Shown here piece by piece: positions 1 to 64,000 of a stretch of 64,000 bases of DNA. The notes beneath the pieces are model-generated. The model worked only from the letters and a program-made list of their open reading frames with translations, searched no databases and was not told the origin of the DNA. The stretch is from Schizosaccharomyces osmophilus (taxonomy: Eukaryota > Ascomycota > Schizosaccharomycetes > Schizosaccharomycetales > Schizosaccharomycetaceae). Within the stretch, counting starts at the first letter, position 1; every line of letters begins with the position of its first letter. The position numbers and the translations under genes are program-made. The stretch spans positions 2,817,501 to 2,881,500 of the forward strand of contig NC_079239.1 of NCBI RefSeq assembly GCF_027921745.1. Reading direction: 5' to 3'.

Positions 1-313
1 GACTCTTTTGGATTATACTATTACGAAAAATCGCAATGAGGACTGTGACCAGTCAGTGACATAATGTCGCTGCTTTTATGAATGAGACATGCGAAAAGCC
101 ATTACCAAGATTTTTTCAAACTCGCATCTTTGGTTTTAAGGGAACACTCGTGTTGTAAGATTAGTTTGCGTTTTAAGCAAGGTCCAATTCCTTTTTCTGA
201 CAGATCTGTGAAGAGCGGAACCAGTTCCTACGGACTTTTCTTGGTGATTCTAGTTGATTTCATTTAGAGTGTAAAAGTCAGTATCATTTTGGGCTCTATT
301 TGCCATTGTAAAT
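1..313. other. upstream region of the wtf gene
   Basis: No gene is recognised here. A 61-codon open frame from 82 has no family resemblance. The stretch presumably holds the antidote promoter of the wtf gene that starts at 314, but I see no clear TATA or forkhead site in it. Confidence 0.4.
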
Positions 314-1407
314 ATGAAAAACAAATATACTCCTATTTCAGATTCTGATGACTCTTCCAAAACGCTCAATGATGAAAAGGCAGATAGTCAGTCGTCTCCT
401 TCAGATGGTACGCCTCCTCCGTATTCAGGTAAGATTAGTTGAAATAGAAAGGAAAGGTTGATTTTTTGCGTGCTTTTTGAGCGGTTTTTGATGGAAGAAT
501 CATGCTTGTTTATTTATTTGTTGGGTTTGAGATGAATAACCTTGTCGATAAGTGTCAACAAACAGGGCGAATACCTCTATCCTTTTCACAAACAACGAAA
601 GAACAGTTACTAATACATCCATTAGCTTCAACCAAATTTATTGATCTCGAAATGGCTCCTGAAACAGAAGAAAGTTCTAAAAAGAAAAGATATCTGACGC
701 CTCGTGAATTAGCAATTGTTTTTGCTATTTTTATTGTATATAATGTATGCTTGATTATTGCGAGGGTCATTCTTCTTGTTTACGAAATTCCGTTTAATCA
801 GCTTGCCGTTTGGGTACTTTTTGGCGTTTGGTGCGCTCTATTTCTGTCATTGACAATTGGTAAGAAACTAATTTCAGGATTTTTAATGACTCACTAACTA
901 TTAGCAATGACTCAAATGCCTAAAGAATGGTTCACGCAGGCCAAAAAAGGGCTCACGCAAGCTGGAAGATTAACCAAAAACGTATTGTCAGCTATGTGTA
1001 TCTCAGTATTATGTGTGTGTTTTCTCGATGTCCTCGGTTTCACTGCGTATTATGCTGCAAAGAAGTTCACAGGATTTGAAAAGATAAACAACAATTTTTT
1101 CTATGCTGTTTGTTTTGTTAACTTTGTCTTGTTTCTTTATTTGACGAGTATGTCATACACCCGCGAAATATTCTAACTCTTCTAGTGAATGCAAATGCGC
1201 GTGAACTATTAAGATTAGTTCTCATCGATCTGAGAAACGGAATAGGAAACGCTGTGGATCGTATTTTAGGTATGTACACTTCGTAAATGCTTGCTATCGT
1301 TAGGGCTTTAATTAACCTATTTTAAAGATACAAATCGAGGAGAGCAAGTACCTCAGAACGAAGAAATCGAACTTCAGCCTCTTGCTGAGCAAAGCGCTGA
1401 AGTTTGA
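314..1407 (+). CDS. wtf: wtf-family poison-antidote meiotic driver
   Basis: Five exons are read: 314-428, 626-859, 905-1147, 1186-1269 and 1328-1407. They join in frame to 251 residues. All donors are GTA(A/T)G and the branch sites fit (TACTAAT, CTAAC). Exon 1 is hydrophilic, begins MKNKYTP as in S. pombe wtf antidotes, and ends in a PPPYS motif (residues 34-38). PY motifs in Wtf antidotes are known to recruit Rsp5-type ubiquitin ligases that send the protein to the vacuole. Exons 2 and 3 carry about four membrane segments (roughly residues 67-91, 98-116, 143-168, 180-196). Wtf genes make a long antidote and a short spore-killing poison from a second promoter in intron 1. Here a FLEX-like site lies at 554-564, and the next in-frame ATG is 652 (Met48), so a 204-residue poison without the PY motif is the likely short form. 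The gene looks intact. Neighbouring 5S rDNA is typical of wtf genes in S. octosporus relatives. Exon 2 start is the least certain boundary. Confidence 0.85.
554..564 (+). promoter_or_regulatory. FLEX-like forkhead site in wtf intron 1
   Basis: GTCAACAAACA differs at one position from the Mei4 FLEX core GTAAACAAACA. It lies inside intron 1, 88 bases before the in-frame ATG at 652. In other wtf drivers a FLEX element in intron 1 drives the meiotic poison transcript, so this is inferred to be the poison promoter element. Confidence 0.6.
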
Positions 1408-2145
1408 GTTTGAGTTATACCGAACCTGCTTTCATTCTTTATATTTCGCATCTTCTTTGGAAGCATTCATGTCAATTGCAGTCCATCAAGTTTCTGCATT
1501 CACATCCACCAAAGTAAGCATTATCTTAATATGATAGCTTTAATTGCTTTTCTTATTCGCTCTTTCATGAATCTGTTGATTCGTTTCACAGCATCGCTGT
1601 TTACGCATTGTTTATCTTCTTCGTGAATAGAACACCCTTTTTAATGATTATTTAATTATTCCGACGAAAACTCCATCGCAATTAATTATTGTTTAGCTCA
1701 ACACCGAGTCGTGTAATTGCATGTCTTATAATTGGCAAGGACGAAAGTGAGTTTCAACAGTAATTATTTTCATTCAGTATAGCAAGCACAAATCTTCAGA
1801 TCGAAAGATTCGACAGGTGTAGTTTAATTAATTAAATTATCGTTTATTTAGAGAGTCAAGTCAACGGACCATGAAAAATGTATAAGTAGAACCCAATTTA
1901 TATTAACATTTTCAACCCATAAACTCATACACTCAATCTGATGCTCCTGCGACCACAGTGTGAATCAATAGAAAAGAGTAAAAACAGTGTGTTTTCAAAT
2001 ATTATCCTTACAGTATGAAAGCATTCTCCATTCAACGTGACAAAACACACAGATAGAACTGAGCCGAATTGGATCTTGTAGTTCATCAAGCCAAATAAAA
2101 GACTGGATTATTATTGTATAGATATCTTTACAGACCATAACAAAC
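1408..2145. other. spacer between wtf and 5S rRNA gene
   Basis: AT-rich DNA with many stops in all frames. It should contain the wtf 3' end. I see no gene, tRNA or LTR in it. Confidence 0.5.
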
Positions 2146-2264
2146 GTCTACGGCCATACCTAGGCGAAAACACCAGTTCCCGTCCGATCACTGCAGTTAA
2201 GCGTCTGAGGGTCTCGTTAGTACTATGGTTGGAGACAACATGGGAATCCGGGATGCTGTAGGCT
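2146..2264 (+). rRNA. 5S ribosomal RNA
   Basis: The 119-base stretch starts GTCTACGGCCATACC and ends GCTGTAGGCT. By memory it is near identical to S. pombe 5S rRNA. It includes the internal control region (around GTTAAGCGTCTGAGGG) bound by TFIIIA, and a T6 tract at 2264-2269 is the expected RNA polymerase III terminator. 5S genes are scattered singly in fission yeasts. Its place 740 bases downstream of a wtf gene, on the same strand, is the wtf-5S association described for S. octosporus and close relatives. Confidence 0.95.
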
Positions 2265-2980
2265 TTTTTCTTGATGGATATTTTTAAAAATTTTATATAC
2301 ATCGACTACTTTCTGAATATACGCTTTGATAGTTGTACCTTCACAGGTAACAAGAAAGGAAAGGGACGGTCTAAATGAAACTGAAAAGGTTTACATGCTC
2401 TAAAACGAGCTTTCAAGATATTATTCAGTTTTTATTATAATAATTTATATATGTAATTACGAATGCACCGATCGTTTTTCATGAATCAGTGTGCTATGTG
2501 CTACGTTGGATTAATCATACCCACTTGCTCTAAATCTAGCATGGCAGGGCATCACACTCGCATTGATATATTTACCATTATCAATTCATGAAAAAACAAT
2601 TTCTTCAAATTCAAGGTCAATTGAATACTAAATTTAGGTAGACGCTAAGAAAAGGCAAGGAAATAAATATTCATTAAGTACATCATACGTAGGAATGGTC
2701 TTTCTTTCCACCTTCCTTTACTTTCGAGAAAACTTCATTTTCTGAAAACGAACGAGTTTACAGGAATTTTTGTAGTTTATAACGCGAAATACTCAATAAT
2801 TAGTTGTTGGGTATCATTCATCTTAAATGTCAAGCTGTAAACGGTTGATGAGTAGCAACTGAAAGCGGTTGACATCGGGACAAAATTAAGTTTTAAATCC
2901 ATTGCTTAGTCATTAAGAAAAATTAGTTGTTAGATATGAGCTATCAATTTCAATATCCTTCTTTCTTGTAAATGATTGTT
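2265..2980. other. spacer downstream of 5S
   Basis: AT-rich sequence without a supported gene. A short imperfect repeat starting AATTAGTTGTT occurs at about 2799 and 2924. Nothing else stands out. Confidence 0.45.
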
Positions 2981-4369
2981 TCATTCTGCCATAGACGCCA
3001 TACATAGCAGGGAATCAAAACTTCTATTCTGTAGCGGATCGTCCAATATACGTATTTCGCTATTCCAAAGGTAACTGAAAAACGGAAAGGCAATATTGAG
3101 ACGGTAGACAATTACGCAGGCACAGAAAAAAAACAAGGTGATCGTAGCAACGCAGTAAAACAGAGAGTTTTGCCAACCTAAAGGAATGTTTCAACTTCAT
3201 GAAGGATGCCTGATACAAATGATAAATCGCTTACATCCAAATCAATATATTGCTAGAGTCATTCAAGAATTCATCGATCAAAGATATCAATGTTTCAACT
3301 ATCCAAAGCTTCCAATGGATAAATCAAAGAACGGCATGGCAGGCAGCAGAAACAAGTAAGATAATTGGACCCCCCCCCCCCCCCAAAAAAAAAAAAAACT
3401 AGATGTCTCTAAATGAGCGCCTCATTACAAACCAAAAAGCTACCTAAAACAGTACCAGACGTTCAGTAAACATACAAATGGGTCCTTGATACTCGAAAAC
3501 TAGCCAAGCGACGTCAAATTGAAACCGTTCGGTAATCGAAGATCTAGTCCACCTAAACAACAGAAGCGTTGAACGCAGAGCTAACAATGAGCAATAGCAG
3601 TCCATATTGTGCTGAGAAAATCGTAGTCCCTTGAGAAACCAACGCGTACATCCAGTAGATAGCAAGCAAAAGGAACACAAAGGTGAATAGTAAGGACCAT
3701 AGTAAGAAGTTCTTTTACGACTAGGGTGGATATTGTTTAAATTGAAGCCTAAATCAATATTTGCATATAAGTCTCGACTTACTGATCCATCCTTAGAGAG
3801 CGGTCTCAAAGCAAAACAAAAGTATCCTGAGTCTTTTCTTCGAACTGAAAAAAATAAATGGAAGGAAAGGTAAAGCTATGAACAGAACTACCATTATAAG
3901 GAAGTGGACCAGTTAAAGTATGTCGTTCATCACGCCGTGGGTATTGGGATATGGAAAAACTGCTGTACTCCTTGCCAAACCGAGAAAACCATTGCTTCGT
4001 CACTTGATTATTATCAAGTACTAATTCCCACTCTCTGGCATGAAAATAAGTGACAGCAACACCTGTATGTGAGCTGTCGAAGCTTTGGAATGCTAAACCA
4101 TTATACTTTGGATTTGTCTCACTGGCATTTACCCATGAACAATCGACTCTGGACTGGAAGTTATGATAATTGATATCGCATTACCAGCAGAAGAAAAAAG
4201 GACTTAAGAGACTAGGTTCCAGCTCAGCTGCAACCAATGTAAAAAATGTTCGCCAAACCAAAAAGAATAAATATCGCTTGCCGAATGGAGATTCCCATTC
4301 TGTTATTAAGATTGGCGAAAGGCAGGCTAGAATTAGCGAGAGTATAAGATGGATTAATCTCGTTTGCAA
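2981..4369 (-). pseudogene. decayed multi-pass membrane protein gene, GOST/PTM1-like
   Basis: On the minus strand, protein-like segments follow one another in different frames. About 4169-3900 gives a lumenal-type segment with DCSWVN, GVAVTYFHAREWELV and TLTGPLPYNG. About 3850-3795 gives DSGYFCFAL, which resembles the TGYYC motif before the first membrane helix in GOST (lung seven-transmembrane / PTM1) proteins. About 3695-3545 gives two strongly hydrophobic helices (FLLWSLLFTFVFLLLAIYWM and GLLLLIVSSAFNASVV). About 3175-2981 gives a further hydrophobic segment and a stop. The helices can be joined to the preceding segment only through a frameshift in an A run near 3710-3717, and further stops interrupt the middle. 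A signal-peptide-like stretch upstream (4260-4369) has no ATG. I therefore read it as a dead copy. The family call rests on faint similarity. An unusual many-intron gene is the alternative. Confidence 0.45.
3370..3398. repeat. C15-A14 double homopolymer
   Basis: Fifteen C bases run directly into fourteen A bases. It lies inside the decayed membrane protein region. Long C runs are rare in this AT-rich genome; the length may be affected by assembly error. Confidence 0.9.
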
Positions 4370-5033
4370 TTAGTCTTAGTTTTCCCACTCAATATGTTTT
4401 AGTTCCTATAGAATCACTTTATCTTTCGCCATTATTTTTGTAGAAAAACTAAAAAAAGGTGTTCTTATACATTGAAGGTAATGATTTGGCAGAAACAAGA
4501 CGTAAATACGTCAAAATCAATAGGTGTTTAAAGATGAAAAGGGTTTTACGACAACAAATAGAGGCGCTCGTCTTTTTCAAATTGCTTTGCAAAAGTCTTA
4601 TTTCATGAATGTGTAGAAAGACATTCGCAGTGTCCATGCGACCATGGAAATTATTGTAAGGAAAGAACATTGCCAAGATATTTGGTCAAACGAATGCAAT
4701 GAGAAAGTAACACGAATTGTGCCATTAGTCGAATCTTTCGGCCTCCAAACAATTCGACTTGGATTCTTAGGCTCACAAATGATTAAAAGTTCATTTTTAT
4801 TGAGCATTTGTTCTTGGACTGCATTTCATATTTTCATCCTTTCGTGATTCTCCTTTTTGTAAACTGTGCTTTTCATTAGTTTTACCTAAAAATTTACAAG
4901 GTGACTTTTTATTTTATGTTTATTAGCTTATGTGGTATACATAATCCTAACGGAACACTAACCAAGGCAGGAGACGAACAATGTACGCAGTTCTCAATTT
5001 TACTCGACGATTGTAACACTCACTCACTTAAGA
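4370..5033. other. spacer before the topoisomerase II-like ORF
   Basis: I searched this stretch for remains of the topoisomerase II ATPase or TOPRIM domains and saw none. Short overlapping open frames on both strands around 4600-4850 have no recognisable features. Confidence 0.4.
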
Positions 5034-6596
5034 ATGGCAGAAAATTTCCATTTCATTCCCTCTGTTATAGACGGTTTCAACCCAGATCAGCGAGAGGTAA
5101 TTCGTTACTGTTTAAAGAAGAATATTACTCGTTCAGTGAAGATACCCGATATTGCAAGTTATACATTATACGAGAATGGTTTGACCTATACTGAAGATAA
5201 TTATGAGTCCTTATTGCAGGCAATAATAAGCTTGGCTCAAGGTTTTGTTGGAAGTAATAACATCAATCTTTTAATGCATGTTTCCGAGGTTGGCAACCGT
5301 TTTGACCCCAAGGTTCCGAACACAATACAAGGGGAAGCTACAGCATATTATCTTTGGACCCTTCTTTCTCCTATAGCTAGGAAGTTATTCAGACCGGAAG
5401 ACGATCCTTTAGTCACTTATCAGAGGGAGGGAGATCAGCTGGACAAGTCTGACTTTTACGTACCGATATTGCCAATGATTCTTATTAACGGCGCAGAGGC
5501 ATTTGAAGCGGGTTGGTCTACCTGCATTCCAAACTTTAGCCCTAAAGATGTTGTTGCTAACTTGAGACGGCTTTTGAACAATGAACCTTTGCTGGACATG
5601 TCTCCTTGGTACCAAGGATTTCATGGTAGTATAGAAAAAGTGGCTTCGAAAGAATACAGTATGAATGGTATAATCAAACAAATAAACGAATCAAAAGTGG
5701 AAATAACAGAACTGCCTGTCCAAATGTGGATTCGAGACATGAAGCAATTCTTAGAAGAAGGAAAGACAGGAAGTGATATAGTCCAGCCATTCATCAAAGA
5801 ATACGAAGAATACCATGATTTGAGGTTTGACATGAATAGTGTACACTTCCAAGTAACCCTGACCGAAAAAGGAATGAGAGAAGCTTTGGCCGAATCCTTG
5901 GAATCTAAATTCAGATTAGTCCGCATTCAGACTATCAGCAATATGGTGGCATTGGATTCATCAGGGAGAATAAAAAAATACGATTCCGTTGAAGAAATTC
6001 TATATGAATTTCTTCGAGTTCGTTTAGAGACCTATCAAAGACGAAAAGGATATCTCATTGCTGAATTAGAAAGTCGCTATAACGTATTATTCAATAAGGC
6101 GAGATTTATTCAAATGATTACGGGAAATGAACTTATGATTTGGCAAAAGAAAAGAAGCACGCTTATAGTCGAACTCCGTGAAAAAGGGTTTCAGTCGATT
6201 TCAAAATCTGATTCTAAGAAGAATCGCGAAGCTAAGAAAGTAGTTAAGCGGGCTCGAGAGGATGGCAAAGATCCAATTGAATCGCTCGAGGATTTCTCTA
6301 GTGGTTTTGATTATCTTTTATCCATGCCAACCTGGTCCTTTACTTATGAGAAATATTCAGGGCTCTTGAAGAGAAGGGATGATATTGAGCGAGAGATTGA
6401 GTCTTTGAAAAATTTGGATATTAAAGAGCTATACTTGAAAGAATTAGAGGAATTTGAATGTGCGTGGAATAAGATGGATGAACTAAATCACAAAAATAGT
6501 TTGGGTGATTTTTGCCCTTGTAAAAAGTGTCGACAAAAGGAATGGAAGAGATTTAAGAGCGAACAGTTTCGATGGCCGAGTCGTTGGCAGCGGTGA
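5034..6596 (+). CDS. topoisomerase II C-terminal-half paralog, probably not catalytic
   Basis: An uninterrupted 520-residue ORF aligns with the breakage-reunion (GyrA-like) half of eukaryotic Top2. It begins exactly where the conserved IPSVIDG segment should be (residues 8-14) and runs through VGSNNINLL (72-80), YVPILPMIL (142-150), NGAE/GWST (152-163), KVEITELP, SNMVA and KKYDSVEEIL to the coiled tower region. The ATPase, transducer and TOPRIM domains are absent. Key motifs have changed: the usual DGFKPGQRK reads DGFNPDQRE, the PNGxFGTR loop is lost, GIGTGWST reads AFEAGWST, and the Arg before the catalytic Tyr is Tyr (Tyr105-Tyr106, with Tyr106 in the catalytic position). A CPCKKC cluster (Cys494, 496, 499) near the end is not a Top2 feature. 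The open frame has survived far beyond chance, which suggests selection or recent origin. A DNA-binding or Top2-interfering role is speculation. Confidence 0.8.
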   Translation: MAENFHFIPSVIDGFNPDQREVIRYCLKKNITRSVKIPDIASYTLYENGLTYTEDNYESLLQAIISLAQGFVGSNNINLLMHVSEVGNRFDPKVPNTIQGEATAYYLWTLLSPIARKLFRPEDDPLVTYQREGDQLDKSDFYVPILPMILINGAEAFEAGWSTCIPNFSPKDVVANLRRLLNNEPLLDMSPWYQGFHGSIEKVASKEYSMNGIIKQINESKVEITELPVQMWIRDMKQFLEEGKTGSDIVQPFIKEYEEYHDLRFDMNSVHFQVTLTEKGMREALAESLESKFRLVRIQTISNMVALDSSGRIKKYDSVEEILYEFLRVRLETYQRRKGYLIAELESRYNVLFNKARFIQMITGNELMIWQKKRSTLIVELREKGFQSISKSDSKKNREAKKVVKRAREDGKDPIESLEDFSSGFDYLLSMPTWSFTYEKYSGLLKRRDDIEREIESLKNLDIKELYLKELEEFECAWNKMDELNHKNSLGDFCPCKKCRQKEWKRFKSEQFRWPSRWQR

Positions 6597-7125
6597 AATT
6601 TGACTAGGTGAAATCTGAAAAAGGAAATGATGAAACAGATGAACTTAAAAGGCTTCCAAATAAAAGAAAGTTTGGAAGCAAAACATTTGACAAAGGCATA
6701 AGGCATTCTCGAGTAAAGGACTTACTCCTCACGTTTCCTCTAGACAGCAAGAAACAGCGTGCCTCGTTCATCATTAGTTTTCAACTCTGGCAAATAGTAA
6801 TGAATGTATCGTTTTGTAAAGCTATTTTCTAGTAAGCATTTAGCCAAACTTCATGGTGTATATACTTCATTGGAACCAAAACTTTCTTAGTTATGAAGGA
6901 AGAGAGAAAATTAATATTTCTTAGTTTTTCCTTCTGAATAACGAAAAACAAAAAACGTTTTCAACTGGCTTTGATAAATTAACACTTGACTATTCGAAAA
7001 ACGCGTGCGGAAACAAATCTTTTGATATGCCAACATTACAACAAAAGGATTTCCATTATATTTTAAAATTCTTTGGTTTCTCAACTCGTAAAACAAAAGG
7101 ATTTCTTCTGATTTCGCGTCCTTAA

Positions 7126-7135
7126 GTTTGTTTAC
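7126..7135 (-). promoter_or_regulatory. forkhead/FLEX-type motif
   Basis: GTTTGTTTAC, the reverse complement of GTAAACAAAC. It faces away from the copy at 7305-7315. Mei4 and other forkhead factors bind this core. Confidence 0.4.
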
Positions 7136-7304
7136 ATTCTTACCCTATAAACAAATACTATAAATGAAAACAAACGCAGCATAAATACGGGAAATAATAC
7201 ATAGATTAGCTTTTATGTTCAAAAAGAAATCAGTAAACCAATCTTTAATGTATGCTGTTTTCCTATATGCACTCTGATTTCGTTTGTTTATATCTGATAT
7301 TGGA

Positions 7305-7315
7305 TGTAAACAAAC
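7305..7315 (+). promoter_or_regulatory. FLEX-type forkhead motif upstream of small ORF
   Basis: GTAAACAAACC matches the Mei4 FLEX core at 10 of 11 positions. It lies 78 bases before the ATG at 7393, so the small gene there may be a meiotic Mei4 target. That is inference from position only. Confidence 0.45.
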
Positions 7316-7392
7316 CCATTCTTCTCCCATCTATAAGCTCTTGGGCAACTCAGCAAAATTATCAATTTCTTTTAATAAAATCTGTCATTATC

Positions 7393-7665
7393 ATGCAGAG
7401 TTTTGTCCCGCAAACGTATATGAAACTTGCTTTTCAGCTTCATCCTGATTTGGACGAAAGAGATTGCCTAGCAGTACAAGCCATGGTGCAACTGGTTTCC
7501 TGTTGGAGACAAAATAAGATTCAATCTGAAATTTACTACAATCAACATTCCATGAAAAAAAATCCTGCTCGCTGTGAAGTATATCTGAGACGTCGCTTTC
7601 GAAGCAGAAAGTCCCAAATTCAGCATTTAAAAAAACAAACTTTCAAACCAAACCATCTTCCTTAA
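7393..7665 (+). CDS. hypothetical small basic protein
   Basis: A 90-residue ORF starts MQSFVPQTYMKL. I prefer ATG 7393 because the in-frame ATG at 7252 would put the FLEX motif at 7305 inside the coding part. The middle has a helical LDERDCLAVQAMVQLVSCWRQ segment. The C-terminal half is strongly basic (RCEVYLRRRFRSRKSQ). No family is recognised. The forkhead motifs upstream hint at meiotic expression. It may equally be a chance frame. Confidence 0.4.
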   Translation: MQSFVPQTYMKLAFQLHPDLDERDCLAVQAMVQLVSCWRQNKIQSEIYYNQHSMKKNPARCEVYLRRRFRSRKSQIQHLKKQTFKPNHLP

Positions 7666-8071
7666 ATTGTCTCAGTCCCCTAAAACAATCAAATCCCTTA
7701 TGAGCAATGCTTAATGCCTTCTTCTAATGGTAAACAAAATTAACATTCACGACCTTTCTTTGATCATCATCATGTCTCCCTAATTCGAATAATAACGATG
7801 ATCTTTCATGTTCATTACTTTTGGAAAAAGACCCTACTTGTCAGTATTCCTTCGTTCTCTTGTTGATTCCGAATCGTGCAGTTCATTTCCTCCTTTCACT
7901 ATTATTTATTGCTATATTCTTTCTTTCTTTTACAAACTTCATTATTAATCTTTTTTTTCTTCTTTGTTTCAATTCTCAAACTCAGTCTGCTTTTGATTCT
8001 ACTTCTTGAAAGCTCCGTTCGTTTCCTACCAAATCCATTAAGCCTACCAATACCTTTCTTCCGGCCCGAAA
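7666..8071. other. T-rich leader of the next gene
   Basis: Pyrimidine-rich DNA with long TTTCTT stretches from about 7890 to 7990, probably promoter and 5' leader of the gene at 8072. No other feature is seen. Confidence 0.4.
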
Positions 8072-8480
8072 ATGTCAAAAACAAGAGCCCAATCTGCTTT
8101 AGAAAAGCTAATTCAATCTCAGAGAGATCCTCAATCACAGAAAGAGGGCTATTTTCAACAGAAACGACTTGCAAAGAAGGAACGTGCTTTTGAACCCGAA
8201 AAAATTGCTCTAGAGGAAAAACGGAAACAAGAAGAGAAGCAATCAGAAGTTCTTAAATATTTAAAGAGAACCATGCGAGTTGAAGATGCCGAGAAAGCTG
8301 TCCATGATATGGTAAGTCTTTTTTTTTTTTTTTTGGAATCGGAATGAGAAGGGAACGAAAGAACTAATAGATTTCTAGATATCCAAAAAGAATGAATCAA
8401 ACAAGAAGAGAAAAAGAAAAGAGAAAAAGATAAATGACGACGATTACGGCGTCTTCGAAGATGACGGCCTTGTTCTATAA
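8072..8480 (+). CDS. small conserved-looking charged protein, one intron
   Basis: Exon 1 is 8072-8311 and exon 2 is 8379-8480. The intron has donor GTAAGT, branch CTAAT and acceptor CTAG, and joins in phase 0 to a 113-residue protein. It begins MSKTRAQSALEKLIQSQRD, has a long charged helix or coiled coil rich in K, E and Q (about residues 25-75), a lysine/arginine block just after the splice site (KKRKRKEKK, a likely nuclear or nucleolar signal), and an acidic end DDDYGVFEDDGLVL. The shape suits a small ribosome-biogenesis or RNA-binding factor, but I do not recognise the family. The intron signals and clean join are the main support that the gene is real. Confidence 0.7.
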
Positions 8481-8988
8481 TGCACCGTTTCTTGAGCGTC
8501 ATTGATGTTGATTTTCTTTTTCTTCATACATATTCATTTTTTATTTATAATCAGGTAAAAGGGTTGTCTAGGAATATTATCTTTGCACATAATTGCTTGT
8601 ACGTATTAATGGTAATATATTCCACACCTGGGTTTATTTGTAGCCAAGATCATGAAGCGGAAAACAATTACCTGAAAAACTTTCTCTTTCAATAGTTGGT
8701 TAGTACAATTACTGTTTTGCTTACGGTACTATTGTCCGTCCATTACCAAATGAAATACACAAAGTGGGTAAACTGGAAAAGATTTGGAAATTTATACAAA
8801 TTATCCTACTATTTTATAAGAGAAGGGAGTAAAGATAGAAATTCAGATAAAAATAAGGATACAACCATTCAGTGAAACCTTTTTTCGAGTCGAATTGGCA
8901 TTTTTAATTTGAAAAGGAATCTGAAAAGGAACGTTATCGTATCACATGAAGGTTGTACGAGGCAAAGAAATTGTCATAAAGGCCAGAC
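8481..8988. other. convergent 3' spacer
   Basis: Space between the 3' ends of the gene at 8072 and por1. It should hold both polyadenylation regions. No gene is seen. Confidence 0.5.
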
Positions 8989-9837
8989 TTAAGCATTAAA
9001 TGCAAGAGAAAGACCGGCCTTGTGAGCAGGTTGACCTAAGCGTTGGGTATCAAGTTGAAGACCAAGACCGACGGTAACACCGGGGCGAATGTTCTGGAAG
9101 TAAGACATAGTAGCGATACCAGCGTTGTTAATCTTGCTCTTGACAAAAGTGTCCTTGTCCAATTGGTACTTAGAAGCCAGTTCCAAAGTGACAGCATTAG
9201 CAGTGGAAGCAGCATCCCAAGTAACGTTACCACCAGCCTCAGCTTGAGAACTAACACGGTGGTAGTAGCTAGCGCGGAAAGCGCTAAGGTTGTTGGAAGC
9301 CTTCAAAGCTAATAAGAAGGGAGAAGCCTGGTAGCCAATAGTAGCAGCATACTTGGAAACACTTCCCTTTTGAACATCATAGCCAAATTCAGCACCAGCG
9401 AGGAAACCTTCATGACCAACGGTGAAATCACCAACGAACTTACGTTCCAAAGCGTTAACGACAGCATGACTGTGGATCAAAGGATGCTCGTGTTCCAAAT
9501 TGAGAATGGCAGTCTTGTCAGCAGTAGCAGGGCTGAAAGTGGTGTTGACATTGACATGAAGACCTTGAGCAAATTGGTTGGTAAGGCCGATCTTAGATTC
9601 CAAAACGTTGGCAGTAGTCCAGCCTTGAGACATGGTCAAACCATTAGCCTTGTCAGAGAAGTTGGTTTCCAACTTGCCAGCGATGATGCCCTTGGCATCT
9701 TGATTACCGGAGACGTTGAATACAACACCATTAGGAGCGGTGGTACGAACATTCAAAAGAGTAGCTCCGATGGGGAAGTCACGTTGCAACAAATCATTGC
9801 AGAGCTTGTCAATAGCAGCGTAAGCGGGAGGAGCCAT
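8989..9837 (-). CDS. por1: mitochondrial outer membrane porin (VDAC)
   Basis: The 282-residue protein begins [17 protein letters not shown] and has the voltage-dependent anion channel layout: an N-terminal helix with RDFPIG, then about nineteen alternating beta strands, with the last strand [10 protein letters not shown] serving as the sorting signal for barrel insertion. It forms the pore for ATP, ADP and metabolites in the outer mitochondrial membrane. I start at the Met in MAPPAY because the 20 residues upstream in the same frame lack family similarity, and 282 residues is the usual length. Codon use looks biased toward preferred codons, as expected for an abundant protein. It is the most conserved protein gene in the otherwise accessory first 13 kb. 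Confidence 0.96.
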
Positions 9838-11539
9838 GATAAATCGAGTATTAGCTAAACCGATGTTAATACGGCTTCTTTCCCAACAAATAACCAATTA
9901 AATGTATTTTTCATCCTTCTCAATGACTTATCATCTGGAAAATACTTACTTCTTGTGATAAAAGGAACCTTTGGTGGTTTCTGGTGTGATGTAAAGGACA
10001 AGTTCAGAAACCCCCAGTAGGACCTTTACATATATCCATATTCCCAACCTTCGTTGCACAACCATAAACACTTACGAAATAGCATTCACCTTTGCAACTG
10101 CTTATAACGGATATTAATCCTTTTTTTTTTTTTTTTTTCATACTTTGCTCTCATGTTAATATGTGAGAGAGAGAAAGACAGCTTTCCTCCTCGGTCACGG
10201 AAATAATACTAAAAAGGTTGGATATAAGTTAAAATACCGTAAGTAAACTGGGTAATCAATAGGTGGGTTTCACTACAATCCTACTGATTGTATCAGCTCT
10301 AGTTTGAGCATGAATACATGAGAGAAAACTTCATACTTGTAAGGTTGTCGATCTCAGATACATGGATTAATTAAGCCGCTTGGTTTTACAAACGGATTAT
10401 TAAGAACCATGTTGATTAAGCTGATAGGATTCCTATATTGCTTCTCAGTGAAAAATAGTTGCTTTCAAGTCAGATGCCGTTCTATTCTATAATCTTTAAA
10501 TTTCGTTCGCTTTATTCAAGGTAACGAAAAGAAACATTATACTCTTTATGGTTATACATACAGACCCATAACTGACCCGTAAACGCGAACAAGTTCTTGC
10601 TTGCACACGCTGTATTAAGAGATATTTGTATTCTCCTGGTTTCACTAAGGAAAGCTGAAGAGCTATAAGTTTCGCAGGGGAAATGGATGAGATGCAAAAC
10701 GGTAAAACAGACATTCGAATTGGAAGGTACTAGTAAGGAGATCATATGGTCAAGGTTGAAGCAGTCAAGACCAAGGTTTGAACGATGCCGATGTAAATGT
10801 TGCTGGTATGATTCCTGGATTAAATAGACGAGCGGCGTCGGTGAATAGCAAGCTATGGCTGCATCAATTCCCTTATGATTGGGGGTGTAAGGATTTGAAA
10901 GGCAAGGACAGCTCCAAACGGCTTTTACGATGAAGTCAACGATAGCAGCTCCCGAAGAAGGTGAAGAAGCAGCAATAACTGTCGGGATCAAGCAGTTTTG
11001 GTAGCTTTTACTGGAAGAAATCAGTAAAGCAGAAAGATGACACCAGATTGATGATGAAAATATAGGAATGCTTGAATGAAACTGCAAGAAAATAGAGAGA
11101 AAAGAGACGTGGAGGGAGGATTGGTCTAGATAAAACAAAGGGTACTAAAATTAATATTACTAGATTAGTTCCTACAGTTCGCAGCTGCAAAACTCAATGA
11201 ACACGGAAATGGCCCTTGCTTTACCACGATATGAAACGTCAGCATTGCGGCCGAGAACTCGAGAAGCACAAATGACAATCTGAGACCTAGAAAGAGACAC
11301 ATTTAATTTTGAATAGAAATATGAAAAGAAGAATGAAAGAAATGGTGTTTGATACTTTTTTGAAAAATAAAGCAATGGAAAGGAAGGAAATATGAATTCG
11401 AAGCGCAACTTTCTCCTTTGACATTTCTCATGCAAATAACGGCTTCCAATGCCTTTGATGCTTACATGACGTCCCGTGGCTTGCGCATTTCTCCTGTGTT
11501 TCTTTTCCTTCTCACAACATTCGTGTCTCTTTCGATCCC
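9838..11539. other. long accessory spacer
   Basis: This includes the por1 promoter and a T18 tract at 10121-10138. A 208-codon minus-strand open frame at 10512-11138 has no ATG near its start and shows no family features. A locally GC-richer patch at 11190-11290 could be a scrap of old coding sequence, but I cannot name it. Confidence 0.4.
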
Positions 11540-12052
11540 CCATATTGAAGGCATTGACCTGCTATGAACAGTTCGAGGAATTTCGTATCGCTCTCGTTGA
11601 GCATTAAATCATTTGCTTTCCTAACCAAAACAGTCTGCCTCTTCAGACTCAGTACAACATCACCCATGTGTTTAACCCCGAAAGTTTCACATATGGCCAT
11701 GGGAATAGCTCCAATAGGCAAAATTAAAACTTTCTTTGGCAGAATCCCGTAACCGGTAAGCTTGCTGTGCCGAAAAGATTAGCATTGACCATCCAAAGGT
11801 TCTACCACTGTCAACGATGACCTTGCAAAGGTTTGCGAAATACTATACAGTAACCAGCCCGCCATCAATCCAGAGCGTGTTTATTACCATGGCTGGAAAT
11901 AGGGTGATTTCGTAATTTTCCACAATTGCGGCCTCATTCATCGCATTACAGGTGTCTATGATGATAATCAAACACGAGTCTTTTATCAATGAAAATTGGC
12001 TGCTTCTCATCCTCCTGCCGGACCTACCGCTGAAGAAATTGCTTCCATATGA
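11540..12052 (+). pseudogene. TauD/TfdA (Xan1-like) 2-oxoglutarate dioxygenase relic
   Basis: Read on the plus strand, segments match 2-oxoglutarate/Fe(II) dioxygenases of the TauD family, nearest in feel to fungal xanthine dioxygenase Xan1/XanA. They are EGIDL then YEQFEEFRIALVEH (11547-11607), YNITHVFNPESFTYGHGNSS (around 11662-11720), NPVTGKL, and a C-terminal part with the distal His and Arg region GDFVIFHNCGLIHRITG and TRVFYQ followed by LAASHPPAGPTAEEIAS (about 11912-12049). At least four in-frame stops interrupt it, and the middle of the protein, including the HxD iron motif, is missing: only about 170 codons remain of some 350. Such enzymes convert xanthine to uric acid for use as a nitrogen source. 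It is clearly dead, a remnant of a gene lost or replaced here. Confidence 0.7.
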
Positions 12053-13008
12053 AACAGCTGTTCGTATGCCAGTTCTGTTTTAGTAAACCCAAAGTTCGAC
12101 ACAGTTCGTTAATATGGCTTGTTTTCATTTGTTGCTTGTGTTGCGTCGTTTTGTTTTTACCTGCATCAGCTTGTCACATAATTCCCTTTCCTTTATTCGG
12201 TACGTCTTATGTTTACATATATGTGAATTTTCAGTATTGATTTTCAACAAATCTTGTTTATTTGACCAAAGCTCGCAAATACTTCAATGTGAAGTATCTG
12301 AGACCAGAAACATGGTTTACATAGCTCTTTGTATTTATAACTATAGAAATAACATACATGACTAAGAAATCAGAGAATAAGCTTTCGTAATTCAGAAGTT
12401 ACCTTTTCTTGAGTTGGTTACTTTACGTAGTAATGTATACCATAATATAACTTTTTTGGATTTGTATTCTAATTGTCACAGACGGGATCTTACTTATTAT
12501 GATAATAAGCATTCAATTCAAATACAATTCCTCAATAAATTGTAAATTAATTTCCACTGAACTTATTCTCAAAACAAGTGAGATCTCGTCTAGGACAATA
12601 TTAGTAAATAGTATTGTTTTAAAGAATGTGTAATATTACAAAAAGTAAATAAATGTGTAATTCCAAAGTCCTTAAGCAAAAATAAAAAAGTATACGCTCT
12701 CGGATACAAAGTTCAAGATTCCGTTAGTTGATTATTGAAAAAGGTAGATAAATCCTTCAGTTTATATCCAGAATGTTCAAATCAGTCACATCCTCTGATT
12801 TGAACAAATGAGATTAACTTCCTACTGCTATCCTTTTTACCCAGCTCATAGATATTACTTTTTTGTGCTCACGTAGCGTTACTGGTCCTAGTTTTAACTG
12901 CTACAAGTGTTGCTGTTATGAACACCCTTACTGGAAATCGAAAGGATTACCTTTTGCCGTAGATTGCAATTCTGAGCGTCAGTCATAGAGAAGAAAAAAA
13001 CAAACGAT
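12053..13008. other. spacer with a 12-bp inverted repeat
   Basis: AT-rich DNA with no supported gene. The only clear structure is the inverted repeat at 12774-12806. Confidence 0.45.
12774..12806. repeat. 12-bp perfect inverted repeat with CAGTCACA in the loop region
   Basis: TGTTCAAATCAG (12774-12785) and CTGATTTGAACA (12795-12806) are exact reverse complements separated by nine bases. The CAGTCACA at 12783-12790 equals the HomolD box that serves as a TATA substitute in fission yeast ribosomal protein promoters. No ribosomal protein gene is nearby, so it may be coincidence, a relic, or a promoter for an unseen transcript. Confidence 0.6.
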
Positions 13009-13380
13009 TCAGGTGTAAGATTTTTTAATATCTGTATAAGCGTCTGTCCCATCCCCATTGTTAAGTTTCATCCGTCTATTGATGAAAAACGCAAACTGAG
13101 GTTCATGTTTGGCTTTAACCAAATTAGGCAGTAAAGAGCCATATGTTAAAGCCTGCCTACCATTATTTAACGCTTGATTAATCATGTCAACCTGAATGGG
13201 CCAAATTCCGTCGTCGGCTATGACACCGGTACATTTACTGTTAACCACTATAGTAAATTTATTTGCAACTCTCCAAGTATGACTCCTAGTCATTTCATAG
13301 AAGTCAGAAACACAGGCAGAATAAATAACAAGATTCAAAAGGTAATCAATTACCCATAGTGTTCGGCGTGGATATGACAT
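13009..13380 (-). CDS. hypothetical protein, faintly like a secreted M35-type peptidase propeptide
   Basis: A 123-residue ORF starts MSYPRRTLWVI. The N-terminus has a hydrophobic stretch (WVIDYLLNLVIYSACV) that could be a signal anchor. The part FTIVVNSKCTGV followed by an amphipathic helix with INQALNNGRQAL and FAFFI vaguely resembles the start of fungal secreted M35-like metallopeptidases, but there is no HExxH zinc motif, so no activity is implied. It could be a truncated leftover. The gene lies between a dioxygenase relic and the conserved block. An alternative intron (acceptor near 13290) is possible. Low confidence that it is a functional gene. Confidence 0.35.
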   Translation of the reverse strand: MSYPRRTLWVIDYLLNLVIYSACVSDFYEMTRSHTWRVANKFTIVVNSKCTGVIADDGIWPIQVDMINQALNNGRQALTYGSLLPNLVKAKHEPQFAFFINRRMKLNNGDGTDAYTDIKKSYT

Positions 13381-13556
13381 GTTCCAATTCCTAGATAATA
13401 AACACACACAAAACGAAATATCTGAAGTAATGCATTGTATTGAATTCTCAAATAACTAGTGAAAGCTTTCTATAAAAGGTCGGTCACCCAAATAAATAAT
13501 TTATGTACGAAGAAAAAAATAAAACATCACGAGTGCATCATCATAAAGCCTCCATC

Positions 13557-15101
13557 TTAACTGCTTTCGCTAGTTTTGGTAAACGCTTCATCCTCTTCAA
13601 TGTCATGCTGGTGTTTTTCATCACGGATTTCTTCAATAAGTTGATGGCATTGAGTTAACAAGGAATTTACTAATTCCTGACCCTCGGGAACTGAATTATC
13701 TGACGCCAAAAAGTATCCATTCACCCGTAACTTCTCAAGTGAAGCCAGTTTCATCTGATAAGGATATAGATCTCTTTCTGAGTAAATCCCTCCACTCCTT
13801 TGTACCTCTTGTAAGCAACGCTTCACAGTACGTAACTGGTTGTGAACAGCCATCAGTTCCTCAGAAACGGGTTCACTGGCAGATAACAATTGGTATATGT
13901 ATGCATAGCATCGTCTTAATAAGTAAAGTAAAATCTAAAATCATGTTAAATCTTCGAAAATAATGTGTTTTCTCGTAACATACCCGTTGGCCAGCAGGTG
14001 CATTACCATTTTCGTCCAGGAACTGACCATCACTTCGCATAGAGTCTATTTCTGCCAACGATGCTCTGTAAACGTACAAACTAAAGAATTGTTAGATTTT
14101 TCCTCAAAGAATAGCAATTTTACATACTCAGTTTCTCTTAACGTCCATCGGTGTGTCAACGTAAGGTGTTTTAATTTACTCAACAGTTCATCAAGACGAC
14201 TATAGATTTGCTGAAATTTGGGGCTGCTTTTCATCTCATCTGTCAATCCTTGCTTGGATTTTGCATCTTCCAAAAAGCTGAAGCATTCTTCCAAAATCCC
14301 ATTGCATAATTCTTGTCCTTGTAGTGGTCTGCCCTGGTCGTCAACGAAATTGCCATCGATATCTCGCATTTCTTCAATCTCCTTTAATTGTTTCATCAGA
14401 TGATCAATAAAATCTCCATCCGTCGTTGGTCGTACAGCGAAGCCGTCAATTTGGCGACGAATAGACACCAACCGAGTTTGAATTGTTGTAAGTTCTGGTG
14501 CAATCTTCGTAATGTTGCTTTGCGCTTCGCTGTAATTCTTGTCACATTGTTCAAGCTTGTTTTTTAGGTATTTTACTACAACAGAAGAAGCGTCTTCTCT
14601 TTGAGCACCTTCCAAAACAGCAGTCCGTATTCTTTCCAACCGCTCCTTTAAAGGCTTCAGATCATTTTGAGTATAACAAGCACCTTCCAAACTATATTCC
14701 AACAAGCGCCTTACTGTGCCTAGCTGCACAAAGAATGCAGGCAGATCATTGTTCCGACCAATTGCCAGATAAAACAACGACAGTAAATGTAGACAATCCT
14801 CTAATTGAGTATCCACAATATTACGGATTTTATCTGATGTCCTTCTCTTGTCTATTAATTCCACTAAAGTCGTTAATGAACTGTACATTATGAATTGTTA
14901 CGACCAATCCCTTTGAATTCCTTCAGTTTCCTGTAACTTACATTGCTCCACTAACTGATTGTATAAGTTAAAAACATCATTTTTATCGATGTATCGGGTA
15001 CGATCCCGCTTTAAAACAGCTAACCTCTGACGAATTCCGATGAGTTTCTCCAAAATAGGTTGCTCTTCCACCGGAACAGGGACCGCTGGCTTATAAGACA
15101 T
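13557..15101 (-). CDS. UPF0662 / DUF2408 family protein
   Basis: Four exons on the minus strand: 15101-14942, 14863-14128, 14080-13984 and 13934-13557, joined to 456 residues. Phases agree at every join and introns have GTAAGT or GTATGT donors. The protein is almost all helical and contains repeated units ending in (L/A/V)(Q/A/E)GQ(E/R), for example PLQGQELCNGILEECFSFLE, APAGQR and VPEGQELVNSLLTQCHQLIEE, the hallmark of the DUF2408 family to which S. pombe UPF0662 protein C30C2.08 belongs. The function is unknown; the family is fungal and cytoplasmic or cell-end roles have not been proven to my knowledge. The exon 3-4 acceptor at 13935 was chosen because it restores the GQR-ILLYLLRRC continuation seen in the other repeats. 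Confidence 0.82.
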
Positions 15102-15606
15102 CTTTCACTTAATTTTCTTTCTATCTTCAATTGAGAATTCCTTAAACCTTTCTATAATGTAGCAATTAGGATATCCAGTCGTAGTTGGTAAAGGGCATGT
15201 TACACAAGTTGTAAGCTTTCGCTTATACGAACTGAACCTCGTCAATATTCGATTTGGAAATTTCAAAAAATTAGATATTTTACAATAACAGTAGAAGAAC
15301 AGTAGAATTTTAATACTAACATTTTATTAATAGCCTCTTCAAAAAAAATTACCTTCTATTTGCTTTACCAAACAAAAACCATACCATCCGAGCTTATGAA
15401 TATGTATCTGACCAACAATTCTGTAACACAAGTGAAAATACAAACAAAAAAGGTCTTTTTAATTCTTCAAAATATATTAAAAGAGCTGCCTTAATAGGAG
15501 CAATGAAATAATGGATAAAATCAGTTGAACTAGAAGAATGAACATGATGCAAAGTGTGAGCACATTTTGATGGAGTAAAAGTTCAAAAAAGATTATTTCA
15601 TTAACA
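15102..15606. other. spacer between UPF0662 gene and fnp1
   Basis: AT-rich; holds the UPF0662 promoter and fnp1 3' region, since both genes run on the minus strand. No other feature is seen. Confidence 0.5.
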
Positions 15607-18419
15607 TTAAACATACGACTTATTTATATAGTCAAAAACACTTTCTAGTTTACCAGCCAACGCTATATTAACAAATTCATCATCCACATAACTGTAGTCA
15701 TACAAGAGGTAAGAACGTTTGAGAGAATAAAAACAACCATGGTTAACGTTGAAGGAAGTCATTATTGTTTCACGAAAAATATCGCAGTTTAGTTTTGGAG
15801 TAAAGTCCTCATTATCTTGAGTAGGACACTCATCCATAACAGGGACTTCACAGAGCTCATAGCATTGTATATTACACTCGTCAATATTCGCAACAGCAAT
15901 TCTTGAATACAAATTGGTATCATTTTCCTTTTTAGGTGTCAGATTAGTCTCCAGCATGCTTGTCAATGTACTTGCAAAAAACTCTTCTCTGTTTGGAATA
16001 ATGTAAGCGTCCAGCGGTGCCGCTTGTAAATCAAAACAAGGATGCAAGTAAGTCAAAAAACCCGCCTGGAATACTGAAGGCCCCAATTTTGGTAGGCGTG
16101 TTCTTGTAGAATCACAATTAGTGTCAATCATAGGTAGGTCAACCTGAAGCAATCCGTTAGGTACAAGTCTAGTTTTGGGTAAACCTTTCAAGGCTTCTTT
16201 ATTAGCATTGAAATTATCCAAATATTCCAGACCTGGACAACTATTTGAACCAAAAATGAAGTCAGAAGAACTTGGAGAAAAACTTCCAAAAGAGTGCTGC
16301 TGTTCTGGTTGTTTGGAACTAGAGTTCGAAACAACGCCTGAACTATCCGGGCCAGTTGGTGAACTTTGATAACTACTACGCATAAACTTAAGCCGCCAAG
16401 AGCTACCTAAATAATTGCGTAATGACGACTTGCGGCCGACGTTGTGGTTTGATGGCTTGCTAGATCGAATATCGATAGCTTGAGACGAATTCGACACACT
16501 CGACGAGGAATAAGCATCTCTAGTATTATTTGAAGAATAATTTGGAGTAGTCGGCATGCTTTGAGATGAAAGCATCCCAGAAGAAGGGAAAAGTAGATTT
16601 GGCTCTAACATATCAGCAGATGAAGTAGCTAATGACGGGCGTAGGAGTGGAGCTAAAATATACAAAAAGCGTCTAGCAATAGGAGCACGGGAAGACTGGA
16701 TCATAATTTTACATGGTGTTTTTTCCGTTTTCTTTAGTCGGCTCATTTTCATAGCAAGGGTGAGTAGTGAAAAAATAAACCTAATTATAAGTTAGTTATT
16801 CAACTGTATAGACTATAGAACTTACTTTTTTTGTTTTTCATTTCTGCAAGAATCTTCTAAGATCTTGATATTCTCCATCCAAATATGATTCGAGAATACC
16901 GAAGGTTGTATTAACGGTGCTGATACACCAGCTTTTATAATTCGCAAACACTGTTGAATTTTCGTGATAGTAAATGCATCTTTTTGAAGTGAATAAGAGC
17001 CAAAACCGACTTTTGAAGAAGTGGATTGTATAAGAGGAATTGCGTTTTCATTACAGTTCGAAGAATTGGACAGCGAAACGCATAAAAGCTCCCGAATATG
17101 ATTGTCTATATCTGTCTTCAAGTTTTTTGTAGCATTCGAAAATAAGGACCAGTAAAAAGTAAGAGGATGAACTGTGCTTTCAAATGTAACTGGTACAGTT
17201 ACGATCAGGGCTAACGCATAGGTTGAAGGCCGGGTCCGAGTTTCAGAAAACAAGAATGGTGATAACGTACCGCCGGCTCCATTCAAGCTAGACGTAGAAA
17301 GGTTAATAGGAGGAGGTCTATTTTTCCGACGACGACGCATATTCTCCATTAAATTCCCTGTTTCTTTACTAAAGGAATAAGAAGAACCATTCAATTTCCT
17401 TGTCCCTAAAAGCGGGTTAGAATTAGATAGCGTATCCGGCACAGAACCGCTTGAATGAGAAATCCTGATAGGCGAACTTGATCTGGGACTATAAGAAATT
17501 AGACGCGAGGGTCGAGGTCTTTCTTTATGTGAAGGTTGAATGCTTAAAAGCTTTTCCATTTGATCGTGCAACAATGAAGATGAAGAAGCAGTTGTTAGGT
17601 TGTTCTTCCTTTTTGGAGAATGTTTTGATTCCTTTCTTACTCTCTTCTCGTCTGTTTCTGATGGTACAGAACGCCTTTCATCCATCCGGTCATCCAACCT
17701 AGGTTTCGCGGTTTCTCCATCGCTTTGTGTTGAATCCTGGGTTTTGATTGTCGAAGTGTTCAAATTAACTTCGGTATGTTCGTTCACTCTTTGCTCGTTG
17801 GAGCTAATGTCTTCCCCAGCCATTTCATTCCCTGGTGTTTCAACCGGTCCACACAAGTTTATCTGAAAGAGCTGAGTTAGCATGTATTCTCGAGTAACAG
17901 GAGAAGGAGACTGCAGGACATGCAGTTTTGTAACGGTATTTTTTTGGGACATTGGAATTGCTCCAAACATCAAGTCGGTCAAAGGCGCATGAGATGAATC
18001 CCTAAGCTGAGTTTCGTGGCCTTCATGATCAGAGTATTTAGAATCAAATAAAATTGTTTTCTTTCTATCGCCAATATCTTGTACAAGAACAAAACGAAAC
18101 GATAAATCTTTGATTTCCGGACTGGGTTTTTCCAACCCATGTAGAAGCTCATAGGACTCCTTTGAGGAAGAATTAGTACCAGAGGATGAACCTGAATGAA
18201 ATAGAAAATGAAGCATTAAATGCACATTACGCGATTCAAATTATATGGCGAAGTAAAAGTGGTATACTCCACAAAATCTTAAGACTTATTTCAAACAAAT
18301 TGTATAATATCTTATATTTGATATAGGGAAAGGATTTGCTTTTCTAGATACCAAATTGTTTTAATTATTCATTCCTCATAAGTATTACTTTTGTGGTGGT
18401 GAACCCATATCCAGTCCAT
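15607..18419 (-). CDS. fnp1: folliculin-interacting protein homolog (FNIP/Lst4)
   Basis: Three exons are proposed: 18419-18389 (31 bases), 18191-16826 and 16780-15607, giving 856 residues. The N-terminal longin-like part has FRFVLVQD, KKTILFDSK and LMFGAIPMS (residues 84-92) followed by TKLHVLQSP, which matches the FNIP signature (MFGS.AMS....K.H.I.SPP). A serine-rich linker follows. Then comes a DENN-type part (LALIVTVPVTFE, FYWSLFSN) that continues across the second intron (IQQCLRIIKAGV to CKIMIQSSRAPIARRFLYIL). With folliculin Bhd1 the protein forms a GAP for the Gtr/Rag GTPases that set TORC1 response to amino acids, probably at the vacuole. The short first exon (ten codons) is inferred from a GTAATA donor and phase; the other splice site is clear. 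Confidence 0.75.
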
Positions 18420-18569
18420 AATAGAAGAAATTCGTATGTGACTTTTAAGAGAACCAAGCTTCGGTAATAGGAAAAAAAGAAACGTAGTAATAAAGACTAA
18501 ACTATTTGGTTTCTAGCTAAGTTGGTATTTGCTTTGCAATAGCTGAAGTTTTAACCTTTGACACAAGAC

Positions 18570-19979
18570 ATGCGCGAAATATTAAGCTTAGGTTTTGGAA
18601 GCAAGAGCAATTACTTGCTTACACACTTTTGGAACACACAGGAAGCATACTTTGTCTATGATGAAAAGGATGCTTCGAAGGTATCGGTAAATACAAATTT
18701 TCGTCAATTGACAAAACACAATCGTGAGCATTTGGCAACTGTCCCGAGAGAATGCGTCTACGACTTTACTGATGAGTTTGGCTTCGTAAAAAAGCCTTGG
18801 TTAGCCGAAGAGAGGGATTCAGAAATAGTAGGTTCTTCCTTTCCCGGTTCACTTGATAAAATTCACAAAGCACCTCTTGACATTCATCCTTATCAGAATG
18901 CCTTATGGAAACAGGATGAGTGGTTACAATCCCAAAATCCTCATGAATTGAAGAACCTTGAACAAATGCCGTCCATACCCAATATAGAAAATGGTACTAT
19001 AAAGCATTGGTCAGATTTCAATAGATTGTTATTTGATCCCAAGTACTTATATCCTATAAATTCTCTTGACTTAAATTCTGAAGGGTCATCATTTGAGCTC
19101 GGAGAGGAAGCTTTTCGTAGACATAATAATGAGCAGAATGTCTGGGATGATTCTTTACGCCCTCTTATTGAGGAATGTGACGGAATGCAAGGATTTCAGT
19201 TTGTCGTTGATGTTAATACTGGCTGGTCCGGGTTTATGACAAGCTATCTACAATATATTGAAGACGAACTACAGGATGCCGGCTTACCAGTGTGGATTTT
19301 TGGTGTTAAAAATACAGGCGGCTCATCCGTAAATTCATTACCAACTCAAAATCAAAAGCAGATGTACGCAAATGAATCGTTAACTCTAGCGAGTCTTAAA
19401 GATGTGCTTTCTCTTTATGCACCATTATCTTTAAATTCAGACCATGATCACTGGTTTGCCAGTTCTATTGCAAACATGGCATTTGAATCTTTGACGCTGC
19501 CGACACGTTTGAACGGAGCTTCATATATGCACATGAGTGATTTAGAATACTACTTCAAATCAAACAGTGGCCGTTCTATTCTTGCCCTTGACCTAAAAGC
19601 AAAATCACACGAAAAAAATGAATGGTATATTAATCAAAATGTTTCTTTCGCTACTGAAACACCTATTTCTCTTTCTAATCCTTTGAGGAGGCGCACAATT
19701 ATGCGAGGTCCAAACAACCAAGAGGCAATTTTAGGCGAGATCTCTCCAGAACTAACCCAAGACATAATTAATATAAAAGATTTGGGCTTTCCAACGCTAG
19801 ACACTACTCCTAACGACTTGTCTAATATTGATACAACCATTGTTTCTGCTTCTTCAAACGAGAAAGTAACTTCACACTTAAAATCAATTGGAAAGTATAT
19901 GAGTACTCGACATATTCCTGAATTAGACCAAGATGATATATTAGAGTTACAGGAAAACCTACAGTTCTTTACTTCATAA
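18570..19979 (+). CDS. dml1: Misato/DML1 tubulin-like mitochondrial inheritance protein
   Basis: The 469-residue protein begins MREILSLGFGSKSNYLLTHFWN, the diagnostic start of the Misato/DML1 family, which has a tubulin/FtsZ-like N-terminal domain (residues 1 to about 120) and a Misato segment II domain with GFQFVVDVNTGWSGF (about residues 209-223). The family acts in mitochondrial distribution and morphology and, in animals, in chaperonin-assisted tubulin assembly. I start at ATG 18570; the frame is open a little further upstream but without an ATG. It is a single exon. It is transcribed toward erv14 with only 220 bases between the two stop codons. Confidence 0.93.
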   Translation: MREILSLGFGSKSNYLLTHFWNTQEAYFVYDEKDASKVSVNTNFRQLTKHNREHLATVPRECVYDFTDEFGFVKKPWLAEERDSEIVGSSFPGSLDKIHKAPLDIHPYQNALWKQDEWLQSQNPHELKNLEQMPSIPNIENGTIKHWSDFNRLLFDPKYLYPINSLDLNSEGSSFELGEEAFRRHNNEQNVWDDSLRPLIEECDGMQGFQFVVDVNTGWSGFMTSYLQYIEDELQDAGLPVWIFGVKNTGGSSVNSLPTQNQKQMYANESLTLASLKDVLSLYAPLSLNSDHDHWFASSIANMAFESLTLPTRLNGASYMHMSDLEYYFKSNSGRSILALDLKAKSHEKNEWYINQNVSFATETPISLSNPLRRRTIMRGPNNQEAILGEISPELTQDIINIKDLGFPTLDTTPNDLSNIDTTIVSASSNEKVTSHLKSIGKYMSTRHIPELDQDDILELQENLQFFTS

Positions 19980-20199
19980 GTGACTAAATTGAGTCTCTCG
20001 AAAATATTATGTAAAGGTATTATTATTCTACTAAAAGGCGGTTTTTCTATTTGCTCGAAAATCGTTGCAATAATAACATATGCTGCAAGAATCATCGAGT
20101 ATTCCCGAGAGTATTAAATAAGCATCAAACCTGTTCATTCCTTACCCACTTCTGCGTTTGTAGATCTTTTATTGTTCTTGTACAAGAGATGTCACCATG

Positions 20200-20765
20200 C
20201 TAAACGACGTTAGCAACAATACTAGGGCGTTAAAATACACCAGTGATTGGTACTTCTTCCAAAAACTTGTATTCACACTTACCAATAAAGCAAGGTAAAG
20301 AACATGACCAAAGCAAAGAGAGCCTTTATAAAAGTAACACGTTTATGGCGACCTAACTGACGGAATATCTCAGTGGCATCCAAAACATGAGTTTTATGAA
20401 TGATTTGATTGACATGAAACACGATAAGCGGTAAATTAAAGAGCACCAAAACCCATTTCCCTGCCAGCAACAAGAGGAGCGTCATTCCAGTGTGTGTCAA
20501 AATCTCTGGTATTATATATTGATTTAGTTTGTTACACAGGTCGATTGGGTTTATATAGTCCATTTCCAAATCCTTAGAGACGTCAGTAACTAGCAAAAAA
20601 GGTGCTGTAAAAATACAAAAAACATACACTGAACATAATTATAAAATAAATTTGCATCAACATGTTTGCGCCATTGAGCCTAACTTATGTTAGAAAAAAG
20701 CGTTGGAAATAGCAATCTACATACATTAAGCTTGCAATATATGAGAAAGAACCAAACGAAATCAT
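20200..20765 (-). CDS. erv14: Erv14/cornichon ER cargo receptor
   Basis: Four exons on the minus strand: 20765-20725, 20679-20628, 20572-20283 and 20221-20200, joined to 134 residues. The joins restore the cornichon pattern: MISFGSFSYIASLMLNGAN, MLMQIYFIIMFS, then DLEMDYINPIDLCNKLNQ and a long helical pair ending MFFTLLY. Three membrane helices are expected. The motif DLE.DYINP is the family signature, and IFRQLGRHKR is the COPII-binding cytosolic loop region. Erv14 packages transmembrane secretory cargo into COPII vesicles at the ER. Each intron has a good donor (GTATGT or GTAAGT) and branch site (CTAAC, CTGAC). The last exon has only seven codons and a stop, so that boundary is the weakest. 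Confidence 0.88.
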
Positions 20766-21177
20766 TTTTTATAAAACTTTTAATTTTAGAACGAACGACT
20801 AACCGCTTTTTGGGATTTGGTTACAGTGGGGATGTATATGGAGTCCCTTGCGAGTCTATTATAGAAAATGCTGTACATAAACAGACCAAAACCTACTAGT
20901 AATTTCCTGTAGAAGCTATTTTAATAAAACTTAAGTAAGTTATAAATACATATATATATATATATATATATATTAGTCTTTACTGTAAAGTACGAACCGA
21001 TTCTGTATGCAATAGCTTCCAATCAAAAAACCTCCATACAAACACTACAGTTCGTCTCGTAGACATATCTCTTTTTGCTGCAAAGATTAAAGGTAAAACC
21101 AGAATATCTATTACCAAATGATCTAGATCCTTTCAAAAAAACTAAAATTCAAAACAATCTAAAAGAAAAAAGCTTCT
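20766..21177. other. spacer with TA microsatellite
   Basis: Between the divergent-free tail-to-head genes erv14 and the Arc1-like gene, both on the minus strand. It contains the TA repeat at 20950-20973 and the erv14 promoter. No gene is seen. Confidence 0.5.
20950..20973. repeat. TA dinucleotide microsatellite
   Basis: About twelve tandem TA/AT units with no interruption. Confidence 0.9.
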
Positions 21178-22443
21178 TTAACTCAAAGTACCGTTGACGA
21201 CAGTTTGCGCCTTACAGAAACCAAGCTCCTTTTTATCCTTGACGAATAACTTATGAAGTCCTTGGTCGTTCTTGAATCCGCAGAGTAGATCTTCACCGCT
21301 GGAAAAGCCAGGCTGAATAGTTTCCCAAACTTTACGCTTGGGATTCAATTGAGATTCAGGTTCAGTGTTGTCAAAGCCTTCAAAAGCAAGACGGTCACCA
21401 GCCTCAGCACCTTCAGGTGGGAGCACAAACTCAACAACAGAATGGTCAGGTGAAGAAGCACAAAGAACCATAGCTTGGGACTTAACACTGCGCATATTGA
21501 CGGGCTTTAAATTGGCAACTACAACAACCTTACGCTGTTGCATCTGTTCCAAAGGAATATACTTAACCAAACCACTACAAACAGTACGGGGTCCCTCGGC
21601 ATCACCACAATGGATTGTGGAAACGTACAAACTATCAGCATTGGGATGTCTGACGGCCTTTTCAATGAAACCAACACGAAGATCAATCATAGAAGGAACA
21701 GGAGCCTCAACCTTGGGAGCTTCCTTAGGAGGCTTATCCTTCTTTTCTTTCTTATCGCTCTTCTCCTTCTTCTTTTGCTTTTCCTTTTTAGCAGCCTCGA
21801 TCTCAGCACCAGAAGGCTTTTGAGCTGCCTTTTCTCCCTTTCCATTCTGCTTTTCTTCGCTCTTGCCCTCCTTCTTGTCCTTCTTAGTGACAGTAGGACG
21901 TTGAATTTTGGGGGCATTCAAATCCACAGCAACCAGCTCCAAACCGATACTCTTGGCAGTTTCCATAACATCCTCTTGATGTTGAATAAAGTCAAACCAA
22001 CGGGCAACGCTATTTAACTTGTAACCCTCCTTGGCAGATAGACCAGAAATAACGGAATGAAGACGGACATACATGGTAAGGTCAGCAAGTGTAATACCAG
22101 CATCTTGAGCAATAAAAGTAGTGTTTTTTAAGGATTCATTAAGCGTCTCCAAAATTTCTTGAGAGTTGGCAGATGAAAAAGCCTTGGTTGTCCATTCGAA
22201 AATTTGGGCTTTTTCAAAATCGCTAGATCCTAACAACTCTGGCTTTTTCTCAGATGCAGCTTTAAATAAAGCATTTACAGGTGCTTGTTCATTATCCTGA
22301 ACGGGAATATCTAAGAACTTAGAAGCAAATTTCACCTCTGTCGACATTTTGCTGAAAACCCGATACTGGTGGTGAGGAAAAGACTGTATACAAGCAGGTC
22401 TTAACCTAAGGAAGGTATTGTTTAATGTTCTGAAGCAATTCAT
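21178..22443 (-). CDS. Arc1/AIMP1-type cofactor of methionyl- and glutamyl-tRNA synthetases
   Basis: The protein has three parts. First is an N-terminal GST-like fold (residues about 33-170), which binds the synthetases. Next is a lysine-rich linker (KKEKQKKKEKSDKKEKKDK, about 195-245) that binds tRNA. Last is a C-terminal OB-fold of the Trbp111/EMAPII type starting IDLRVGFIEKAVRHPNADSL, with VVVVANLKPVNMRSVKSQAM. Such cofactors hold tRNA and tRNA synthetases in the cytosol. Two in-frame starts are visible. ATG 22443 gives 421 residues with a 32-residue arginine-rich, acid-free leader (MNCFRTLNNTFLRLRPACIQ) that looks like a mitochondrial targeting sequence. ATG 22347 (MSTEVKF) gives 389 residues and has A at -3, while the first has T at -3. 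Leaky scanning could thus make both forms. I avoid the name arc1 because in S. pombe it means another gene. Confidence 0.92.
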   Translation of the reverse strand: MNCFRTLNNTFLRLRPACIQSFPHHQYRVFSKMSTEVKFASKFLDIPVQDNEQAPVNALFKAASEKKPELLGSSDFEKAQIFEWTTKAFSSANSQEILETLNESLKNTTFIAQDAGITLADLTMYVRLHSVISGLSAKEGYKLNSVARWFDFIQHQEDVMETAKSIGLELVAVDLNAPKIQRPTVTKKDKKEGKSEEKQNGKGEKAAQKPSGAEIEAAKKEKQKKKEKSDKKEKKDKPPKEAPKVEAPVPSMIDLRVGFIEKAVRHPNADSLYVSTIHCGDAEGPRTVCSGLVKYIPLEQMQQRKVVVVANLKPVNMRSVKSQAMVLCASSPDHSVVEFVLPPEGAEAGDRLAFEGFDNTEPESQLNPKRKVWETIQPGFSSGEDLLCGFKNDQGLHKLFVKDKKELGFCKAQTVVNGTLS

Positions 22444-22753
22444 GAAAAGTATATTAATGATATTAAGAAGTTTTCTTTTGACTTTTCAAATATTGTTTGT
22501 GCCTTTTCTTTCTTAGGAATCGTAAATTCTGTAGGGAGTATACGTGTTGAGCTGGCATGGGTTTCTTCTTATTATAGTAAACATTCTTAGTTTGTGAGCA
22601 TTCTTGCAATTTGAAAGAAGCGAAAGAATGAATCATTAATATTGAATTTTGGTGAAATTCATTAGGTCAAAATGTCTCAAGAAATCGCATGCTGTGTACA
22701 TGTGTTTTTAGTTATTCTATATCTATTTAGTTATTCTATATCAATACAATAAA

Positions 22754-23377
22754 TCATTTTCTATAGAGAATGATATTGTCAGAACCGAATGTGACAACGT
22801 TCGCACAATCATGATAAAGGGCTTCAATATTAGGAGGCTTCTGACTATGATAGGTATTGAGACACGTTAGCCAAGAGCGCTGTATATCATAAAACAAGGT
22901 TTCATAAGAAATATCTTTTGTACCACCGTTGAAAGTATCGACGATTACATCCACGGGTTCATCTGGAAGACAACGATGTCCGTTGTGATGTAAAGCTTCC
23001 AAAACATCAATGAACGCTTGCCTCAGCCGTCGTGAGCTATGAGAACGAATCACTGCACTTTTGTGAACTCCTTTCTTCCCAGCTCTAATGGATAAACGGA
23101 TAGGGCTACCGCTGTAATGCAGGATAGGATATCGAAACGGCTTTGAGTTTAGTCTTTCTATAAAGGAAAATAACCAAATCCTTGGAATACAATACATAGT
23201 CATATAATTTGATCTCGCCAGCTTCCGTGTTGACCGAATAATTTGCATTTCTTCAGGACTGATCTTTAGTTTAGCCAAGTTTCCTATAGGCAAGGGGTTT
23301 GTATTTTTCCCCTTTAGATTTCGAGGCACATATTGAACCAAAGGTTTGAAAACATGGTTGACAATATGCCTAGACAT
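22754..23377 (-). CDS. mitochondrial RnpA-like protein (predicted)
   Basis: The 207-residue protein starts MSRHIVNHVFKPLVQYVPRN, a basic leader suited to mitochondrial import; upstream frame lacks an ATG. Its core resembles the bacterial RNase P protein RnpA in order and spacing: a hydrophobic strand (RYPILHY), then IRLSIRAGKKGVHKSAVIRS (residues 94-113) leading into SRRLRQAFIDVLEAL, which parallels the RnpA RNR region (KKVGKAVVRNRVKRRLREAF), and a last strand-helix VDVIVDTFNGGTKDISYETL (142-161) parallel to DLVVIARPGAAELSFAEL. In RnpA this fold binds the RNase P RNA and pre-tRNA leader. The second Arg of the RNR motif region appears as His/Ser here. Whether it works with a mitochondrial RNase P RNA or in the mitoribosome is unknown. 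The similarity is by eye. Confidence 0.55.
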   Translation of the reverse strand: MSRHIVNHVFKPLVQYVPRNLKGKNTNPLPIGNLAKLKISPEEMQIIRSTRKLARSNYMTMYCIPRIWLFSFIERLNSKPFRYPILHYSGSPIRLSIRAGKKGVHKSAVIRSHSSRRLRQAFIDVLEALHHNGHRCLPDEPVDVIVDTFNGGTKDISYETLFYDIQRSWLTCLNTYHSQKPPNIEALYHDCANVVTFGSDNIILYRK

Positions 23378-23923
23378 GAAAAAAACGAAGGATCCGCTTG
23401 TTATGTGTGAGCAAGCATTCAAAATATTTAACCCTTTAATTTTCTTGTTCAACAATCTTCCCTTCTACTGTATTATTTTTTTGTAGAGGATTGAATTTCG
23501 GGATACGATCTACGTCGAAAAAACGAAAATTTTCCAAGTGTTGTAGCATGTATATACAATGTCAACAAGACACAGTTATGCACAATGTATGAACAGTGAA
23601 ATCATATTGAGAAAGATTTTAGTATTAAAAGCTTGTTAACTCCAATTTCATTCTCTAATTACCACTGAAGAGTAGGAAATTGTACTTTTTAAACCAAATT
23701 AAGTAGTGAAATCCATGAAGTTGATTAATAGGAGAAAATTAAGTTTCAATAGAATTAAAGAACGATTTTATTTTTTCCTTTACCAAAAAAAAAGAAACTA
23801 AAAGTACTGAAAAAAAAATCAAGAAGACTACCACAAATGTGAAAGTAAAGTTTAAGAACGCATTGACTGTTTCAATACTTTCCTTTCGAGGTATATAGGT
23901 ATTAATTTGAAAATTAACAAGGA
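23378..23923. other. spacer between mmd1 and the RnpA-like gene
   Basis: AT-rich; it contains the mmd1 3' region and RnpA-like promoter (both minus strand). Nothing else is seen. Confidence 0.5.
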
Positions 23924-24880
23924 TTATGAAGGAATTTTAGGGATATAAGCATATTCCAAATCATTAGATTGTTCATGCTTCATCATATCAAGGGCGACAG
24001 CGCAGGATTCAGCGACAACACGGACATCATCCTTGGAAAACTTTTCCAAAACAGGAAGACATTCTTCAGTAGCAATTCCACCCAATGCCTCCGCAGCCTC
24101 GTGTCGAACCATGTCCACTTCTTGAGTGTTTTCCAAAACCTCAATGAGAGCAGGAACAGAATGAGGATGCACCATTTGACCAAAGACGAAAGCAATCTCA
24201 TGACGGAACAAATCAGAAGGATCTTCAAATCCTTTGACTAAAGCACCAATGGCTTCCTTAGTACCAATGTTGCGCAAACGAAACATGACACGGTAACGAT
24301 GAAACAAAGGGAGATCTTGGTCAACCAACTCGGATTTTAACTTCTCAATCTCCTTGTTCACATCATTAATAGTGTCAGGCATAGGAGGAGCAGGATCCAC
24401 GATATTGTCGTACATGCTTGGAGTAATTTTTTCATTGTTTTTGTCGAGACCATTCTTCCATTGAATGCGAGCAATAGCCAATTCACAAGTTTCCCGAATA
24501 GGAGCCAAAGGATCGTTTTTGTAATAGGTTTCCAATACTGGCAAACTCTTAGTAAAGCCAAGAGCACCCAATGCTTCAGCAGCTTCATGACGAACCATGA
24601 CTTGCTGGTGAGGATCTTCGACAATTTTTGTCAAAGGCTCTATCGCATATTCCAAGCCGGATTGTCCCAAAACATAAGCCATTTCATGCTTCAGTAATTC
24701 GGATTCATCACCGAAAGCGTTATACACGGCATCAATAGCGCGTTTGTCTCCTTTTTGGGACAAAGCATTCAAACTGAACAAAGCACGATAGCGAAAAGGT
24801 AACTCGCTTTTTCCATCCTTGTTGACAAGAACACGTTCAAGCTCATCGATCACTTTTTGATCTACTGCATGAGACGACAT
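23924..24880 (-). CDS. mmd1: deoxyhypusine hydroxylase
   Basis: The 318-residue protein is built of HEAT-type repeats in two halves. Each half ends in the metal-binding signature: HEMAYVLGQSG then VRHEAAEALGALG in the first, and HEIAFVFGQM then VRHEAAEALGGIA in the second. These four HE pairs hold the di-iron centre. The enzyme completes hypusine formation by hydroxylating deoxyhypusine on translation factor eIF5A. Mutants of the S. pombe gene have abnormal mitochondria and microtubules, hence mmd1. The start MSSHAVDQKV is chosen because it is the first ATG and gives the expected family length. Single exon. Confidence 0.96.
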   Translation of the reverse strand: MSSHAVDQKVIDELERVLVNKDGKSELPFRYRALFSLNALSQKGDKRAIDAVYNAFGDESELLKHEMAYVLGQSGLEYAIEPLTKIVEDPHQQVMVRHEAAEALGALGFTKSLPVLETYYKNDPLAPIRETCELAIARIQWKNGLDKNNEKITPSMYDNIVDPAPPMPDTINDVNKEIEKLKSELVDQDLPLFHRYRVMFRLRNIGTKEAIGALVKGFEDPSDLFRHEIAFVFGQMVHPHSVPALIEVLENTQEVDMVRHEAAEALGGIATEECLPVLEKFSKDDVRVVAESCAVALDMMKHEQSNDLEYAYIPKIPS

Positions 24881-25863
24881 TGTATAAAACTTCACGCACG
24901 AAATTGGATTTTTTTCTTGTTAGATATAAGTATATTTCCAGTCTATAACCAACCTAAAACCCTGAAATAAATAAATCAAAGAAGCGCTTCTTCCGAAAAA
25001 TTTTTCAATTCTATATTCTGAACCGAAACAATTAAATGCACAATTCTTTTCCCTTTAAGAAATTTTTTATTTTATTATATTTTGGAATTTTTGGGATTTT
25101 TGGAAGTAATTTTTCAACCAAGCACTTTTGTGAGGTCGTGTTGGAAAGACAAGTGCATTTCTACAGTGACTTTGAAATTAATACCCGTACCTAACCTCTT
25201 TCTTCCAATGAATCAAAGTATAAATAAAACCACGCCATCTTGTGACAGATGAAGAGATAATAATTTTTACTGGAAATGGGAATATCGCAGGGAATTCCAA
25301 GACTTTTCGAATGGCCAGTTTCTTCTAATAGGATCGTATAGAGAAATTTGGCTACAGTTTTTGGACTTACAAGCTTCTTTATTGTATATATTCAAATGTT
25401 AATTATTGCTGCCTAGTTTTTGCTTTGAAACGAAATTACAGGGACAATTTTGATGGTATACGAGAAACGAAGTGGGAAAGGATTTTAACTCTTGCGGTGA
25501 AGAATTTTTTCCTTATAATTATTATCAATTCGGAAATGGAATTGGTAATGGACTTGTGATACCGTAGTAACTAGTTTTTGGATGTGAATTATATCAACCC
25601 ATTGTCTCTTTCATCATGTCTGTGTACATTCTATGAACAAAATTTTAAAAAAAGCATTGAACTATGGATGCTTTTTTGTTTTATATGATTTCCCTTTCAT
25701 TGGTTTGGCTTTCTTTGTCTTTGGTTTCTTTGTTCATCCTTTCTGGTATTATGGACTGGCTCTTTTTCTATATAGGTGTTTTCATGGTCTATTGCCAGCG
25801 ATATTTGCATTCATTTCTCATTTTCTTTCTTTTTGTTGAAATATTTATATTTTCATTTTTGTT
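24881..25863. other. mmd1-dhc1 divergent intergenic region
   Basis: A 983-base shared promoter region. The T-rich hydrophobic-looking open frames at 25633-25867 overlap the start of dhc1 and are most likely leader sequence. I see no clear FLEX site, although dhc1 is a meiotic gene in S. pombe. Confidence 0.45.
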
Positions 25864-28800
25864 ATGACAATTCCCTTAGAACGAACGTCCATAGCCAGCT
25901 CAAATCTAGACATATCTACCACAAGGACTGGTGCTCATAATATTCTGGACTATCTGAAACAAGCTATTAGTATTACATGTTCAATAGATCAAGAAGTAAC
26001 GTTTGCTGAAATCTCGAAATGTGAAGAGTTTACAGATGCTTTTGCTTGTTTTCTGCAAGATTCAGACCAACTGTATCTGTACTTATTTGGTGTTTTAAGC
26101 TCATCACCTTCGGAAGCTGGCTTGCATGATCTAAAAATCGACAACTGGATCTTTCATATTGACTACAACTATACGGTGAAATCAGATTCTGATGTTGTTC
26201 TCGTTTTTCTCAAGCAAACAAAATATATGGATCTCACGGCTCATCTACAAAAGCAGTTGGTTTTTGCTCACCTGCCTTTATCTGCTCGCCATAATGACAA
26301 TCCTTTTAATTCCTCTATTAACACCGTTCATAGTTACGTGAAATATGTTTTAGAGCCGTTTTTTGTCAATTGTGCCAAAGAGACGCCTGAAAAAACAACC
26401 AATACTTTACCAAATTATAATTTACAATTAAGTAACACAAAGAAGGTTTTTACTGAGCTTGAACTCTCCCTTGCCAACCTTCAAACTGATCGCTCAGTTC
26501 CCCATGTGATACTATACATACATCCTGTTATAAAGGAAGCTATCCATCAGTCCGAAATTGAAGATGCAGATCTCTCTGTCCATTGCATTTCTTCCGATAC
26601 TTTATCAAACCCAAAATTTTTGAATTCGTTAAACGTAACCGTTCATTCTTGGATCAACAACATAAACCAACTTGTAGAGACTTCTCAAACGAAAGAACAA
26701 GGGTCAACCTCACAGGAAATTAGGTTTTGGCATTCGTTGTGTCTATCATATAACGAAGTATATAAACAATTGACGGGCCTACCGGTCAAGTTCACCTTGG
26801 AGGTATTGAATTTTGCTAAGCGTTTCCATACAACTGCTTCTTTTTTGAACAACACTAACTTACGCGCACAATCGGACACAGCAAACAGAGTTGCCAGTTT
26901 TTTGGTAGATATTCCTTTATCCTCGATTCAAGGCGCATCTTCTCTGGATTCTCTTCATACAGCCATAATGTCAGTACATACTTATTTCATGAAACGATGG
27001 AAAAGTTCGTCTTATCCATTGTCGCGCACTATCACTTTTTTGAACTGCCTTGCTGATGATTTTGGTTCGAAGCTTACAGAAATACTAGACTCTGACTATT
27101 TGTTGGCTATGTCTTTTACAGACTTTCAGCACAATTTATCTATTGCTTTGAATGTGTTGACGACGTGGGACTCTAATAACAAGGAATTTTTACTATTAGT
27201 AAAACATACCCTCTCTAAGCGGAAAGAAGCTTACGGAGCTATCTGCTTGAACGAAAAACCAAAGTTTTTGTCGAAACGACTACTGTCCATGCTACTTGTA
27301 AGAGAAACCCATGAAAGTTTAACGGTTACGCTTTCATCTCTTTCATCTTCCGATCAAGATGGTGTAGAGCTTTTCGAAACTGTTTCTGACTCTCAGTTTT
27401 CTTCGTCTCTAGATTTATTCCGAAATGTCGATGTTCTGGATATCACTGAAGATGGAAGAAGGAAGTGGAATCTGCAAGAGTCAAAATTCGGTGATGTACT
27501 TTCACAATTTGACAGTCAATTTATATTTTTTATAAAGGAAAAATTTAGGTCTTGTGAAAATACTACCCACTTGATTTCAACGTTTTTAAAGTATAACACT
27601 TTGCTAATGCGTCCGAAGATAAGAAATGCAGTTCGGGAATATCATTTGCAGCTTATAAACGGTGTAAGCCATGATGTGGTCACCTTAAAGTCTCGTTTTA
27701 CCGACGTTACTTCCGACTTGGAACTCTTCGCTATGCACCAACTTCGCGATATTCCTCCCGTTTCAGGTGCTATCATGTGGTCTAGCCAGGTAACTCGAAG
27801 ATTACAGAAATACTCTACTCAACTTGATATAATTTTGGGTAATGATTTGGCGACCTACAATGAAGGAACAAAGCTAAAATCAGAAGCTCAATCACTGCAG
27901 AAAAGGCTTAATCCTCTTGTCATTTATAAAAACTGGTTAAATAGTTTGTCCTTAGATGTGTTTGATTTTACTACTCCTATCTTTAAAATTATTCCCGTAA
28001 CGGAACTGAATTGTTTGGAGATTTCGGTTACTCTGGACTCACAGCTAATGATGTTAATAAAGGAGTTCAGGACTCTTTCATCAATGGGGTATGAAGTTCC
28101 CGAGCGTTTCTCAAAAATAATATCTAATTCCCAAAAACTACAGTCCATTGCTGCTAATCTCTCGAGCTCAGCCAAACTCTATAATCAGTCAGCTAAGGTT
28201 GTTGAAACTTCATCGGTTCAAAAGTACCTGCTTACCGAGGTAGAAAACAAAATTCAGAGTCATATATCTGAAAATTTGTTTTTAACATGGGAAGACTTTT
28301 TAAACGATCAGACTCGACAAAGTGAAAAAGAATCGGGAAACAATTGTACAGATATTTCTGGTCCGCATGCATTTATTTATCAATTAAATTCCCTAATCAA
28401 CATATATTGCTCTAAATATGAATCGGTTGTGCGTACTTGTTCCGAAATAGATAGCAACTTAATACGGCTCGAAAATGATGAGTATGTGTATGAATCTTTC
28501 CTTGGTTTATTAAAGGAAATTCAAGTGATAGTTGATCGTTTATATGTTGATGGATATTCTAACCTTCATAAGGTTGTGCTAATTATTAACGAAAGGATCC
28601 AGAATATTTTAATTATAAAATTAAAAAGGATATTTGATAATCTTTCCCTGTTACTAAAAACAACTGATGATAACCACATCACTAACTTAGTTACTTCAAG
28701 TCTTTCAATGAAAAGATTGTTAGATAAAAGTTTGATTTTGCAGCCGATTTCTTTGACATCGAAAAATGGTGCTATATTACTTGAGCCTTCCCTTCAAGGT

Positions 28801-31800
28801 ATATTAACTTCGATATTTGACATGATAAATTACCTCTTTTCATCAGTTAAAAACCTTCCTGCTATCTATTTACGTGGTTATCCTACCAGTGGAGGGGTGT
28901 CTGAGTCAAAATCCGCAATTTTTATAAAAACTCTACAAGCTTTGGATGCTGAAGTGGTGAATTTATTGAATGTATGCTCAAATGCGCTTGTTGATATTAA
29001 GAGGTACATTACTCCTTTAGAACGATATCAAGTTTTTGATACTCGACTTTTGGATAAGTTCTCGACTGTCTCTTTACAGCAGAATGATTTTTTTCAGCTC
29101 ATTCAATATCTTGCATACACGAAAAGGACCCTCAGTGAAATAGATGATGAGGTTAGATTTGGGTTATTTAAAGTAGACCTTGTGCCATTTAGAAGCCGCA
29201 CGACTTACTCTCTTTCTAAATGGATGGAGTTCTACTTTGAGCTATTTTCACAAGAATTATTTGATTCTGTACAAAATTTCCGACAGAGTCTTTCTCACTA
29301 TAAGGATTCGTTACGTAGTATTAAATTAGGTGATTGGAAATCAGTCAAAGAAGCAAATGAGTCTGCCTCGAACTTGGAAATTTCTTTGAATTTTAAGAAG
29401 ACGGCGCTAACACTGTTAGAACTAGTGAGGTCGACTGAAAATATTTTCAAAGACACAAATTATCGTCTTTGTAGTGGTTGGACTCCTTATGAGCTAATGT
29501 TACATGAAATAGATCCTTATTTTATTGCATTGGATGAAGTAAATGTTTATTATACTAAAAATAAAAGCAAGTTGATTGAATTTACTCAAAACTCAAGTGG
29601 TGATCTAAGAATCAAATTGGCTTTGTTCTTCTCCAATTGGGATTTAGAGAAAACTCGTTTGCATGAACTTGACCTCGAAACGTTTTCAGCTGTTCTGGAA
29701 AACTATTCAAAGGATTTTAATTTTATAATCGAGCTCTTGGGGGACCAATGCCAACTAGAAAAATCGCTAAGGATTCCTACCAGTGAATTTAGCGATACTT
29801 CTAAATGTTTTAACGAAATTCTCTCATATAAAGAATTGTTATTTCTTATTTCGGAAAATGTAAAAGTTTTGCAAGTATACGAGGAAACTCCCTGGTTGCT
29901 TTTAGATTGTCAAGTTTTCGAGAAAGAACTGACCGATCAAACGAAGGAACTGGATAAATGTCCGTCGAATATAAAATCTTTGGTGCCTTATGCTAAACTT
30001 AATACAAAAATAGCCGAAATTTTATACGTTATGCCTTTGCTACGTGAATTGAAAAGTAGTCATGTCGAGAAAAAACATTGGCAAAGGTTATTATCAGCTA
30101 TAGGAATCGTACAAAACAATTCTTGTGAGAGTTGGAAATTAAAGGATGTATTGGGACTCAAGTTGGCCTCACATTTCTCTTTGGTTAAGGACGTGATAAA
30201 GGAAGCTTCCGAAGAAGCAACTATTCGGAATTTATTGCAATCAATCTGCATGAGCTCTGAAAGTTATGAATTTCAATTTCTCCTTTACGATAACAGAACA
30301 TACCTATTGAAAGATAGCGATAAACTATTATCCGACTGCGAAGAATGGATTGATCAGCTGAGCTCTATTAAATTATCTGAAAGTTATAGTCAGGTAAAAG
30401 GTTTAACTGATGATTTAACTGACAAACTAATTGACTTGCTTGATTTCCTTAATATTTGGGTGGACGTCCAGCAACATTGGACGTATTTGGACGGCGTTTT
30501 TTCGAAAAACAAGGTATTCCAGTCTTTATTACCTCAAGCTGCTGTTGCTTATTTTAGGTCAACAAAGTCTTATACTCAAGGGATCAACTTACTTCTTTCT
30601 TCAAAGGGAATTGAAGGATTTCATAAGCTGCAATCACCAAAAGACTTCGCTGATACTTTACTTCGTTCCTTAATTGATATCAAAAAATTGTTGATAGAAT
30701 ACTTTGAAAGTGAAAGATTAAAATTCCCTCGTTTATTTTTCTTAGGTGATGAAGACTTATTGGAGCTTGTCTGTCATATCAACGATGAAGCTATTATGGA
30801 CAAGCATATTGGTACTTTGTTCCCTGGGATAAAAAGGCTCATCATCAGTCAAGAGGATGATACCATTGAAAAACTTGTTACAGATGAACATTTAAGCTTA
30901 GTACTTTCTTCACCAATTAGAATAAAACAAGAATCCGGCTGCTTCGAGTGGGTCAGCTTTATTGAAAAAGATATCAGGAGCGTGCTTCTAAAAACTTTCG
31001 GTGTAGCATATTCTAATTTTAACAAAGATTATGATATTAACAATTTAAATGCTTGGTTCCCTGTCTGGTTGAAGTCATTTCCCAGCCAAATATTGCTACT
31101 TTGCTTTCGTTGTTATGCAAGTCATGCCTTAAAGGAAGGAATCAAAGAGAAGGAACTCACTTGCTTTGATAGTTTGTTAAAACAAGGGATTGAATGGCTA
31201 AGTAAGTACGCAATTGATGAAGAAAATGTGATTTTGCGGAAAAAAGTTTTATTGTTCATCAACGAAAAACTACATTATAGGTCCTTAGTAAAAACGCTTA
31301 TTGACAATAACTATAATGATTATTACTGGTTCCGTGAAATTAAATGTTCTTACCAAATTGACGAACGTGGTAAGCCTTCTATCAATGTTGAAATGTTTTC
31401 GGTTACTTGTCCTTACACGTTTCATTATGTGCAAATTGAGAGTCCTTTCGTTTATACAGAACTAACAAGGGAATGTTTCTCAACTTTGATACATGCCATT
31501 CAGTTGGGCTTCGGGGGTGCTCCATCTGGACCTGCAGGAACAGGAAAAACCGAAACAGTAAAGGCACTTGGTGCTTATTTGGGGCGATATGTTTTTGTAT
31601 TTAACTGTGATGATTCTTTCAATTATAAGGTAATTCGCCGAATACTAACTGGTTTATGCCAGCTGGGTGTCTATGCTTGTTTTGATGAGTTTAACCGATT
31701 GAATCCTGGAACGCTGAGCTCCGTATCCCAAGATATTCAACTAATACAAACGAATTGTAAGAGGGGATCTAAAGCTTTACTACCAATCAATGGCCAATTG

Positions 31801-34800
31801 ATTGAAGCTGACCGAAGCTTTTGTATCTTCATTACGTTAAATCCTAGCTACCAAGGTCGTTCAGAGCTACCATGCAACTTGAAGCGTCTTTTTCGTACTG
31901 TTTGGATGGAAACTCCTGATGCTCTCCAAATCTGTCAAGTACTTCTTTATAGTAATGGCTTTAAAAACTCATCGGACCTTGCAAATATATTAACCTCTTT
32001 CTTCAAAGATTGTGCTAAACAATTTTCCCAAGTGTCATACTATGATTTTGGACTTCGAACTATACGTGCCATCATTAAAGTATCATGTAATTTTCGCCGT
32101 AGTAATTTATTGGAATACGCAAATTTTGGCGACCTTGGATTTATTTATCGAGCAATTCAGACTGTTGTTTTACCAAGGCTTAGTGTTAATGACGCAAAAG
32201 TTTTTGAAGGTCTGAGACAAAAATATTTCAGCACTATCAACACACAAAATAGCGAGTTAACCACTATCATTGGATCACTTGAAGCGGCCTTGAAAGATTC
32301 CAAGTCAATTAATAACCTCACGTACCTTACTCAAAAAGTACTTCAACTTCATCAGCTTTCCGAAGTTTACAGTGGAATCATTATATATGGTTCAAGCGGT
32401 TCAGGTAAAACTAATGTTTGGAAAAGTCTTTTGGATGCTTATAATAGACTACAAATGAATACCGAACACCATGTTATTTCTCCCAAATCTATTGACAAAG
32501 AGTCCCTTTTTGGGACCTTGGACTTGACAACTCACGAATGGGCGGATGGTATATTCACACAGATACTACGTTCAGCTATAGGTTCCAGGAGCCAACACTG
32601 GATTATTTTTGATGACGATATTACGCCTGATTGGGTTGAAGCAATGAACAGCTTGTTGGATGACAACCGCTTTTTAACATTACCTGACGGCCAAAGAATT
32701 CCCCTTTCTGATAGTGTTAGGATTCTTTTTGAAGTTGACAGTATCCAGTCAGCAACAATGGCAACCATCAGTAGATGTGGTATTGTGTATGTTGATGACG
32801 AACCTATCACCAACAATGTTTATATTGAGCCGTTGTTGGGTGAAATAACTTCTGATCAAGGAAACTCGGAAAAGAGAAGTGTGATATGTGAAACTGTAAT
32901 TGAGATTGTTTCCGAGTTACCTATAGACGAACTTTATGAATTTGCCAATAGTTTGTCCCATGTTATGGAATTAGAAAGGTCACGATTTAAAGAAACTCTT
33001 TTGTTATATTTTAAGAAGGAAATTATGAATTCGTCCAGGTTTATTGAGTTTAATTGCTCCTTCAACAAAGCAACCCTGACAGCTTACATGAGAAAGAAAT
33101 TATTACTTTCAATAGCTTGGGCATGTATCGGTGATTCCGATTTAGATTCTCATCGTAAGTTTACAGACTGGATAAAGGAAAACTATGATTTGGGGACTGG
33201 TATTTCTAATACAAGTGAAATGATTTTGGATTTGGACGTTGATGCCGAAACTCAGAACTGGTTAGGTATCAATGAAACTCTTGAGTTTGAAAAGAATAAT
33301 GATGCTCCAGATTTAGGCGCAGTGATAAGGACTACTGAAGTAATTCGCTATGACAAGTTGATTAACGACCTCTTATTAATGAACGGTTGCCTAATTTTTT
33401 GCGGACCTCCCGGTTCAGGTAAGAGTATGACAATGCTTCATTTTTTGAACGATAATGACAATATTGACGTTGCCGTGATGAACTTTTCAGCGTCTACTTC
33501 TGCTTATGCTATTATTCGCTTCTTGGAAAGAAATACTATCTATAGCATACGTGCTAATTCATCTTACGTTGCCCCAAAAAACAATAAAACACTAGCTGTG
33601 TTCTTTGACGAAATCAATTTACCCAAACCAAGCCAGAACGGTGGAAATGACGCTTTATGCTTTCTTAGATGCGTTTTGCACCACAAAGGTTTCTGGCATC
33701 CCAGATTTAAGAAGTGGATAAACATGAAAAGAATTCTTATTTTCGGTGCCTGTAACCCCCCTACTGATTATGGAAGGTCTTCCTTGTCATCCCGTATTCT
33801 CAGAAGCTCAGTAGTTATACAATACGGATATCCAGGTTTCGATTCACTCACTAAGATTTACAAACCCATATGTGATAGAATTCTGAGCTTTGTGGAGTAT
33901 AATCATTCCAGCTCATTAAATGAGAGATTTCTTAATTGCAGTGTGAAGGTTTATGAAAAAATCAAACATACATTTTCTTCAAAGGAATATATTATCCACA
34001 CCTATACACCTAGAGAACTAACGAAATGGTTTGATTGTTTACGAAACATGGTGGAATCAATGAATCAAATTACTTCCGAGCAGTTACTTCAAATATGGTA
34101 CCATGAAGCTTGCCGTGTGTTCATGGATAGATTAAACCATACGGACTTTCAACTTGGTGAATCTATTTTACAGAACTTTTTATATACAGAATATGAAGGA
34201 GTGAACTTTAAGGAGTTCACTAACTACTTTACATGTAATTTATTATGTGAAAATTACAGCATAGTTACTTTAAACACTGTGAAGTCGCATCTGCAAGGAT
34301 TTATCGAAAACTTTAGAATTGCTTGCCCAAATTCCCTTTTTTTGCCTACAGAAAAAGGTTGTCTTGATGCTATCCGGATCAGCCGTGTTTTTGCACATAC
34401 CAATAGCCATGCAGTAATTTATGGAGAATATGGATCGAATCAGAAAAGTGTATTAGAACTTGTGAGCTGGAAGCTTGGCTATAAATTGTTAGTTTTCGAT
34501 CCTTGTTTACAGCCAGAGTTCCCAGACTTAATGGAAGAATTAAAAACTATAGTCAAACTTGTCGTTGCTGACGATAATAAACTTTGTCTTGCGATCGATC
34601 ACTTTCAATGCGTTAATTCGGACGTATTTGAGGTTATGAACAATTTGCTTACTGGCTCTGATATAAGCTGCCTGTTTACAGATGAAGAATGGGGAAATCT
34701 TAAAAAGAGCGTAATGCTCCGCCATCTATGTAAATCTGACAGTGAGGTCGTTGAAAAGGTACAGAGTTTGATTTGCCAAAACCTTCATGTGTTTTTTATC

Positions 34801-37800
34801 GTGTATACATCAGGTTACAAAGGTTTAAATGTTTTATCACCTGCCCTAATAAACCGATGTACTACCATTTATTTTCAACCACCTGATAAACTGACCGTTC
34901 AGGAGCTGTTTAGCAACGAGCTTTCCAAATTTCCAGACTTATGTGACGAGTTATATGGAGGATGTCTGGTGAAAGAACATTTACCGAACTTGGTGAGCGT
35001 AATGTCTAGTTTGCACATGCATATGAAAGCTTACTATGAAAAAAGAAAATTTAGCTTGACTATGAGTCCAAATCTTTTATCCGATTTTATCCTGTTATAT
35101 GTAAAACTCTTTAGAAATCTTCGAAGTCGTCTATTCAATGAGAAGGATCATGTCGATATTGGACTAAATAAGCTTAAAGAAACAGCACAACAGATTCTAG
35201 TTCTCAAAACTATGCTATACGAGCAGGAATCTGTGCTTAATGAAAAAACAGATCATGCAAACTCTAGGCTACATAACCTAATGAATGCCAAACAAGAAGT
35301 TGAAGTAAGACAAAAGGAGGTTTTGGAATTAGAACGCAATTTGAGAGGCCAAAATGAAGAAATTGAATCGAAAACTTCGTTGGTTTTGAAAGAACTCTCA
35401 GTTGTTAAACCGGCTATTGATGAAGCTAAGGCTTCCGTCAGTAACATTAAGAAGAGTCATCTATCGGAGTTACGAAGTCTTTCTCACCCGCCCAATGTAG
35501 TCAAGCTAACAATGGAGGCAGTATGTAAGTTACTGGGACATAAAGTTACTTCTTGGAAGTCTGTACAATCTTTGTTGAAACGAGAGGATTTTATTACTAA
35601 TGTCTTGACTTTTGATTCGGAAAAGCAACTAAATCCGTCCCTCAGGAAGCGTCTAGAAAGTGAATATTTTCGCAACTCAACTTTCAAGTATGAGATTGTA
35701 AATAGGGCCAGCAAAGCTTGTGGTCCTTTGTTTCTTTGGATTAGATCTCACTGTAACTATTCGAAAGTCTTGCAAAAAGTAAGTCCGTTGAATGATAATG
35801 TCTCGCAGTTAAAGGCAGAAGGAGAGGAAATGCGGCGCAAAGTTTCAGACGTCAAGTTGATTTCTGAGGAACTGGACAAAGAATTGATGGGGATGCAAGA
35901 AAATTACGCTACTTTGATAACTGAAGTGCACACGTTGAAGCTCGAGCTTGCTAACATCCAAGATAAGTTAAAGAGAAGCTTAAAGATTATGGATGATATG
36001 TCCACAGAAAAGGCTTACTGGGAGATTTTTATGAATTCTTTCGAGGAAAAATTATCTGAACTGAGTGGCCATAGTGTTTTGGTTGCCTTTTTGCTAAATT
36101 ATGCTGGTTTATTGGATCCTATTGAGCGCGAAACTGTTGTCCAACATGTGTCTTCCGTTTTGGTCCAAGAGGGTCACATTCATAAAAAGCAGAATATAGC
36201 GCACTTCTTGCAGGAACTTTTAAATGATGTGTTGAACGAGACAAAACTTCCTTTCACAGACGATTACTTCATGACAAATATGGCAATAATAAATGAATGT
36301 GTGAGACCGGCATTAGTAATTGATCCCTCTTTTTATGCGTTTGAACCACTAAAAGCTCTCTTTGGAAATTCTACGATTTGCTTAAGCTTGATAAGCAAAA
36401 CTTTCAAGAGTCAATTGAAAGCGGCTTTGAAATTAGGAAAGACTATATTAATAAAGGATGTGGAAAATTGGTGTCCCTTGTTGGATATGCTTATATCTCC
36501 AGTACTTTACTCGGGATCAGGGAAAGTGTCAATCAAAGTTTCGAAGGATGTATTTGAAATATCTGTTCCTCTCAAGATAATCATTTATTCTAACACATTT
36601 AATGATTCTTTTATGTCGTACAAGATTAGCAGTTTTACGACTATCATCAATTTTACTCCGACCTCTTCGGGTTTGAGTAGAGAATTTTTAAACTCGTTGA
36701 TTACCATTGAAAATAGTGATCTAATTCAAAGCAAACGCTTTACTAGGGAACGGTTGGTACAAATTAAGTCAGAACTATTTTGTCAGCAAAAAAATCTTCT
36801 CACAATTCTATCAACTCAAAACATTGACATTTTAGCAAATGATGATGTTTTGCTTATTTTAAATTCTATACGAGCTTCAATTGTGGAAAAGGAAAATTTG
36901 GACCTAGAAAGGATGTCACTTGAAAAAAGTATTTCGGATATGAGTTCTCATTTTAGTAGGAACATCGATTTGTTTACTTTTCTGATACTCGTTTTTAAAG
37001 TGATGAGTAAAAGAAATTCTCGATATGACACATCAATGAAGTTTTTTGCTTCATTATTTAATCAGCTACTGTTTCAAGTTAATTCATCATATGAGAATAC
37101 AGTAAAGCCGAAAGAATTGTTTAATCTTACCATGAAGGTAATGGTGGAAGTTTGTTGTTTATCAGTTCTTCCAGAAGATCGATCATTATTTGCTCTCTTG
37201 ATCTCGGCTTGCCTTTTTTACGAAGAATCTGAATTAGTTTGGAAATCAATAGATGTAGACCCTAGCTCTATTATGGATCAGTTTGACTTCCGAAAATCGT
37301 TTGTTTGCCAGCCAGGAATGTCAAATACTGTGCGAATATTCTACGAAAAATTGGAAAAGTCAGACATTTCTGAAATGGATTATAATTCATTCGTTGTATG
37401 GTTCTCAGAATCTGTTCTGGGTATTAATGTAACGAATATACCGACTAAGTTGGATACTATTATATCCGAAGGTATCAGCTGCGATACACCTTTAATTCTT
37501 ATTCCGTTAAATGGAATAGATATAAAGCAGTATATGGAACAATGCTTAGCGGAACGAAAAGTCGATTGTATTACGATACCAATGGGCTCACTAGACTCTG
37601 AAGAATTTGCCGACGTTACGTTAAGGAAAGCAGAACATGAACCTTGTTGGGTTTTCTTAGAAAACATTCACCTTTCTCAGAGCTGGCTAGAAAGTCTGTC
37701 ATCTAAGCTTAAAGCAGACTTACATCCTGAATTTAGAATGGTATGCACTTCGGATATCTCATTTAAATTTCCTACTTGGTTATCATCAAATTTTCGCTAC

Positions 37801-38418
37801 CTATATTTTGACTTGAAATCAAGTTTTAAGGAAGTACTGATACGAAATTTGAAATTTGTTTTTACGACTGAGTTAGGCATACCACTAGAATATGGTATAA
37901 TATGTTTCCTTATAGCCTGGGTCCACACAGTTGTCTTTGAAACGTTGTGCATAGTTGAAGCTAATGGGGAAAATCGTACAGATTTGAACGACGTTGATTT
38001 GTTCACGGCAATGAATGCTCTGTCAGCGTGTGCTAGACTGACCTCAAACCAAAACAAGGGCGATGATTTTCAAAACTTCCCTTGGGAAATGTTCCAGGAG
38101 TTGGTAATAAATGTCGCTTATGCTCCTAAGGTGTCAAGTCATAACGAGCTCTCCGTCCTGAACAATATGCTCCAATATTTTATAAAACAACTAAGAGAAG
38201 GTAAATTACTGAATCTTTCTTTAAGTTCAAGTCAAATGTTGAACCCTCCTCTTGCATACACTCTTACTTCATGTGAAGATTTCGCCAAAGGTTTACCCGA
38301 CAACATACCTTCAGTATGGCTTGGCATGGAAAGCACGCTGAAACCGAATGCCCATCTTATAAATTCCAAAGGGGTTGTGAAAGATCTATCAAACTTACTT
38401 AAAGAATTGAATTCCTGA
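25864..38418 (+). CDS. dhc1: cytoplasmic dynein heavy chain
   Basis: A single 12.6 kb exon encodes 4184 residues, near the length of S. pombe Dhc1. The tail and linker fill residues 1 to about 1850. AAA1 has a perfect Walker A (GPAGTGKTE, from residue 1889) and Walker B (CFDEFNRL). AAA2 has GSSGSGKTN (2176) and AAA3 has GPPGSGKSM (2514) with FFDEINLPK. AAA4 shows only GEYGSNQKS (2854), a degenerate P-loop. The stalk coiled coil starts near 3097; the microtubule-binding domain begins at LSHPPNVV (about 3206), and its return helix is near 3310-3390. AAA5, AAA6 and a short C-terminal end follow. In fission yeast this motor drives the horsetail nuclear oscillation in meiotic prophase from microtubule plus ends and the cell cortex, aiding homolog pairing. 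ATG 25864 is the first in frame after a stop. Confidence 0.97.
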   Translation: MTIPLERTSIASSNLDISTTRTGAHNILDYLKQAISITCSIDQEVTFAEISKCEEFTDAFACFLQDSDQLYLYLFGVLSSSPSEAGLHDLKIDNWIFHIDYNYTVKSDSDVVLVFLKQTKYMDLTAHLQKQLVFAHLPLSARHNDNPFNSSINTVHSYVKYVLEPFFVNCAKETPEKTTNTLPNYNLQLSNTKKVFTELELSLANLQTDRSVPHVILYIHPVIKEAIHQSEIEDADLSVHCISSDTLSNPKFLNSLNVTVHSWINNINQLVETSQTKEQGSTSQEIRFWHSLCLSYNEVYKQLTGLPVKFTLEVLNFAKRFHTTASFLNNTNLRAQSDTANRVASFLVDIPLSSIQGASSLDSLHTAIMSVHTYFMKRWKSSSYPLSRTITFLNCLADDFGSKLTEILDSDYLLAMSFTDFQHNLSIALNVLTTWDSNNKEFLLLVKHTLSKRKEAYGAICLNEKPKFLSKRLLSMLLVRETHESLTVTLSSLSSSDQDGVELFETVSDSQFSSSLDLFRNVDVLDITEDGRRKWNLQESKFGDVLSQFDSQFIFFIKEKFRSCENTTHLISTFLKYNTLLMRPKIRNAVREYHLQLINGVSHDVVTLKSRFTDVTSDLELFAMHQLRDIPPVSGAIMWSSQVTRRLQKYSTQLDIILGNDLATYNEGTKLKSEAQSLQKRLNPLVIYKNWLNSLSLDVFDFTTPIFKIIPVTELNCLEISVTLDSQLMMLIKEFRTLSSMGYEVPERFSKIISNSQKLQSIAANLSSSAKLYNQSAKVVETSSVQKYLLTEVENKIQSHISENLFLTWEDFLNDQTRQSEKESGNNCTDISGPHAFIYQLNSLINIYCSKYESVVRTCSEIDSNLIRLENDEYVYESFLGLLKEIQVIVDRLYVDGYSNLHKVVLIINERIQNILIIKLKRIFDNLSLLLKTTDDNHITNLVTSSLSMKRLLDKSLILQPISLTSKNGAILLEPSLQGILTSIFDMINYLFSSVKNLPAIYLRGYPTSGGVSESKSAIFIKTLQALDAEVVNLLNVCSNALVDIKRYITPLERYQVFDTRLLDKFSTVSLQQNDFFQLIQYLAYTKRTLSEIDDEVRFGLFKVDLVPFRSRTTYSLSKWMEFYFELFSQELFDSVQNFRQSLSHYKDSLRSIKLGDWKSVKEANESASNLEISLNFKKTALTLLELVRSTENIFKDTNYRLCSGWTPYELMLHEIDPYFIALDEVNVYYTKNKSKLIEFTQNSSGDLRIKLALFFSNWDLEKTRLHELDLETFSAVLENYSKDFNFIIELLGDQCQLEKSLRIPTSEFSDTSKCFNEILSYKELLFLISENVKVLQVYEETPWLLLDCQVFEKELTDQTKELDKCPSNIKSLVPYAKLNTKIAEILYVMPLLRELKSSHVEKKHWQRLLSAIGIVQNNSCESWKLKDVLGLKLASHFSLVKDVIKEASEEATIRNLLQSICMSSESYEFQFLLYDNRTYLLKDSDKLLSDCEEWIDQLSSIKLSESYSQVKGLTDDLTDKLIDLLDFLNIWVDVQQHWTYLDGVFSKNKVFQSLLPQAAVAYFRSTKSYTQGINLLLSSKGIEGFHKLQSPKDFADTLLRSLIDIKKLLIEYFESERLKFPRLFFLGDEDLLELVCHINDEAIMDKHIGTLFPGIKRLIISQEDDTIEKLVTDEHLSLVLSSPIRIKQESGCFEWVSFIEKDIRSVLLKTFGVAYSNFNKDYDINNLNAWFPVWLKSFPSQILLLCFRCYASHALKEGIKEKELTCFDSLLKQGIEWLSKYAIDEENVILRKKVLLFINEKLHYRSLVKTLIDNNYNDYYWFREIKCSYQIDERGKPSINVEMFSVTCPYTFHYVQIESPFVYTELTRECFSTLIHAIQLGFGGAPSGPAGTGKTETVKALGAYLGRYVFVFNCDDSFNYKVIRRILTGLCQLGVYACFDEFNRLNPGTLSSVSQDIQLIQTNCKRGSKALLPINGQLIEADRSFCIFITLNPSYQGRSELPCNLKRLFRTVWMETPDALQICQVLLYSNGFKNSSDLANILTSFFKDCAKQFSQVSYYDFGLRTIRAIIKVSCNFRRSNLLEYANFGDLGFIYRAIQTVVLPRLSVNDAKVFEGLRQKYFSTINTQNSELTTIIGSLEAALKDSKSINNLTYLTQKVLQLHQLSEVYSGIIIYGSSGSGKTNVWKSLLDAYNRLQMNTEHHVISPKSIDKESLFGTLDLTTHEWADGIFTQILRSAIGSRSQHWIIFDDDITPDWVEAMNSLLDDNRFLTLPDGQRIPLSDSVRILFEVDSIQSATMATISRCGIVYVDDEPITNNVYIEPLLGEITSDQGNSEKRSVICETVIEIVSELPIDELYEFANSLSHVMELERSRFKETLLLYFKKEIMNSSRFIEFNCSFNKATLTAYMRKKLLLSIAWACIGDSDLDSHRKFTDWIKENYDLGTGISNTSEMILDLDVDAETQNWLGINETLEFEKNNDAPDLGAVIRTTEVIRYDKLINDLLLMNGCLIFCGPPGSGKSMTMLHFLNDNDNIDVAVMNFSASTSAYAIIRFLERNTIYSIRANSSYVAPKNNKTLAVFFDEINLPKPSQNGGNDALCFLRCVLHHKGFWHPRFKKWINMKRILIFGACNPPTDYGRSSLSSRILRSSVVIQYGYPGFDSLTKIYKPICDRILSFVEYNHSSSLNERFLNCSVKVYEKIKHTFSSKEYIIHTYTPRELTKWFDCLRNMVESMNQITSEQLLQIWYHEACRVFMDRLNHTDFQLGESILQNFLYTEYEGVNFKEFTNYFTCNLLCENYSIVTLNTVKSHLQGFIENFRIACPNSLFLPTEKGCLDAIRISRVFAHTNSHAVIYGEYGSNQKSVLELVSWKLGYKLLVFDPCLQPEFPDLMEELKTIVKLVVADDNKLCLAIDHFQCVNSDVFEVMNNLLTGSDISCLFTDEEWGNLKKSVMLRHLCKSDSEVVEKVQSLICQNLHVFFIVYTSGYKGLNVLSPALINRCTTIYFQPPDKLTVQELFSNELSKFPDLCDELYGGCLVKEHLPNLVSVMSSLHMHMKAYYEKRKFSLTMSPNLLSDFILLYVKLFRNLRSRLFNEKDHVDIGLNKLKETAQQILVLKTMLYEQESVLNEKTDHANSRLHNLMNAKQEVEVRQKEVLELERNLRGQNEEIESKTSLVLKELSVVKPAIDEAKASVSNIKKSHLSELRSLSHPPNVVKLTMEAVCKLLGHKVTSWKSVQSLLKREDFITNVLTFDSEKQLNPSLRKRLESEYFRNSTFKYEIVNRASKACGPLFLWIRSHCNYSKVLQKVSPLNDNVSQLKAEGEEMRRKVSDVKLISEELDKELMGMQENYATLITEVHTLKLELANIQDKLKRSLKIMDDMSTEKAYWEIFMNSFEEKLSELSGHSVLVAFLLNYAGLLDPIERETVVQHVSSVLVQEGHIHKKQNIAHFLQELLNDVLNETKLPFTDDYFMTNMAIINECVRPALVIDPSFYAFEPLKALFGNSTICLSLISKTFKSQLKAALKLGKTILIKDVENWCPLLDMLISPVLYSGSGKVSIKVSKDVFEISVPLKIIIYSNTFNDSFMSYKISSFTTIINFTPTSSGLSREFLNSLITIENSDLIQSKRFTRERLVQIKSELFCQQKNLLTILSTQNIDILANDDVLLILNSIRASIVEKENLDLERMSLEKSISDMSSHFSRNIDLFTFLILVFKVMSKRNSRYDTSMKFFASLFNQLLFQVNSSYENTVKPKELFNLTMKVMVEVCCLSVLPEDRSLFALLISACLFYEESELVWKSIDVDPSSIMDQFDFRKSFVCQPGMSNTVRIFYEKLEKSDISEMDYNSFVVWFSESVLGINVTNIPTKLDTIISEGISCDTPLILIPLNGIDIKQYMEQCLAERKVDCITIPMGSLDSEEFADVTLRKAEHEPCWVFLENIHLSQSWLESLSSKLKADLHPEFRMVCTSDISFKFPTWLSSNFRYLYFDLKSSFKEVLIRNLKFVFTTELGIPLEYGIICFLIAWVHTVVFETLCIVEANGENRTDLNDVDLFTAMNALSACARLTSNQNKGDDFQNFPWEMFQELVINVAYAPKVSSHNELSVLNNMLQYFIKQLREGKLLNLSLSSSQMLNPPLAYTLTSCEDFAKGLPDNIPSVWLGMESTLKPNAHLINSKGVVKDLSNLLKELNS

Positions 38419-38698
38419 AACATCAAATCCATCTAAAGGTTATTTGACGATAAAACGAACTAATTTACTTCTTCAATCCCCCAAGCTATTAATTAGACAT
38501 AAGAATATTGCATTAATATATATTTATCTAAAACCCTTTAAACCATTGTATGTCCAAAATTAAAAGTAAACCAAAAAAAAATTTAGTTCCTCTTCATAAT
38601 TATTTTTATTTTTATTTTCAAATGTTAAGCGCCTAGAATAACCAAAACATAATTTACAGAAATAATACACTTGATGAGTCTCTTTTATCCAATTAGTT

Positions 38699-40945
38699 TT
38701 AAGCAGATCCCATAAGTCGAAGAGCCAATGCTTCTTGGTCTTCAAGAGTAGTAGGTTGTTCAACTTCAATAACATTATTTGGCTCTTCCTCGTGATCGCT
38801 GTCCTCAAACCATTTCTTTGGTCGCTTTTCACTAACGGTTTCATCGGCATCTTCGTCAGCGACTTGGACCACAGCCTCATTTTCGTCACCCGAAGAGAAA
38901 TCACCTTCCTCAGCACGACGTTCGAGCTCTTGGCGTCTTCTTTTCTTTTCACGACGTTTCTCCCTTACAGTTTCTTTGTCTTGTGCATCCGCCTTTTCTA
39001 ATGCGTCCCTTTCAGCGGCTAAGTGTGCTTGGATCAAGTGTGAAGGATCACCAGATTTACGGAAAGTTTCCTCCGTGTTGACAGCATAAAAAGGAACGGC
39101 ATTTCCTTCCTCGTCAAAGAAAACCTTATCGGGACCTCTTTTATATTTCAGCGAAGCCTTTTTAGATGCAGCCATTTTTTCTTTTCGCTTTGAATTAATA
39201 ATCAGTTTGTTCTCTTCAGCTTCAGTACGCTCGTCGGGTAATTCATGATCGGCCCGTTTCACATGTAAAAAGTCTTCGTCTTCATCATCGCCTTCATCAC
39301 GTTCTACAAGCTTTTGTCTATGAGGAGCCAAAATATCTTGATTTTTCCTTTCAAACACGCGATCATACTTAGTACGAACGTTCTTGGATTGGTTGGCGTC
39401 TTCGGATTCACTTTCCGATGAAGCCTCAGATGGAGATGCAGAACTCACCTTGGTCTTTTGTTCTTGTGCTGGCTCAGTCCTACCTTTTCGAGAAGCGCCG
39501 AATTTAATTTTAGGAGTACCGGGAAGACCAAGAGAGTCTGCGTAATCCTCAAATGGGAGCTTATCAAATTGGAAAACTTCCTTGTCCTTCTGCAAATATA
39601 CAGATCGTAGATAAGAAATAAAATTCTTTTGTCCAAGATATTTGATATCATTTTCCTTGAAACAAAGATTTTGAAGCTGATTACGAATGCTGGTCTTTTT
39701 TCCTTCTTTGATGTTGATACGTTCTACAGAAATTTTTTTAGACTCCAATCGGTTAAGGAAAGCCTCTTCGGAAGGAAGCAGCAAGAGCAAAGCATTACCA
39801 CCCCTCTGAAAGCGGGCAGTACGACCGACTCGATGAATGTAAGTATCGACATCCTCAGGAGTATCCAACTGGACAACCCAATCAACAGCCGGAAAATCAA
39901 GTCCTCTTGCGACAATATCGGTGCAAAACAAAATGGCATTTTGAGAAGAGGTAAACTTTGCAGTAACCTCGGTACGAGAAGCCTGCTTCTGCTTGCCATG
40001 CAGGTGCATCAAAGGAACACCTGGACGTAAACGACGGAATGTTTCAAAGACAAACCGTACTTGTTTACAGGACGAAAGAAAGACGATAGACTTATTCTTC
40101 AAATGAGTGCGAATAAAACCAAATAAAATGTCAAGCTTCTCAGTTAAAGGACAGAACAAGTAAAATTGGTTCAAGTTTTCAGGAGTACTGCTGCTTTCGT
40201 TTTCGTGGACAGCAATGTATTCGGCATTTTGCAAAGACAAACGAGCTAGATCACGAACGGATTTTGTCTGGGTTGCCGAAAACAAAAGCGTTTGACGCTC
40301 TTTTGGTAAGCTGGCAATAATTGCATCCAAAGTAGCCTTGAATCCCATGTCCAAAATTCTGTCGGCTTCGTCCAAAATAACCATTTGCAAGTTGGAAGTA
40401 TCGAAATTGATTGCTTGATCAATATGCTGGAGAAGTCTTCCTGGAGTACAAACAAGAATGTTCATACGAGATAGACGTTCCCGCTCCTCTTTAAAATTAT
40501 TACCGCCAATAATCAAACCAGCAGAAAAGGAATGAAGACGGCCTACTTTGACCAAAGTTTCAAACGTCTGAATGGCCAGCTCTCGAGTAGGAGAGATAAT
40601 CAAAGCACCTAAACCATCATATTGGGTCCATTTACGACGGTACAGGTTTTCGATCAAAGGAACAAGAAATGCCAACGTTTTACCACTACCAGTTCTGGCC
40701 GCACCTAAGATATCTCTACCTTTTAAAGCTTCAGGAATTGCCTGTCGTTGGATATCCGTCAAAGTGGTGAAATGTGCATTTTTCAAAGCGCTTTTTGTGG
40801 GTTGTGTAATGGGTAAATCAAAAAACCGCGTTGCGTTCCCGGGATAATCATTTATTTGAGCATTTAGCTCTTGAATCTCCTCGTCTTCTTTCTGTCTTTT
40901 CAACTGACGAGCCTCTTTACTCCTTTCACTGTGATTTCTAGGCAT
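38699..40945 (-). CDS. dbp4: DEAD-box RNA helicase Dbp4 (Hca4/DDX10)
   Basis: The 748-residue protein starts MPRNHSERSKEARQLKRQ. It has the Q-motif region (FTTLTDIQRQAIP), Walker A ARTGSGKT, PTRELAIQ, DEAD, SAT, and the C-terminal helicase motifs VARGLDFP and HRVGRTAR. After the helicase core comes the Dbp4-type segment SLGLPGTPKIKFG, which separates it from Drs1 and Has1. Then follows a long charged tail with acidic and lysine blocks. Dbp4 acts in the nucleolus in early 40S assembly, releasing U14 snoRNA from pre-rRNA. I start at ATG 40945, the first ATG in frame. It faces dhc1 tail to tail with 280 bases between stops. Confidence 0.95.
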   Translation of the reverse strand: MPRNHSERSKEARQLKRQKEDEEIQELNAQINDYPGNATRFFDLPITQPTKSALKNAHFTTLTDIQRQAIPEALKGRDILGAARTGSGKTLAFLVPLIENLYRRKWTQYDGLGALIISPTRELAIQTFETLVKVGRLHSFSAGLIIGGNNFKEERERLSRMNILVCTPGRLLQHIDQAINFDTSNLQMVILDEADRILDMGFKATLDAIIASLPKERQTLLFSATQTKSVRDLARLSLQNAEYIAVHENESSSTPENLNQFYLFCPLTEKLDILFGFIRTHLKNKSIVFLSSCKQVRFVFETFRRLRPGVPLMHLHGKQKQASRTEVTAKFTSSQNAILFCTDIVARGLDFPAVDWVVQLDTPEDVDTYIHRVGRTARFQRGGNALLLLLPSEEAFLNRLESKKISVERINIKEGKKTSIRNQLQNLCFKENDIKYLGQKNFISYLRSVYLQKDKEVFQFDKLPFEDYADSLGLPGTPKIKFGASRKGRTEPAQEQKTKVSSASPSEASSESESEDANQSKNVRTKYDRVFERKNQDILAPHRQKLVERDEGDDEDEDFLHVKRADHELPDERTEAEENKLIINSKRKEKMAASKKASLKYKRGPDKVFFDEEGNAVPFYAVNTEETFRKSGDPSHLIQAHLAAERDALEKADAQDKETVREKRREKKRRRQELERRAEEGDFSSGDENEAVVQVADEDADETVSEKRPKKWFEDSDHEEEPNNVIEVEQPTTLEDQEALALRLMGSA

Positions 40946-41801
40946 TGATCCCTTCAAGTTGATTATGGTAAAAAGACACCTTTTTTCTGGGGTTTGTAAA
41001 CACCTTTAGCGTTTCCTAACGCGAATAAGCGAAATATGTGGGCGAGTACCATGTGGGATATAACCACAGGACTAAACTACAATACGATCATCTACATTAC
41101 AGATATATATGGACCATGTGGGGGTATGCAATTAAATGAGGACTACTAAGGGATCCTGGAGAATGTAAACAAATAAACGCGTAAACAAACAAAAATGAAT
41201 TGGAAAAGTAATTGTAGAGCGAAGAAAAATGATATAAATTGTAAAACAGCTGGATTGAGTTACGAGCTTGCTTGGCTCTTTTACTTGATGAAGAAGTCTT
41301 TATCGACCAGCAGAAATATCCTTTCGATGAATCTAGAAAATCACTCCCAAACCATACATTTCTCTTTTTATCACTACTACAGGTATGAAATTTAGTGTTT
41401 AAATGATTTTGTCTTCTAATAAATAAGACAGATGGTTTGAGTTGATGCTTTGTCAATAGCAAAGAAAGAGAAAACTTTGGTGTTTTCTCGCGTTTTTAAA
41501 TGTTTCCTTTCTCTTTAGATGTTTGTTTGTATATTAAAAGGCAATAAATTATAAAGTAAGAGACTTCATGATAGAATCTTTTTTTGTTTTTGTTTACATA
41601 CAAATCATCCAAGGAATAGCGACTCCCACCGTTTTTCTCGTCAAATACAAATTTCTAGTCGTTTGCTACTTAAATTACCGGCTTCATTTATATATTGAAA
41701 ACATTTCTATCTTTCTTTTTGTTTCGGTATATAGGGAACTAATTTTCTCCTATTCTATGAGTCTGTGTTTCGTTGTTGGAAAGCATCAGCTAGAGTAGTG
41801 A
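40946..41801. other. dbp4-cca1 divergent intergenic region
   Basis: An 856-base region holding both promoters. It contains an MCB (ACGCGT, 41177-41182) overlapping a strong FLEX site, just before a 66-codon ORF starting at ATG 41195 (ends 41395). That ORF is not similar to anything I know and may be chance, but a small meiotic transcript is possible. Confidence 0.45.
41177..41194 (+). promoter_or_regulatory. overlapping MCB and FLEX motifs
   Basis: ACGCGT (41177-41182), the MBF box, runs into GTAAACAAACAAAA (41181-41194), a full match to the Mei4 FLEX consensus. Another GTAAAC core is at 41165-41170. MBF and Mei4 sites together suggest premeiotic or meiotic activation of a nearby transcript. 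Confidence 0.6.
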
Positions 41802-43504
41802 ATGCTCTTGAGATTACAAACTTGCTATCGAATAACAAACCGGTGTTTCAATCAAGTCGCTTTTTTTTCTACAAAACAGTTTTTGGGGAGCAAAAGATTA
41901 ATGAGCATGGCTACCAAGACAAATCCAATAGCGCTAAACAAAAGTGAACAACAGCTCACAGACCTCTTCATAGAAGTTTCAAATACCATAGGACAAGAAT
42001 CAGAACAGAAACCAGAACTTCGGTTTGCAGGAGGATGGGTGCGTGATAAACTTCTTGGAATTGAAAGTCATGACATTGATGTAGCAGTGGATTGTATGCC
42101 GGGATATGATTTTGCTAAGCACCTGCAAAAATACATGCAGAGTAAGCATCCAGAATACAAAACTCGTATTGTCAAAATTGATGCCAATCCTGAAAAATCC
42201 AAGCACCTAGAAACTGCAACAGCCAAAATTTTCGGCAAGGACATTGACTTTGTCAATTTGCGACCTCATACCTTTTCCAATTCTCATTTACACTTGGATA
42301 GCTCAATATTCGGAACACCTTTAGAAGATGCTTTACGACGTGACGCTACAATAAATGCATTATTTTATAATCTACGTACAAAACAAGTTGAAGATTATAC
42401 AGAAAACGGTTTGTCAGATTTGGAAAACAAAGTCATACGTACACCGCTCCCAGCTGATGAAACATTTTCTGATGATCCTTTAAGAGCCGTTCGCTGTATC
42501 CGATTTGCCTCTAAGTTTGACTTTGAAATCCATCCAGACACGTTTCTCGCTTTAAAAAATTTTACCTTACATGATCGGCTTCGCTCCAGTATAAGTCGTG
42601 AACGTATTGGTGTGGAAATCGATAAAATTCTATCCCGTAAGTCTTCTAGTCAAGGCTACTTTTACTAACAGTACTCTTTCAGATTGTGACACAAGTCGTG
42701 CATTCCGTATCATTCATGATTCTGGCTTGTTTGCTCCTATATTTGGTCCTCTTTTAGGACACTATAATAATATCGTTTCAAAAAATTTGGACTCCCTTAG
42801 CCTTATACCAAAAGCCATCGACCTGTTTGACCTATTGCGCAATGAAGTACCTACCTTCAAATATATTTCAAGATCAGCAGAATACATTTTTTGGGTTGCT
42901 ATGGCCGTGCTTCCTTGGCATAACTGGACATATGTTGATAAATCCAAGGAACGATCACTGGCTCCTATTCTCGTGAGAGACAGTCTCAAATACAGCAAGC
43001 CCGTTATAACACAAGTAGAGGGCTTATATACATTTTACCCTGCTGTTATGGAAAAAGTAAATGTTTTGTCCTCGAAGGTCGCGCTACCTCGATTGGAATA
43101 TGGTAAACTTGTACGTGAATTGGGACAATACTGGAAAGATATTGTCAATTGGGCCTTCTTTATGAACTTGCTTAAGAAAGGATCTTTTACTGAAGAAGTG
43201 GACCAAGAGGTCAACAAGGTTCTTCCTTACTTTGTTTCTCTCATCAAGAATATAGAGGATCATGACTTGGTTGAAGCTTACAGCATTCAACCTGCTTTAA
43301 ATGTATGTAGTTACAGAGAGAAATACTGTATTACTAACTATTGTACAGGGAAAAGAATTAAGTTCGCTTTTAAATATGAAGCCCGGTCCCCACTTAAAAC
43401 AAATGCTGGAAGAGTCTGTGGAATGGAAGTTGGAATTTCCTGACGGAAAAAAAGAAGATTATATAAGTTTCGTAAAAGACAAGTATAGAAAAGACACCTT
43501 CTGA
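41802..43504 (+). CDS. cca1: tRNA nucleotidyltransferase (CCA/CC-adding enzyme)
   Basis: Three exons: 41802-42636, 42683-43302 and 43349-43504, joined in phase to 536 residues. The class II nucleotidyltransferase head has the motif GGWVRDKLLGIESHDIDVAVD (two metal-binding Asp residues), then EDALRRDATINALFYN and DDPLRAVRCIRFA, with ERIGVEIDKIL in the neck. It adds the 3' CCA, or part of it, to tRNAs. From memory, S. pombe divides this work between a CC-adding and an A-adding enzyme; I cannot tell from sequence which this is. ATG 41802 adds an arginine-rich leader (LRLQTCYRITNRCFNQVAFF) typical of mitochondrial import; ATGs at 41901 and 41907 would give a cytosolic/nuclear form, as in budding yeast CCA1. 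No other ATG lies between. Confidence 0.93.
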
Positions 43505-43574
43505 TTAAAAGAAAACTATTAGCGAGTATGTCATATAATAAATAAAGGTTCATTGAGCATTCTAATAAAAATCT

Positions 43575-46263
43575 TTAAGCAGCTTTATAGTCAGCAATCC
43601 AGGCACTGTAAAATGCGATTTGTTCGGTGTAGTCGCCTTTTGAAAGCGTATCTTCATCGTCTTCCATATGGGCCGTATTAACGAAATCTTGATAAATCGT
43701 GAAATCTTTCTCTTTAACTTCTTTCAAATTATCTAAAACATTAGTGTAATTCATATAAGCTGCTCGGTCTTGAGTGTTCATAGTCTGATACTTTTCCAAA
43801 GGCTGTGTTACTATACTTCCAAATTGAAAGTGCTTCTTGTAAGCGTTCATATCAGCACTAGGTATCTTAAAATCCAAATGTTTAGCTTCCTTATTCAAAA
43901 GCTTTGAATCTTTATTTACAGAAGGGAGTTTTGCTTGTTGCTTCGGCTTGTGTTCCTGTAATTTATCTTCACTATTAAATAGCCATTTGTATAAAGAAAC
44001 TCTTTTAAATTTTTCCCCTTCTTCATCTTCGTTCGAATCAGAAGACGGTTTTTCATATTTAAAATCAAGCTTTTGATCCGTCCGCGGAATAAAAGGGTTG
44101 AATGATGGTGATTCAATTCCAATACCAGTATAGGAAACAGGCAATAGAGACTTTCTTAGAAGTGGTAATAAGCTCAAAGGAGCAAAATTTAAAGTAGAGA
44201 TCATATTTTGAAGTAACACATCCGATAGCGATGAAAATCGATTACAGGTATACAGCTCTTCAAAATAATACTCTGGTAACTCTGGCCGCTTGCGTTGGAT
44301 GTTATCACTGTAAAAGCTTTTGAGTCTCAAAGAAGAATTCAAATATAATGGAGTCCACCAATATCGATAATCTCGTCTGACCAATAACCCATTCTTAAAT
44401 TTCTCAGTAAAGTTACTTATCCTAGTTTTTCCAACAATAACATCCTTATCTAAAACGGTATAATTTCCTAGAAACAGATCAATGGCATCCTGTCTTTGAT
44501 AATCCACGAAAGAGTTGCTATAAAAACGCTTGACACTTTCAATAAGGTCTCTCGACGTGCTAGACCACTGATTGTTTTTTCTGTAAGTGTCTAATGTATT
44601 TACCAATAATGATCCTCCATATTGCAAAGCGATTGTATCTCCATGCCCATGATACATTTCTGCAAGTAAACGCACAGCGTCAGATTCGTAAACAAGTTCT
44701 GGGGTATCCAAAACACCAAGATATTGTAGCTGATAAGCCAATGCACATTTTCCGAAAACAAACTGGGCTGCATTAGTGCGATCCAAACAGTCTACGCAGT
44801 TCGTTCTCAATATGCCTTGCTGAAATGCTCCTCGGAAAAATCGATTAGACGTACAGAATAGTCCTGTTTTATTAATAATATCATAAGCCATTGTTTCGAG
44901 TGTTTTAGTTACTGGAGTTTTCCTAAAACAGTTAGCTACTAACCGTTCATCCATGGCTCGTATACTTGCCTTTTAGAAGCTGCAGACATGTCCCAGCCAA
45001 TGTACTGTATTTTCTTTGAAGGATCAAGAAATTGATTGAGGTAATTAATAGCCCACTCAAATTCATTAAGTAACAAAGATTCTCGTTTCACTTTTTCGTT
45101 GGATTTTACGAGATTGAGAACAATACAAGGAGCCCCATAATGACCAAAAAGACGGTCGAAATGAAGAGCCGCTGCTGAGTAAAAGGGATCATTTACCGTA
45201 ATACCAATTGGTGGTTTAGGGGTGATATTGCTGAACTCTTGCGACCATCGTAGCGGAATGCTTCCTCTATGCTGCACATAGCTAGTGTAACAAGGTATGC
45301 CTGGAGCACTGGATGACACTGGAAAGGAAGATACGGAACCATCAAATACAATTTGTTCTGTTTCAACTTCATTTGCAACATAACCATCATCCCTTATCCC
45401 TCGCCTTAAAAAACGAGCACCAGCAAAATGACGGGATCTGCGAGCTATTAAAGTAACGATTATTGGTTTTCCATAAACAGAAAGCTCTAAAAACAATTGT
45501 TAGTGTAATTATTTATCAGAAACTTACTAGCTTGATCGACGAAACCGTGGATTAATGGAATGCACCACGGAGAGTCAACGCCTACGGTTTCCAAAATAGG
45601 CTGAAGCATCGACCAATTCCAAACGAACATATCGCGTACTTGGTGCTTTGGAATAGGATGAGTAAAACTGTACTGCACTGTTTGTGAAAGATCATAACTG
45701 TAGCTATAGTAGAACGTTCTCGCAAGATCAACTTTTTCAATACTCGAGAGGCATCTATAGAACCCGTGTTAGAACTCATTTTTTCATTTCATGTTATCAT
45801 ACTTCCGTTCAGTATAGCTTTGATTTCGTCTGTTCGGATATAGCTCGATAAATCGAGTATTATCCACGTGATATATGCTATGTCCACCGACTACAGCAAC
45901 TGTTTTCCTGGCTATACATAAATATAAATAGTAACTCGATGTAAAGCGAGTTAAGCCCAAAATAGCATAAGCATTGAGGATGAATGTTATTTTCCCTTCT
46001 GAGCCATTGCCTTCTTCATTCCTGAAGAATTCTGAGAGTTCATTTTTGTCGAATGTTCCATTTACATTTTCGATAGAAATATTGGTCTCAAATTCAGATG
46101 GATTTATCTTTAGTACTCGAAAGGACAATGCTGTAGCATTTTCCCCAACAATTAAGTAAGTCTATCAGTTAGAAAAACTCTTCTTTTTTTATCTTTTCCT
46201 TACTTTTTTAAATTTATATAAAGCATACTTTACCAATGGTTCATCTTGAGTAGTCGCCGGCAT
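43575..46263 (-). CDS. fig4: Sac-domain phosphoinositide phosphatase Fig4
   Basis: Five exons: 46263-46204, 46161-45803, 45754-45528, 45486-44970 and 44922-43575, joined to 836 residues with matching phases. The N-terminus reads [20 protein letters not shown], then [19 protein letters not shown]. The Sac domain has [49 protein letters not shown] and the catalytic CVDCLDRTN followed by [16 protein letters not shown] and [11 protein letters not shown]. Fig4 dephosphorylates PtdIns(3,5)P2 and, with Vac14, supports its kinase Fab1 on the vacuole and endosomes. Intron 4 has a GC donor (AG/GCAAGT at 44970/44969) instead of GT; the GT alternatives nearby break the frame. The last exon of cca1 ends 70 bases from the fig4 stop on the opposite strand. 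Confidence 0.92.
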
Positions 46264-46764
46264 CCAAGTACTAGGGTTATGATGAATTCGTTAATGGTAG
46301 CTAACCAGAGTCGCGAATTAAAAGTTAGTCTTGATTTGTACAGTTTTAGCGGTATATATGATAATTTATTATAGAAATAATTTCAATATAGAACGATAAA
46401 CTCTTTTAAAGTTGAAACAACCACATACTATCACAAGCAACATCGTAACTCTGAATGAAATCTTCATGGAAACTTTCGTCGCGGCTTACTATGATTTCAT
46501 GGATTTATCACAAACCACGCTTCAATTGCATTCTCTTGTACTTTAATTCGTCTGATTTTTTAAGGATAGGACTTTTTTTTTTGAAATTATTTTTTACTCA
46601 TTTTTCAATGTAAATAAATAAATAATTATTTACCATTTTAGGTCACAATGTCATGCAGCGAAACTACAATTTTCAGTTATCAACTTCAAGTAGCATGTAC
46701 CTTAATTTTCAATAGTTCAATTCCGTTGTTAGTTGTTAGTTGTTAATTGTTTTTGTTTTTCTTT

Positions 46765-46798
<34 letters not shown>

Positions 46799-46981
46799 CA
46801 ACACATGTATGTTCAATGGATATCTAGTAGTTTTACGCTCATTAAAAAAAAAAAAACCATAAATTGAATATTTAAAAAATTTCTAAGGATTTTATTGGTA
46901 ACAGACGTATATAGGATAAACAAACTTTGACGATAAAAATTGAAATGAAAGCGAATTTTAATAACAAAATTTAGAGATGAA
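46264..46981. other. promoter side of fig4 and 3' end of the RRM gene
   Basis: AT-rich DNA with an A26 tract at 46773-46798 preceded by T-rich sequence and a TTAGTTGTTAGTTGTTAATTG run. No gene is supported. This spacer marks the junction between the two conserved gene blocks. Confidence 0.45.
46773..46798. repeat. A26 homopolymer
   Basis: Twenty-six A bases following a T-rich run (46731-46772). Confidence 0.9.
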
Positions 46982-49795
46982 TCATGCCTTAGTGGAGATG
47001 ATGGCACAGTTTGTTGGACGAAAATCGGTGCCTTTTGTTTGTAAAGGAGAGTTAAAATCATGAATTGGAAAACAGGAGGAAAGTGATTGAAGCGCTGGAA
47101 TAGAAAATCCTTTAGTGAATTTATTATTTTTTTCTCCTTGAAGGGAAGAATGTTTGTCATAACGGCTGTTTAGAAGGTCGTGCCGATCTTCCTGAGTAAA
47201 ATCAATGGTAGCATTTTGAAAGATTGAATGTGATTGCAGATTTTCCATAACTTCCATTGCAGAATAAATATTGTTGTATGTAATGGATCCAGAATTTGTC
47301 TTCTTGGAGAAATGAAAGCTTTCAATATCACCAAATTTCTTGAAAATTGATACTAGTTCGCATCGCGGAATCGACAAGCGATTCGTTTCAAAGGAAATGC
47401 TTCTACGTGCTCCTTTGGAAATTGCATATAACAGCTTGTCAGTAAAAGGATTGTCAGACTTGGCCCATTCGAGTCTTACTGGGCGACCATGTAAGTAAGC
47501 TGGCTGTTTTTGATGAGCATCCAAGAAAATCTTTGCATCATAAGACTCAAGAAAAGTGACAAAACATATTTTTTTCTTTGAAAAATGGCGAACTTCTTCA
47601 ATAGGAAATCCTTGAAACAATTTGCTGATCTCGAATTGTTTTGTTGCTTTATGGATTTTGCTTAAGAAAAGCGTTCGGTTTTTATAACAAGGATCAAGAT
47701 CAAGGGCAAGGTAGTTATCGGTGGAAGGTTTGGACATGATATCCAAGGCAGTAAATTCGGAAAAGTCGGCGAAAGATTTCATAGGAGTGTCAAGAGGCGA
47801 GCCAACAAGCGTAGGAGAAGTAAGCACTGAGGAGTTTTTTGAAGATGACAGCTCGGTTGTCAACCTTGGAAGATATCTAAAATCATTTATGGAATCTTCA
47901 TCACTATGTTTTGCTGGGAGAGGAGTAGGAGAATCGGTATTGTAGAAACATTCAAATGTACTAGGACTTTGATTTGTAATGTCGTTTTCAAAATGTGTCT
48001 TTATTGGTGTATATGTGTCAATTGGGGAAGAGGAAACACTTGAAAAACCGTTCTCTGTAGTTTTTCTAGAATTCTCATTTGAAAAAGAAAATTCCTCACA
48101 GGAGGAATTGGAGTTTGATGTCGCAGTAGAGTCTTTTGGTAGATTGTCCTTGTCTTCATTGCTTATAGCTTTGTCTTTGTCTTGGGTTATGCAATTCATG
48201 TTAACATCCGGTTCTGGATTCGCAGAAAATCCCTCATTTGCTTGATCATAATCTGTGGAGTTTGTAATATTCTGATTATTTGAATTAGGGGAAATGCCAT
48301 CTTGCGGACACTCGATATCATTAAGTAGGTGAAGGGAAGCATATTTATCTCCATTACCAATACCAACTGGAGAATTTATAGGGCTGGTCAATTTGTTAGT
48401 TGGTTCAATAAATTTCGACTTGTGCGAATGAGAAGCGAAGGAGGAGGAATTAGTGACATTTTGTAAGGCAGCAGTCTTGGAATGACGGCCAGGAACGGAT
48501 ATGGAAATGTTTTGCTCTGAGGAAAGAGTTTTAGAATCTTTTTGATGTGAACTTTCGAGATCAGGGAATAATTCATTGCTCAGTTCTTTAAGACTGGTGT
48601 GGTCTTTTGAGTGAAATTTTTTGGATTCGGTCATAGGAGCAGAATCTGCATCGGTAACATTATCAGGCTGTGAGCACTGTTTATTATTGGTCGTATCAGT
48701 AGTGACATTGTTTTCTGAGAGAACATTTTTAGACAAGGAAGGAGGGCTATTTGCATTGGATTTGTGTTCAAGTTGGGTAACAGGGTTGTGCACAGTAGAC
48801 TTCTTAAAAGAGTTGGTATAACGGTTTTGAATAGAAGATTCTTTTAACATATTCTTATTAGAAACACCTTCAGGTTTCATGAACGCTGAGCTAGGAACCG
48901 TTTTTTCGACGTGGAAATCAAGAGCGTAGTAACGATCGCATCGTTCATAGAAACAGCAGGATTTCAAATTTCTGTAATATGGATGGGATTGAAGAGAATC
49001 AATGCAGTGAAGAGCATCTGTAATGCTCAAATAATGGACGTAAATAGAGTCGGTATTCTTGCAAACCGAAATAAGCTCGGCTTTACCGAGAGAGCATACA
49101 TGTTGAAAAAAAGCTGCTTCATCAAAATTAGAAGGAAGGCCGGTAATTTGAACGTTTCTGCTAACAAAATCTTGTTGGCATGCTTCCATAATAGATGGTT
49201 CCAATGGCATTATATCAATGGTGGAGACAATGAGTCGCTGGTTCTTAAAAGTAAAATCGGTATGACGAACAGCGTTATAAAAGTCAAAGGCATCAGCAGC
49301 AGAAAGAAAATTAAGGAAAAGTTGATTTCTCTCATATATTGGGACAACACGCTCTAGTGTTCCAAAGCGTCCAAGATTCATAAATTCGGAGATATTGTAG
49401 TAAGCGGGCATATTGTGGATAAGGACAGCACGGTAGTCCCAGTAACCATAAGGTAGGACTTGGAAATTTCCAAGTTCTTCTCCGTTAGTCTTGTTTGTAT
49501 CAGTAACAGGTCGAGGATGAGGAGGCCGTTGAGTAATGTTGCCCATACGAAAATTGGCTAGAATACCAGCTTGCTCGGTAGTACCTTTTTGGTAAGGGAA
49601 GGCCTTTGGTAAAGCGTAAGGAAGGTTCCTATTGTTTTGATTCATATGCGCTTGCATAGCTCCCATTGGAATATTTGTAAAGACAGAAGGCAAGAGAGGG
49701 TTGCGATAAGTCATTGGAGAAAAGACATGGCCAATTGCAGGATGGTTCGTAAGAACTTTATTAGAGGCTGAAAGTGTTTGAGAAGATTGTTGCAT
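46982..49795 (-). CDS. four-RRM RNA-binding protein with a long disordered middle
   Basis: The 937-residue protein starts MQQSSQTLSASNK. Two RNA-recognition motifs lie near the N-terminus (about 122-195, with VLIHNMP as RNP2, and 213-285, with VQITGLP). A serine/asparagine-rich low-complexity region fills about 300-690. Two more RRMs follow near the C-terminus (about 706-785, TLFLSKIH and KKICFVTF as RNP2/RNP1; and about 797-870, SISFETNRL and SGSITYN). The arrangement recalls fungal Nrd1/Mrn1-type regulators of mRNA stability and differentiation, but I cannot assign an ortholog. The RNP1 aromatic positions are partly changed in RRM1 and RRM2. The transcript probably has a long leader, since the next gene upstream is 2 kb away. 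Single exon with a clear ATG. Confidence 0.85.
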   Translation of the reverse strand: MQQSSQTLSASNKVLTNHPAIGHVFSPMTYRNPLLPSVFTNIPMGAMQAHMNQNNRNLPYALPKAFPYQKGTTEQAGILANFRMGNITQRPPHPRPVTDTNKTNGEELGNFQVLPYGYWDYRAVLIHNMPAYYNISEFMNLGRFGTLERVVPIYERNQLFLNFLSAADAFDFYNAVRHTDFTFKNQRLIVSTIDIMPLEPSIMEACQQDFVSRNVQITGLPSNFDEAAFFQHVCSLGKAELISVCKNTDSIYVHYLSITDALHCIDSLQSHPYYRNLKSCCFYERCDRYYALDFHVEKTVPSSAFMKPEGVSNKNMLKESSIQNRYTNSFKKSTVHNPVTQLEHKSNANSPPSLSKNVLSENNVTTDTTNNKQCSQPDNVTDADSAPMTESKKFHSKDHTSLKELSNELFPDLESSHQKDSKTLSSEQNISISVPGRHSKTAALQNVTNSSSFASHSHKSKFIEPTNKLTSPINSPVGIGNGDKYASLHLLNDIECPQDGISPNSNNQNITNSTDYDQANEGFSANPEPDVNMNCITQDKDKAISNEDKDNLPKDSTATSNSNSSCEEFSFSNENSRKTTENGFSSVSSSPIDTYTPIKTHFENDITNQSPSTFECFYNTDSPTPLPAKHSDEDSINDFRYLPRLTTELSSSKNSSVLTSPTLVGSPLDTPMKSFADFSEFTALDIMSKPSTDNYLALDLDPCYKNRTLFLSKIHKATKQFEISKLFQGFPIEEVRHFSKKKICFVTFLESYDAKIFLDAHQKQPAYLHGRPVRLEWAKSDNPFTDKLLYAISKGARRSISFETNRLSIPRCELVSIFKKFGDIESFHFSKKTNSGSITYNNIYSAMEVMENLQSHSIFQNATIDFTQEDRHDLLNSRYDKHSSLQGEKNNKFTKGFSIPALQSLSSCFPIHDFNSPLQTKGTDFRPTNCAIISTKA

Positions 49796-50317
49796 ATTGG
49801 AAAGAGCAAAGAAATTGATACAAATAAAGTCGATAGAAAATCTTTAGGATCAAAAATGTGATTGACAAAATAAGAAAGGAAGATTAGTTTCCTGGTGTTA
49901 TCGGTAAGATAGTTGAAAAGTAAAAGTGTAAACAGTGACAAAAAGGAAACTGTTGTACTAAAAAACAAAGAAAGCTTGGTAAACTAGAGATCAATGGCTT
50001 GAAGATGGTAGAAAAGTATCAGAAAATCTGCGTATATATGCTTTAAAAAAAAGGAATGAGTCACTGTTTTGTAATTCAGAGAAACACATAAACCTTCCGA
50101 TCTTTGTTTATTTACTTGCATAAAGTTTCGTTTATGAGACAATGATGTCGTATTTTTCATAATTTGCGACGTAAACGAAGATAATAGACTCGTCTAGGCC
50201 GCATTTTCTCCACATTTTTTCTGACAAAAGGGAAAGTAAATAAAAACGCAAATCAAAAAGAGCCAATACTAACGTAGGAAGGCTTAAGTTTCCCCCGTTC
50301 CTTTCAATTAGGTTTTT

Positions 50318-50323
50318 GTTTAC
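50318..50323 (-). promoter_or_regulatory. forkhead core site
   Basis: GTTTAC within TTTGTTTACAAACAAA, a near-symmetric forkhead site about 520 bases upstream of the RRM gene ATG. A second GTTTAC with AAATAAACAA lies at 50605-50620. Confidence 0.4.
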
Positions 50324-51125
50324 AAACAAAGGCTCAATTTTATTAGAGGATGTTTTCCCACGTAAGAGATTTGAACCAATAAACTGATATTTTTCAGCCT
50401 CTCCCCGCTTTCCCCAGCTTTCTCCGCTTTTGGAATGAAATTTCCCCTTAACAAAGTGGGGATGTTGTGACTACATTGACTGTGCCCCATCATCTCCCCT
50501 AAAGAGAGAGAGGGGGAACAACTCGTTAAGATTGAACAATTTGACGCTTTTCTTACCGAAAGTTGACGAACGCATAGTAGATTCCGGGGCTGTAAATATT
50601 CATTGTTTACAAATAAACAAGAACTGCATGAATGAATGCATCATCATATGAAGGGAACAAACAGAATCGCCTAATTTTTCTTTAAGAAACAGTATGCAAT
50701 GGGTTCTTGACGCAGGAGTAACTCCCTTGATCCATAAATATGAATTTTGCTTTTCATCAAACAGAGAGCATCAAGTCGACAATACTCTCTTGGGTTTATA
50801 CAAAATGGTCTTATTAAGCTCCAGTTTATCTATTCATGTGATATATAGGTCTGATAGAAGCTGAGAGACATACAGCAAGGCGGGAAACTCGTTTCTAATT
50901 TAGTGTAGGCCATTGCAGCTGCAAAAAGTTAGATTTCAACGATAAAAAATAATTTATATCAAAAAAAGTGATAGAGTTAATATAATGAAGTTTTTTGTCA
51001 TTATACCTACATGATACCGAGTTTACTGATGACTAGAATTCCAATACGGCATTGAGTCAATTCAGTAAGCGCAATTCGTACCTTTGTAATACTTGAATTT
51101 GTCCTTGTATTTCTTATAGGAGAAA

Positions 51126-51127
<2 letters not shown>

Positions 51128-51179
<52 letters not shown>
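51128..51179. repeat. A52 homopolymer
   Basis: Fifty-two consecutive A bases. The exact length may be an assembly artefact. No target-site duplication or coding sequence next to it marks it as a retroposed poly(A) tail. Confidence 0.9.
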
Positions 51180-51182
<3 letters not shown>

Positions 51183-51818
51183 AGCTTGTCGGTTCAATTT
51201 TGCAAGTACAAACGTATGGTCCCATAGAAGGGTAAAGAACTCAAAAGAGCATGGAAGATATACATCTGTTAATATATAATTCAGCTCATTTTTTTCGTAT
51301 AAGATGGTTAAATGTTTACATGAATGGATTGAGACGGTTTGTCTTAAATTTTAATCCAAATCCAAGCTTTGTCCCTCGTTTGCGATACCGTCTGAAAATG
51401 ACTGTTACTTAGGAGGAAAAATGAATTAATCAATAAAACGAAAAGGAAAAAGAATAAAGGATCCCAAAAAAACCGCAAAATATGACAGCTTCGATCGTTA
51501 CCAAGAAGAATGAAAAGAACGTCTGTTTTATCCAAATCAAAGCTCATTTTTTCAGTATCATCTTTTCTTTTCTTTTTCTTTCTTAGTACTGTTCAAAATT
51601 TTATACATTGTATGCACTGAGCTTTTCTGATTCTCACATACGTAGGTAATCCAGTACCAACAACGACCAAGACGTTTTTGAGAAATAGAAAAAATCACAT
51701 TTTTTGAGAAGCAGCTAAAAGTCAAAGTAGTCCGTAGTTTGCTAGAGTTGTAAAACTCTTTATTTATACATGAAGTGAGATAATACTCGTAACTTACAGA
51801 AATACAAGCTGCGCAGAA

Positions 51819-53436
51819 ATGAGTTCGAAATTTGAAAATGGGATTCCTGTACAGCAGTTCGTTTCTCGCTTTCAGTCGTATTCGTCAAAGTTCCTTTTCT
51901 TTCCTTGTCTGTTAATGTCTCTTGTTTTCATGCAATGGCTAATCTCAATTGGTTCTTATTCCGGTCAACACTCTCCTCCTATGTATGGAGATTTTGAAGC
52001 CCAACGACATTGGATGGAGTTGACTCTGCATTCTCCTGTTTCAAAATGGTACTATGAAGATCTGGAATGGTGGGGATTGGATTACCCTCCTTTGACTGCA
52101 TATGTCTCTTTATTATTCGGGTTAATTGGTCACTACTTCTTTGATCCTAAGTGGTTTGCTCATATTTCTTCCAGAGGGTTCGAGAGTCTTGATTTGAAGC
52201 TGTATATGAGAGCTACCGTTATCCTTTCTCATCTTCTTATATTGGTACCACCCTTGATATTTTATTCCAAGTGGTGGTCCAGACGTGTTCCTGACTTTGT
52301 CGAACGTAATGCCTTGCTAGTAATGGTTCTTTTCCAACCAGCTTTACTACTTATCGACCACGGTCATTTCCAGTATAATTGTGTCATGCTTGGTTTAGTC
52401 ATGTACTCAATCGCAAATCTTTTAAAAAACCAATATGTTGCTGCTACGTTTTTGTTCTGTTTATCTATTTCTTTTAAACAAATGGCTTTATACTTTGCAC
52501 CTTCCATCTTTGCTTATTTACTCGGTGTTTGTTTCAAGCCCCATTTTCAGTTCTCCAGATTGCTTGGCTTGGGAATCACTGTCGTAACTACTTTCGGTTT
52601 AGTCTTCTTCCCTTGGATCTATATTGACTACAAAGTAGAAATACCTCAGGTTGTCCACCGTATGTTTCCTTTTGCGAGGGGATTGTTTGAAGACAAAGTT
52701 GCCAATTTCTGGTGTGCTGTCAATACATTGTTTAAAGTAAAGGAGTATTTTACTATGCAACAACTACAATCCCTATCTTTGTTGTTTACTTTAATCTCAA
52801 TCCTTCCGTCTTGTAGCGTTCTTTTCTTGTATCCGCGAAAAAGATTGTTAACCCTTGGTTTTGCAAACGCTGCCTGGGGTTTCTTCTTGTTTTCTTTCCA
52901 AGTTCACGAAAAGTCTGTGTTAATTCCCCTGCTGTTAACTTCTGTTATACTTTGTCATGGTCATTCAACTACAAAATCTTGGATAGCTTTAGCAAATAAC
53001 GTCGGCATGTTCAGGTATGGAAAAAACGTATAATTATGTAACTAATCATTAATATTTTCTTTAGCTTGTGGCCTCTTTTGAAAAAAGATAACCTCGGATT
53101 GCAATATTTTATTGTTTTATTTATGTGGAATTGGATTGGTCATATGTTCGTCTTCTCCAAAAATATTATTTTTCGTTATTTACAAATGGTATGAGAAGCT
53201 TCTTAACATGTTCTTCAATTTACTAACAGAATCAGTCATTTTACTTGGCGATGATTATATTATTCGCTCTCGATATATTTGTAACACCTCCTTCTCGGTA
53301 TCCGGATCTATGGATAGTATTGAATGTTAGTCTCTCTTTTGCTGGATTTGTAGTTATATATTTATGGACGCTGTCTAGACTACTTTACATTTCTAGCAAA
53401 TTATCAACAGATTTACGAATGAAAAAGCATGCGTAG
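51819..53436 (+). CDS. alg6: ALG6 alpha-1,3-glucosyltransferase of the ER
   Basis: Three exons: 51819-53014, 53065-53188 and 53230-53436, joined to 508 residues. The lumenal signature GDFEAQRHWMELTLHSPVSK followed by WYYEDLEWWGLDYPPLTAY is that of Alg6/Alg8 glucosyltransferases (GT57), and the length and the EAQRHWME form favour Alg6. About ten or more membrane helices follow, with DHGHFQYN in the middle. The enzyme adds the first glucose to the dolichol-linked Man9GlcNAc2 precursor using dolichyl-phosphate glucose, before transfer to proteins. Splice sites: GTATGG/TTTAG and GTATGA/AACAG, the second with a TACTAAC branch overlapping the acceptor. Confidence 0.94.
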
Positions 53437-53773
53437 TTTTTTCGTTCTTCAATTCTTTAATACACTCCTTTGACTACTATAAGTTTTAACATTTACATAA
53501 ATTGAATAAAAATAGAAGAATGTTCATTCATTACGCGAAACACTAAACGAAAGTTACTTTGACCTAAATAATAATTTAAGCTAAGATTCTCTTCATTAGA
53601 AAAAGAACGATTAAGAACCAAATACCGTCATCCCATTATAATATTTCAGCCAACACCTTTAGTCAATGCCAGATTGATTATAATGATGTTAGCTAATATA
53701 TGCAGATCGAGAAATATAAATAATAAAATAACAAAAGAAAGAGTAAGAAATTTACATGAGAAACCGGAAGCGA
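53437..53773. other. alg6-rga1 convergent 3' spacer
   Basis: AT-rich; holds the polyadenylation regions of both genes. Nothing else is seen. Confidence 0.55.
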
Positions 53774-56700
53774 TCAGGTTTCTTTTATAATGGCCTGCTG
53801 AGGTTTCAAACCTGGATTCTGAGCAATACTACGTTCAAGTAAATCATTCCTATCTGTAGTAGCAGATGAAGCAGTCGATTCGGCTACTTCGGGTCCTGAA
53901 GGAAACTCAGATGTTAAACTAGTAGTAACTTTACGTATAGGTTGCTTCCTGCGCTTCGTAGATGGAACTTGTTTTGGAGATATATGGTCACTCACGCTCA
54001 TTTGTGTAAGTATATCTTCACAGCGTTTGGCTAACTCTTTCGATGTCCACGCAGCATTGTTATAAAACAGAGCCGGGTCGTCTAATAATATACTAATTTC
54101 TGTTGGAACCTCACAGAACTTTTCAAAATTCTCAATCAGTGAATGAACAGCTTCAATAGCCAGGAAGCTTTCATCGACTGGATCATTGCTTTTTGAATAT
54201 AGTATATTCGGAGTAATGACTGTAGCAAGATTGTGTATATCCATCTTACTTCCCACTTCATCATCGATGTGGGAAAAAGATGCAACCCAGAACAAAAATC
54301 CAAAGATAACCTCCATTGTGTCACGGTGTCCTTTTGGTAATAGACATATCGTCAGATGTAAAACTCGGAGACGTTCTTCTTCCGATTCCAGTTTAGAAGA
54401 CGTGATGAATAATCCAAATAACTTAAAAGTAAGCAAAGGATCAGGAAGTTCTCTTAAAAACTTCTTTAATAATGCAGCAAGTTGAATTGGGGATTCCTCT
54501 TCGTAATTGATGCTTTCTGGTGATATATCTAACAAATCTGAAAGCTCTTTCAATCGGCGAATATTACCATTCTTTCTAAAAACGCCTACAACAGACATAT
54601 CTTTCTTCTTCATAGCCGCAATGGTATTATCAATAAACGTTGGAGTTTGTTTACTTCCAAGATCTCCAAAATAAGCATTTCTTCGTTCAACCAACACTTC
54701 TAATGGTACACTAAATGTTCCCTTCTTTTTTATGCTCTTTTTATCATTGTCTTTTCCTTTAAAAGCTTTACCAAACTTCTCCCAAAAGCCACCCTTTCGT
54801 AAGTCGCTCATTTCCATAAGATCCTCTAACGAATAATAGTCCCGAACGAGTGGATATAAAATTAACACAGTAACATGACGAACAAACAATTGCTCCAGGC
54901 TATTGAGTTCTGACAAATACCGAGCGGGGGTTTCTACAGATGGTGTTTTAATAGTTTGTTGACCGCTAGTACCGGCGTTGTAGCGAGTGTTTTTTCTGAC
55001 CGAAGAATCAGTGTAACTTGGCATATGCCTGAATGCATTGGGACGATGCTCACGGTTTCTTTGTTCCGCGATGACCTTGGGAATATCATCCAAAGTGAAT
55101 GCTCGGTTCTCATCAAATGCATCCATTCCTCTATCTAAGTTGGTCTGAATCCTACCGCCAACGCCTTCATTTGCAGGTCTCTCAGATTCACTAACTGGAT
55201 TTGGCTTACTTTCGTTATAAACGAGAGGATCTTCACTGTTAGCCTGAAAGTCGGACTCACCTGAATTAAATATGGCTTTAGCATCCGCGGATATGCCTTT
55301 AAGACTTCGAGAAGACTTGAGCCGACGCAGATCATTCAATGTATTGGCATACTTTTTGAAGTTATCTGCTTCCGTACTTGTAAGGTTTTTCTCAGGAGCA
55401 AGACGATAAGATGGTAGTCTATCATTTCCGATAGGAGGCGCATTGGGTACTTGAGCGTTGTGGATTTTGAGTATTGCATATAAGCGAATCAAAGCAATTT
55501 GAAGCAAATAAGTATATTGGGACAGGCGACTGACATATTGAAATACGGGTTGCTCATCATAAGAATTCGGAGCACTGGAATCAGTATAGCAAAGATAGCA
55601 TTCAATTTGGTTTAATTCATAATTCCATCGAGCCCAATCGTAGTTGTCGCGATTTGTGTATCCGCATTTAGCACATGATAAGCAACCGATATGGAAGTGC
55701 TTGTCGCCAACCAGAATGCAATCTTCCTCAAGAGCTGTGTGACAAACGTAACAAAGATCAGAGTTCGCATTAGCCAGATGCAAAAATATATCAAGGCTAG
55801 ATTCGTCATAATTTCCTTTGTCAACGAACTTTGATTCCTCCATGATTAACAAAAATCTTGGAAGGGCATGCGCACAAGAGTGTTCTTGTTCTAAACGTAA
55901 TCCACCAGTTAAAGATATCCTAATTAAAAGTTTCAAATAGTGTGCAAGGCCAGTAAAGAGAGAAAGGAAATCCTGCACTACAGAAACATCTCGAATATCA
56001 GAATTATGGCATTTAGCCAACAAGGCAAAAATAGAGACCAACTTTTTGCACAATAACTTGGCTTCTCGGATATAAGGCATACTTTTAGCATGAAAAGTAG
56101 CAAGGGCAGTTTCCAATGAATCAATCCCTTTGAAAAGGATTTCTATATAACGAATGAACTTTTGAGCACATAGGACACTTTGCTTGAAAGCTCCGTTTGA
56201 CACATTTAGCAACATGTCGCTAATGCAAGAAGCCGTGTACTCCTCAAAACAGGAAAGAGCATGCCAAATATGGAATATTTTTTGTTCCAAATTTTTCTCG
56301 CGCTTCCGCAGTTGTGTGTGAGATAAGTGCTTACCAGAATTTTTCGATTCAAAAGTCTTTTGAGAAAGTTTGACATTCCAAAATTTGTAGATCATGTGAC
56401 AAGGAACATGCCAATTTTGGAAAGCACCATTTCTATAGATTTCGACAAATTGTTTCAAAATGGGTCCGTCACAACCGTAGCAGTGAGCCGCAAAAAGAGT
56501 GGAGTAATGGTAATGACAGTACACTTCACCTTCATGTTCATAGTATGAGTCATTGGGACCAAAAATAGTGTTACACAAAGTACAAGTAAAATGTTCGATA
56601 TGGTACTTTTTGTTGAGTGCTGTGATATAATAACCTCGAAGAGCCATTCCACAATTTGCACATAAAAGGTCCAGTCGTCGAAAGTAGTCTGTTTCACACA

Positions 56701-57190
56701 AAGGAACTTGGCCTGAAGGGCTCGGGGCATTGATTGGGAAAAACTTGGATGCAACCATAGTACCACAGTCATAGCACTTAAAGCACTCCAAATGAAAGAC
56801 ATTTCCAAGAGCTCGGACATATTGACTAGCAATTGTTTGGTCACATGCTCCGCATGTTCTTGTAGAAGGCTTTCTTACATGACGTGGAGGACTAAGCGTT
56901 TCCGAACGTTTAAGACTTAATTGCTCACCTGAACCGGAAGGTATTCTTGCTGGTATACTCGCGGGTTTCGGTAACGGCTTTCGGGATTCTGCTGAGGTGT
57001 GTCGCCTGGACAAACCAGGAGCAAATGGATTATGTTCAGGTACTATACTGTTTCGAACTCTTGAAGAGCTTCTTCCAAATGTTGGATTACGATCTTGAGG
57101 TTGTTTTGTAGGAACTCTTCTTGGTTTTGTTGATACTGTTCCATTGTTGGAAATTAGTATCTCAAATTTATCGGCGTCCCTTTGGGACAT
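53774..57190 (-). CDS. rga1: LIM-domain Rho GTPase-activating protein Rga1
   Basis: The 1138-residue protein starts MSQRDADKFEILIS. LIM zinc fingers lie at about residues 113-167 (CGACDQTI, HLECFKCYDC), 177-228 (CANCGMAL, HIEHFTCTLC) and from 237 (CYGCDGPI), with another farther on (CYVCHTAL, HIGCLSCAKC). The RhoGAP domain is at about 826-1000 and carries the arginine finger in GVFRKNGNIRRLKEL and the LKKFLRELPDPLL motif. The C-terminal tail is basic. Length and layout match S. pombe Rga1, the main GAP for Rho1, which controls cell wall glucan synthesis and polarised growth at cell tips and septum. ATG 57190 is the first in frame; a short upstream exon ending at the CAAATTTAGG-like acceptor near 57205 cannot be excluded. 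Confidence 0.94.
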   Translation of the reverse strand: MSQRDADKFEILISNNGTVSTKPRRVPTKQPQDRNPTFGRSSSRVRNSIVPEHNPFAPGLSRRHTSAESRKPLPKPASIPARIPSGSGEQLSLKRSETLSPPRHVRKPSTRTCGACDQTIASQYVRALGNVFHLECFKCYDCGTMVASKFFPINAPSPSGQVPLCETDYFRRLDLLCANCGMALRGYYITALNKKYHIEHFTCTLCNTIFGPNDSYYEHEGEVYCHYHYSTLFAAHCYGCDGPILKQFVEIYRNGAFQNWHVPCHMIYKFWNVKLSQKTFESKNSGKHLSHTQLRKREKNLEQKIFHIWHALSCFEEYTASCISDMLLNVSNGAFKQSVLCAQKFIRYIEILFKGIDSLETALATFHAKSMPYIREAKLLCKKLVSIFALLAKCHNSDIRDVSVVQDFLSLFTGLAHYLKLLIRISLTGGLRLEQEHSCAHALPRFLLIMEESKFVDKGNYDESSLDIFLHLANANSDLCYVCHTALEEDCILVGDKHFHIGCLSCAKCGYTNRDNYDWARWNYELNQIECYLCYTDSSAPNSYDEQPVFQYVSRLSQYTYLLQIALIRLYAILKIHNAQVPNAPPIGNDRLPSYRLAPEKNLTSTEADNFKKYANTLNDLRRLKSSRSLKGISADAKAIFNSGESDFQANSEDPLVYNESKPNPVSESERPANEGVGGRIQTNLDRGMDAFDENRAFTLDDIPKVIAEQRNREHRPNAFRHMPSYTDSSVRKNTRYNAGTSGQQTIKTPSVETPARYLSELNSLEQLFVRHVTVLILYPLVRDYYSLEDLMEMSDLRKGGFWEKFGKAFKGKDNDKKSIKKKGTFSVPLEVLVERRNAYFGDLGSKQTPTFIDNTIAAMKKKDMSVVGVFRKNGNIRRLKELSDLLDISPESINYEEESPIQLAALLKKFLRELPDPLLTFKLFGLFITSSKLESEEERLRVLHLTICLLPKGHRDTMEVIFGFLFWVASFSHIDDEVGSKMDIHNLATVITPNILYSKSNDPVDESFLAIEAVHSLIENFEKFCEVPTEISILLDDPALFYNNAAWTSKELAKRCEDILTQMSVSDHISPKQVPSTKRRKQPIRKVTTSLTSEFPSGPEVAESTASSATTDRNDLLERSIAQNPGLKPQQAIIKET

Positions 57191-58542
57191 AATGTCCAAA
57201 ACGTTCCTAAACAAAATCTATTACCCTAATTATTATGCTAAATTTATACAGCTTCTTTAGGACTATCGATCGATTTAGGAACGGCTTCGATTTCCCAGCT
57301 TCTCTTATGTCTCCAATACACGATTACCTCTTTTGCTTTCAACAAGATTTAAAATAAAAGAAGTTGCCCAATAAATCAAGCTTCCTTTTCTAATGTTGAA
57401 CAACTTTTAATATTCGTCGATACTTCTTGTAAGATGTTGGTAGTCGTAGGATGTCGATAGTCCTGGATGTTTAAGGGGTGTACAGAATCTACAAACCGGT
57501 CTTCTAAACATCATGAGAATGAATGAATCAAAAATTACTGATTAATTAGCGATAATAATTCTTAAAATATAGAAATTTCTGTACTATACAATTAGAGTCT
57601 TAAACAAAGTATCCATAGATCACATGAAGAAGTTGCTTTTCGTGTTGTCACATAGAATACAACTAGAGACATTTCAATCTCATCTTGTTTGCGCTATTAT
57701 TCAGAAAAAAAGATGAAAATTTTAAGAGGCCTTTAGCTTTCATATTGGATGTTTCAACAAAGGTCACATAACTTGCTTCATCCAGCGCTTCATCTCGTAA
57801 GTCAATTCCTGGGAGAGTCATTTCCCTTTATATTTTCAACTAAACATTTTCAAGTAAAACATTAAAAGGTGCAACCCGCGAAATGATAAAGACGTTGCAA
57901 GTGATACCTATACCCTGCGAATGATTTACGCTTCCAAACAGAGACTAAAAGCTTCAAGCGAGCTAAAATCTCTTTCTATTAGTATTGTAAAGAGTATCTG
58001 AGTAATTCTGTTCAAAGAATTGTTTCAAAAAAATTCGTTTGATGAGTCCGATACAGGTAAATAACATAACCTCTTGAACTCCCTTACAAAAATCATAGGA
58101 GAAAATTCTGGAAAGCTTATAAGCATTTCAAAAAATTTCAGAAAATCACAATTTCTCGTTTGAAGGGTTACATTGCTTTAAAAAATGGGATAATCAAGGA
58201 ATTAGTGAATCGCAATTGAAGTCCTAGTTGGCTCCCATTTCTCTTCTTTCCTAACATTTTAGCCATCTATAGCATAGAAATAAAAGTTTAATAATAATTC
58301 AGATTTCCATAAGATCCAGAAACCCATTTTATTGTTGCATATGAAATCATGGCAGAAAGCTGCAAAGAAACAGCTTTCTTATAAATAAAAGGATTCTGGA
58401 TCATAATATATTAACTTCTATCCCTTTTGGTTGTCTAAGAATCGATACACAGAGCTGTTGATATATCATGGGTAGTTATAGGAATACCTGAGCAAACTTC
58501 AATCCCTCCACCAACATTTAATTTTCGTCAATATTTGCGGTA
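57191..58542. other. rga1-nop14 divergent intergenic region
   Basis: A 1.35 kb region with both promoters. I looked for snoRNA boxes and tRNA arms and found no convincing set. No coding frame is supported. Confidence 0.45.
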
Positions 58543-61117
58543 ATGGGGAAAAATGGATCACAATTAAAAAATTTAAAATCGTCTATCCGACAGGCGGATT
58601 TGTTTAGCGCGAAACCTGGTCGTAAAAAGGGAAAATCGAAAGGTGTAGATTCTCGAGAAGAGCGACAGACAAAAGTAGATAAAATTCAGACAGATGTATG
58701 TTTTATGATAAATTGAGTAACCTTATTTTTTACTAACTCGTATGCAGTTCAATTTGTTTGATCGACAATTCACGAGGAAAAAATTCGATGTAGGCGGTAG
58801 ACGCATCAAAGGTACTGAAGGCACTCCTGGCGTTAGTCGCAGTGTTGGCGAAGAAGTTCGAAAAAATACAATAGGTGAAAAGCTCAAGAAAAAGAATCAT
58901 GTGGGTGGTGTCATTGATCGCCGTTTTGGTGAAAACAATCCTCATTTATCTCTTGAGGACAAAATGCTTGAGCGTTTTAGTCGTGAACAGCAACGTCGTA
59001 GCAAAAAAGATATATACAATTTGGATTCAGAAAACGATGTCTTGACTCACGGAAAAAGACCCGTATCAGAATTGGATGACTTTGACGAACCCGATTTAGC
59101 TCTTAATGCCGAAGACGATGAGGGCCTAAACAACGAAGTTGTTCGTCGTATGCATTTTGGTGGTTTCGGAGAGGATGAGCCTCAAGAGGAAGAAGGTGAA
59201 CCAAAGCAAAAAAAGACCAAACATGAAGTCATGTCAGAGATCATTGCGAAGTCTAAAACGCATAAGGCAGAACGCCAAGCCGAGAAAGATGATTACGAAG
59301 GTGAACGTGAGAGATTAGATGAGGACATGGAAGACTTGCAAAGTGTGCTTTCGGATTTTAGAAAAGAGACAAGACGTAAACAAGCCGTAAAGAATCAAGC
59401 TTTGCGTCCCTCAGATGCTGATTCTCGGTATGATGAGTTTGTCCGAGAAATGGTATTTGATAGACGAGCTCGTCCTTCGGAAAGAACAAAGACCGAGGAA
59501 GAACTTGCTCAAATTGAAGCAGACCGTCTGCGTGAACTTGAAGACCAACGCCTTACTCGTATGCAAGATGATGAGGTTGATTATCCTGAAACACCAGAAA
59601 CCGAGGAAACAAGCGCCAATGCCACCGACAATGTTTTTGGTTTTGGCAAAGGTCTCACTTTGGAAGGTGAAGAAGAATCGGTGGAATCTTCCGAAAGTGA
59701 AGGTGAAGGTGAAGAAGAAGAGGAAGAGGAATGGGGAGGTATTGAGGAAGATTCTAAATCGGCTGATAATACGAAAAATGAGGTGAAAAACATCAAAAAA
59801 CCTTCAGAGGAAATTGTGTCAAATGGTAAACCTGCTAAGAAAGCATCGCTCGCTTATACCTATTCCTGTCCTACTTCACATAAACAATTTATGGGTATGA
59901 TTCAAGGTTTAAGCGTTGAAGATCAACTTATTGTTGTCACGCGTATTCGTACGCTTTATCATGTCAAGCTGCACCCAGAAAATAAAGCTCGTTTGGAAAA
60001 CTTCACTGTCGTACTTTTGCAGCATATTCTTTATTTATCAAAGAAATCGGAAGCATCCATGGAAATATTAGAGAAGCTCACTGACCATTTGGTATCTTTG
60101 GGACGTCAATTTCCCGAAACAATTAGTGTTTCTTTTATATCTGTGTTGGAAGGAATGCGTAATCGTTTATTGAACAGCTTTAAAGATCCTAATCTCAAAT
60201 TTCCTGATGTACAAGATCTCATGCTTTTTAATTTAGCCTGTTCCGTATTCCCTACGTCCGATAGGAAACACATTGTATTAAGCCCGATGGTTCTTACGAT
60301 GTGTGAATCATTGAGTCAATCACCATGGAGCACACTTTCTGATCTTTGTAGGAAACTATACTTGGCGAACGTTCTCTTGAAGTATCAACGTCTTAGTCAT
60401 CGTTATATTCCCGAAGTCATAGTTGTCCTTGGCCAGGTTTTGTATGTCCTTTGCCCTAGTGCAATGAAGACTATCCCTGGAACTTTTACTATCCCTGATA
60501 GCCTTCATGAGAAGCATAAAGCCTATGGTATTCAAGATTTATCTTTGGACGAGCCTCAGAAGCTTCGTCTTGTCGACTTAGCGTCCGTTCCTGTTTCAAA
60601 TCTTCAGTCATCGATAGTTATGGTTACGCTGAATCTTGTAAACGTTGCACAAAGTCTATATGCTAAGGAAAGCGCATTCTTGGAGATATATGAACCAATA
60701 TTTGATTTATTGCAACTTTATGAATCAAAGAAGCAACTTCTCCATAAAACTTTGTCAGAAAAGTTGACTCAGACTACAGAAAAATTGGCCACATTGCTCG
60801 AGTCTGCTAAGAGGGTGCGTAAACCTTTAACTTTACAAACACACAGACCTGTGGGTATCGTTAGTCAATTGCCTAAATTTGAAGAAGGTTACTCAGTCGA
60901 CAGAACTTCCTATGACATTGACCCTGAAAGAGCTGAACATAATAAGCTTCGTGCTCAACATCGGGATGCCAAGAAAGGTGCCATTCGTACACTTCGTAAA
61001 GATGCAAGATATATTGCTCGTGAAAGACAAAAGGAACAACGTTCCAAAGACAAAGTATACAATGACAAAATGGGTAAACTTCAAAATCGTTTGCAGCACT
61101 TTGATTCAGCTGTATAA
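58543..61117 (+). CDS. nop14: nucleolar protein Nop14
   Basis: Two exons: 58543-58695 and 58748-61117, joined in phase 0 to 840 residues. Exon 1 encodes MGKNGSQLKNLKSSIRQADLF, a lysine-rich start, and exon 2 opens FNLFDRQFTRKKFDVGGRRIKG, the most conserved piece of the Nop14 family (with GVSRSVGEE and RTIGEKL-like text). The middle is acidic (EEEEEEEWGG). The C-terminal half is helical and ends in a basic tail with RKDARYIARERQKEQR. Nop14 is part of the small-subunit processome and is needed for 18S rRNA maturation and 40S export, binding Noc4 and Emg1. The intron has donor GTATGT and branch ACTAAC. The first exon was found only through splicing. Confidence 0.95.
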
Positions 61118-61496
61118 AGCAAAAAAAGAAAAGGCAAATTTAGGAAGGCTACTATTTCATAATCATATTCTCGGGGTTTCGGTTAACATGGGTGTTTAAC
61201 TTTCTTATGGATTAGATATTAATAATATGTGGATACATGTTTTAGAATCTATATAAGGACAATAAAAAACATAAAATTTGGTTAACATAAATGAATTGAA
61301 TATCTAATATTCGTTAAAAGTATAACCAATTAAACAAAAAGGAGCACCTTACAAAGAAATAACAGCTTGGTGGTCTATGATAATGAAGTCTTTTGGTTCA
61401 TAGATATAGATATAAGGCGAACAAAGCCAAAAAGATCAAAGTAGCGGGTATTGTTTTTAATATAAAATATAGATGAAAAAATCATGAGCTTGGCAT
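61118..61496. other. nop14-trr1 convergent 3' spacer
   Basis: AT-rich; holds both gene ends. No other feature is seen. Confidence 0.5.
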
Positions 61497-63000
61497 TTAG
61501 TTGGTGTTTTGATCTTCCAATTCTTCAATATAGTGCATAGCTAGGAGGGCAGCTTGGCAACCGCTTCCGGCAGAAGTGATGGCTTGGCGATAAACCTTGT
61601 CTTGAACATCACCAGCGGCAAAGAATCCTGGGATGGAGGTGTGAGGTGTACCGTTAATGGTCTGAAGGTAGCCTTCAGCATCCAATTCGACTTGTCCCTT
61701 AACAAGATCGGTAGCGGGAATGTGGCCGATGGCATAGAAAAGACCGCTGACCTTGAGGTCAGACGAATCACCGGTAATGGTGTTCTTTACACGAAGGTTA
61801 TTTAAGAGTTTGCCATCACCTTGAGCTTCCTCGGTAACGGTGTTCCAGAGAACCTCAACCTTGGGATTATTGAGCAAACGCTTAGCCATGATAGGAGAAG
61901 CACGGAGCTTCTCACGACGGACCAAAACGTAGACCTTGCTGCCGTACTTGGTCAAAAATTGGGCTTCTTCAGCGGCAGAGTCACCACCACCAACGACAGC
62001 AAGAGGCTTGTTACGGTAGATGGGGACGGCACCGTCGCAGACAGCGCAAGCAGAGATACCGGCTTGCCAATACTTCTCTTCACCAGGGATGTGAAGACGA
62101 CGGGCGGAAGCACCAGTAGCCAAAATGACACTATCGGCGGTAAGGGGAGCACCTTCTTCCGCGCCTTCTAGCCAAAACTTGAAGGGACGAGAAGAAAGAT
62201 CCAATTTGGAAACAGTTTCACTGACAATAGTAGTACCGAAACGTTCGGATTGGGCACGAAACTTCTCAGTCAATTCAGTGCCGTTAACACCGTCAGGGAA
62301 TCCGGGAAAGTTTTCGACATCGGTTGTGGTGGTTAATTGACCACCGGCGGCGATACCGTTGGCAAGCATACCCTCGTACATGACAGGGCTTAATTCACCA
62401 CGGGCCAGGTAGATAGCAGCAGTATGGCCAGCAGGACCAGATCCAATAATAGCAACTTTTGAATGAGACACTAGAGACTAGGTTAGCATAGGTACACCAC
62501 AAAAAAAAAAAAAAAAAAGCAGCGCCACAGAAGAAAAGAAAGAAAGGAACCGTATAGATTGAAAAACTTGCTCCATCTTTAATCCTCTATCAAATCTGAA
62601 TGCGTTTTCTTCTTTTCTATTGCATATTCTTTTCTATAGAAAAATACATACTAGTTATAGAATTAAATAGAGAAGTAGAAATCCAGCGACTTTGTAGTTG
62701 AGAAAATGTTGGTGGTGAGATGAGTTGGAATCTGTTTGAAAAAGTACCACCAGTGGAAGCGTATGGTGTTTGATCAAAAAACTTGTTCTTTCTCGAGTAT
62801 GAGATTTGTTTTCTGAATGAAAGATGCGAGAACTTGGCGGCAATATATAAGTTTCCAGAATTTGAAACACTTAGTCTTGATGAATAATGAAGGGTGTTCG
62901 AGACGCCTAGAATTTTATCAAGACGAAGTCGTCGATAAAGTCCAGTACTAGGCGAGAATGTGTTTGCTGACAAAGGGAGTTGGGAGTTATATAAGCGCAT
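61497..63000 (-). CDS. trr1: thioredoxin reductase, with predicted mitochondrial leader exon
   Basis: Exon 2 (62470-61497) encodes the whole enzyme: FAD motif [10 protein letters not shown], redox-active CAVC, NADPH motif GGGDSAAEE and FAAGDVQD near the end; 324 residues counting the initial Met. This exon opens TG TCT CAT, so no ATG exists at its start. Splicing to exon 1 (63000-62652; donor GTATGT, branch GCTAACC, acceptor CTAG) places an A before TG and creates the codon ATG. Exon 1 is open in the same frame from ATG 63000 for 116 codons. Its product is rich in R, K, S and N with very few acidic residues and reads like a mitochondrial presequence ([15 protein letters not shown] to [12 protein letters not shown]). 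The gene can thus make a 440-residue mitochondrial form and a 324-residue cytosolic form. The enzyme reduces thioredoxin with NADPH and is needed for Pap1 oxidation-state control in S. pombe. Intron 62471-62651 includes a T18 tract (62501-62518, A on plus). Confidence 0.9.
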
Positions 63001-63723
63001 ACCAAAAAGCAAAAAAGAAGAAGAAAAAAGACAACAATATCTCAAAAATGTTTATAAAATCCACGGCTGCTACAAAAGACAAGGAAATGAAGGTGAATGG
63101 AGCGAAGAGTCTACGAACAACGATGACTAAGAAAGAAAAACGAATATCAGCCAGAGGCAACGTTTTGAATAGATAGAAAAAACTAATAAAAAATAAAATG
63201 AAAACAGAAAAAATGGATAGGAAGGAAGAACTACGGGTTTTTTGGTTTTCATAAACATTAATAAGCTGGGATTCGAACCCTAGTGCTGTGGCACAACTAC
63301 AGAACTTTAACGTGGTATGTTGTTATATTTTAGTGAAATGTGGTGTAATATCAAACAATTTTAACACAATCAAACAACGTCCTCGATATATAGTATTGCG
63401 TAATATGTAATTATGAACTAAGAAACGATAACGAAACCTAATGTAGGAAAAAATGCTGGTTGGAAAAGGGGAAAAGAAGTTTGAAAGAGATTTGTTTGTT
63501 TTGCAATTGATTTTTAATGTTTTCTATCAACAAGCTAGAGGAAAAAACAAGTAAATCATTCTCGAAGAGACTTTCCTTGGAAGGTTTTGTTTACTGTACT
63601 CGAAAGAGGTCCACCGTGTAAGTTACACCAGCAATCGTCTGTTGTGTAGGAGTAGCTGGTTCTACTACGACAGGATTTGGCTTGTCTTTTCATCCATTGA
63701 ATTTCCCTCTCGACCAAGCGTTT
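63001..63723. other. trr1-erg26 divergent intergenic region
   Basis: A 723-base region with both promoters. It carries an orphan RNA polymerase III B-box (63268-63280) but no tRNA around it. A 72-codon ORF at 62958-63176 overlaps the trr1 leader on the other strand and is not credible. Confidence 0.5.
63268..63280 (-). promoter_or_regulatory. orphan B-box (candidate TFIIIC/COC site)
   Basis: Minus strand GGGTTCGAATCCC includes the exact TFIIIC B-box GGTTCGAATCC. I tried to fold a tRNA on the minus strand (63340-63255), but no acceptor stem, D arm or A-box was found. Orphan B-boxes bound by TFIIIC without polymerase III are known in fission yeast as COC sites. A decayed tRNA is the alternative. 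Confidence 0.6.
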
Positions 63724-64000
63724 ATGCATTCTGTTTTAGTAATTGGAAGCGGGTTCCTCGGAAGCCACATCATTCGGCAATTATGCAAGCGTGAACAACT
63801 CCGAATTGCTGCGTTTGATCTTTTCGACAATGAAAAGCTGAATCAAGAAGTGGGCCACCGGTTCACCATGTACACTGGTGACTTGACAAAAAATGAAGAT
63901 TTAGATCGTGTTTTTTCTGCCTTCCAGCCCCAAACTGTCATCCATACGGCATCCCCTGTGCACAACTTGGGCCGTGACATTTATTTTCAAATAAACGTAA
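63724..64000 (+). CDS. erg26: sterol C-4 decarboxylase / 3-beta-hydroxysteroid dehydrogenase, N-terminal part
   Basis: The window ends inside this gene; 92 codons are present. MHSVLVIGSGFLGSHIIRQL carries the NAD-binding GxGFLGxH motif of extended short-chain dehydrogenases. It is followed by AAFDLFD at the second strand, GDLT, and VIHTASPVHNLGRDIYFQINV, which matches the VIHTASP motif of Erg26/NSDHL. Erg26 oxidises and decarboxylates C-4 sterol intermediates in ergosterol synthesis at the ER. From memory, the S. pombe trr1 neighbour is annotated as a 3-beta-hydroxysteroid dehydrogenase, in line with this call. Active-site YxxxK lies beyond the window. Confidence 0.88.
   Translation, partial: MHSVLVIGSGFLGSHIIRQLCKREQLRIAAFDLFDNEKLNQEVGHRFTMYTGDLTKNEDLDRVFSAFQPQTVIHTASPVHNLGRDIYFQINV

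What the first reader, a model, noticed from the sequence alone, without database searches (positions are those of the whole stretch)
61497..63000. trr1: cytosolic start codon assembled by splicing, behind an ATG-free mitochondrial leader
Seen: exon 2 begins TG TCT CAT and the proposed exon 1 ends in A, so splicing makes ATG. Exon 1 is open in the same frame for 116 codons from ATG 63000, and its product is basic and almost acid-free. Between 63000 and 62652 there is no other ATG in any of the three minus-strand frames, where about five would be expected in 345 bases of average sequence. That absence suits a scanning ribosome, or a shorter transcript, reaching the spliced ATG. Known: fungi need thioredoxin reductase in cytosol and mitochondria; budding yeast uses two genes. 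Inference: one gene serves both places, and unspliced RNA makes neither enzyme, so intron retention could switch it off.
Basis: partly seen in the sequence, partly recalled or inferred. Interest (0 to 1): 0.8.

Follow-up and report, generated by a model that had tools for sequence, protein, structure and literature searches.

The report
One reductase gene, two start codons
A fission yeast's only thioredoxin reductase gene appears able to make a mitochondrial and a cytosolic enzyme from one gene, with the cytosolic start codon formed only when an intron is spliced out; this would explain how its mitochondria get the enzyme, but no RNA or localisation data were available to prove it.

Summary
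The genome is very likely Schizosaccharomyces osmophilus (contig sizes). Exon 2 of its only detected thioredoxin reductase gene starts TG behind a consensus intron, 62651-62471; exon 1 ends in A, so splicing makes ATG. Exon 1 is open in frame for 116 codons from ATG 63000, with no other ATG. Zero ATGs is rare (0 of 80 sampled ORF starts) but modest for this composition (6-21% of shuffles). The open frame is rarer: 699 of 100,000 shuffles; open, acid-poor and basic together, 30 of 100,000. A separate thioredoxin has a presequence-like N terminus. Best reading: one gene, two N termini, probably set by transcription starts on either side of ATG 63000: a mitochondrial precursor and a cytosolic enzyme. 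Against: the leader is no more amphipathic than its shuffles, its coding signal is weak, its composition is not coding-like. RNA, 5'-end, protein and sister-species data could not be reached. The intron-retention switch has no support. Single-gene dual targeting is known; the spliced cytosolic start codon is a small new variant.

The parts
62652..63000 (-). Exon 1: in-frame leader of 116 codons from ATG 63000, ending in the A of the spliced ATG
   Evidence: open frame in 699 of 100,000 dinucleotide shuffles
62471..62651 (-). Intron, 181 nt: GTATGT donor, T-run, CTAAC branch motif, TAG acceptor
   Evidence: of two GT[AG]NGN donor-like sites between 63723 and 62471 (63002, 62651) only this one leaves an A before exon 2 (other donor patterns were not scanned)
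61497..62470 (-). Exon 2: TG of the spliced ATG plus 323 codons of low-Mr thioredoxin reductase and the stop
   Evidence: (TIGR01292 382 bits, cut-off 343)
62998..63000 (-). ATG 1, start of the putative mitochondrial precursor; context TTTGGT-ATG-C
62677..62688 (-). Leader residues 105-108, RWIS: resembles an R-3 presequence cleavage site (motif recalled); would leave 9 residues before the cytosolic Met
   Evidence: only R-x-[FYLI]-[STA] match in the leader; 71 of 699 open shuffles also have one in their last 25 residues
63124..63130 (-). TTAGTCA, Pap1-like site (consensus recalled), upstream of both starts
   Evidence: motif class 0.7 per kb on this strand, so chance is not excluded
63051..63056 (-). 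TATAAA, 56 nt upstream of ATG 1; starts 25-60 nt downstream would fall on either side of ATG 1 (spacing recalled)
   Evidence: TATA[AT]A 1.39 per kb on this strand
62988..62993 (-). TATATA inside the first codons of the leader: possible promoter element of the short mRNA
   Evidence: chance not excluded

Best explanation
This is the only detected thioredoxin reductase gene of the genome (very likely S. osmophilus), and it most likely makes two enzymes that differ at the N terminus. mRNAs that begin between 63251 and 63001 meet ATG 63000 first; after splicing of 62651-62471 they encode a 440-residue precursor with a basic, acid-poor leader that is imported into mitochondria and trimmed near residue 107. 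mRNAs that begin inside exon 1 (62999-62652) contain no ATG until splicing joins A to TG; they encode the 324-residue cytosolic enzyme. Both forms need the same splice. Shown on sequence: splice signals, frame, lack of other ATGs, single gene by similarity search, enzyme family. Inferred: use of the splice, translation of the leader, its mitochondrial destination, and alternative transcription starts (rather than leaky scanning) as the selector. The confidence is for two products from one gene, whichever selector is used.
For: Exon 1 reads open in phase with exon 2, as 699 of 100,000 shuffles do; open with at most 2 acids and net at least +12, 30 of 100,000; with no ATG as well, 3 of 100,000 (thresholds set at the observed values). 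Its frame scores +0.073 bits per codon against -0.059 and -0.176 for the other two sense frames. Of 80 sampled ORF starts, 2 have at most 2 acids, 8 have net at least +12, none both. One TrxR detected: TIGR01292 382 bits, next hit 51 bits, under the cut-off; protein search next hit 27% identity, E 1.6e-4. A thioredoxin in C1 has a first exon that is basic and acid-free over its first 30 residues (L016). S. pombe is reported to have one TrxR and a mitochondrial Trx2 (PMC5501661, passages). The match to the chains named Thioredoxin reductase 1 (3d8x, 3itj; S. cerevisiae by recall) begins two residues after the spliced Met, so that Met is at a fitting place for a cytosolic N terminus. The glutathione reductase gene of the same genome has no ATG-started leader directly upstream in frame (a spliced upstream exon was not looked for).
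Against: The leader's best 18-residue hydrophobic moment is at residues 54-71, not at the N terminus, and 940 of 1000 shuffled leaders reach it; 73 of 80 ORF N termini do too. Its coding score is near the bottom of ORF starts (median 0.212, minimum 0.042 of 19). Its G content (11.7%) is below coding starts (mean 20.5%, 1 of 80 as low) and also below upstream DNA (mean 17.0%, 7 of 70 as low), and low G by itself lowers D, E and ATG. No sister-species comparison was possible. 116 residues is long for a presequence (recalled).
Confidence: 0.68

Rival explanations
1. Exon 1 is only a long 5' UTR of a cytosolic enzyme. It is G-poor and free of ATG as an untranslated leader of a well-expressed gene should be, and the open frame is luck. 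The mitochondrial thioredoxin is reduced some other way or needs no reductase.
For: Low G content and weak coding signal; no amphipathic N terminus; [quoted passage not shown] pombe is named in the title of a cited paper (title seen in a reference list; the paper itself was not held).
Against: Open frame in phase in 699 of 100,000 shuffles, with acid-poor basic composition in 30 of 100,000. No other TrxR detected to serve mitochondria.
Confidence: 0.22
2. One mRNA with a start upstream of 63000; ribosomes translate the precursor from ATG 1 and leak past it through the ATG-free 345 nt to the spliced ATG. (A variant of the two-product reading: its odds lie within the 0.68 given there.)
For: No ATG intervenes. 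A TATAAA 56 nt upstream of ATG 1 could give a very short 5' UTR, which favours leakage (principle recalled).
Against: By a small matrix (19 window ORFs, trr1's own internal ATG 62381 among them), ATG 1 scores +2.0 and the spliced ATG -1.4, so context does not favour leakage; the matrix is too small to be firm.
Confidence: 0.25
3. Intron retention is a regulated switch that turns both forms off.
For: Unspliced RNA codes for neither enzyme: 127 aa ending at 62617, and the first in-frame ATG of exon 2 at 62381 lies past the FAD motif. The intron is 181 nt with a long T run.
Against: The same holds for most introns in coding genes (general knowledge); consensus donor, branch motif and acceptor suggest efficient splicing. 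No expression data.
Confidence: 0.07
4. Only the long precursor is made, and part of it stays in the cytosol after incomplete import.
For: ATG 1 is the first ATG for starts from 63251 to 63001.
Against: The enzyme body has its own Met two residues before the match to Thioredoxin reductase 1 chains begins, and the leader has no ATG to stop scanning to it.
Confidence: 0.05

Closest known systems
Kluyveromyces lactis KlTRR1 (KLLA0E21605g)
   Same: Low-Mr TrxR whose gene encodes a predicted N-terminal mitochondrial signal (29 residues); TrxR activity in cytosolic and mitochondrial fractions, given there as unpublished data (PMC2754438, section 14 read)
   Different: The section says one gene for both places cannot yet be stated and mentions no split start codon; here the leader is 116 codons in its own exon
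Saccharomyces cerevisiae TRR1/TRR2
   Same: Same enzyme in cytosol and mitochondria (PMC2754438); exon 2 matches chains named Thioredoxin reductase 1 at E 3e-151 (organism recalled)
   Different: Two genes rather than one (PMC2754438)
VAS1, HTS1 and CRS1 of S. cerevisiae: alternative transcription starts selecting mitochondrial or cytosolic tRNA synthetase (PMC9604717, passages)
   Same: One gene, long and short mRNA, presequence lost in the short form
   Different: The passages describe choice by mRNA 5' ends and mention no splicing; here the downstream ATG also needs splicing
Cryptococcus genes with weak first and strong second in-frame AUG (PMC7049704, passages)
   Same: Second in-frame AUG behind a predicted mitochondrial signal
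   Different: The authors report that S. pombe does not show this enrichment; here the context of ATG 1 does not look weak (small matrix)

Membership tests
Low-Mr thioredoxin reductase | Full-length family profile match above the curated cut-off | tested here: met
   TIGR01292 382.4 bits against 343.45, positions 2-300 of 300
Low-Mr thioredoxin reductase | FAD-binding GxGxxG and redox CxxC | tested here: met
   GSGPAG and CAVC in P0002; the GxGxx part and CAVC are kept in the three aligned thioredoxin reductase chains
Single-gene dual targeting by alternative N termini | Only one gene for the enzyme in the genome | tested here: met
   intron-blind search, so a split copy of weak similarity could be missed
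Single-gene dual targeting by alternative N termini | In-frame leader from an upstream ATG and a second ATG at the cytosolic N terminus | tested here: met
Single-gene dual targeting by alternative N termini | Leader is a mitochondrial targeting sequence | tested here: inconclusive
   Basic and acid-poor, R-3-like site, but not amphipathic above shuffles; no trained predictor available
Single-gene dual targeting by alternative N termini | Two mRNA 5' ends or two proteins in two compartments | not testable with these tools
   No RNA or protein data held
Start codon assembled by splicing | Consensus intron between A and TG | tested here: met
   GTATGT...CTAAC...TAG, 62651-62471; consensus recalled
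Start codon assembled by splicing | Junction observed in RNA | not testable with these tools
   No reads held

The most novel reading that the evidence does not exclude
The cytosolic start codon exists only in spliced RNA, and cells use this: splicing efficiency of one intron, together with the choice of transcription start around ATG 63000, sets thioredoxin reductase in two compartments under oxidative or osmotic stress, in an arrangement kept across fission yeasts.
Probability: 0.1. Interest if true: 0.65.

Novelty: new variant of a known kind. Interest (0 to 1): 0.42.

Why it matters
S. pombe is described as having a single thioredoxin reductase and a thioredoxin in mitochondria (PMC5501661 passages). 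How mitochondria obtain the enzyme is not stated in the passages I saw. A leader exon upstream of the cytosolic start would answer that and is directly testable by 5'-end mapping and tagging. It also warns that proteins whose start codon is split by an intron can hide longer isoforms from gene models.

Tried and rejected
Literature: ten searches (two searches were aimed at the species and at KlTRR1). Judged by the listed titles and abstract starts, none reports two starts or a split start codon for fission-yeast trr1; some searches listed 25 of 28, 15 of 20, 2 of 3 and 20 of 26 papers. The S. pombe systematic name SPBC3F6.03 (recalled) occurs in one held paper, a differential-display study (passages). 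Only open-licence papers are held, so absence there proves little.

Sister species: none could be reached. The tool states that the window's genome has no relatives in its whole-genome set. A genome-contig scan (bacteria and archaea) with the leader found 114 pattern matches but no relative, as expected and uninformative.

A different upstream exon supplying the ATG: rejected as unlikely. Of the two GT[AG]NGN sites between 63723 and 62471, 63002 would join G to TG and give no ATG. The nearer TAG at 62480-62478 would add 7 nt, shift the frame, and lies 5 nt from the branch A (counted's intron).

Hydrophobic-moment test for a targeting helix: negative. Pfam on the leader: no family. Second copy of the leader in the genome: none. 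Scans of the B-box-like stretch: no tRNA by ARAGORN with its bacterial setting; two Rfam matches up to E 1 in 60500-64000, both far below gathering score.

Full report
Where this is. The window lies in a genome of 11,412,266 bases in 3 contigs, two of 5,565,604 and 3,504,162 bases, so the third has 2,342,500. A passage of the S. osmophilus genome paper gives 5.57, 3.50 and 2.35 Mb, 11.42 Mb in all (PMC10085805, passages only). The third contig and the total differ by about 0.01 Mb; the species is very likely Schizosaccharomyces osmophilus.

Observation. On the minus strand, exon 1 (63000-62652) is 349 nt, open in one frame, and ends in A. The intron 62651-62471 starts GTATGT and ends with CTAAC followed by CTAGTCTCTAG. 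Exon 2 starts TG TCT CAT. Splicing gives A+TG and one continuous frame: 116 leader codons, Met, 323 enzyme residues. No other ATG lies in exon 1, and the first stop upstream in frame is at 63054. Upstream ATGs on this strand, back to 63723, are at 63697, 63693, 63559, 63258 and 63252; the 63258 frame is 43 codons long and closes before 63000. So a transcript starting between 63251 and 63001 meets ATG 63000 first, and one starting within 62999-62652 meets the spliced ATG first.

How surprising it is. Of 345-nt single-strand windows taken every 15 nt (overlapping), 208 of 34,248 have none; of those about as G-poor as the leader, 25 of 650. With the leader's own composition, zero ATGs arise in 6.2% of dinucleotide shuffles and 18.8% of codon-order shuffles, and in 20.6% of synonymous resamplings. 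The ATG gap is therefore real but mostly a consequence of low G. The open frame is stronger evidence: 699 of 100,000 dinucleotide shuffles stay open (131 of 20,000); 30 of the 699 also have at most 2 acids and net charge of at least +12, and 3 also lack ATG. The thresholds were set at the observed values after seeing them.

Is the leader coding and mitochondrial? Its codon score (+0.073 bits per codon) is above the other two sense frames (-0.059, -0.176) but low among ORF starts (median 0.212, minimum 0.042 of 19 window ORFs, one of them trr1's own exon 2). It is basic and acid-poor: of 80 sampled ORF starts 2 have at most 2 acids, 8 have net +12 or more, none both. It carries RWIS at 105-108, which resembles an R-3 presequence cleavage site (recalled motif), and cutting there would leave nine residues before the cytosolic Met; but 71 of 699 open shuffles have such a motif in their last 25 residues. 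Its hydrophobic moment gives no support: the maximum is at residues 54-71 and is reached by 940 of 1000 shuffled leaders. Its G content is below the means of coding starts and of upstream DNA alike. Pfam finds nothing in it and it has no second copy.

What the gene is. Exon 2 encodes a complete low-Mr thioredoxin reductase: TIGR01292 382 bits over a cut-off of 343, Pyr_redox_2, GSGPAG and CAVC. The three best PDB sequences are named thioredoxin reductase; two are Thioredoxin reductase 1 (3d8x, 3itj, E 3e-151; S. cerevisiae by recall), and the match begins two residues after the spliced Met. No second TrxR was found: the next genome hit is 27% identical at E 1.6e-4, and the next profile hit has 51 bits. 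Of 12 thioredoxin-family matches, one (L004) is a short ORF without a leader, and one (L008/L016) has a first exon that reads MNSFYRFSRGLRPLSHIKTGFAHRTFMNSS, basic and acid-free over these 30 residues. The S. pombe literature seen agrees: one TrxR, Trx2 in mitochondria (PMC5501661 passages; 'the only thioredoxin reductase', PMC8148214 passages). The glutathione reductase gene (PF02852 hit in C1; identity by eye) starts MPPTTKAFDYLVIGGGSG with no ATG-started leader directly upstream in frame, a contrast within the same genome; a spliced upstream exon was not looked for there.

Mechanism. The most economical reading is one promoter region with starts on either side of ATG 63000. TTAGTCA at 63130, TATAAA at 63056 and TATATA at 62993 are placed so that starts 25-60 nt downstream would fall on both sides; these spacings and the Pap1 consensus are recalled, and motifs of this frequency (0.7 and 1.39 per kb) are weak evidence. 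Leaky scanning is possible, but the context of ATG 63000 does not look weak (small matrix). Intron retention would abolish both forms, as for most coding introns; nothing shows regulation.

Known and new. Single-gene dual targeting through long and short mRNAs is established in fungi (PMC9604717 passages), and a TrxR gene with a predicted mitochondrial signal, and activity in both fractions as unpublished data, is reported for K. lactis, with one-gene origin left open (PMC2754438 section 14). New here, as far as the ten searches listed under Tried and rejected show, is the proposal for fission yeast and a cytosolic start codon that exists only after splicing. I rate it a new variant of a known kind, with the two-product reading at about 0.68, whichever selector is used.

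Noticed in passing
window 63269-63279, minus strand: GGTTCGAATCC, a perfect tRNA B-box-like motif without a detected tRNA gene (ARAGORN found 0 in the window; 0.05 matches expected by shuffles; the 52-base surroundings occur once in the genome at up to 3 mismatches). Between two divergent genes; reminiscent of extra-TFIIIC (COC/ETC) sites (recalled).
   Followed up: partly
window 62997-63002, minus strand: The leader's ATG sits inside GTATGC, a donor-like sequence; its use with the 62471 acceptor would remove the whole leader and leave no ATG.
   Followed up: partly
window, within intron 62651-62471: A long uninterrupted T run upstream of the branch motif, a possible site of length variation between strains that could change splicing.
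   Followed up: no
L017 (C1:2057500-2062500): The glutathione reductase gene has its first intron right after GGGSG and no ATG-started leader directly upstream, so if it is also in mitochondria it may get there differently.
   Followed up: partly
window 58742-61117 (+) and 63724 onward (+): Neighbours: a 791-aa ORF that looks Nop14-like and a divergent ORF that looks like an NAD-dependent epimerase or sterol dehydrogenase (by eye only).
   Followed up: no
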